This document shows positions 1 to 37,418 of a stretch of 37,418 bases of DNA, in pieces. The notes under the pieces are model-generated. The model was given only the letters and a program-made list of their open reading frames with translations, was not told where the DNA came from and searched no databases. Both the position numbers and the translations under genes were made by a program. The stretch is from Terriglobia bacterium (GTDB taxonomy: Bacteria > Acidobacteriota > Terriglobia > Terriglobales > Acidobacteriaceae), in the NCBI GenBank assembly GCA_021325035.1, contig JAJPHW010000018.1, forward strand, positions 1 through 37,418. The letters are read 5' to 3'. Every line of letters begins with the position of its first letter. Position 1 is the stretch's first letter.

Positions 1-2226
<2,226 letters not shown>

Positions 2227-2266
2227 TCTCTCAGAGATTTAGCGAGGCGTTTGAGTTGCAGCCATG

Positions 2267-2300
2267 AGCCTCTCTCTGATGTCATCATCAGATTGAGGCT
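2267..2300 (+). terminator. Possible weak terminator hairpin after katG
   Basis: An imperfect inverted repeat (agcctc...ctgatg / catcag...gaggct) lies 40 bp after the katG stop. It is followed only by a short T run (ttt), so intrinsic termination is uncertain. Confidence 0.35.
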
Positions 2301-2360
2301 TTGCTGTCAGGCGGTTTGGGCATATCCGAGGACCATCGCTCCCCAGAATCAGGATACTAG

Positions 2361-2389
2361 TTGACTTTATTCGGGCACCACAATATAGT
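2361..2389 (+). promoter_or_regulatory. Sigma70-type promoter for the secreted-protein gene at 2454
   Basis: TTGACT (2361-2366) and TATAGT (2384-2389) are separated by exactly 17 bp, close to the housekeeping consensus. The likely transcript start is near 2396, giving a leader of about 60 nt that ends in an AGGAGG ribosome-binding site before ATG 2454. Confidence 0.7.
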
Positions 2390-2453
2390 TCCGTGCTGAT
2401 TTAGGATTCTCTCTCCCGAGTTCTCCTAAGCGTCTCCCACCAGGAGGATACTT

Positions 2454-3326
2454 ATGGTTCGCCCAGCAACACCCAGCGGTAAACCCTCGCGAAAACCGTC
2501 CACTCTCAACACAAACCTAAACAAGGGCCTGTTATCTTATGTGGCTGCGGCTTGCGCCGTCAGCGGAGCAATCCTGGCTGAGACCGTGCCTTCTGACGCC
2601 GAAATTGTTTACACGCCCACGCATACACCGATTGTGGTGGGCTCGCCCGTCTTGCTCGATTTGAATAACGACGGCACTGCTGATTTCGTCATTAGTAACA
2701 ACTTCAACGCCTTTGACCGAAAAAGCTGCTCCGTATGCACGTTCGGCTCGCATGCCTCCCTCAAAGCCGGCCCCGAGCAGGCGGGCAATGCAATCTGGGG
2801 CGTTAGCAGCAGCGTGCGTCAAGTTGGCTCGCGTGCGCAATTCCGGAAGCGGCAACAGAAAAAGCCGAACAACATTAAAGAGGCCGCTGCGGCGGTGCCC
2901 TGGGGCGTACTGGTCGGGAACGGCCCCGAGAGGTCGTTTCAATCGCAGGCGCTGCTGATGGATTCTTCGAATTCCGTCTATTACTTCGGCGGCGGAGGAA
3001 CCGTCAATTCATTTGGGCCGTGGGGAAGAGGCGGCAAGTTCGCCGGCCCCTACATGGGTTTCAAGTTTTTGATCGACGGAGAGATCCATTATGGTTGGGC
3101 CCGCGTGGATGTCAAAGCGAATTTCCTCCATCCTTCTGCGACTTTGACTGGGTATGCTTATGAAACCATCGCGAATCGTCCGATTGTGACTGGCTTCACC
3201 AAGGGCAATTTCGACGAAAATAGCGAACCCTCGCAGGAGATGCAGGCACCGAAGCCCCAATCCCTGAAAAACCAGGCGCTCGCGCCCGGCAGTTTGGGGC
3301 GGTTGGCTTTGGGCGCTGCTCGCTGA
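2454..3326 (+). CDS. Secreted protein of unknown function
   Basis: Not assigned to a named family. The 290-residue protein starts at an ATG preceded by a strong AGGAGG site. It has a basic N-terminal stretch of about 28 residues (Ser, Pro, Lys and Arg rich), then a hydrophobic segment (LLSYVAAACAVSGAILA, about 27-43) that would act as an export signal or anchor. The mature part contains DLNNDGTADFVIS (about 69-81), a Asp/Asn-rich motif of the FG-GAP or calcium-loop type. Near residues 200-245 are FLIDGEIHYGWARVDV and a TLTGYAYETI block, a layout I associate with exported hypothetical proteins common in Acidobacteria. The C-terminus ends GSLGRLALGAAR, which could be a short sorting or anchor tail. 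An extracytoplasmic location is inferred; the role is unknown. Confidence 0.8.
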   Translation: MVRPATPSGKPSRKPSTLNTNLNKGLLSYVAAACAVSGAILAETVPSDAEIVYTPTHTPIVVGSPVLLDLNNDGTADFVISNNFNAFDRKSCSVCTFGSHASLKAGPEQAGNAIWGVSSSVRQVGSRAQFRKRQQKKPNNIKEAAAAVPWGVLVGNGPERSFQSQALLMDSSNSVYYFGGGGTVNSFGPWGRGGKFAGPYMGFKFLIDGEIHYGWARVDVKANFLHPSATLTGYAYETIANRPIVTGFTKGNFDENSEPSQEMQAPKPQSLKNQALAPGSLGRLALGAAR

Positions 3327-3431
3327 CGGAGACGTCATCGTGGCCCATTCAATTTGTCATTTCTGTGTTTGAGGGGCCGTGGAGACAAAGGTTCCGAAAT
3401 ACGCACAACGGTTTAAACCGGGGAGATTTTT

Positions 3432-4652
3432 ATGAAAGCCAGATTTCTTTCGTATGCCTGCGGCGCGGCCACAGTGGCTTTGCTCGTCTTAACCATTTCG
3501 CTTTTTGCTTCGGCAACAGAAACTCGTGTCCACACGTTTCCCGGAGGAGTCGATCCGGTAGGTCTGGTGGCGGACCGCGCCGGAAATCTTTATGGAACGA
3601 CCGGGTCGGATGGGTTTTATAGTTTCGGCACGGTTTTTCAGGTGCATCCATCGTCCGGCGGAATATGGACGGAGAACGCGCTGTATTCATTCACGGGAGG
3701 AGCCGATGGAGGCCATCCGGAAGCCGTGCTGACTTTGGATGCTAAGGGAAATCTCTATGGCACAACGCAGTACGGAGGAAGCGGAACGTGCAACTGCGGA
3801 ACGGTATTTGAATTGAGTCCATCAAAGGGCGGAGTCTGGAAAGAAACCACGCTTTATAGTTTTGCCGGAGGCGCCGATGCGTCGCATCCTCGATACACAA
3901 ACTTAATTTTTGACGCATCTGGCAATCTCTATGGGGTAGGAGAGTTTGGGGGAACCGCTCTTGGAGGCGTTGTTTTTGAGCTGAGTCCACAAGCTGGCGG
4001 AGGCTGGACGGAGACCGTGCTCTATGCATTTGCCGGCGGCACGTCCGACGGAGCCAATCCTATTGGTGGACTGGTATTTGATAAAGCCGGAAATCTTTAT
4101 GGTGTCGCCAATGACGGCGGATCGCAGCAATGTGGTGACGGATGTGGAGGCGTTTTCGAATTATCTCCACAGGCCGGCGGGGGATGGAAGGAAAAAATGC
4201 TTTATTTCTTTCAAAATGACGCCGATGGGACTACTCCTGACACGTTACTTGTCATCGATCCCAAGGGCAATCTCTATGGCATGACGCAATTTGGCGGCAG
4301 TGGAAATTGCGGCACGGTATTTGAGGTGTCGCCCGGGAGTGGCGGTACCTGGAGCAAAACGACGCTCCATCAATTCGCGGGTACCGACGGATGTGCGCCG
4401 TTTGGGAATATGGTGCGCGATGGCGTCGGTAACCTTTACGGAATTACAGAAGGCGGAGGAGCAAACGGTAGTGGAACAATATTCGAGATTCCTCCAGGTG
4501 ACGTGGAACAAGTGCTTTTTAGTTTTCCTGGCGGCAATGCGGGTTCCCAGCCCAGAAGCCTGATTGCGGGCCCCACGGGACAGGCTTTGTTTGGCGTAAC
4601 TTTTGGGCCCTATTATCCGGAGAGTGGAATCATATTCGAGCTCTCTAAGTGA
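3432..4652 (+). CDS. Secreted GloVer-repeat (TIGR03803-type) protein
   Basis: A 406-residue exported protein made almost entirely of tandem repeats of about 50 residues. Each repeat carries a GNLYG core, seen as GNLYGTT, GNLYGTT, GNLYGVG, GNLYGVA, GNLYGMT and GNLYGIT, plus a degenerate seventh unit near the C-terminus (TGQALFGVT). Between cores recur GTVFELSP and a LYSF(A/T)GG strand. This is the repeat described as Gloeo/Verruco (GloVer), predicted to fold as a beta-propeller-like structure. The N-terminus (MKARFLSYACGAATVALLVLTI) is a clear signal peptide or anchor. ATG 3432 follows a GGGGAG site. The biological role of this family is not known. The gene is followed by a good hairpin terminator. 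Confidence 0.9.
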   Translation: MKARFLSYACGAATVALLVLTISLFASATETRVHTFPGGVDPVGLVADRAGNLYGTTGSDGFYSFGTVFQVHPSSGGIWTENALYSFTGGADGGHPEAVLTLDAKGNLYGTTQYGGSGTCNCGTVFELSPSKGGVWKETTLYSFAGGADASHPRYTNLIFDASGNLYGVGEFGGTALGGVVFELSPQAGGGWTETVLYAFAGGTSDGANPIGGLVFDKAGNLYGVANDGGSQQCGDGCGGVFELSPQAGGGWKEKMLYFFQNDADGTTPDTLLVIDPKGNLYGMTQFGGSGNCGTVFEVSPGSGGTWSKTTLHQFAGTDGCAPFGNMVRDGVGNLYGITEGGGANGSGTIFEIPPGDVEQVLFSFPGGNAGSQPRSLIAGPTGQALFGVTFGPYYPESGIIFELSK

Positions 4653-4693
4653 CCGAGCCAGCCCAGCCTTAATTCATTGAAATAAAGCTATGG

Positions 4694-4720
4694 GAGGCGG
4701 CGCCAGCCGCCTCTTTAATT
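4694..4720 (+). terminator. Rho-independent terminator after the GloVer gene
   Basis: Perfect 8-bp GC stem gaggcggc (4694-4701) / gccgcctc (4706-4713) with loop gcca, followed by tttaatt. It lies 42 bp past the stop codon at 4652. Confidence 0.75.
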
Positions 4721-4809
4721 TATTGGCGGTCGTATCTGTGAGCACGGCGCTCTCGCTGCGCAGATCGCTTATGAACTCTTTACGAGTGTTCATTTGGTAA
4801 GAATCTATA

Positions 4810-4885
4810 TGGTGAGCGCGGATGGACTCGAACCATCGACCCATGCCTTAAAAGGGCATTGCTCTGCCAACTGAGCTACGCGCCC
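4810..4885 (-). tRNA. tRNA-Lys (anticodon TTT), CCA encoded
   Basis: Reverse complement gives a full cloverleaf. The acceptor GGGCGCG pairs with CGCGCTC (one G-T). The D-arm is GCTC...GAGC. The anticodon stem ATGCC/GGCAT has loop CTTTTAA, so the anticodon is TTT (lysine AAA/AAG codons). The T-arm contains GGTTCGAGTCC. Discriminator A is followed by a genomically encoded CCA (complement of tgg at 4810-4812). Total length is 76 nt including CCA. Confidence 0.97.
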
Positions 4886-4960
4886 GCTCTTGAAAACGGC
4901 TGAAGGGACTAACCGCGGCGTGACGACCCCGCACAAACATAATATCAGTTTCGCGCGTTC

Positions 4961-5794
4961 TTATCGCACAGCGCTGATGGTTTGTTGGGTTGTGTTATCG
5001 GTTACAACAATCGGAGGCAACTGGCTGCGCAGAAGTGTTTTCACTTGCGACCAAACTTGGGGGTCGCACTCAATGGCGATATGCCCCTTCATCAACCAGC
5101 GAGCCGACCGGGGATATTCACTACATTCTTCGGAGGGCTGCTCCTTGTAATCGAGGCGGAAGTTGCCAAGAATTTCCGTGTGCACGGGATCGGCAGCGGA
5201 GATCTTTCGCCGCCCGTGAATCCAGCCGCGCGTCTGATAGAAGTTCACTGCCTGATGAACATTGGCAGGAATTACGCTGTCGTTGCGGAAAGGCTTGGCG
5301 ACGCTATCCACCTGTACCGTGAGCATGACTGGGATACCCTCGCGGTTGAGCCTTCGCGCTAGGGCAACGACGGCATAGGCGCCCCAACTGTGTCCAAATA
5401 GAAGTATGTGGGCGCGATTTTTTTCTTCTTCCGAAAGCTGGCCATCGCGATTGCTGTCGAGGTGCTCACGAATCATGGCGTAGGCTTCGTCTTGGCGGCG
5501 ATTCTCGTACATTCCGAAATACACATCACTCGAATACTCGCCGCGCAGACTCTGTATCAGCTTTACTTCAGCATGGTGGCTGGCATTACGGCTGACGAAA
5601 CCTCCCATGAAACCGATGACGAGCGATTCGGATGGCGGGGTCACAACGGAAACGGGAGCTGATAGCACGGATGTAGCTGGAGGTCCTTCTTTAGCGTTGG
5701 CGATTTGGGATGCACCAGCCAGCAACACGATCAGCGTGCACAAGCCCAAACTGCGCCGCACGGCCAGAGAAAGTTCACGCCCCACGCTCGACAT
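4961..5794 (-). CDS. Exported alpha/beta-hydrolase-like protein with an EF-hand-like loop
   Basis: A protein of about 277 residues, predicted to be secreted: the N-terminus (MSSVGRELSLAVRRSLG, then a hydrophobic LCTLIVLLAGASQIANA) is a typical signal peptide. An upstream in-frame start at 5863 would put 23 extra residues before it and is less likely. FGHSWGA (about residues 133-139) is a GxSxG nucleophile elbow following a beta strand (HILL), as in lipases and other alpha/beta hydrolases. A downstream His (GHIAIECDP, near the C-terminus) could complete a triad. Just before the elbow is DSNRDGQLSEEE (about 113-124), which fits a calcium-binding EF-hand loop. The substrate is unknown. It is encoded on the minus strand next to gntK but with its own 135-bp upstream gap. 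Confidence 0.75.
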   Translation of the reverse strand: MSSVGRELSLAVRRSLGLCTLIVLLAGASQIANAKEGPPATSVLSAPVSVVTPPSESLVIGFMGGFVSRNASHHAEVKLIQSLRGEYSSDVYFGMYENRRQDEAYAMIREHLDSNRDGQLSEEEKNRAHILLFGHSWGAYAVVALARRLNREGIPVMLTVQVDSVAKPFRNDSVIPANVHQAVNFYQTRGWIHGRRKISAADPVHTEILGNFRLDYKEQPSEECSEYPRSARWLMKGHIAIECDPQVWSQVKTLLRSQLPPIVVTDNTTQQTISAVR

Positions 5795-5929
5795 GATGTC
5801 ACAAAACCCGTGCTGGGTGCGGAATTTATTGCATTTTTCGTATTTTGGGCCTGCCCTGCGCAAGAATTTGCACTAGAGCGGTAAGGCAGGACTCTTTTTA
5901 GGGCGCGCAAGCGATATACAGCGACCAAA

Positions 5930-6439
5930 TTATGGGGAAATGGGACCGGGCAGTCCCAGTCTCGCGCGGATTTCAGCTACGATTGCATTGGGAGTTTGGG
6001 CGATATCTATGACGAGTGCATCTTCGTGCTTTATTGGCTCTTCCAGCGTGGCCAGTTGGCTGGCGAGCATAGATTCGCTCATGTAGTGGCCCGTGCGAGA
6101 ACGCAATCTCTCATGGAGCAAGTTTGCAGTTCCGCGCAGATAGACGATCTTCACTTCTGGGCCGACCCGCAGCTCGTCGCGATAGGCCTTCTTCAGCGCC
6201 GAACAAGCTAAGAGCGCATTCTTCCCTCTCGTAATCCAGCCAGTGATAAGACTGCTCAGAGCTTCGAGCCAAGGCGCGCGGTCGGCATCGGTAAGCGGAA
6301 TGCCGCTTCGCATTTTCTCGACGTTGGCCACGGAATGGTAATCGTCCGCATCGGCGAATTGCCAACCGAGCTGTGAGGCGAGGAGATGGCCGATTGTGGT
6401 TTTGCCGGAGCCCGAAACTCCCATGAGGAGAATGACCAC
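5930..6439 (-). CDS. gntK: Gluconokinase
   Basis: Phosphorylates D-gluconate to 6-phosphogluconate with ATP, feeding the pentose phosphate or Entner-Doudoroff route; cytosolic. The 169-residue size matches the short GntK family. The Walker A loop GVSGSGKT occupies residues 7-14. Family-typical segments follow: FADADDYHSVANVEKM, GIPLTDADRAPWL, CSALKKAYRDELR, VYLRG and the GHYM(S)ESMLASQ lid region. The start is GTG at 6439, four bases after the stop of the small membrane-protein gene, so the two are probably co-transcribed and translationally coupled. No gluconate transporter or dehydrogenase is visible nearby. Confidence 0.95.
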   Translation of the reverse strand: MVILLMGVSGSGKTTIGHLLASQLGWQFADADDYHSVANVEKMRSGIPLTDADRAPWLEALSSLITGWITRGKNALLACSALKKAYRDELRVGPEVKIVYLRGTANLLHERLRSRTGHYMSESMLASQLATLEEPIKHEDALVIDIAQTPNAIVAEIRARLGLPGPISP

Positions 6440-6443
6440 GGAT

Positions 6444-6677
6444 TTATTGTGACGCGGTCGGCGTTTTCTGAGGAATATCGTTGCAGAGGGCGCACGCCTC
6501 GCCTCTGCGTGAGCGGTAGATACGACCGACCGTGAAAATCGCGGCGGAGACCGCGGCCCAGAAGAGCGTTCCCAAAAGCGAGAATGCGTGATGCCTTAAG
6601 AACTGCGCGATGGCAATAACGAGAAACGCGCCAGCAAAGACTATGAAGAATCGGCGAATCCAGAATGATGTGCCCAT
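6444..6677 (-). CDS. Small two-helix membrane protein
   Basis: A 77-residue hypothetical protein with two hydrophobic helices (about residues 7-27, FFIVFAGAFLVIAIAQFL, and 31-50, FSLLGTLFWAAVSAAIFTVG) followed by a basic RIYRSRRGE and a polar tail. ATG 6677 has a GGGAG site nine bases upstream. Its stop lies four bases before the gntK start on the same strand, which supports it as a real gene in a two-gene operon. The function is not recognised. The C-terminal CALC could bind a metal, but this is speculative. Confidence 0.7.
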   Translation of the reverse strand: MGTSFWIRRFFIVFAGAFLVIAIAQFLRHHAFSLLGTLFWAAVSAAIFTVGRIYRSRRGEACALCNDIPQKTPTASQ

Positions 6678-6849
6678 TTAAATGCGCTCCCGACAAGAAT
6701 AAAGTTAATAGAAGGCGTACCAGCACCCCAAAACGGGTCTGGAACTTAACTAGACACACATGCTAGGATTATCGGCGAAAAAGAGCTAAGAACCCGGATC
6801 GTGGTCTTGGACACCGCAGTCCGTCGGACGGTAATTAGCCCTTCGCTTC

Positions 6850-6891
6850 GACCCGAGATAATCACTTTTGGACGGTGTTTATCCTCGGGTC
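6850..6891. repeat. Inverted repeat just downstream of the Shedu gene
   Basis: gacccgagataa (6850-6861) and ttatcctcgggtc (6879-6891) form an inverted repeat of 12 pairs with a single bulged base and a 17-base loop. No T run follows on either strand, so it is a poor intrinsic terminator. It sits about 50 bp past the stop of the 6940-8103 gene, in a 262-bp gap that otherwise shows no gene. Confidence 0.6.
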
Positions 6892-6939
6892 AGAGCGGCA
6901 TAGTAGCACAAAACACAAGGTACTCGCCGCGATGTTTTT

Positions 6940-8103
6940 CTAAGGCTGGTCCCCGACAATAAACTTCGCTCTCTGATAAAGTTCGTCGAAAGTAATGATG
7001 TCTATGCCATGAATTGATTTTCTGAATCTCTGGAATGTTTCTCGCTTCGATCTGAACTCCCTGGCATCACTTCCAGTCTTAACCTCATTGAGAGAGCCGA
7101 TGACTATAATGCCCTTAGGCTGCACTGTGTAGACGTCGCTACCTTCTAGCCTATCTCTGTTATCGCGTTGTTCCGCCCCGTGTTTATCCCACTCATCAAT
7201 GCATGCCTGGATTTGCGACAATGCATCACTAAGATCCTTGGAAAGGCTCCATGCCCCACTCCTGATTTCGCAGCTGCCCTGAAGTAATGGCGTTCTTGGA
7301 GTCTTGATCTCTACGAGCACCGTGAAATTTACTGCGCCTACGCTTGAGACGAGATAATCTCCCTTCTTACCTCCGCGGCCATCAACTCGCGTGCCGCCGT
7401 AATGGGGCTGGCTTTGCAAATGCCTTAGGACTTGATAGTTCAATCCATAGCCAAATATCCATTTATTCTCATCAAAAAAATCTTGCCACTTGGGCTCGAT
7501 CCAATTTTCTTGTAGAGCATCTTCGAATTCAGCTAGCTTTTCTTTCCTCTTAAGAATCTGATTGATATCCTCGTGAGACAGAGAGACATCAGGGGTGGAC
7601 AGCAACTGTTTGACGATGGAGCTTACGCTTGAGGCGCCCCGTTGGCGAAGTTCTAAGACGATCTCGCTTTCTTGTTGAGAGACTAACGAGAACTTTTCTT
7701 TGGGGACGTCTATCTCCGAAAGACTTTGCAGATATGAAATCAGTTCCCAAAATTGCTTGTGGCAGTTCTTGAGATCAAAACTAGCCTTCGTGCGGTAAAC
7801 ATCAATCTCGTCGACTGGCTCGGCAGAAATTTTCCCTTGTTTCTTGTCGCGAACAGAGAAGGCCAACCGCGGTTCACAATGACCGTCTTTTTCGATTAAC
7901 GAAACCTGACAGACATATGACACACGCTGCCCGTCAGCTAAGACAAACCTCTTAACAGGTGACTGTTTTGCGTTGTTATAGATATAACGTAGCTTAGGCC
8001 CCAATGCCGGGTTAAACACGAGGTCATCAAAGTTATCCTGGCCGATCACGAAGTCAGTCTTGATGTCCGGCTCGCTCGGGGTTGTAGATCGGATAGCACT
8101 CAT
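6940..8103 (-). CDS. sduA: Shedu-type anti-phage nuclease (DUF4263 family)
   Basis: A 387-residue protein whose C-terminal half matches the Shedu SduA (DUF4263) domain, a PD-(D/E)XK-fold nuclease that forms one-gene anti-phage defence systems. Visible landmarks: W-I-F-G at 215-218 (family W.FG before the core), Asp249 in KKGDYL, the core VEIKTP with Glu265 and Lys267, Gln298/Gln300 in ALSQIQA, the strand GIIVIGS (331-337) and the C-terminal IIT-FDEL. The first 190 residues form a separate region with predicted strands (VSYVCQVSLIE) and helices, likely sensory or regulatory. Base composition is more AT-rich than its neighbours (49 GC in the 120 bases of 6961-7080), consistent with horizontal acquisition. 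A GAGGT site directly precedes ATG 8103. All nuclease residues appear intact. Confidence 0.85.
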   Translation of the reverse strand: MSAIRSTTPSEPDIKTDFVIGQDNFDDLVFNPALGPKLRYIYNNAKQSPVKRFVLADGQRVSYVCQVSLIEKDGHCEPRLAFSVRDKKQGKISAEPVDEIDVYRTKASFDLKNCHKQFWELISYLQSLSEIDVPKEKFSLVSQQESEIVLELRQRGASSVSSIVKQLLSTPDVSLSHEDINQILKRKEKLAEFEDALQENWIEPKWQDFFDENKWIFGYGLNYQVLRHLQSQPHYGGTRVDGRGGKKGDYLVSSVGAVNFTVLVEIKTPRTPLLQGSCEIRSGAWSLSKDLSDALSQIQACIDEWDKHGAEQRDNRDRLEGSDVYTVQPKGIIVIGSLNEVKTGSDAREFRSKRETFQRFRKSIHGIDIITFDELYQRAKFIVGDQP

Positions 8104-8178
8104 CTACCTCAAATCCTACTCCGCGCGAAAAACATCCGCAAAATCCGATGAGGCGACTCTTCCTAGATACTAGCCTCA

Positions 8179-10542
8179 CTACTTGTAGATAAAATACTTC
8201 TCTCTCACCCGCATAAACCCATCCAGCGCGTCTTGCCAATCCTGGGCGATGCGGCGCGGGTCTTCTCCGTTCATGATTGCGTTGAAGACGCTCTGGTTCA
8301 CCAGCAGGTCGTTCATCTTGTCCAGCTTGAAATCCTGGGGATAGAGTTTGTGCAGCGCGGACGCCAGCTCAATGCCGAGTTCGGGCGCATCGAAAGTGTT
8401 GCGCGCGGTGACGATGATGTTCACGCCCTGGCATTTCTGATTGGCGTAGGTGCTGGCCGTCGGGAAAAACGTGACCGGCACAAAACGCACACCGCTGAGT
8501 TCGCGGGCGTTGAGATATTGCGCGAGGTCGCGGGCGTTGATCCAGGGCGCGCCAAGAAGCTCGAAAGGCGCGTCGGTGCCGCGGCCGACGGAGACATTCG
8601 TTCCCTCAACCAAAGCCACACCGGGATAGAGCGTTGCCTGCATTAGGTCGCGCAGATTCGGCGATGGGTTCACCCACGCGAGGCTGGTCGAGTCATACCA
8701 GTCGCCGCGCATCCATCCTTGCATAGGAATAACAGTGAGCCGCGCATTGATGCCGCGTTCGGCGTTGAACATTTTCGCCAGCTCACCCAGCGTCATGCCG
8801 TGGCGAATGGGAATCGGCGAATAGTTGGTGAAGCTTTCGTGTCCCGCGTCGGAAATCGAGCCTTGCACGAACGATCCGGTGATGGGATTGGGACGGTCGA
8901 GCACGATGATGGCGATTCCGGCTTTGGCGGCGGCTTCGAGAAAATATCCCAGCGTGGTTTCGTAGGTGTAGAAGCGTACGCCCGCGTCTTGAATGTCCAC
9001 GACGACGGCGTCGAGAGATTTGAGTGTTTCGACGGACGGGCGGCGCGCCGCGTCAGTCGCGCCATAGACGCTGTAAACGGGGAAGCCGGTAGCCGCGTCT
9101 TTGGAGTTGTTGATGTCGGTGGTGTCGAGCGATCCGGTGACGCCATGCTCGGGACTGAAAATCGCGTCGAGAGAAATGCCGGGTGCGTGGGCGAGCACAT
9201 CAATGGTGCGGCGGCCCTGTGAGTCCACTCCAGTTTGATTGGTGAGCAGGCCGATTTTCTTATAGGGCCGCAGCGGCTCGAAGTTTTGCTGCTCCAGCAC
9301 GTCAATCCCCGTCAGGACGGTGCCGTTTCTTGTGGCGACACGGCGGGAAGCAGTTTGAGCTTCGTTGTATCCGGTAATGCTTTGCCACCGCAGCTTTTCT
9401 TGCTCATTGGGAGTGAGCTGTAAGTTCACGGCGACGGCGGTCGCGATCTTAGAGCGAAGCGCAATCGCACTTCCCTGCCCGCGCGGATGGACGGCATTGG
9501 TCAGGATGATGATGTAAGTCTGCGTGGTTGGATCAATCCACAGCGAAGTGCCAGTGAATCCAGTGTGCCCGAAGGAGCCGACGGGCAGAAACTCGCCACG
9601 ATTACTGGAGAAGGGCGAATCAATGTCCCAGCCGAAGCCGCGCAGTTCTTCGGCGGTGGGCGGCTGCTGCGGCGTGGTCATCTTTTCTATGGAACTCGAA
9701 GTCAACACAGAACTGCCCGTGAGTAGTGCCTGGGCAAGTTTCGCCAGATCGTCAGCAGTGGAAAAGACTCCGGCGTGTCCGGCGACTCCGCCCATGCGCC
9801 GTGCCGTGGGATCGTGCACTACGCCGCGAAGCATTTTTTCGTGCTCGTCATATTGCGTCGGAGCGATGCGCGGCAGCCACGACGTAGGCGGAAGATAGCG
9901 GGTCGTGCTCATTCCCAGCGGCGTGAAGATATTTTTCTGACAGTATTCTTCGAGTGGCAAGCCGGAGACGCGCTCGACCAACGCACCCAGCGTAATAAAG
10001 TTGATATCGCTATAGCGAAAGCGTGCGCCGGGTGGATCAACCGGCTTCTGCTCAAAGGCTATGCGATAGGCAGTCTCTCGGCCTTCCCAGGGCTGTGAAC
10101 GATCAAGGTCTTCGGTGAGCCCAGAATAGTGCGTGAGCAATTCCCGCACCGTGACGTCTTCTTTTCCGTTCTGCGCGAACTCCGGCAGATATTTGACGAC
10201 CGGATCGTTCACCCGAACCCTCCCCTGCTCAACTAATTGCATGACGGCTGTTGTCGTCGCTACGACCTTGGTCAAAGATGCAATGTCGAAGATCGTGTCC
10301 AGCGTCATCGCCTCGCGGCGCGGATCGAGAGCACGATCACCAAACGCTTTGCGATAGACGATTTGTCCGTTATGGCCAACCAAGACGACCGCGCCGGGGA
10401 CCTGATTGGTGTGGATGGCATCAAGAACGATGGCATCGAGAGGTTTGAGAGGATCCGCGCTCGATGAAGTTTGCGCGCCGAGAGCAATCGGTACAAGTAT
10501 GTAGCCGATGAGCCCGATTAGCGACTTGAGTTTACTATTCAA
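8179..10542 (-). CDS. Serine hydrolase (AmiE-like) fused to NamZ-type exo-N-acetylmuramidase
   Basis: A 787-residue two-domain enzyme with an N-terminal signal peptide (LIGLIGYILVPIALGAQ). Residues about 30-375 are a class C beta-lactamase-fold serine hydrolase: SLTK at 89-92 (Ser89 nucleophile, Lys92), YSD at 177-179 and HTG at 326-328. Residues about 405-787 are a DUF1343/NamZ domain: GLLTNQTGVD, FSPEHG (463-467, Glu465 catalytic), DIQDAGVRFYTYE (516-528) and LDRPNP. In Bacillus subtilis NamZ (YbbC) and the beta-lactamase-fold amidase AmiE (YbbE) are separate neighbouring genes that act with NagZ on peptidoglycan fragments. Here the two are on one chain, probably acting in the periplasm. 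A beta-lactamase or esterase role for the first domain cannot be excluded. Confidence 0.9.
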   Translation of the reverse strand: MNSKLKSLIGLIGYILVPIALGAQTSSSADPLKPLDAIVLDAIHTNQVPGAVVLVGHNGQIVYRKAFGDRALDPRREAMTLDTIFDIASLTKVVATTTAVMQLVEQGRVRVNDPVVKYLPEFAQNGKEDVTVRELLTHYSGLTEDLDRSQPWEGRETAYRIAFEQKPVDPPGARFRYSDINFITLGALVERVSGLPLEEYCQKNIFTPLGMSTTRYLPPTSWLPRIAPTQYDEHEKMLRGVVHDPTARRMGGVAGHAGVFSTADDLAKLAQALLTGSSVLTSSSIEKMTTPQQPPTAEELRGFGWDIDSPFSSNRGEFLPVGSFGHTGFTGTSLWIDPTTQTYIIILTNAVHPRGQGSAIALRSKIATAVAVNLQLTPNEQEKLRWQSITGYNEAQTASRRVATRNGTVLTGIDVLEQQNFEPLRPYKKIGLLTNQTGVDSQGRRTIDVLAHAPGISLDAIFSPEHGVTGSLDTTDINNSKDAATGFPVYSVYGATDAARRPSVETLKSLDAVVVDIQDAGVRFYTYETTLGYFLEAAAKAGIAIIVLDRPNPITGSFVQGSISDAGHESFTNYSPIPIRHGMTLGELAKMFNAERGINARLTVIPMQGWMRGDWYDSTSLAWVNPSPNLRDLMQATLYPGVALVEGTNVSVGRGTDAPFELLGAPWINARDLAQYLNARELSGVRFVPVTFFPTASTYANQKCQGVNIIVTARNTFDAPELGIELASALHKLYPQDFKLDKMNDLLVNQSVFNAIMNGEDPRRIAQDWQDALDGFMRVREKYFIYK

Positions 10543-10668
10543 ACTAGCGTGAGTTTATCAGCGCAGGAAAGAGTTGCCGAGTAACGATTGTGGCGCGACT
10601 TCCGTCGAACCATTTCACACATTTACGGGCATGGAACCCTTTGTTATAAACCAGATGAGCCACTATTC

Positions 10669-11772
10669 GTGACCATTCCACCCACAGCGCTATCACATGC
10701 TTATGATGGCCAGGATGAAGTATTCTCTGAATCGTTTTCTATTCTGAAATCTGGCATTGAAAAGCAGGCCTTCCCTGCCGCATCGGTTGCGATTACGTCA
10801 AAAGGCAGACTCGTCGGGTTGAAGTCTTTTGGGCGATTTACTTACGAAGCGAGTTCTCCTGAAGCCACAACGGCAACAATCTTCGATTTAGCTTCGGTCA
10901 CAAAAGTCGTCGCCACAACCACGATGTCAATGATTTTGTATGAACGCGGGTTGCTGGATTTAGACTTGCCAGTAATTTCGGTAATTCCCGAGTTTGCCAG
11001 CGGTGATCCGCGCCGCAGACTGGTTACGTTGCGCATGTTGCTTGCGCATTCGTCAGGATTGCCAGCGCATGAAAAATTTTATCTATCGGCACACGATAAA
11101 GAAGCGTTATTGGCTGCCGCTTTCTCTACTGCCCTGTCGGCGGAGCCTGGCACACAAGTGGTTTATAGCGATATCGGATTCATCATCTTAGGAGTTGCGT
11201 TAGAGCGAATTGCCGGTGAGACTTTGGATCGCTTCTGTCAGCATGAAATTTTTGGGCCGTTGGGCATGACGCACACCGGATTCAATCCTCCAAGCGCCAT
11301 TAGAAATTCGATTCCTCCAACCGTGGACGACCGAATATTTCGCCACCGTGTTATTCAAGGCGAAGTCAACGATGAAAATGCGTACGTGATGGGCGGTGTG
11401 GCTGCACAAGCCGGCCTGTTTTCCACGGCCGGGGATGTTGCAATGTTCGCGCAGTGCATGTTATGTGGGGGAATACCGATCCTTCGTTCTGAAGCCGTCG
11501 CTTTGTTTACGCGGCGCGAGCTATCACCGGACGGAACATCGCGCGCTCTGGGTTGGGACACGCCATCGCAGCCATCCCAATCGGGCACATATTTTTCAGC
11601 CCATTCATTTGGACATTGGGGCTACACCGGCACGTCGCTATGGATTGACCCTGTACGCCAGATTTCCGTTACTCTACTCACGAACCGAACATGGCCAGAT
11701 AACAGCCACCAAGGGATAAAAGACGTTCGCCCTAAATTTCACGATACCGTGATGAAAGCGCTATTGGCTTAG
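10669..11772 (+). CDS. Beta-lactamase-fold serine hydrolase
   Basis: A PF00144-type serine hydrolase of about 367 residues, clearly paralogous to the first domain of the divergent neighbour: FDLASVTKVVATTT here against FDIASLTKVVATTT there, and FGHWGYTGTSLWIDP against FGHTGFTGTSLWIDP. Catalytic motifs are SVTK (Ser and Lys), YSD and HWG. The start is uncertain. An upstream TTG at 10588 adds 27 residues with no family resemblance and no nearby ribosome-binding site, so GTG 10669 is preferred. No signal peptide is evident from either start, suggesting a cytosolic enzyme, unlike its exported paralogue. Likely substrates are muropeptides or small esters or amides; not determined by sequence. Confidence 0.85.
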   Translation: MTIPPTALSHAYDGQDEVFSESFSILKSGIEKQAFPAASVAITSKGRLVGLKSFGRFTYEASSPEATTATIFDLASVTKVVATTTMSMILYERGLLDLDLPVISVIPEFASGDPRRRLVTLRMLLAHSSGLPAHEKFYLSAHDKEALLAAAFSTALSAEPGTQVVYSDIGFIILGVALERIAGETLDRFCQHEIFGPLGMTHTGFNPPSAIRNSIPPTVDDRIFRHRVIQGEVNDENAYVMGGVAAQAGLFSTAGDVAMFAQCMLCGGIPILRSEAVALFTRRELSPDGTSRALGWDTPSQPSQSGTYFSAHSFGHWGYTGTSLWIDPVRQISVTLLTNRTWPDNSHQGIKDVRPKFHDTVMKALLA

Positions 11773-11846
11773 TTTGAAGCAATCCCTCCGTGTTTAAGGT
11801 TTGATTCAGGTTGCATTTTGTAAAAACAGCCATACAAGGAGATCTT

Positions 11847-12866
11847 ATGCGACGCATTGCACTAACCATTCTGGCAATTCTGACAGTTTCTATTTGCGGG
11901 TTTGCGCAAACATATAAAGTGACCGGATCGATTCCAATCCCCGGCGAAGGCGGTTGGGATTATTTGTACGCTGATGCCGATGCGCGCTTGCTCTATGTCT
12001 CGCATAGCACCCAAGTTGACGTCATTGATTTGGAGTCGGGAAAGCCCATTACCTCAATCACGGGCATGAAGCGTATTCACGGCATTGCTGTAGCGCCAGA
12101 GTTAAATCGCGGGTTTATCAGTGATGGCGGCGATGACGCAGTCGTAATTTTTGATCTGAAGTCGCGGGCGGTCTTGCAAAAGGTCGCTACGGGAAAGAAT
12201 CCTGATGGAATTGTTTACGATGCGAACACGAAACGGCTGTTCGCTTTTAACGGCCGCAGTGGCGACGTCACGGCAATTGATGGCGCGACGGGACAAGTCG
12301 CTGGCACAATCGCACTGGGTGGGAAACCGGAATTTCCCGTAACCGACAACGCGGGCAATATCTACGACAATATCGAAGACAAAAGTGAGATCGTACGGAT
12401 TGATCCCAAAGCATTGAAGGTGACGGCAACCTGGTCTCTTGCGCCATGCGACGAGCCGTCCGGATTAGCCTACGATTCATCCAATAAGCGACTTTTTGCC
12501 GTCTGCGACAACAAAAAAATGGCTGTAGTGGATACCACTTCTGGAAAAGTCGTGACCACTGTGACGATTGGCGAAGGGCCTGATGCGACCGCATTTGACT
12601 CCGAGAAAAAGCTGATTTTCTCATCCAACGGCGAAGATGGCACTTTGACTGTGGTCAAACAGGAAAGTGCAGACAAATACACTGTCGCCGACACCGCAAA
12701 AACCGAAAAAAGCGGACGCACTCTGGCCCTGGATCAGAAGACCCACAAACTCTACATCTCCGCAGCGCAATTTGGACCTGCACCGGCGGCGACGGCGGAC
12801 AATCCGCATCCCAGACCAAAAATCGTACCGGGAACCTTCCATCTAGTTGTAGTCTCTCCAGAATAG
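11847..12866 (+). CDS. Exported YncE-like beta-propeller protein
   Basis: A 339-residue protein with a clean signal peptide (MRRIALTILAILTVSICGFAQ). ATG 11847 is chosen over an upstream TTG at 11811 because an AAGGAG site sits seven bases before it. The mature part repeats a blade of roughly 40 residues with the pattern of YncE/cytochrome-cd1-like propellers: LLYVSHSTQVDVIDLESGK, FISDGGDDAVVIFDLKS, LFAFNGRSGDVTAIDGATG, LFAVCDNKKMAVVDTTSGK and IFSSNGEDGTLTVV. The last segment (LYISAAQFGPAP...GTFHLVVV) is the usual closing blade. The family lies in the periplasm or is secreted; ligand unknown. It is followed by a strong bidirectional terminator. Confidence 0.9.
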   Translation: MRRIALTILAILTVSICGFAQTYKVTGSIPIPGEGGWDYLYADADARLLYVSHSTQVDVIDLESGKPITSITGMKRIHGIAVAPELNRGFISDGGDDAVVIFDLKSRAVLQKVATGKNPDGIVYDANTKRLFAFNGRSGDVTAIDGATGQVAGTIALGGKPEFPVTDNAGNIYDNIEDKSEIVRIDPKALKVTATWSLAPCDEPSGLAYDSSNKRLFAVCDNKKMAVVDTTSGKVVTTVTIGEGPDATAFDSEKKLIFSSNGEDGTLTVVKQESADKYTVADTAKTEKSGRTLALDQKTHKLYISAAQFGPAPAATADNPHPRPKIVPGTFHLVVVSPE

Positions 12867-12900
12867 TTCTTCGTTAATAGTTCTTCATTGCAAAATAAAA

Positions 12901-12926
12901 GGCCAGCGATAACCGCTGGCCTTTTT
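12901..12926. terminator. Bidirectional rho-independent terminator between convergent genes
   Basis: Perfect 8-bp stem ggccagcg (12901-12908) / cgctggcc (12914-12921) with a 5-base loop, flanked by aaaa on the left and ttttt on the right, so it can end transcription from both the propeller gene (+) and the AIM24 gene (-). Confidence 0.85.
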
Positions 12927-12945
12927 ATCTCTGATTTCCGAAATT

Positions 12946-13701
12946 CTATTTCATTCCCTCCAGGATTGACCCTACGATCCCTCCCACCACCCCGCCTTGC
13001 GCAGCTTCGGATGAGGGCCTCGGCATGTACTCCATCAGCTTATGCGCCAACTTCGCAATTGGCAGAGTTTGCAGCCAAACTTTGCCGGGACCGGTCAGTG
13101 AAGCAAGAAAAATTCCGTCGCCCCCGAAAATCATGTTCTTGATTCCAGGAACGGTTGTGATCTGGAAACCAACGGTGGATTGGAACGCACCAACGTGGCC
13201 GGGATGTACGCGCAGAGTCTCACCAGGTTGGAGGTCTTTGATAATCAATTCGCCGGAAAGCTCGAGCCAGAATGTGCCCTGCCCGTTAACTTTTTGCAGC
13301 AAGAAGCCATCGCCTCCGAAGATACCCGCACCAAGAGATTGCTGAAATCCAACCCCGACCTGAATTTGCGGGGTCGCGCACAAGAATCCATGCCGATGAA
13401 TCATGTATTCATGGCCGGGCCCGACTTCGACAGGTACGATGTGCCCGGGCAACTTCGTGGCAAAGGCAATTCCACCGCGCGTGCCCATGGCACGGTATTC
13501 GGTCATGAAGAGAGTTCCGCCACCTGCCACGCGCTTAAGGACGCCAAAAATACCGCCTCCACCACCGAGTTGCGTGTGCGTGGTCATTTGAATGGAACTG
13601 CTCATCCAGGAAAGTTCGCCCGCCTCGGAAATAACCGACTCATTGGGCTCAAGAACAAATTCGAGAACAGGCATGGTGGTGCCAAGGATATTGCTCTGCA
13701 T
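12946..13701 (-). CDS. AIM24 / TIGR00266 family protein
   Basis: A 251-residue protein of the AIM24 family: a beta-rich TRAP-like fold in which repeated Gly-rich strands occur three times. Examples are GGGIFGVLKRVAGGGTLFMTEY, FGGDGFLLQKVNGQGTFWLELSGE and FGGDGIFLASLTGPGKVWLQTLP, each about 55 residues apart, and the C-terminus has a Gly-Val-rich tail. The frame is open 140 codons further upstream, but that part runs antisense into the haem gene. ATG 13701 has an AGGAG site and begins the conserved MQSNILG..MPVLEF. The bacterial role is not established; mitochondrial AIM24 helps organise the inner membrane. Convergent with the propeller gene and divergent from hemQ. Confidence 0.9.
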   Translation of the reverse strand: MQSNILGTTMPVLEFVLEPNESVISEAGELSWMSSSIQMTTHTQLGGGGGIFGVLKRVAGGGTLFMTEYRAMGTRGGIAFATKLPGHIVPVEVGPGHEYMIHRHGFLCATPQIQVGVGFQQSLGAGIFGGDGFLLQKVNGQGTFWLELSGELIIKDLQPGETLRVHPGHVGAFQSTVGFQITTVPGIKNMIFGGDGIFLASLTGPGKVWLQTLPIAKLAHKLMEYMPRPSSEAAQGGVVGGIVGSILEGMK

Positions 13702-13824
13702 GATGTCTCCTGAAGAATTGTGTGCATTTACCGACTGAATAGCCGATGAACAGTTCGAGTATATATCGCGCATTGCTCGTAGGTGCGCCTGATCAGCGTT
13801 CACGGTTAGAATGGAAGGCGACTC

Positions 13825-14688
13825 ATGTCCACACGTCCGCCGCACCCTGAAGCCACATCCGCTGAAGTCCCTGCTGTCCCACTCACGCTTGAAGGCTACA
13901 GCGTGCTGCATCAGATGATGCGGGTGCGCTGGAGTGCGTGGCGCCAACTTCGCCCTACGCAAAAAACTGAAATTATCCACGAAGCCGTGGGGTTGTTCGG
14001 ACGGCTGGAGCAGGGCCCGCATGGGCAATCCGCGATGTATTCCCTCCTCGGGCACAAGGGCGACTTGATGTTTATTCATTTCCGCAAGTCGTTCGATGAT
14101 CTCAATCAAACAGAGCTGCAACTGGTGAAGTTGAAGCTCAATGATTATCTGGAGCCGACGACTTCGTATCTTTCGGTGATCGAGTTGGGACTCTACGATT
14201 CGTCGGTGAAAACTTATAAAGAGCTTACCGACCGGGGCGTATCACCACATTCGGAAGAATGGAACACAGCCATCAAAGAGACACTTGATCGTCAGCGGGA
14301 AGCCATGCATCCGCGATTATTTCCTGCGATACCGCCGAACCGTTATGCATGTTTTTATCCTATGAACCGGTTGCGCGGTGAGGAAAAGAATTGGTACTCG
14401 CTGCCGATTGAAGAACGGGCGCGGCAGATGAACGAACACGGACTTGTGGGGCGGCGGTACGCGGGCGAGGTCCGGCAAATCATCACCGGTTCGATCGGCT
14501 TCGATGATTGGGAGTGGGGCGTAGATTTGTTCGCCGACGATCCACTGGTGTTTAAGAAACTAATTTACGAAATGCGCTTCGACCATGTCAGCGCAGTATA
14601 TGCATTGTTTGGAGCGTTTTATGTCGGCTTGCGCGTTCCAGCCACAGGTCTGGGTAAGTTGCTGAATGGCGAGTTGCCGAAAGCTTAG
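13825..14688 (+). CDS. hemQ: Coproheme decarboxylase (HemQ/ChdC)
   Basis: Converts Fe-coproporphyrin III to protohaem by two oxidative decarboxylations using hydrogen peroxide, the last step of the coproporphyrin-dependent haem pathway. The 287-residue protein shows the chlorite-dismutase fold signatures: FYPMNRLRGEEKNWY (177-191, with Tyr178 at the position of the catalytic radical Tyr), ARQMNEHGLVGRRYAG (199-214, His205 the proximal haem ligand), GSIGFDDWEWGV and EMRFDHVSAVYA..FGAFYVG. The first 20 residues are a variable Pro-rich extension. ATG 13825 follows a GGAAGG site. It leads an operon with an AhpD-like and a DinB-like gene, both closely spaced; the peroxide-linked chemistry fits an AhpD-like partner. 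Confidence 0.95.
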   Translation: MSTRPPHPEATSAEVPAVPLTLEGYSVLHQMMRVRWSAWRQLRPTQKTEIIHEAVGLFGRLEQGPHGQSAMYSLLGHKGDLMFIHFRKSFDDLNQTELQLVKLKLNDYLEPTTSYLSVIELGLYDSSVKTYKELTDRGVSPHSEEWNTAIKETLDRQREAMHPRLFPAIPPNRYACFYPMNRLRGEEKNWYSLPIEERARQMNEHGLVGRRYAGEVRQIITGSIGFDDWEWGVDLFADDPLVFKKLIYEMRFDHVSAVYALFGAFYVGLRVPATGLGKLLNGELPKA

Positions 14689-14721
14689 ACAAACCCATTT
14701 TATATTCTATCGGGAGAGAAC

Positions 14722-15117
14722 ATGGCAATTTTTGGATTGATTGAATACAAAGACGCAAGTCCTGAAGTGCGCGCGGTTTATGACGACATCATGGCCACGC
14801 GCAAAACAGATTGGGTCAATAACTTCTGGAAAGCCCTGGCACATGATCCGGTTGCCTTGAAACGCACATGGGAAGACATCAAACAAATCATGGCGCCGGG
14901 CGCGCTGGACGCTCTAACAAAGGAACTTGTCTATGTGGCGATCAGCGTAAGCAATCAGTGCGAGTACTGCATTGCTTCGCATACGGCATCCGCCAAGAAT
15001 AAAGGCATGACCGACGCCATGTTCAAAGAACTCATGTCTGTCGTTGGCATGGCAAACGAGACGAACCGTGTGGTTGCCGGATATCAAGTGGAAGTGGATG
15101 AACAATTTAAGGTGTAA
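14722..15117 (+). CDS. AhpD-like / carboxymuconolactone decarboxylase family protein
   Basis: A 131-residue protein of the AhpD/CMD superfamily. The catalytic motif QCEYCIASHT (79-88) provides the Cys80-x-x-Cys83 pair and His87, as in alkylhydroperoxidase D-type disulfide reductases. Flanking ALTKELVYVAISV and the helical C-terminus are typical. ATG 14722 has a GGGAG site. It starts 33 bp after hemQ and ends two bases before the next ATG, so the three form one operon. A peroxidase or thiol-disulfide function is likely; the physiological substrate is unknown. Confidence 0.9.
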   Translation: MAIFGLIEYKDASPEVRAVYDDIMATRKTDWVNNFWKALAHDPVALKRTWEDIKQIMAPGALDALTKELVYVAISVSNQCEYCIASHTASAKNKGMTDAMFKELMSVVGMANETNRVVAGYQVEVDEQFKV

Positions 15118-15119
15118 AT

Positions 15120-15668
15120 ATGGCGCATAAATTTTCGACTTCCTATCTGGAAGATTCCATTTCTCTGTTTCACCATTACAAGAAGCTAGCCGAGGGAGCG
15201 ATAGCCCAAGTTTCTGATGAGCAGCTTGTAACCTCACTTGACGAAGAGATGAATTCCATCGCCACCATTGTCAAACACATGGCGGGCAATATGCGTTCAC
15301 GCTGGATTGATTTTCTGACGAGCGATGGAGAGAAGCCCAACCGTAATCGGGATAGCGAATTCGTTGAACCTCCGTCTTCCCGCGCCGGGCTGATGAAGAT
15401 GTGGGAGGAAGGATGGGAGTGCGTGTTTCAAGCGCTGGGACCATTGACTGACGATGACCTGGAAAGATCGGTCATGATTCGCGGGGAGCCCCATTCCGTG
15501 ATGCAGGCCATCAACCGCCAAATGGCCCACTATTCCTACCACATCGGTCAGATTGTTTTTCTGGCAAAACACTTTAAAGCCAACGAGTGGAAATCTCTCT
15601 CCGTGCCGCGAAACAAATCGGCGGAGTTTAATCGTAAAGTCTCTACGGGAGAAGCAAGTCAACGTTAG
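15120..15668 (+). CDS. DinB-superfamily protein (DUF1572-like)
   Basis: A 182-residue four-helix-bundle protein of the DinB/YfiT superfamily. The three metal-binding histidines are His53 (VKHMAGN), His137 and His141 (AHYSYHIGQ). The conserved WEEGWE..FQAL helix sits between them. These proteins are often thiol-dependent transferases or hydrolases (bacillithiol- or mycothiol-linked); the specific role here is unknown. ATG 15120 is two bases after the AhpD-like stop, with the ribosome-binding AAGGTG inside the upstream gene, so translation is probably coupled. Its 3' end overlaps the convergent atl gene by 4 bp. Confidence 0.88.
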   Translation: MAHKFSTSYLEDSISLFHHYKKLAEGAIAQVSDEQLVTSLDEEMNSIATIVKHMAGNMRSRWIDFLTSDGEKPNRNRDSEFVEPPSSRAGLMKMWEEGWECVFQALGPLTDDDLERSVMIRGEPHSVMQAINRQMAHYSYHIGQIVFLAKHFKANEWKSLSVPRNKSAEFNRKVSTGEASQR

Positions 15669-15961
15669 CGCTTTTTGAATTTGAATTCGTGACGTTTCAT
15701 ATCCACTTTTCTGCCACGAAAAGTTACGCCCTCCGCTTGCAGGCGAAAGCGCTGTTCCAGAGCTGAGTCTCCGCGTAGCTTGATTTCCCCACCCGCACCG
15801 AGCACGCGCTGCCAGGGAAGGTCGTAAGCACCATGCAGGGATCGAGCCACCATTCTTGCACCCCGCGGAAGGCCTGCTGCGCGCGCCACCGCCCCATAAG
15901 TTGATACTTTGCCTCGGGGGATTTTTCGAATCGTTGCGATGATGCGGGCCTGCGGAGTCAT
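15665..15961 (-). CDS. atl: Alkyltransferase-like protein (ATL), DNA alkylation damage sensor
   Basis: A 98-residue protein related to the DNA-binding domain of O6-methylguanine methyltransferase. IPRGKVSTYGAVA (14-26) and the recognition-helix region ARMVARSL with an Arg finger are present. The active-site PCHR is replaced by PWQR (Trp50 in place of the acceptor Cys), the hallmark of ATL proteins. These bind O6-alkylguanine, flip it out and hand it to nucleotide excision repair without removing the alkyl group. ATG 15961 is preferred over an upstream TTG (15979) that overlaps the yeiH-like stop. Seven bases separate it from that upstream gene, so the two are likely co-transcribed. Confidence 0.92.
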   Translation of the reverse strand: MTPQARIIATIRKIPRGKVSTYGAVARAAGLPRGARMVARSLHGAYDLPWQRVLGAGGEIKLRGDSALEQRFRLQAEGVTFRGRKVDMKRHEFKFKKR

Positions 15962-15968
15962 GTTGCAA

Positions 15969-16892
15969 TTAAATGGCAATCCAACCGGCGCGGATCAACC
16001 AAAGTGAAGTCACTGCTACTAATATCCAGAGCAGAATTCCTTGCAGAAGGGGCCGCGGGCCAACCTTCTTGAGGGTCGCGATTGAGATGCCGCTGCCAAT
16101 CAAATAAAGAGTCGCAGTAAGCCCAATTCTGGCGAGCTTCGAGAGCAGGTGATAAGCGGGCGCGCCAGCAGGTAGATAGGTATTGCAAACCGCTGCCAGC
16201 ACAAAGAAAGCGATAAACCACGGCCACTGTATCTTCGCCTTTGCGCCGCGTACTACTGCCGTACCGACTGCCATGGGAACAATCCATAAGGCACGCGCGA
16301 GCTTAACGGTAGTTCCGATCGCTAAAGCCACTGCTCCATATTTAGCGGCGGCACCGACCACGGAACTCGTATCGTGAATCGCAAGCGCAGCCCACAATCC
16401 GAACTGGTTTTGCGTCAATTTGAGGGCTGCGCCGATCTGTGGAAAGGTCAGCAACGCCACGGAATTCAACATGAAGACGGTTCCCAGTGACACAGCCATT
16501 TGCTCATCACTAGCATTGCTGATGGGACCCACGGCCGCAATGGCGCTTCCCCCACAAATGGCCGTGCCCGTAGAAATCAGGAAGGCGGATATCCGTTCAA
16601 CTCTTAACACCGCACCCAGTGTCATTCCAACCAGCATGGCAAAGGTGATGCCTAGCATGGTATAGACAAATCCGCTGCGGCCGGCGTGGATCACTTGCTG
16701 CAAATTCATGCCAAAGCCGAGTCCCACAACGGACGCCTGCAATAGATACTTCGACCATTTTTTGCTCAGGCCTGAGTAAGGATGCGGAAGCGTAAGCCCA
16801 AAAAGCAAGCCCAATACAAGGGCGACAGGTGGCGACACAAATCCGCTACAGGCCAAAACCAGCCCGAAAAGAAAGATTATTTTAGGTAACAT
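15969..16892 (-). CDS. YeiH / UPF0324 family putative anion (sulfate) exporter
   Basis: An integral membrane protein of about 307 residues and 9-10 helices. Family-typical motifs are LLQASVVGLGFGMNL, STGTAICGGSAIAAVGPI, the ALAIHDTSSVVGAAAKYG segment and LYLIGSGIS near the end. UPF0324/YeiH proteins are annotated as putative sulfate or sulfonate exporters, but transport has rarely been demonstrated. ATG 16892 is preferred; a GTG at 16925 would add eleven charged residues. It follows the STAS gene and precedes atl on the same strand with short gaps. Confidence 0.92.
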   Translation of the reverse strand: MLPKIIFLFGLVLACSGFVSPPVALVLGLLFGLTLPHPYSGLSKKWSKYLLQASVVGLGFGMNLQQVIHAGRSGFVYTMLGITFAMLVGMTLGAVLRVERISAFLISTGTAICGGSAIAAVGPISNASDEQMAVSLGTVFMLNSVALLTFPQIGAALKLTQNQFGLWAALAIHDTSSVVGAAAKYGAVALAIGTTVKLARALWIVPMAVGTAVVRGAKAKIQWPWFIAFFVLAAVCNTYLPAGAPAYHLLSKLARIGLTATLYLIGSGISIATLKKVGPRPLLQGILLWILVAVTSLWLIRAGWIAI

Positions 16893-16942
16893 CGTCGGAT
16901 TCTTGCGGCGTTCACGCGGTCCCACAACCGCGCCAACACAAA

Positions 16943-17302
16943 CTAGGCTGCCCCGCTCTTGCGGAACGAACTGATTGCCTTCTCTTCACTATCGTACACC
17001 TCAAACACCGTGACCAGCTTGGTAATTTGAAGAACGTCATCCACACGCGGAGTGAGATTGACCAGCTTGATGGATCCGCCTGCGGTGCGCGCACTGGAGT
17101 ACAGAGCAACCAGCGTACCCAACCCGCCGCTGTCAATGTAGCTGACTCCAGCCAGATTCAAGACGATGTTTTTATGGCTGAGCAGCAGCTTTTTGATGGA
17201 TTCGCGCAAGAGAGACGATTCTTCTCCGAATACGATCCGGCCAGTAAGGTCAACGGTCGCAATACCATCGGATGTAATGCGATTGCTTATGGTCAGCAGC
17301 AC
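16943..17302 (-). CDS. STAS-domain anti-sigma factor antagonist (SpoIIAA/RsbV-like)
   Basis: A 119-residue single-domain STAS protein. It contains DGIATVDLTGRIVFGEES, IVLNLAGVSYIDSGGLGTL (with Ser in YIDSGG as the expected phosphorylation site) and IKLVNLTPRVDDVLQITKL. Proteins of this family bind a switch-protein kinase in a partner-switching cascade that frees a sigma factor. GTG 17302 is chosen because an AGGAG site lies seven bases upstream; a longer form from 17332 lacks one. No kinase, phosphatase or sigma factor gene is adjacent, so the partners lie elsewhere. The next gene downstream on the same strand is the yeiH-like gene. Confidence 0.9.
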   Translation of the reverse strand: MLLTISNRITSDGIATVDLTGRIVFGEESSLLRESIKKLLLSHKNIVLNLAGVSYIDSGGLGTLVALYSSARTAGGSIKLVNLTPRVDDVLQITKLVTVFEVYDSEEKAISSFRKSGAA

Positions 17303-17433
17303 GTGAAATCTCCTGTCAAGTGAATAACGCAAAGACTACTCTGGTCAGAGCAAAATACGCAAGAGCGTACAGGAAGTTTTGGAAATCAGCAATTTGAACT
17401 GCGTGATGGACGGGGCGAACGCTTCCCATCACG

Positions 17434-17439
17434 TATAAT
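17434..17439 (+). promoter_or_regulatory. Possible -10 element for dnaX operon
   Basis: TATAAT lies 18 bases before ATG 17457. No convincing -35 hexamer is at the right distance (the nearest TTGAAC is 34 bases upstream), so this is a tentative extended or weak promoter with a very short leader. Confidence 0.35.
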
Positions 17440-17456
17440 TCTTGCAGTCTTTCTCC

Positions 17457-19262
17457 ATGAGCTATCAAGTTCTTGCACGCAAGTATCGCCCGCAAAAGTT
17501 CTCCGAAGTTATCGGGCAAGATCACGTCACACGTACTCTGAAAAATGCTTTGGAACAAGGTCGGACCGCCCACGGGTACATCTTCAGCGGGCATCGCGGT
17601 ATTGGAAAGACCACCATAGCCCGCATCCTGGCTGCCGCGCTGAATTGCCGTTCTTCGGATAAGCCGGTCACCGAGCCATGCGGTATTTGTGAATCTTGCA
17701 CGGAGATTCGCGCAGGCAATTCGGTGGACGTCATCGAGATTGACGCAGCCACCAATCGCGGAATCGACGAAATCCGCGAGTTGCGCGAAGCGGCACGTTA
17801 CCGTCCGGCGCGCGATCGTTTCAAAATTTACATTCTCGACGAAGCACACCAGATTACGGATGCAGCTTTTAACGCACTGCTCAAGACGCTGGAAGAACCT
17901 CCCGGCCATATCGTTTTTATGCTGGCGACTACACAGCCAGAGGATATTCCGCAGACTATCCGCTCGCGCTGCCAGCATTTCAGTTTTCGCGCTGTACGTT
18001 TTGAGGACATTCTTGGTCAGCTTCGCGCCATTGCCGCTCACGAGAAAATCAGTGCGGATGAAGATGCGCTGGCTCTTCTCGCCGAAGCGGGCGACGGCTC
18101 CATGCGAGATGCGCTCTCTATCATGGACCAGGCGATCGCTTCAACCGGTGGAAAACTTACCGCTGACGAGGTCCGGCAGCTCGTAGGAACTGTGCCATCA
18201 GGCGTGATGGAAGAAGTCATGCAGGCTGTTGCACAAAGCGCCAGTGAAAATATCCTGCAAATCGTGGACCGTCTGATTAGTGACGGACAGAGTCCCACGC
18301 ATTTTGCCCGACAGATGGTGAGGTTTCTCAGAAACTCAATAGTCGCAAAAGTTGCTGGAGGCGAGTCTTCCCTGCTGCAAATCTCCAGCGACGAACGCCA
18401 AAGAGTTTCACGTGTAGCCGAATCATTCAGTGAAGAAGATTTAACCCGGCATCTGCAAATCATGCTGCGGACGCATAGTGAACTGGGCTACCGGCAAGAA
18501 CAGCGTTTTCATCTGGAACTTGGGCTGCTAAAGCTGGCCCATGCGCAAAAACTACTGCCTCTAGAACAAATATTGAGCGAAGCCGGAGTTGTGCCTGCAC
18601 AATCAGGACGCCCGACAGTGGTTCCGGATATTCGTCGGACTGAACTACCCTCGACGGCGCGAACGAACGCGGTCTCACCTTTCGCTGCTGATTCCGCGCG
18701 CAAAGTTGGCGGTAAACCCCAGCTTGCGACAGACTCTACGCCGGCGGCCCCCAGACCGGCGGCTTCCGGAATCACGACTCAAGCCATTGTCATGGGCGCA
18801 ACTGCGCTGGAAACGGCCCCTGCTGAACCCACAGCTCAACCTGCCCTCGCTACCTCCTTAACGGAGCAAGTTGCGCCAGCATTACTCGATGCCCTGAACA
18901 ATGGCGGACATCGCGTGCTCGCTTCCATGCTGGAAGCCGGCGAATGGCAGGTTCTTGGGAGCGATGTTGTAATCAAAGTTTCTGCTTCCGAAACTCTGAT
19001 TGATATGTCTTTGGGGGCCGACGCAAAACGCCTTCTCATTGCCACTGCAAGCGGATTGCTCGGTCGACCTGCCAAAGTGAAGGTCATTCCGGGTGTGGTT
19101 GCTCCCAACGCTCCCCGCAAAGAATCTTCCGCGAATGGTAATTCATCCAAGCTCAATGGAAGTGGCAGGAGTCGAGTCGAGCAAGAACCAGTCGTGCAGA
19201 AAATGAAAGAACTATTCGGCGCAGAAATCCGTACGGTGATTGATTACAAAGAAAGGCGTTAG
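17457..19262 (+). CDS. dnaX: DNA polymerase III subunit tau/gamma
   Basis: A 601-residue clamp-loader ATPase that loads the beta clamp and couples polymerase to helicase. The start MSYQVLARKYRP (ATG 17457) is the conserved DnaX N-terminus; a TTG at 17442 would add five residues. Visible are Walker A GHRGIGKT, the zinc module (CRSSDK..EPCGICESC), Walker B ILDEAHQ, sensor 1 (MLATTQPEDIP) and the LALLAEAGDGSMRDALS sensor 2 region. A long Pro/Ala-rich linker (about 395-475) leads to a C-terminal tau-like domain. No A-rich slippage site for gamma production was noticed, so gamma may not be made. It heads the dnaX-ybaB-recR operon. Confidence 0.97.
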   Translation: MSYQVLARKYRPQKFSEVIGQDHVTRTLKNALEQGRTAHGYIFSGHRGIGKTTIARILAAALNCRSSDKPVTEPCGICESCTEIRAGNSVDVIEIDAATNRGIDEIRELREAARYRPARDRFKIYILDEAHQITDAAFNALLKTLEEPPGHIVFMLATTQPEDIPQTIRSRCQHFSFRAVRFEDILGQLRAIAAHEKISADEDALALLAEAGDGSMRDALSIMDQAIASTGGKLTADEVRQLVGTVPSGVMEEVMQAVAQSASENILQIVDRLISDGQSPTHFARQMVRFLRNSIVAKVAGGESSLLQISSDERQRVSRVAESFSEEDLTRHLQIMLRTHSELGYRQEQRFHLELGLLKLAHAQKLLPLEQILSEAGVVPAQSGRPTVVPDIRRTELPSTARTNAVSPFAADSARKVGGKPQLATDSTPAAPRPAASGITTQAIVMGATALETAPAEPTAQPALATSLTEQVAPALLDALNNGGHRVLASMLEAGEWQVLGSDVVIKVSASETLIDMSLGADAKRLLIATASGLLGRPAKVKVIPGVVAPNAPRKESSANGNSSKLNGSGRSRVEQEPVVQKMKELFGAEIRTVIDYKERR

Positions 19263-19271
19263 CTGGAGCTC

Positions 19272-19577
19272 ATGAGCGGATTTAACCTGCAAGACCTGAT
19301 GTCGCAGGCAAAAAAGCAATATGAAGTCCTGCAAAAGAAAATGCAGGAAACAGTGGTCGAAGGGTCGTCGGGCGGCGGAACCGTTACCGTCAAAATGGAT
19401 GGCCGCAAACAAGTGTTGGGGATCAAGATTGATCCTGAGGCCGTCAAATCGGGAGACATTGAAATGCTTCAAGATCTCATTACCGCGGCGATTAACGGTG
19501 CCGGGCAAAAAGTGGATGAAACGATGAAATCCACCATGGGTGGAATGCTCGGCGGCATGGAGATTCCGGGGCTTTAA
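19272..19577 (+). CDS. ybaB: Nucleoid-associated protein YbaB/EbfC
   Basis: A 101-residue DNA-binding protein. It has [15 protein letters not shown], then a coiled helix ([16 protein letters not shown]), a Gly-rich turn and the strands [10 protein letters not shown] and VLGIKIDPE, as in the YbaB tweezer dimer. The Met/Gly-rich C-terminus ([12 protein letters not shown]) is typical. It lies between dnaX and recR, the usual bacterial arrangement, with ATG 19272 nine bases after dnaX ends. It binds and organises DNA; the precise role in recombination is unsettled. Confidence 0.96.
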
Positions 19578-19612
19578 ACACCACGCACTCAACCTCTCAG
19601 GGCCTATATTTC

Positions 19613-20212
19613 ATGTCCAAATTTGCAGAGCCGATGACTCGGCTGATTGACGAGCTGAAAAAACTTCCGGGTATTGGCAGTAAGACCGCGCAGCGGCTGG
19701 CGTTTCACATCTTGCGATCGGATGATGATGACGCCGAAGCTTTGGCCGCGGCGGTCCGCGATGTTAAGGCTAGTCTGCGTCTCTGTTCTGTGTGCAACAA
19801 CATTACAGACGTGGATCCCTGTGTCTATTGCAGCAGTGCAACTCGTAATCAGCGGCTGGTTTGCGTGGTGGAAGAACCGACGAATATTGCATCCATCGAG
19901 AAAACCAAACATTTCAATGGCGTTTACCATGTTTTGCATGGCTCGATTTCGCCGCTTCATGGCATTGGACCGGAGCAGCTACGAATCGGCAATCTGATAA
20001 AACGGGTGGAACACGGACAGGTCGATGAAGTCATCCTGGCCACAAACCCGACAGTCGAAGGTGAAGCGACGGCGACTTACCTTTCCGGCCAGTTGCGAAG
20101 AAATGGCATGAAAGTTACGCGGATTGCCATGGGGATCCCCGTAGGCAGCGATATCGAATATACGGATGAAATCACCATGCTAAAAGCAATGGAAGGCCGC
20201 AGAGAGTTGTAA
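19613..20212 (+). CDS. recR: Recombination mediator RecR
   Basis: A 199-residue recombination-repair protein that, with RecO or RecF, loads RecA onto SSB-coated single-stranded DNA. Order of domains: helix-hairpin-helix ([17 protein letters not shown]), C4 zinc finger (CSVCNN...DPCVYC), and Toprim ([16 protein letters not shown], then [20 protein letters not shown]) with the C-terminal [14 protein letters not shown]. It is 35 bp after ybaB in the same operon. The stop is 4 bp from the convergent gene that follows. Confidence 0.97.
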
Positions 20213-20215
20213 TAC

Positions 20216-20773
20216 CTAATCCGCAAACACAGTTTCTTCTTCCAGAAACAAGTTTTTTTCTGACTCAGGCGGAAGAATTCCCTCGGGCATTGCTCCCCGG
20301 TTGTACTCCGCCATACGGTTTTTCCATTTCAGAAATTCTGTAATAGATTGTGGTTCGATACGCACTTCCACTCGCCGCAAGCTGGCCAATAGCAAATTCA
20401 TCTCATAACTGAACCCTTTCGGCGAGCGGAGATTTTTCGCCGATGGCTGGACCATCGTGATCTTACGGGCGCGATACTCCAGCAATCCCCAGCCAACAGG
20501 CAGTTCTGCCGTATCGAGTAACCCCGCTGGCGCGAGATAGAAACGCTCGCATCCCATCGCAAGCTTTGTGTTTTGGCGGAATGGCTTCTCACGGTCGGCA
20601 AGAAAATCACCCCGCGAGATTTTGCATTCGACTACGACGGAATGGGAGGCCCGCTTCCACCCGATGGCGTCAGGTGCTTCTCCACTGGCACATACCTGTT
20701 CGGACAATACGACCCCGCAACGGTAGCGGCGCAACCATTGGACCGCCAATTCAACAAGCTGGACATGCGTCAT
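20216..20773 (-). CDS. MmcB-like PD-(D/E)XK nuclease-fold protein
   Basis: A 185-residue protein. APDAIGW (Asp35) followed by VVECKISRGDFLAD (Glu49, Lys51) fits the PD-(D/E)XK core as seen in MmcB-type DNA repair proteins, in which the EVK-S-RxDFxxDxK segment is characteristic. CERFYLAPAGLL and PVGWGLLEY continue the fold. The C-terminal 60 residues are charged helices. MmcB was linked to mutagenic translesion repair in Caulobacter; here it is only adjacent to recR, convergently, so the role is inferred. Nuclease activity is plausible since the acidic and Lys positions look intact. Confidence 0.7.
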   Translation of the reverse strand: MTHVQLVELAVQWLRRYRCGVVLSEQVCASGEAPDAIGWKRASHSVVVECKISRGDFLADREKPFRQNTKLAMGCERFYLAPAGLLDTAELPVGWGLLEYRARKITMVQPSAKNLRSPKGFSYEMNLLLASLRRVEVRIEPQSITEFLKWKNRMAEYNRGAMPEGILPPESEKNLFLEEETVFAD

Positions 20774-20830
20774 AGATATGTCAGTGATAATGCGGAAAGA
20801 TGAAAAAAGAAAGTGGCGAAATCGTTTCGT

Positions 20831-22348
20831 CTAGGCAGCTCTTAAAATCGGGGCTTTGCGTGGCTTCGGCACCCGCATCGGCTTCACCAGGATGGCGCGC
20901 CGATAGATCGTCTCCAGTAAATACCTCGCTGCTGCCACGCTCTGCGCAGTACTGTCTCTGGGCATGTAGCCCTCAGCTTCAATGACGAAGACCTCACGCT
21001 CTTGAAGAACACGCAATCTCCGAATACGCCCATCATGCTCGACATCAAAGGCTGAAGCGAGCCGCAAAATGCCACCCAGCCGCATCGCTTCCCGGCGTTG
21101 CATAGCCGTAAGTCCAGTCAAATACTTTTGTTCGCCGCGTGGCAACACCACTCTCTGATGGCGGACCACGGCGGCAACGAATTGCATATCGGCCGCACTC
21201 CAGCCCAATGGCGGATTGAGTTTTCGAATGAGGCGTGTTGGTTTATGCAGCTTTACCTTCTCTTTTCCAACATGTTTTCTGCGGCCGACATTGTGCAAAA
21301 TGCCGGCTACTTCGAGAATCTCGCGCAGTGTGTGGGCATTTTTCTCCTCCACACTTTTATCTTTGCGCCCATCGGGCAATTGATCGAAAAGCTGGAGGGC
21401 AAGCCGGGCCACATTCGTGGAATGTCTCACATCCGGATCAACAAACGAAGCCCATAACTTCATGCGCCTCAGGGCTGCAGCTTCCGCCTGCGGGCCAGAA
21501 GGCAATGCAACGCGCCAAAGATGCCAGAGTGATTTAGGACCGAGCATTTTAGCCCGGTACTTTTCTATGCGCTTTCTGCGTTCCTCCATGATTTTTGCAT
21601 GCCAGCGAGTTCGTGATTCCGCGTCATGGAAAGCGCCAGTTTGTAGCGCAGTGGCCCAAAATACATCCAGGTCATGGATTTCACCCAAAACATCCTGCAT
21701 ATCCTTGAGGTCGTCCTTCCATGCTGCATGCTGCTCAGGAAGGAAGTTTTCCACGATGTAGCGAAAACGCTTAATGCCAATACGCAGGTTATGCAGGGCC
21801 AGTTTTGACCCATTGCGCAGAGCGCGCCGGTGCAGTTCGTAGGCTTCCGTCCAACGTTCGAGCGCAAGATGCTTGAAGACCAAATTTCCCGGGCGTAATT
21901 TCTGTGCATGCCGCGGCAGTATCGTTCCCCAGCGTTTCCATTGCTTGCGGTCAAAGTCACGCAGAGCCGTCGCCGCGTGAACTTTCAGTTCGTGCTGGCG
22001 GTTCGTAAGGTAATGCAGCATCTTTACGCTTGCTGGGTCGCTCATCTCACCCAGTTGAGCTACCCACTCTTCCATGACCTGCACATCACGCAGTTCGCCC
22101 AGACTCTGGAAGACAGCTTTCCCTGCACGCTTCATCGCCTTCCACTCTGGCCTCGGGTCAAGCGACTTCAATCCATCTGCCAGCGAACGGCATCGGCGAA
22201 GTGCCACACGAAGGTCATGCACAGGATCCGTCGCGAAGTCCACGCTTGCGCGGTCACATTCTTCGAGTACGCGGTCCATCCAAAGCGCAAGGCCAGTCTT
22301 CCTTCTTACTGGTCGGGCCTGGGACGCAACAATTGAAGTAGCAGACAT
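20831..22348 (-). CDS. CHAD domain fused to Ppx/GppA-type HD domain
   Basis: A 505-residue two-domain protein. Residues about 20-285 form a CHAD domain, a helical polyphosphate-binding module: VHDLRVALRRCRSL (43-56) is its first basic motif and ALHNLRIGIKRFRYIVE (184-200) its second, with many Arg, Lys and His. Residues about 300-480 resemble the HD-fold C-terminal domain of exopolyphosphatase/GppA: His309, GILHNVG (349-355), LHKPTRLIRKLN, VVRHQR (395-400) and LGGILRLASAFD. Asn353 stands where HD enzymes carry the metal Asp. It is likely cytosolic and polyphosphate- or nucleotide-linked. No ppk is in view; catalytic activity of the HD part is doubtful. Confidence 0.85.
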   Translation of the reverse strand: MSATSIVASQARPVRRKTGLALWMDRVLEECDRASVDFATDPVHDLRVALRRCRSLADGLKSLDPRPEWKAMKRAGKAVFQSLGELRDVQVMEEWVAQLGEMSDPASVKMLHYLTNRQHELKVHAATALRDFDRKQWKRWGTILPRHAQKLRPGNLVFKHLALERWTEAYELHRRALRNGSKLALHNLRIGIKRFRYIVENFLPEQHAAWKDDLKDMQDVLGEIHDLDVFWATALQTGAFHDAESRTRWHAKIMEERRKRIEKYRAKMLGPKSLWHLWRVALPSGPQAEAAALRRMKLWASFVDPDVRHSTNVARLALQLFDQLPDGRKDKSVEEKNAHTLREILEVAGILHNVGRRKHVGKEKVKLHKPTRLIRKLNPPLGWSAADMQFVAAVVRHQRVVLPRGEQKYLTGLTAMQRREAMRLGGILRLASAFDVEHDGRIRRLRVLQEREVFVIEAEGYMPRDSTAQSVAAARYLLETIYRRAILVKPMRVPKPRKAPILRAA

Positions 22349-22535
22349 TTAGGCGTTTTTATCAAGGAAACAGATGAGGTTTTATTGTCACTCGAAAACC
22401 GGGTTTATTCCAGCGGGTGGAGCAAAAAAACGGTGAATAACTCACAATTGGGCGAACCGCACCGACCAGGCATGGCCTCCGGCCATAGGCACCGTTACCT
22501 CGGTAATATGGGCTGACTTACTTCCGTAGGTTACC
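22349..22535 (+). other. Leader of the PilZ gene: possible structured RNA
   Basis: A 187-bp gap between divergent genes. On the + strand it carries GGGCGAACC (22450-22458), a perfect hairpin ATGGCC-TCC-GGCCAT (22472-22486) and a small TTAC/GTAA hairpin (near 22495-22506), then a GTAGG site before TTG 22536. Parts recall the c-di-GMP-I riboswitch (GGGCAAACC, GCCTCCGGCC), but the diagnostic GACGCAAAGCC core is absent. It is recorded as a candidate structured leader only. Confidence 0.25.
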
Positions 22536-25232
22536 TTGTCCACAGGCAAAAGAAATTTTTGGAGTTTGCTTATTCTCACCGCCGACACAATTCGCGGTAG
22601 TCGTAACGCCTCCGCGCGTGCCTTCATTCACAGTCTGAATATTCTTGTGAAATACGTGCGCTTGTATGGTTTCGAACATCGGCGCACCGAAGGGCAATTC
22701 GCAACCACCTGGAAGGAATTGCAGAACGGCCTGCCCCGCGGCACCGACGGCAGTTTCCTGCTGGGTGTTTCAGGGCACACATTATTGCTCGACGGCGTCC
22801 CCCTTGAAACGGGGCAAGCCGAGCGCAGTTTCGCGCAGCTATTGACCACCGCGGGTCTGGCTAGCATTCATTTTACGAATCAAGTTACGGAAGAAGATTT
22901 TGCCCGCCTCGTGCGCGCTTTTGCGACGAGTGGCTCCAAGGCGCAGGACATCGTCAAGCAGATCAAAGAAATCTTTGGCGAGAACCAGAAATCTTCCATT
23001 CGCATCAATGAAGTGAAATTCGTCGCTGCGGACCCGGCCACGGGAGAAGTCTCCATGGCGGCGCAACTTGCAGCGCAGTCACTTGGTCCGGAATTCAAGC
23101 ACTGGCTAAACGATCCAAACAAATTGCTGCAATTAATTGCTGCCGCAGAGGGCGCAAAGAGCGGTGGAAACGGCGGCTCAGGAAGCGGCACCGGACAAGG
23201 CAATTCCGAAGGATCACCGGCTACACCTGCCCAAATCGCACCCTTAGAAGAGCAGGAAGTCATTCAAGCCATACGTCTGCTCACGAAATTCGGGGAGGCC
23301 AGCCATGATCCCTCCGGCAAGACGGAAGCATTGCAAGCCGAACTCGGCAAAGTGGATGCCAATACAAAAGTTAACCTCCAGCAATTGCTAACGGGGCTGA
23401 CTTCAGGCATTCCTGACCAAAAATCGGACACGCCGCTTCTCATGAAAGCCGCGGAGCACATGGCTATTCGTTTTGCTCTCGAGCGCTATCAAAAGGGCGA
23501 CGTGAAAGTAAACACCGTCCACGAGATGCTCGAAGAGATGAGCGAGCGCATGGAATCCCTGCGCAAAATCCTGCGGGTGCAGGAAGAAAAAATGAACAAG
23601 GCGGGGATTCTCGTGGAATCCCATACCGACATTCTCGATCGCATGTTCTGGGCGGAAGTTCCGGAGGAAGAGAAAAAGCGTGTTCTTCTCTCGGACGAGG
23701 CCCATTGCGTTCCGCCACGCAACTTACGTCAATTTGTAGAGTTACTGCTCGAACGAGACGAGCAAGATACCGCGGTTTCCATTTTGCGCAATTATGCGGG
23801 TTGCCTCGGCGTCAAGGAATTTGAGCCACGCCGCAAAGTTGCGACGGGACTGAGCCAATTAGCTGATCTCTTTGCTGGCTTGGGCTCTGATCTACTCAGC
23901 ATTGCCATCGCTCGCCTTGGCGAGGCCCTGGGCAATGAACGCGATCCGGAAATGCAGGCGCTTTTGAGCGCGTCCTTCGTGCGGCTCAGTATGGAAGCTG
24001 GCAATCGCCGCGAATATAGCGCTCTGAACCAAGTCTGCGACTCCATGGAGCACCTGACCCGTCAGCGTGCCGCTCTCGCCAATGAAATGCGGCCGCGCAT
24101 CGGCATTGAAAATCGTTTGCCGGAGTTTATTGAAGAGGCCCTCAAGGTATCGCATCCTCCCGCAGACCTCATCAAAGTCTTACGGCGAACGTCTGAAGCT
24201 TCCGCCGAACACCTGGCCGAGCGATTCTTCCGCTGCATGCGGCGCGAAGAATGCGACCAGATGGTCGAACTGGCCAAAGAACTGGGCAAGGAAGGCCTCG
24301 AGCACCTGCGGGAGATGCTGCAAGCCGGGCAACCGCGGCAGGCGGCTTCCGTCATAGGCCTCATGAGTCGGCTCGACGTTTCTTCGCTTCTCGAACTTTT
24401 GCCTGTACGTCTGCGCGACTGGAACCGCTTTTACCATGATGTTGCAGTTCGACAAATTGCCTACGGCGCGGCGCATGATCGCGGCCGTTCGCTGCTCGAA
24501 CTCGTAGAATTCCTCGATCCTCTGGTTCTTCCTCAAGCTCTCGATGAAATTGGCATGAGCGGCGACCGTACTGTTGTTCCGCCACTCATAGTGATGGCCG
24601 AAGCAGGAGAAGCCAATGGACGGCCTCCGCTTTTGCAATTAAAAGCAATTGAGTCCCTGGGGCGTCTGCGAGATCCCGATTCCGTACCCGTGTTGCGCAA
24701 TCTGCTGGAAGCCAAAAAGATGTGGAAGTGGATCCATCATCGCGAACTGCGCATTGCCGCAGCACAAGCCTTAACCAAGATTGATCCGCGATTTGCGCCG
24801 CAAGTGATGGCCGAAAGTGGCCTCGAACCGGGCGATCTAGCCATTGCGCCACTCGATTCTGCTCCAGCGTGTCCCTGGGTGCGGCAACGCCGTTATGAAC
24901 GTATCGCCTTGCGCAAAACCATTGGCGCGACCCTGATCAGTTCCTGGGGAAAATCAGCGCTGGCTGTACGCGAATTAAGCCTCGGCGGCGGTATGGGCAC
25001 GAAAGACGACAATCTGCGTCTCGGCTCCGAAGCAGAAATTGACATATCCGCCGGCGTTCGCCATATCAAAGCTCAAGTGCTTTTGCGGCGCACACGCGTC
25101 AACGAAATTGGATTTGAAATCGTGAACATTGATCTGGAAAGCCGCTACCGCCTACGCCGCGTTCTGATGGAAACCGTAGAACAGGTGGCAGGATCAAAGA
25201 GCTCCGATTGGCGCGGCGAACGAAAACCTTAA
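22536..25232 (+). CDS. Large HEAT-repeat protein with C-terminal PilZ domain
   Basis: An 898-residue cytosolic protein. The N-terminal 200 residues are helical (IHSLNILVKYVRLYGFEHRR and a strand block, LLGVSGHTLLLDGVPLE). Residues 207-232 form a Gly/Ser-rich linker. A long helical region follows with a probable coiled coil (MLEEMSERMESLRKILRVQ) and HEAT-like repeats up to about 770 (ESLGRLRDPDSVPVLRNLLE). The PilZ domain (about 782-880) has RxxxR (Arg785-Arg789) and ELSLGGG in place of D/NxSxxG, so c-di-GMP binding is plausible but not certain. A TAG at 22527 bounds the frame; TTG 22536 is the best start, as the frame has no ATG before the conserved region. It is followed by a bidirectional terminator. 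The role is unknown; surface or signalling scaffolding is inferred. Confidence 0.85.
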   Translation: MSTGKRNFWSLLILTADTIRGSRNASARAFIHSLNILVKYVRLYGFEHRRTEGQFATTWKELQNGLPRGTDGSFLLGVSGHTLLLDGVPLETGQAERSFAQLLTTAGLASIHFTNQVTEEDFARLVRAFATSGSKAQDIVKQIKEIFGENQKSSIRINEVKFVAADPATGEVSMAAQLAAQSLGPEFKHWLNDPNKLLQLIAAAEGAKSGGNGGSGSGTGQGNSEGSPATPAQIAPLEEQEVIQAIRLLTKFGEASHDPSGKTEALQAELGKVDANTKVNLQQLLTGLTSGIPDQKSDTPLLMKAAEHMAIRFALERYQKGDVKVNTVHEMLEEMSERMESLRKILRVQEEKMNKAGILVESHTDILDRMFWAEVPEEEKKRVLLSDEAHCVPPRNLRQFVELLLERDEQDTAVSILRNYAGCLGVKEFEPRRKVATGLSQLADLFAGLGSDLLSIAIARLGEALGNERDPEMQALLSASFVRLSMEAGNRREYSALNQVCDSMEHLTRQRAALANEMRPRIGIENRLPEFIEEALKVSHPPADLIKVLRRTSEASAEHLAERFFRCMRREECDQMVELAKELGKEGLEHLREMLQAGQPRQAASVIGLMSRLDVSSLLELLPVRLRDWNRFYHDVAVRQIAYGAAHDRGRSLLELVEFLDPLVLPQALDEIGMSGDRTVVPPLIVMAEAGEANGRPPLLQLKAIESLGRLRDPDSVPVLRNLLEAKKMWKWIHHRELRIAAAQALTKIDPRFAPQVMAESGLEPGDLAIAPLDSAPACPWVRQRRYERIALRKTIGATLISSWGKSALAVRELSLGGGMGTKDDNLRLGSEAEIDISAGVRHIKAQVLLRRTRVNEIGFEIVNIDLESRYRLRRVLMETVEQVAGSKSSDWRGERKP

Positions 25233-25258
25233 ACACTCCGTGAGTCAGCAGTAAAAAA

Positions 25259-25283
25259 GGCCTCCGCATCGCGGAGGCCTTTT
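25259..25283. terminator. Bidirectional rho-independent terminator
   Basis: Perfect 9-bp stem ggcctccgc (25259-25267) / gcggaggcc (25271-25279), loop atc, with tttt to the right and aaaaaa to the left. It serves both the PilZ gene (+) and the atpE end of the atp block (-). Confidence 0.88.
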
Positions 25284-25322
25284 AGTTTTATCGTCATCGC
25301 GGGCCATGCCCGCTTCAAAAAA

Positions 25323-25634
25323 CTACTTCACTTTGACGAAGATAATCACGAACGTGTACAACGCGAGAGATTCAATCAGGGCCAGACCAAGAATCAGGGC
25401 TAACTGAATGCCGGCGCGGGCTCCGGGGTTACGGGCAAGGGCTTCGGCTGCGCCCGCGGTGGCTTTGCCTTGTCCCAGTGCGCAAAGGCCTGAAGCGATG
25501 GCCATGGAAAATCCAGCTGCGATTGGAACGACGTCAAATCCGCCTGTGGTTCCGCCCTGTGCCAAAAGCGGCGTGGCGAACGACATAACCGATAGTGCCA
25601 TAAACAAATACTTCAAAGTGCTCAAAGTACGCAT
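25323..25634 (-). CDS. atpE: ATP synthase F0 subunit c
   Basis: A 103-residue ring subunit of F0. ATG 25634 (AGGAG site upstream) is chosen over a longer frame. The first 26 residues (MRTLSTLKYLFMALSVMSFA, then TPLLAQ) look like a cleavable signal peptide, unusual for subunit c, which is normally about 70-90 residues. The mature hairpin has GQGKATAGAAEALARNP with the polar loop Arg68-Asn69-Pro70, and the ion-binding Glu88 in LIESLALY. Gln55, Glu88 and Ser89 match three ligands of Na+-binding rings, but the usual Thr after Ser is Leu. It is the last gene of the block; no b, delta, alpha or other F1 genes follow. Confidence 0.95.
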   Translation of the reverse strand: MRTLSTLKYLFMALSVMSFATPLLAQGGTTGGFDVVPIAAGFSMAIASGLCALGQGKATAGAAEALARNPGARAGIQLALILGLALIESLALYTFVIIFVKVK

Positions 25635-25786
25635 GGTGTTTCTCCTCACTATGAATTGCCGCCAGTGGGTGGTTGACGTTGATCTTGGGAGAAAAACGCC
25701 CTCACGCTGTGCGGGATAGAAACTGTTTCCAGCTTCCAGATTCAGGCTCCGTTTCATTCCAGAAACCTGAAACTCGAAACTGAAAT

Positions 25787-26518
25787 CTAGTGTTCCTCTG
25801 CGACTGCCCCCGACAAATAAACCGTGGTGAGTAGCAGGAAAATATACGCCTGCAAGAACGAAACAAAAATATGTAATCCCAAAAAACCAACCGGCAGAAG
25901 CAATGGGATGAGCGAAAAGAATGCCAGCGTCACCATGTCGCCTGCAAACATATTGGCGTAAAGACGAATCGTCAGTGACATCACACGCGCCAGATGACTG
26001 ATGATTTCAATCGGAATCATTAAGGGTGCGAGCGCAGGCAACGGGCCCACAAAATGCTTGAAATACGCCAAACCGGAGTGTTTCAAACCGTGGTAATTGT
26101 AATAAATAAACGCGCAGATGGCGCAACCGAGCGGCACCGTGCTTACCGCGGTTGGCGACTCAAATCCTGGAATCAACCCAATCAGATTGCTGATAAGAAT
26201 GAAAAGACCAAGAGCCATCAGGAACGGCGTGAACCCCTCGCTGTGCGCGCCGATAATTTCGTGGCTCTGCCCCTCCACGAATCCCTGAGCGCCTTCAAAA
26301 ATATGCTGCAAAGCTCTGGGAGAATCCACCGAAAGCCGCGAGCGCACGATAGCAAATACCAGCACCAGAAACGCAACCACCAGAATCTGCATGGCAACAG
26401 AATTCGTAATCGGGGCCTGCGGATGATGGGGTTCGATATGCAAGCTGCGTAGCAAGGCAGTGACCGGGCCGGCGAGGAAGCTATTTAAGAATTGCGTAAT
26501 CCAGAGTTGTTCAGGCAT
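25787..26518 (-). CDS. atpB: ATP synthase F0 subunit a
   Basis: A 243-residue membrane stator subunit providing the two ion half-channels. The essential Arg is Arg185 in LTIRLYANMFAGD. Family motifs NLIGLIPGFESPT, PLMIPIEIISHLAR and the terminal helix FVSFLQAYIFLLLTTVYLSGA are present, with the Gln of FLQAY conserved. Several hydrophobic helices span it. The ATG is at 26518. It is followed by atpE 152 bp downstream and preceded by the atpI-like gene with a 53-bp gap. Confidence 0.96.
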   Translation of the reverse strand: MPEQLWITQFLNSFLAGPVTALLRSLHIEPHHPQAPITNSVAMQILVVAFLVLVFAIVRSRLSVDSPRALQHIFEGAQGFVEGQSHEIIGAHSEGFTPFLMALGLFILISNLIGLIPGFESPTAVSTVPLGCAICAFIYYNYHGLKHSGLAYFKHFVGPLPALAPLMIPIEIISHLARVMSLTIRLYANMFAGDMVTLAFFSLIPLLLPVGFLGLHIFVSFLQAYIFLLLTTVYLSGAVAEEH

Positions 26519-26571
26519 AGCTCAGTTATGTTTTTAAATTCCGTATAAGTGATTCAATCAAAGGGATTTGG

Positions 26572-27000
26572 TCAGCGTTCGCGCGTTGCCGAAAAAACCA
26601 ACTCATGCGCGGCCTCCCACAACACAGCGGCAACCGGGAGAAACAAGCCAGCTAACAGTCCATTCAAACTTCCCGGCCAACGTTTGATCATAACATAGGC
26701 GGCAAAGGCCATTAATAGATAACGAAGCAAGAAACGCAACACCACGCCGGCACTCGACTGCTTTCTCTGAGTTTGGGTTGCGCGGTCAGCCAGCGCCGTT
26801 ACGACCCGCTTCAGCCAGTGGAAATTAAGGTATGCGATTGAGCAGCCAGCCGCTAACCCAATGGCTACGCGCCAGCCAAATTTCCACCACGCCGCGCAGG
26901 CGAGCAATGGAACTACAATCAGCATGTTGCGGGAAATACGATGCAGGGCTTCGGAGTAAAACGCTTCTCCGTCTTGGAATACTGGCTCCCCGGCAGTCAC
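26572..27000 (-). CDS. ATP synthase subunit I-like protein (AtpI family)
   Basis: A 142-residue membrane protein with about four helices (NMLIVVPLLACAAWWKFG, VAIGLAAGCSIAYLNF, FLLRYLLMAFAAYVMI, LLAGLFLPVAAVLWEAA). It resembles the subunit I family (PF03899), proposed to assist c-ring assembly or Mg2+ supply. GTG 27000 overlaps the TGA of atpZ as GTGA, a classic coupled start. The open frame continues upstream, but that region is inside atpZ in another frame. Sequence conservation in this family is low, so the assignment rests on context and topology. Confidence 0.8.
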   Translation of the reverse strand: MTAGEPVFQDGEAFYSEALHRISRNMLIVVPLLACAAWWKFGWRVAIGLAAGCSIAYLNFHWLKRVVTALADRATQTQRKQSSAGVVLRFLLRYLLMAFAAYVMIKRWPGSLNGLLAGLFLPVAAVLWEAAHELVFSATRER

Positions 27001-27227
27001 TTGGAATCCGCCATTACGGTACGAATCAAATCCACAAACCCGGCCACGATGCCCAGAATCAACCCTACAAGGTAAAGCCACGTCGTATGTAGCCAGCGGT
27101 CAAGGCCAGCGCCCACCAGCCAACCAATCGCGGTTGCGGCAGGTAAAACAAACGCCAGTTGGCTATACTTGGCGATCTGCAATAAAAAGCCGCGTTTTGG
27201 GGAATCTTCTTCCGGAGTTTGCGCCAC
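26997..27227 (-). CDS. atpZ: AtpZ/AtpI-type F0F1 ATPase accessory protein
   Basis: A 76-residue protein with two helices. QIAKYSQLAFVLPAATAIGWLVGAGLDRWLHTTWLYLVGLILGIVAGF contains the conserved Gly-rich hairpin and GxxLDR/W turn of the AtpZ family (PF09527), seen at the head of atp operons and implicated in Mg2+/Ca2+ handling with AtpI. GTG 27227 has GAGG five bases upstream. It overlaps the next gene by 4 bp and follows the nuoN-like gene by 60 bp. Confidence 0.88.
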   Translation of the reverse strand: MAQTPEEDSPKRGFLLQIAKYSQLAFVLPAATAIGWLVGAGLDRWLHTTWLYLVGLILGIVAGFVDLIRTVMADSK

Positions 27228-27287
27228 AATCGCCTCACGCTCTTCCCTTCAGTATGGCCGAAAAGAGTTGCGTAAACCAGCGGCAGA

Positions 27288-28823
27288 CTAAGTCAAGTGC
27301 ATGGCCCAGTTCGCAAGCTGAATCAAAAATTGCGGATGAACACCCGCCACCACTGTTACAGCCGTGCAGACAAATACCGCAGCATCGGCTCCCGAAATCC
27401 CAGATCGAACAGATATTGCGCTACCCCCGCTGCCTGCGTGCGAAAACATGGCTTTGAGAATACGAACCATGCAAAGCGCACCCAGCAAGGCATAAGCAAT
27501 ACCGAATCCAGCCAGCATGCGATGCCCGCTGCCAGATACGCTGAGGTAGGCAAAGTACCTTCCGTAAAATCCGGCCAACGGAGGAATGCCCAGAATGGAC
27601 AACAACGAAATCAGCAAGAGTCCACATAGCAGCGATGCGCGTCCAAATGCCCCACGCAAATCCGCGATCTCGCCACCGATGCCTTGTCTCCGCAACAGCG
27701 TGATCGCCGCCAAAGCGCCTAGATTCATGGCCACGATAGCCGGCAAATAGACGATCACTGCCTTTAACCCATTGGTTACGTTTGGTGAAAATGGATCGCT
27801 GGCTGCCAACACCGCCAAAGCCAGCAACATGAAACCGGCAGTGGTAAGAGTTGCGTAAGCTACTAAACGCCGCAGATCACTTTGCAGCAGAATCGCCAAC
27901 GTGCCCACGGTCAGTAGAGCAATACCCGCCCATACCAGCCACGGCGAATAGTTGAAGCGGAGCGGATAAAATCCCCACAAAAAAATATGCATGGCCATCG
28001 CCCATGCAGCTACAGGAAAAGCCGTCGAAAGCAATCCAGTTACCCCGTTTTGCAAAGGCTGAGTGAAATTTTGTACCTGTTCATCGGCGCCCCGGTTCCA
28101 CTGATGAAACGGAATCGCAGCAATTCTCAAAATCACGCCAGCCGCTATCAGGGCAAAACCCGCCATTATCATGTGATGGCTATCAGCAGTCTCACCAGCA
28201 ATAACTTTTGTTGCCGCCTGCCGCACTTCGTGCAACCCCGCGCTTCCAGTCTTCCAGCGCAAGAGCCAAAAGCCCACACCAAGCAATCCGCAGGAAAAAG
28301 CTTTCCAGACCATGTATCTACGGCAGGCGCTGCGTCCCGGCTCTTCCTTGCACAAAGTCCGAACCAGCAAATACCCCGCCGCTTCCGAAACCACTACTCC
28401 CGCAAAAATTAGCCCGAGATGAAAACCGGAGACCATGCACATCAAACCCATCAAAGCACACATGATGGCCGCATAAAACAACCCGCGCGGGGCATGCTCA
28501 GGTGGAGTTTGCCGCATCATGATCAAAACCGAAAGGGCACCTGCGGCGAGTATGAGGTAATAAAAAAAGAATGCGAAACTATCTATCACAATCGCGTGGT
28601 GAAACCCAACTTCAAGCCGGATGCCAGAGAGCGCCAGTTGTGCTTGCGTGAATTGGATTTTCGCCACGCCGCCCGAGGAAAAGATAATGCCCACCAGCGC
28701 GGTAACTGCATTCAGCCACTTCCACTCCGGCGGAAACATGCGGTCCATCACCAGGCAACCGGCCGCAAACAGGGCCAGCAAAATCAATGGCAGGCACAAT
28801 ACATAATCCGTAATGTTGACCAT
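27288..28823 (-). CDS. NuoN-like proton-translocating subunit (divergent)
   Basis: An antiporter-like membrane subunit of about 511 residues, related to complex I subunit N (Mrp/NuoL/M/N family), with roughly 13-14 hydrophobic helices. LRIAAIPFHQWN aligns with the family (K)L..VPFHLWTPD, and SLLSILGIPPLAGFYGRYFAY with ..GIPxxAGFxGKF. Residues that are Lys in Nuo subunits are changed: Arg in LRIAAIPFH, Gly at the next helix, Arg in FYGRYF. The expected glutamate in helix 5 is one turn displaced (VSEAAGY). ATG 28823 is preferred over GTG 28832. No other nuo gene is nearby, so it may be a solitary antiporter-like component or a degenerated nuoN. It heads the atp block. Confidence 0.82.
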   Translation of the reverse strand: MVNITDYVLCLPLILLALFAAGCLVMDRMFPPEWKWLNAVTALVGIIFSSGGVAKIQFTQAQLALSGIRLEVGFHHAIVIDSFAFFFYYLILAAGALSVLIMMRQTPPEHAPRGLFYAAIMCALMGLMCMVSGFHLGLIFAGVVVSEAAGYLLVRTLCKEEPGRSACRRYMVWKAFSCGLLGVGFWLLRWKTGSAGLHEVRQAATKVIAGETADSHHMIMAGFALIAAGVILRIAAIPFHQWNRGADEQVQNFTQPLQNGVTGLLSTAFPVAAWAMAMHIFLWGFYPLRFNYSPWLVWAGIALLTVGTLAILLQSDLRRLVAYATLTTAGFMLLALAVLAASDPFSPNVTNGLKAVIVYLPAIVAMNLGALAAITLLRRQGIGGEIADLRGAFGRASLLCGLLLISLLSILGIPPLAGFYGRYFAYLSVSGSGHRMLAGFGIAYALLGALCMVRILKAMFSHAGSGGSAISVRSGISGADAAVFVCTAVTVVAGVHPQFLIQLANWAMHLT

Positions 28824-28872
28824 ATCCCTCACTGAAAACTAGTTATACCGCGTTCAACCCGGGCGCGCTGTT

Positions 28873-28878
28873 TATAAT
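28873..28878 (+). promoter_or_regulatory. Possible -10 element for lysS
   Basis: TATAAT lies 35 bases before TTG 28913, in the 89-bp gap divergent from the nuoN-like gene. No clear -35 hexamer was found at the right spacing. Confidence 0.35.
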
Positions 28879-28912
28879 CGGTATTCACCTTTCACGACTC
28901 AAGGACCCTAAT

Positions 28913-30505
28913 TTGGCACTCGACGAGAAAATCCACGAACTGCGCCGCGAAAAGCTGAAGCAGATTGAAGCGCTGGGGCAGAAATCTTATCCCACGCAAT
29001 ACGACTTTACCCACACAATTCCTTCGATTCTGGCTGGTAACTCTTCAAAGTCCGGCGAAGAACTTGAAGCGAACCGCATTTCCGTTCGTGTCGCGGGAAG
29101 AATTATGGCCATTCGCCTCATGGGCAAAGCCGGATTCGCCCACATTCAGCAGGATGGTCAGCGCTTGCAGATTTACGTAAAGAAAGATGCGGTCGGGGAA
29201 AAAGGGTTTGAGCTCTATAAATTGCTCGACCTTGGCGATCACATCGGCGTCAGCGGATATCTGTTCCGCACCCGCACCGGGGAGCTTTCCATCCACGTTG
29301 AAGAAATTACATTTCTCAGCAAAGATTTGTTGCCTTTGCCCATTGGGAAGAGCGTCGAATCCGATGACGGTCAAGAAGGCGGAAAAAAATGGAACGAACT
29401 GAGTGATGTCGAACTACGCTACCGCCAACGCTATGTTGATTTAATCGTGAATCCCGAAGTCCGCGAAGTTTTCTTGAAGCGCAGCAAGCTCGTGCAATCG
29501 CTGCGCCGTTCGCTCGACGCCCGCGGCTTTGTCGAAGTAGAAACTCCCATGATGCAGCCCATCGCCGGAGGCGCAGTCGCTCGTCCCTTCGTCACCCATC
29601 ACAACACGCTCGACATTGACCTATATCTGCGTATCGCACCCGAGCTTTATTTGAAACGCCTCGTGGTCGGCGGGTTTGACCGCGTTTATGAAATCAATCG
29701 TAACTTCCGCAACGAAGGCATCGGCTGGCGCTGGAACCCTGAGTTCACCATGCTCGAGTTCTATCAGGCTTACACAAATTTCCAGGGCGTCATGGATTTG
29801 ACTCAGGAATTAATCACGCAGGCTGCAAGAGACGTCACCGGCGGAACGAAGACTAAATGGACGGGGAAAGATGGCGAGAACGAAGTCGTCCACGAACTCG
29901 ACTGGGCCAATTGGCAACGCATGACGATGCGTGAAGCGATTATTCATTTCTGGCCGGAAGCTGCCGGCGCAAAGCCGGAAATGTCGGATTTCGCCTCCAC
30001 CGATTCCGTGAAGAACCTCGTGCAGCGCTTCAACAAAGGCCACGCCCACGTCGCTTACGATCCAAAAGAACCCGCGGGAAAAACCATCGCCGCATTATTT
30101 GAAGCTGCCGCCGAAGCACATTTGATGCAGCCCACGGTCATCTACGAATTCCCTACGGCTATCTCGCCTCTATCCAAGCAAAAGCCCGACGAGCCTGACT
30201 GGACCGAGCGCTGGGAAATCTACGCGGGCAGCATGGAAATCGCCAACGGCTTCAGCGAACTCAACGATCCCGAAGATCAGCGTCAGCGCTTCGAAGCGCA
30301 ATTGAAAGAACGCGAGCGCGGCGACGACGAAGCTCACCAGATGGACGAAGATTACATTCGCGCCCTGTCTTACGGCATGCCGCCCGCAGGCGGCGTCGGC
30401 GTCGGCGTGGACCGCCTGGCCATGCTCCTCACCGACTCGCATACCATCCGCGACGTGATTCTTTTCCCCGTGTTGCGGCCCGAAGAAAAGAAAGAAGAAA
30501 AATAA
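28913..30505 (+). CDS. lysS: Lysyl-tRNA synthetase, class II
   Basis: Charges tRNA-Lys. The 530-residue class II enzyme has an N-terminal OB fold (ISVRVAGRIMAIRLMGKAGFAHIQQD), class II motif 1 near GFVEVETPMMQPIAGGA, motif 2 FRNEGIGWRWNPEFTMLEFYQAY (its FRNE), and motif 3 GVGVGVDRLAMLLT. It is slightly longer than the usual ~505, because of an insert around GGTKTKWTGKDGENEVVHELDW. TTG 28913 is the start: the AAGGA site sits seven bases upstream and the protein begins MALDEKIHELRREKL. It forms a natural pair with tRNA-Lys at 4810, although far away in the window. Confidence 0.97.
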   Translation: MALDEKIHELRREKLKQIEALGQKSYPTQYDFTHTIPSILAGNSSKSGEELEANRISVRVAGRIMAIRLMGKAGFAHIQQDGQRLQIYVKKDAVGEKGFELYKLLDLGDHIGVSGYLFRTRTGELSIHVEEITFLSKDLLPLPIGKSVESDDGQEGGKKWNELSDVELRYRQRYVDLIVNPEVREVFLKRSKLVQSLRRSLDARGFVEVETPMMQPIAGGAVARPFVTHHNTLDIDLYLRIAPELYLKRLVVGGFDRVYEINRNFRNEGIGWRWNPEFTMLEFYQAYTNFQGVMDLTQELITQAARDVTGGTKTKWTGKDGENEVVHELDWANWQRMTMREAIIHFWPEAAGAKPEMSDFASTDSVKNLVQRFNKGHAHVAYDPKEPAGKTIAALFEAAAEAHLMQPTVIYEFPTAISPLSKQKPDEPDWTERWEIYAGSMEIANGFSELNDPEDQRQRFEAQLKERERGDDEAHQMDEDYIRALSYGMPPAGGVGVGVDRLAMLLTDSHTIRDVILFPVLRPEEKKEEK

Positions 30506-30618
30506 CCCATGTAAGGGCGGACGCCTCGTCCGCTCGCGAAGCCTAACTCGACAATCTCACCACTTGTCATTCCGAACCTCTTCAGCGGTGAGGAATCTGC
30601 TTCTTCGCCCAGAAAAAC

Positions 30619-30644
30619 GCACCCGGACCAGAAAATCCGGGTGC
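30619..30644 (-). terminator. Rho-independent terminator for the secreted-protein gene
   Basis: A 9-bp stem gcacccgga (30619-30627) / tccgggtgc (30636-30644). On the minus strand it is followed by GTTTTTC, giving an intrinsic terminator 25 bp after the stop at 30669. Confidence 0.75.
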
Positions 30645-30668
30645 ACCTACGCAATCTGAAAAAGTTAC

Positions 30669-32210
30669 TTATTTGCAGTTGGGCAGTTTGAAATTCGAGA
30701 TTCTTGTCTGCCAGGTCGGATTCGTCAACTGCGTCTCTGTGTAGTATTCGTTGACATACCAGAAGGTACAGTCGTCCGAAGGGTCCACCGTCATGCTGGT
30801 ATAAACGCCCCAGTGGAATGTGTTCTCTTCATCGGCTGTGCCGGGAAAAAGACTGATCTCCGTCGGTGTCTGGCTGCTCGATCGTAGATTCAGGTACGAA
30901 GCATCAATCGCGGGATGCATCGAATAACCGGATGCGCTGTATCCCACAGCCAGGTTGCCAACTTTGTCTTGTGCCGCGCTGGGCATAAAGCGGAAGTTGG
31001 AATCGCCTGGGTTGATGATGCCCGAATGGGCCAGTCGGGTGTATTTCGGTGTAGCGCGGAACTCATACCACTGAACGCCGGTCTGCGATTCAATACCGGT
31101 TCCCACTTGCACCGTCGTCGAAAACACATAAGACCAGTATGGTTGCGCTCCGCCGAAACTGCGAAAGGTCAAGCGTTGCATCAAACGATCACCAACCGAG
31201 TCGATGAAATTATTGGTTTGCGGTGTGCTAGGCTCCGGCACGCAAACCGTGTTTGTTGGCAAATCCGGCGTGTAACAACCTTGGGTGTAAGGATTGACCG
31301 GAAATGAAATCGGCCCCGTAAACGTCGAAAGCGACGGATTATTCCAGTTCACATGGAATTCCCACATGTTCAGGGTGTTTGAGGTTGTTCCCGAGGTTGG
31401 ATTTTCCAGGCTGGCAAAAGCTTCCGGCATCCCAGCGGGTGGAGCCACGGTGCCATCGGCATCGGCCGGCAACAAGCTGTGCGCGTAGAAAAGATTATCC
31501 GAAAACGTTTTGGGATAGCTGAAGCAAATCGGCGCACGCATGGTGTTGTTCTTCAGCATGTTGGTGCGGTCAAAAGCACAAGCAATAACTCCCACTTCGA
31601 TGAAACCATCATCTGGATCTTCGACGTCGATGGTCACGTAGTAAGCATCTGGCCAGGTCGAGATGCGCGGATAGTCGGGGTAATAGTAATGGCCTTCACT
31701 GTTCGTCCCCAACACGGAGGACAAATCGAATCCGTAGGGATACCATGTCGCGGTACTCAAATCGTCGGCGCTGGATATGGCGATGCAGTAGTAATAAAGC
31801 TCGTTGCCATTGCCTTCATTATTCGCCTGGCGACGTCCAATCACCCAACGCGATGCCAGTTTGTCATAATTCACCACTACGTTGCCGCTGGCACCAACGC
31901 AATCGGGAATGTGATAACGCCACGGGGTGCTGCCATCCATGGGCCCGGAAGGCCATACCGGCGCATACGGAGAAGTCTTGGAGTATGCCTGGTACACCGG
32001 GTTCGTCCACTCCATGTACTGAGTCTTGCCGACGGCTCCGTTGGGATCAACATTGGGCCCTACGCCTTGAATCTGTGAAGCATCGATGCCTTCAAAGGTG
32101 CAGACGTTGATGTTGTTTTCCAGATTGCAGGCAGGCGGCGCCACAACTTGCGCGCTCGACGGAATCGCCAACAGCGACAGAGCAAACAATGAAATCAAGA
32201 GTGTGCGCAT
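30669..32210 (-). CDS. Large secreted protein of unknown family
   Basis: A 513-residue exported protein: MRTLLISLFALSLLAIPSSAQ is a clean signal peptide. The mature chain is rich in Tyr, Trp, Asn, Asp and Pro, with paired cysteines (CNLE...VCTF, CYTPDLPTNTVC) and segments such as RWVIGRRQANNEG, YYPDYPRISTWPDAYYV, WEFHVNWNNPS and VDPSDDCTFWYVNEYY. The pattern of short beta strands and Asp-rich loops suggests a propeller or beta-sandwich, but no named domain is recognised. ATG 32210 has a GAGGAG site. It ends with a terminator; upstream lies the UpxY-like gene, 159 bp away. Confidence 0.8.
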   Translation of the reverse strand: MRTLLISLFALSLLAIPSSAQVVAPPACNLENNINVCTFEGIDASQIQGVGPNVDPNGAVGKTQYMEWTNPVYQAYSKTSPYAPVWPSGPMDGSTPWRYHIPDCVGASGNVVVNYDKLASRWVIGRRQANNEGNGNELYYYCIAISSADDLSTATWYPYGFDLSSVLGTNSEGHYYYPDYPRISTWPDAYYVTIDVEDPDDGFIEVGVIACAFDRTNMLKNNTMRAPICFSYPKTFSDNLFYAHSLLPADADGTVAPPAGMPEAFASLENPTSGTTSNTLNMWEFHVNWNNPSLSTFTGPISFPVNPYTQGCYTPDLPTNTVCVPEPSTPQTNNFIDSVGDRLMQRLTFRSFGGAQPYWSYVFSTTVQVGTGIESQTGVQWYEFRATPKYTRLAHSGIINPGDSNFRFMPSAAQDKVGNLAVGYSASGYSMHPAIDASYLNLRSSSQTPTEISLFPGTADEENTFHWGVYTSMTVDPSDDCTFWYVNEYYTETQLTNPTWQTRISNFKLPNCK

Positions 32211-32317
32211 AATCTCCTCAAGAAAATCAGGCGGACGGTCATTTCCTGATTCTGTACTGGGTATAGCTTATTGTGATTGCAAGAGTTATGGCAGCGGAAG
32301 AAAGTCTCTAAAACATC

Positions 32318-32332
32318 TTCCCGAATCGGGAA
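32318..32332 (-). terminator. Possible terminator after the UpxY-like gene
   Basis: A short 6-bp stem ttcccg/cgggaa with loop aat. On the minus strand it is followed by gatgttttag, a weak T run, 38 bp after the stop at 32370. Confidence 0.35.
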
Positions 32333-32369
32333 AATAGTACCCAAAGCCGAGATTACCCTAACAAATCAA

Positions 32370-32942
32370 TCAGATAGCTTCTACGTCGTAACCTTCCAAA
32401 TCAACGGAGAGCGATCGTTGAATAGGCTCGATCATAATCAGCAATTTGCGCTGGCTACGCTTTCCAACGAGTACGCCTTCCACGCCATCGAGAGATCCGC
32501 CCTTTACGCGCACTTTCTGGCCTACGCGCAGCGATATGGAGTTTTTAAATGGAATTTTGTGGTTCAGCAAAAGCCGGATGTCTTCAATCTGTTTATCCGG
32601 AATCGGCGTCCCTTTTCCCTGCCCTGTCCCTACAAATCCAGCCACCCCATGCGCCCGCAACACCCGCACCCGCTGGTCCGGCGAATAAATCACGCGCACA
32701 AATACATATCCGGGAAATAACGGCACATCCACCGGCTTCGGCCCGGTCACCCAGCGATGAATCTGTGTCATCAGGGGAAGAAATGTCTCCACACCTACGC
32801 CATCGAGCTGTTTGGCCGCTACCTTTTCATGCCGTGAGCGCGTGCGCACGGCATACCAACATGCGCCATCATTTTGCGTTGCGGATTGCGTGGGGTTTTC
32901 TGCGATTTGTGCCGCGTTGTTGACGCCTAACTGTGATGCCAC
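32370..32942 (-). CDS. UpxY/RfaH-like NusG-family transcription antiterminator
   Basis: A 190-residue NusG paralogue. The N-terminal NGN domain starts at CWYAVRTRSRHEKVAAKQL and continues through ETFLPLMTQIHRWV and PLFPGYVFVRV. The C-terminal KOW domain is GQKVRVKGGSLDGVEGVLVGKRSQRKLLIMIE. A polar extension of about 27 residues precedes the NGN domain. UpxY/RfaH-type proteins usually sit at the head of a capsule or exopolysaccharide operon and prevent its premature termination; none is visible here. GTG 32942 has an AGGA site seven bases upstream. Confidence 0.93.
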   Translation of the reverse strand: MASQLGVNNAAQIAENPTQSATQNDGACWYAVRTRSRHEKVAAKQLDGVGVETFLPLMTQIHRWVTGPKPVDVPLFPGYVFVRVIYSPDQRVRVLRAHGVAGFVGTGQGKGTPIPDKQIEDIRLLLNHKIPFKNSISLRVGQKVRVKGGSLDGVEGVLVGKRSQRKLLIMIEPIQRSLSVDLEGYDVEAI

Positions 32943-33065
32943 TTCTACATCCTGCTTTCTACCTGCTGAATTCTTTTCAAATTGCGCGCCCGCGCATCAG
33001 TATAACGCAGCAAATTGCACCAGCCATTTGTAGGGAATCGAACATGAAACCAACATGAAATCGGG

Positions 33066-34220
33066 CTACAGGCTGGAATCTCCATCGAAATGGCAGGGAT
33101 CCCATACATTGGGGTCCGCCAGAAGCGGCGCCAGTTGCTTGTTTCGCGTGTAGTAGAAATAAAACCACGCGGGCAGGCGGCGGCGATGGGGATGCAGGCT
33201 TTCAATCACCGCTTCTTTTTCCGGCCGGAAGCCATACGCCTCGAGCATGTAAATTCCCTCGCGTTTGCAGCGGTCATGCGCCCATGCCAACATCGGGGCC
33301 AGCACTTGCACATCGCCATCCAACGTCTGGAAATCGATCAGGCGCACGCGTTTTAAGCCAATTCCGGGGTTATCGTGCCGGTAAAAGATCGCATAGGCCG
33401 AAATCGTGGCCCCGCTGCCAGCAGTCAGGATCCAAACGCGGTCTTGTTGTAAAGCATATTTAAAATGCCAGAGCAGTACCTCGCGGGAGCGATCTGCCAA
33501 CAGGCGTTGCGGATAAGCTTTCTTCAAATCCTCCCAAAAAGCGGCAAACCGCTCATCAAATGTGGAACATTCCGTGAGCGCTACGCGTCCGCTGACCGCC
33601 CGAAACTGGTCCGCGCTGAATTTATCTTTTATGCCCATCGCTAATGCCGCAGGATAAGAAAGGACTCTCGGTAGCTTTTTCATGGCGAATGCGCAGGCGG
33701 CGAAACCGCGGTTATTGGTAATCCAATAGACCGAATGGTTCCAATCCCCTACAGGCACTCGCACGGATCGCAACAGCTCCGCGAGCGGCGAAGAATTGGA
33801 ATTGGCGCTGGTTAGAATCTCAATTTGTGCATTCTTCTGACTCATGAAGCGGCGCCCCATGAACCCGGCAAGACGCCGGTATGGGATATCGACTGCCATC
33901 CCAAACGGACATCCGCATATCAGCTCGTCACCGTGAAACGAAAAGCCAGTAATCACGTTGCCCATGTAACCAACGATCTGGTCATTGGGAGTGACCGCGA
34001 CCCAGCCAAGTGGCCAGTCCTTTACCCGCTTAAAAACCGGGCTTTCCAGCCAGAGATGCCGCCACTGTTCTTCCGATTTGAAGCCCAGCCCATTTCGCAG
34101 GGATACTGCTGCGATTTGGCTGTAGTCTTCGACCCGGGCTTCGCGCAATTTCCCCAGCGAAGAAGCGGACTCTACCGGCTCCGCCACTGCTGCCGACGCA
34201 TTGTTAGTGTGATCACTCAC
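33066..34220 (-). CDS. GNAT-like N-acyltransferase
   Basis: A protein of about 384 residues with two GNAT-like halves. The first (LREARVEDYSQIAAVSLRN, IVGYMGNVITGFSFHGDELICG, MAVDIPYRRLAGFMGRRFM) has the strand and loop order of acetyl-CoA acyltransferases, with an AVDIPYRRLAGF segment where the acyl-CoA-binding loop is expected. The second half contains VLLWHFKYALQQDRVWILTAGSGATISAYAIFYRHD, again GNAT-fold-like. The start is uncertain: GTG 34220 is chosen over TTG 34277, neither having a strong ribosome-binding site. It lies 123 bp upstream of the antiterminator on the same strand, suggesting a cell-envelope or polysaccharide link, but the substrate is unknown. Confidence 0.75.
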   Translation of the reverse strand: MSDHTNNASAAVAEPVESASSLGKLREARVEDYSQIAAVSLRNGLGFKSEEQWRHLWLESPVFKRVKDWPLGWVAVTPNDQIVGYMGNVITGFSFHGDELICGCPFGMAVDIPYRRLAGFMGRRFMSQKNAQIEILTSANSNSSPLAELLRSVRVPVGDWNHSVYWITNNRGFAACAFAMKKLPRVLSYPAALAMGIKDKFSADQFRAVSGRVALTECSTFDERFAAFWEDLKKAYPQRLLADRSREVLLWHFKYALQQDRVWILTAGSGATISAYAIFYRHDNPGIGLKRVRLIDFQTLDGDVQVLAPMLAWAHDRCKREGIYMLEAYGFRPEKEAVIESLHPHRRRLPAWFYFYYTRNKQLAPLLADPNVWDPCHFDGDSSL

Positions 34221-34277
34221 AGCAAAGCCACAAAAGCACTCAGGATGAAAAACGAATTGTACGTAAACAGACCCCAA

Positions 34278-34588
34278 GTCTGCCTACAAACAGGAAGGAC
34301 TGCCGTCAGCGTAGCCCGTGATTAATTAGTCCGTCAAGAACTTTCACAAAACCCCGTACTTTCATGGGTTTAACTATCTTTCATAGTAGCCTGCCGCAAT
34401 AAACAGGCACTAAGAATCGCAAATGAGTAGGACCGCCTGCGGTTGATTTTATTCCCACATGTGCAGAATCCTGCATATTGCGCCGCGCCACCGAGCAGTT
34501 TTGAAACCTAATTTCGTGTCATGTCAGTGGTTTACCCGTATCCGGGCTTGGGCATCGAACCTGCATCCAGTAGGGGTAGGAGACTGCC
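34278..34588. other. Intergenic region between divergent genes, no gene seen
   Basis: About 310 bp without a convincing gene. It holds a small hairpin gcctg...caggc near 34391-34411 and a sequence resembling a tRNA T-arm near 34552 that does not fold as a tRNA. No clear promoter pair was found. Confidence 0.5.
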
Positions 34589-34879
34589 TTGTCGCGAGAA
34601 TTCGACCATCCTTTTGCCAGCATTGAGAGTGCGCAGGAGTTCCTCGCTCTTTTGCTCGATGTCGTGCAAGACGCGACCCAAGCCACAACAAACGACTTGC
34701 AGGTGGAACCAGATTCCGCATCCCGCCGCAAAGACGCTTTGCGTCTTGTGCTTTACAAACTCGACAAGCTTGAGCAACACCTTTCCAGCAGTCGCCGCCT
34801 GCTGAATGACTTACGCACTCTTCGGAGGCTGCTCCTGGACGAGCGAGCATCAGCTGCCGGCAACACTAAAGCCAGCTAA
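34589..34879 (+). CDS. Small helical protein of unknown function
   Basis: A 96-residue protein predicted to be mostly amphipathic helix: an N-terminal helix (IESAQEFLALLLDVVQDA), then KDALRLVLYKLDKLEQHLSSSRRLLNDLRTLRRLLLDER, a long Leu- and Arg-rich helix. TTG 34589 has AGGAG six bases upstream. No family name recognised. Shadow frames on the opposite strand are longer, but this one has the best start signal and the composition of a real small protein. Confidence 0.6.
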   Translation: MSREFDHPFASIESAQEFLALLLDVVQDATQATTNDLQVEPDSASRRKDALRLVLYKLDKLEQHLSSSRRLLNDLRTLRRLLLDERASAAGNTKAS

Positions 34880-35082
34880 GACATTCGCCGCAAATACTGA
34901 TTGTAAATGACATACATAGCATCCAAGGTAATCGGGGTAACCTTTCATAGAGTCCTTCTGCCCTCACTTTCAGAGCCCTAACACTCATTGCCGGTCGCGT
35001 CGGCGGCCACTACGATTTAGGAATAATTTGCTGTTCTCCCCACAAGCTTGATGAAGATTTTCGAAGTCAAGGATCCCAACTT

Positions 35083-37418
35083 ATGAAGCTTCGCTCATGG
35101 TTAGAGGCGCATAGCCTTCAAGGCATCTTCACACTAGTATTCGCCGGATTATTTGCCGCAAGCGCGTCCTCCCAGAACACCATTACGACCGTGGCAGGCG
35201 GCGGCTCTGTCGGCGGGAGCTCTTCATCGCAAGCTCTTCCAAACCTGGCGAAAATTCACGCTCCTTCGGGGCCACGCGGCTTTGCACCGATATTCCTTGA
35301 GCGACTCCATAAAAATACGCCAGTAGCGAAAAGTCGGCCGATGATCACGACGGGCCATTATGCAGATATTCCGGGTCCCAGCGCGGTTGTGTCTGATGGG
35401 ATGGGAACCACATACATCGCATCGCCGGACGCACAGGAAGTTTACAAAATAGACGGAAGCAATACCGTCACGGTTTTTGCTGGCATTGGCTATTCGACCG
35501 AAGATGCGTTGAAATTCGATGGTGGCCCCGCCACCAGTGCGAGTTTGAACGAGCCGACAGGCCTTGCGCTCGATAGTAATGGCAACGTTTTCATCGCTGA
35601 TATGACGAATTACCTGATTCGCAGAGTGGACGCGAACGGAATTATTCACACCATCGCCGGCAATACGCATCTTTGCAACGACCCGACGACGCTGTGCGGC
35701 GACGGCAAAATTGCCACCGCGGCACAAATGAGTTATCCCACGGGCGTCGCTACTGATGCCGCTGGCAACGTATATATCGCCGACACGCAGGATAATCGCG
35801 TACGCGTCGTCAACATGCAATCGGTCGCTATCACGGTCGCGGGCGTTCACATCAATCCCGGCGCGATCAACACGATTGCCGGTAACGGAACTCCCTGCTC
35901 ACGTGGCACCAATGCATGTGGCGATGGCGGCAGTGCAAAATCAGCCAATTTAAACAATCCGCAAGGTGTGGCAGTGGACGCCGCGGGCAATATCTACATC
36001 GCCGATTCAGGCGATCATCGCATCCGTGTCGTATCGGCCAAAGGCATCATCAACGCCTATGCTGGCAGCGGGCAAGGCTGCTTCAATCCCTTGCAAGGCT
36101 GCGGCGATGGCGGTTCGGCGCTCTCCGCCCAATTCACCAATCCCTGGCAGATTTCTTTGGATGGCGCAGGTAATTTGTATGTAACTGATCCTCCAGAAAA
36201 TCGCATTCGTCTGGTAGCAGCCAACGCGCAAAGTGTCAGCACTATAGCTGGAACCGGCGCAGCAGGATTCAACGGCAACTATCAATCCGCTTCGACTGCG
36301 CAATTAGATGGTTCGCGCGGCGTTTGGGTGGACAGCACAGGAAACATCACCATCGGCGACACCGGCAGTGGCATGGTTCGCGCAATTTCCAGTGGCACGA
36401 TCATCCCCGTCACAGGCGGCGGAAACGGCGGTGATACTGGCGCAGCAACTTCGGCCATTCTGGCAGCCGATCATGATGTTGCCCTCGACTCCAATGGAAA
36501 TCTCTACATCGCAGACACTTCCAACAACCGCATCCGCATGGTGACGCCGGGCAATCCTGGAAATATTTACACGCTGGCTGGCAATGGCATTGCCGGCTAT
36601 CAAGGAGATAACGGCGCTGCCACTCGCGCAAATTTGAGCCAGCCGTTCGGGCTCGCAGTGGACAGTTCAAATAACATTTACATCGCCGATACGTACAATT
36701 ACGCGGTACGTTTTGTGGATCAATCCACGGGCACTATCACGACCGTGGCCGGCAATGGACATCCTTGCAGTAAATCCACCGCGCCCTGTGGCGACGGTGG
36801 CCCGGCCACCGCGGCACAACTCATTCGCCCCACGAAAGTTGCTCTGGACAGCAACGGCAACCTCTATATCGCCGATTTCGGCGCCAACAAAGTTCGGATG
36901 GTCAACTCTGCTGGCATTATCAGTACTTTCGCTGGAACCGGCGTGGCGTGCGATAACCCGCTCGCAGGAAATTGCGGCGATAACGGCCCGGCTGCCAGCG
37001 CGCAGTTGAATGGACCTTTCGGTTTGGCGGTGGACGCACAAAACAACGTCTATATCGCCGACAGCAACGATAATCGCATCCGCAAAGTGGATACGACCGG
37101 AACCATCACGGCCTACGCCTTCACCGGCAAAAACGCTTTCGGTCCGGACAAGGTCAACGCGTTGAATTCCAGTTACAACACGCCGCAGTACATCACAATT
37201 GACCCCCGCGGAAACTTATATGTCAGCGGCAGCGATTTCTTCTACGTGATTCAGCGCGTTTCCGCGCTGACGGGCACGGTTATCAGCGTGGCTGGCCCGG
37301 CGGGAGATCCCAAATACTACGGATTTGCGGGCGATGGCGGCCCGGCGACAAAGGCTTATCTCAATAATTTCGGCGTGACCGTAGATGGGTCTGGCGACTT
37401 ATATATCGCTGATGGCGG
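35083..37418 (+). CDS. Secreted NHL-repeat beta-propeller protein (3' end cut by window)
   Basis: The frame is open from ATG 35083 to the window end (778 codons and more), so it is the largest secreted protein here and is incomplete. The N-terminus (MKLRSWLEAHSLQGIFTLVF, then AGLFAASASSQ) is a signal peptide. The rest is a run of NHL-type repeats, each with a D(S/A)xGN(V/I/L)(Y/F)IAD core followed by a NR(I/V)R(K/M/V)V strand. Seen for instance are SNGNVFIADMTNYLIRRV, AAGNVYIADTQDNRVRVV, AAGNIYIADSGDHRIRVV and SNGNLYIADTSNNRIRMV, each preceded by a P.G(V/L)A(V/L)D strand and often a GDGG(P/S)A turn. NHL propellers bind ligands or proteins; no catalytic motif is seen. AAGGA lies nine bases before the ATG. 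Function unknown; likely periplasmic or extracellular. Confidence 0.92.
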   Translation, partial: MKLRSWLEAHSLQGIFTLVFAGLFAASASSQNTITTVAGGGSVGGSSSSQALPNLAKIHAPSGPRGFAPIFLERLHKNTPVAKSRPMITTGHYADIPGPSAVVSDGMGTTYIASPDAQEVYKIDGSNTVTVFAGIGYSTEDALKFDGGPATSASLNEPTGLALDSNGNVFIADMTNYLIRRVDANGIIHTIAGNTHLCNDPTTLCGDGKIATAAQMSYPTGVATDAAGNVYIADTQDNRVRVVNMQSVAITVAGVHINPGAINTIAGNGTPCSRGTNACGDGGSAKSANLNNPQGVAVDAAGNIYIADSGDHRIRVVSAKGIINAYAGSGQGCFNPLQGCGDGGSALSAQFTNPWQISLDGAGNLYVTDPPENRIRLVAANAQSVSTIAGTGAAGFNGNYQSASTAQLDGSRGVWVDSTGNITIGDTGSGMVRAISSGTIIPVTGGGNGGDTGAATSAILAADHDVALDSNGNLYIADTSNNRIRMVTPGNPGNIYTLAGNGIAGYQGDNGAATRANLSQPFGLAVDSSNNIYIADTYNYAVRFVDQSTGTITTVAGNGHPCSKSTAPCGDGGPATAAQLIRPTKVALDSNGNLYIADFGANKVRMVNSAGIISTFAGTGVACDNPLAGNCGDNGPAASAQLNGPFGLAVDAQNNVYIADSNDNRIRKVDTTGTITAYAFTGKNAFGPDKVNALNSSYNTPQYITIDPRGNLYVSGSDFFYVIQRVSALTGTVISVAGPAGDPKYYGFAGDGGPATKAYLNNFGVTVDGSGDLYIADG

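Follow-up and report, generated by a model that had tools for sequence, protein, structure and literature searches.

A stand-alone Shedu nuclease gene of low GC content in a Terriglobia genome, with the closest relatives found in Patescibacteria

Results

The Shedu gene and its surroundings

Shedu is an established defence family. The window, which is the whole 37,418-nucleotide stretch analysed here (contig JAJPHW010000018.1 of a Terriglobia bacterium), carries one Shedu gene. The gene, its parts and its immediate neighbours are as follows.

5930-6439, minus strand: P-loop kinase gene, gluconokinase-like (Pfam AAA_33/SKI); downstream neighbour, context only
6940-8103, minus strand: Shedu (SduA) nuclease gene, 387 aa, ATG start, TAG stop; assigned from the ORF, profile matches and PDB matches
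6976-7497, minus strand: C-terminal SduA_C (DUF4263) PD-(D/E)XK nuclease domain, residues 203-376; Pfam PF14082 and fold match to 8ti8
7303-7311, minus strand: E265-I-K267, putative catalytic E-x-K, from alignment and comparison with 8ti9
7357-7359, minus strand: D249, putative catalytic residue, from alignment
7549-8103, minus strand: N-terminal region, residues 1-185, putative regulatory or DNA-sensing part; from PDLC00391 coverage and Patescibacteria homologues
8107-8110, minus strand: Shine-Dalgarno-like GAGG just 5' of the Shedu ATG, from sequence
8179-10542, minus strand: beta-lactamase-like and NamZ fusion gene (Pfam); upstream co-directional neighbour, context only

The Shedu reading frame is uninterrupted; it shares its strand with the namZ fusion gene and follows it at a distance of 75 bases. 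Besides the P-loop kinase and fusion genes, the neighbours are a beta-lactamase-like gene, a beta-propeller gene, an AIM24 gene and a peroxidase gene. Plasmid DNA matches overlapping the P-loop kinase gene are annotated as gluconokinase. The NamZ (exo-muramidase) fusion gene is divergently paired with the stand-alone beta-lactamase-like gene (10588-11772), and this pair was seen in nine of ten relatives read. A tRNA-Lys gene lies at 4810-4885, 2 kb from the Shedu gene; it was the only Rfam family at gathering score between 4600 and 8400.

The first-pass annotation described a single gene without mobility genes, and our scans agree. Pfam named no mobility gene among the window proteins scanned, which represent part of the window ORFs. 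In a PADLOC scan of ten window neighbours, no further defence gene was convincing; the sole match was weak (VakA, 2e-5, 40 residues of the P-loop kinase).

No promoter-like site was found upstream of the Shedu gene; the one match in the region, where 1.8 would be expected, falls within the gene. A perfect 10-base inverted repeat (6931-6940 and 8127-8136) closely flanks the gene and is probably a chance occurrence. We rejected it as a pair of mobile-element ends, since such a repeat is at the estimated chance level in 2.7 kb. The 500 bases 3' of the Shedu gene (6440-6939) have no assigned gene and hold a 14-base inverted repeat (6844-6857 and 6884-6897) that is 86% complementary and has no Rfam match.

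A match to the namZ fusion gene is present in 51 of 61 genomes of relatives, own genome included. Around this conserved gene, tblastn at 1e-10 found no Shedu in ten relatives. These ten differ in the genes that follow namZ, and in the relatives compared the P-loop kinase gene is either distant from namZ or on another contig. Because the flanking genes are separated and the genes after namZ vary, no empty-site junction could be placed. No insertion ends were found, and no clean empty site was seen around namZ in the ten relatives.

The protein is a Shedu nuclease by profile, motif and predicted fold

The Pfam family PF14082 (SduA_C, DUF4263) matched the protein at 4.6e-30, and the score of 105.3 bits exceeds the curated cut-off of 27. 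Sixteen PADLOC SduA models also matched. The best, PDLC00391, did so at 4.1e-122 (406.2 bits) over residues 15-386, covering profile positions 15-402 of 402. Nothing in NCBIfam scored above its cut-offs. All PDB sequence matches up to E 1 were Bacillus cereus SduA entries, the solved 8ti8 among them, and a nine-row profile added Escherichia coli SduA. The Shedu/DUF4263 identity proposed from the letters is thus upheld by the HMM search suggested at the time. Judged from its sequence, the protein is a nuclease and the gene an intact Shedu member of a known defence family.

The C-terminal motifs read as intact in the first-pass annotation are all present (W215-IFG, G248-D249-Y, V-E265-I-K267 and S-Q297-I-Q). 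Residues D249, K267 and Q297 are invariant across nine aligned homologues; E265 is replaced by D in one, from Lewinella (L012). D249, E265 and K267 form the expected D...E-x-K, and on this alignment the putative PD-(D/E)XK residues are intact. The position equivalent to E265 in B. cereus SduA is E in 8ti8 and A in 8ti9, and the latter looks like the depositors' catalytic mutant.

The predicted nuclease domain aligned with 8ti8 at Z 16.6 (rmsd 3.6, 182 residues) and with E. coli SduA 8ps5 at Z 12.9. The next fold matches were far lower and are nucleases too (N.BspD6I, Z 7.1; FokI, Z 5.9). The mean pLDDT of the whole-protein model was low (55), with the nuclease part better.

The N-terminal region is shared within a subfamily

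Like other Shedu proteins, the window protein has a variable region before the nuclease. It is about 185 residues long, common to the subfamily, and 44-49% identical to the equivalent part of Patescibacteria Shedu proteins. The first-pass annotation called a 190-residue N-terminal region unrecognised. This holds for Pfam, where no match rose above the cut-off, but not for PADLOC, where PDLC00391 spans the region. Nor does it hold for homologues, since Patescibacteria have relatives of the region and Streptomyces plasmids have more distant ones.

An N-terminal profile gave no sequence match to PDB chains up to E 5, and the region was not detected in 8ti8 by sequence. The structure prediction proposed earlier was of limited use. 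Modelled alone with AlphaFold, the region reached pLDDT 58 and showed a beta sheet followed by helices, which is too weak for fold assignment. With this low-confidence model, Foldseek had no hit at 0.001, and VIA-align gave a best Z of 5.5, to unrelated proteins (DCAF15). The lack of a structural match does not speak for a new fold. We also tried N-terminal homology to the Shedu proteins of two acidobacterial relatives (G032 and G286), Aquimarina and Mesorhizobium; it was rejected, at an hhalign probability of 10.7% over 41 columns only.

Comparison with known Shedu systems

B. cereus SduA (8ti8, 8ti9, 8tia) is similar in length (382 aa) and has the same predicted nuclease fold and, by sequence, the same C-terminal nuclease (1.5e-16, residues 183-383); there is no sequence similarity before about residue 135 of the profile from our alignment A1. 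E. coli SduA (8ps4, 8ps5) matched by profile in the nuclease domain (1.5e-8, positions 264-383), whereas the window N-terminal region has no sequence match to it. The Vibrio cholerae protein, VcSduA, has the DUF4263 nuclease domain in common with the window protein but an N-terminal GHKL ATPase, for which Pfam found no match here.

Full-length homologues, N-terminus included, are the Shedu proteins of Nomurabacteria and Falkowbacteria MAGs (L005-L008) and of a further genome (G517, locus L065) of the same class as that of L005. At 55-59% identity overall, these Patescibacteria proteins are the closest relatives found. Their genomes are AT-rich and, unlike the window gene, those at L007 and L065 form part of a restriction operon. 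The Shedu protein of Streptomyces plasmid pSITFR-21b (L022, a 690-codon gene) is 31% identical over query residues 12-386. It has an extra AbiJ_NTD3 domain in front, absent from the window protein. Hence, the window N-terminal region corresponds to the middle of the plasmid protein, between AbiJ_NTD3 and the nuclease.

Distribution and phylogeny

Presence is patchy, as the first-pass annotation supposed. In the host family, 9 of 398 sampled genomes had any Shedu match at 1e-6, own included. The other eight are at most 44% identical, none over the whole protein, and the present subfamily was found in the window genome only. Across the phylum, 2 of 396 genomes matched at 1e-20, again counting our own. 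The class of one Patescibacteria relative yielded 4 of 383 genomes at 1e-10, two of them with this subfamily. A scan of one genome per species returned nine loci, the top four being Nomurabacteria and Falkowbacteria MAGs (59-61% identity in the best segment); the search patterns favour close relatives, and further carriers may exist. Comparison of relatives, also proposed at the outset, thus found the gene not to be a conserved one of ordinary GC.

In a tree of 16 nuclease domains, the window protein grouped with the five Patescibacteria proteins at a support of 90/90, which is not a strongly starred value in a tree with weak deepest forks and long branches. Three further Shedu genes from acidobacteria (G032, G286 and G012) fall elsewhere in the tree. 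Two close relatives within the subfamily, neither of them the window gene, differ with dN 0.021 and dS 0.18-0.23, indicating purifying selection between them.

A phage or viral origin was considered and rejected: 50,697 phage records gave no match at 1e-5. No match in viral contigs was confirmed with the window protein or alignment A1, from which one short pattern was used, and a strict degenerate DNA pattern found none; all these searches have limited sensitivity. Our literature search found no description of this Shedu subfamily; its coverage was incomplete and absence from print is unproven.

Two relatives of the host carry other Shedu genes. In G286 (L067, 9654-10844) the gene is also alone; its GC is 0.446, whereas the remainder of the locus has 0.595, and it ends 3 bases from an ORF that by eye resembles ffh. 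In G032 a different Shedu gene (L066, 8742-9890) adjoins a 108-aa ORF (8288-8614) that by eye resembles the start of RecQ, in much higher-GC surroundings. Lone low-GC Shedu genes recur in the host family at different sites.

Base composition

The GC content of the Shedu gene is 47.1%, against 53.6% for the window, and is the lowest among the ORFs listed. It is the second lowest (z -2.9) among 148 ORFs of at least 200 aa, drawn from 246 kb comprising the window and stretches of 20 other contigs. The early observation of about 41% GC in the first two 60-base rows was accurate (41.7% over 6940-7059); as the gene is on the minus strand, these rows are its 3' end. GC3 is less unusual, with 14 of the 148 ORFs at or below the Shedu value, own included. 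Codon usage does not stand out in the host: among 61 ORFs of 300-480 aa, 18 deviate at least as much, own included. Thus, the description of the composition as foreign-looking, and lower in GC than the neighbours, stands for GC but not for codon usage. Because codon usage is ordinary and GC3 only mildly low, amino-acid content accounts for much of the low GC. Across 13 loci, Shedu GC was below the rest of its own locus in 12; the exception was L065, where it was higher than the surroundings. The composition points to a transfer of no recent date, or to a family whose amino-acid make-up leans towards AT.

Loci of relatives

Two of the five Patescibacteria loci hold Shedu within a restriction operon. 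At L007 the operon is of type I, in the order hsdR-hsdM-Shedu-unknown-hsdS, and hsdM overlaps the Shedu gene by 4 bases. At L065 it is of type III, with a mod-like methylase gene, a res gene and then Shedu after a 3-base gap. By blastn at 1e-5, DNA homology between the two loci is limited to the Shedu ORF (L007 4524-5667 with L065 5360-6503). No restriction genes were found at L005, L006 or L008 among the ORFs read or scanned. Serine recombinase genes lie about 0.7 kb (L006) and 3.6 kb (L008) upstream of Shedu; L005 has the L006 arrangement, with a broken reading. In a Rhizobium relative (L024), Shedu neighbours a gene annotated as restriction endonuclease. The Shedu ORF is therefore a single unit in several settings, and association supports a defence role.

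In the window genome, the methylase family PF02384 had no match, in a search that was positive in 13 of 14 control genomes. Two PF01555 methylase matches were found, neither beside the Shedu gene; one of them (L096, C78:3552-4529) reads through one TGA.

Discussion

We consider it probable, at roughly 85%, that the window gene is a complete, horizontally acquired one-gene Shedu anti-phage nuclease that would recognise DNA, probably ends, through its N-terminal region and cut through its C-terminal domain. Low GC, patchy presence, the tree grouping with Patescibacteria and relatives near recombinases are among the observations in favour of this reading. Most likely, the single gene would have reached this acidobacterial lineage horizontally, not very recently.

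The proposed mechanism, in which the N-terminal region would recognise invading DNA before cutting, is built by analogy. A review describes EcSduA as tetrameric, with an N-terminal clamp that holds on to DNA ends and nicks placed at a fixed distance; different clamps are suggested there to set Shedu specificity, target choice by N-terminal regions being still a hypothesis (PMC12904381). Another report states that a nuclease-residue mutant of VcSduA loses protection (PMC12137116). By comparison with these studied members, the window protein would form an oligomer, and sensing and protection are likewise expected of it. Its N-terminal clamp would hold the nuclease inactive until a feature of invading DNA is met, most likely a free linear DNA end or a replication intermediate. 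The C-terminal domain would then nick or cut DNA near the recognised point. Phage sensing by the N-terminal region, suggested in the first-pass annotation, and defence activity itself are inferred. End sensing itself may not hold for this region, because it has neither a confident predicted fold nor a PDB sequence match.

Restriction genes tend to cluster with unrelated defence genes. This weakens a rival reading of L007, with Shedu between hsdM and hsdS, of L065, with Shedu directly after res, and of the Rhizobium locus: that the protein is an accessory nuclease of restriction-modification, working on the DNA ends that type I or III enzymes leave and removing broken phage DNA. The window copy would then be an orphan, working alone or with a restriction system elsewhere. 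The end sensing reported for EcSduA (PMC12904381) fits such a role. The three Patescibacteria loci without restriction genes among the ORFs read or scanned do not, nor does the window genome, with no PF02384 match and its PF01555 matches away from Shedu. We regard an accessory role as improbable. Slightly less doubtful, though still unlikely, is a broader proposal that the subfamily moves between Acidobacteriota and Patescibacteria as one isolated ORF that lands in various types of restriction-modification operon; there an end-sensing nuclease, whose N-terminal sensor fold is not yet solved, would consume restriction-broken DNA.

The gene stands alone between ordinary genes, has ordinary codon usage and lacks a promoter-like site upstream, as might a remnant that has decayed or lost activity, or a gene recruited to housekeeping DNA repair. 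Its intact ORF, full-length homology and kept catalytic residues oppose decay, as does purifying selection in the subfamily, measured on two other members only, and relatives do not conserve it as they would a housekeeping gene. Hence, we find either fate very improbable, and favour a complete anti-phage nuclease.

The window gene is a good, if fairly ordinary, representative of a known defence family whose members pass between distant bacteria; its subfamily was found in a single acidobacterial genome and in Patescibacteria with reduced genomes. Should the ordinary reading alone be true, it would be one more stand-alone defence gene. The natural contexts of the subfamily, namely alone, in a type I operon and in a type III operon, would make it possible to compare directly Shedu acting alone with Shedu as a follow-up to restriction.
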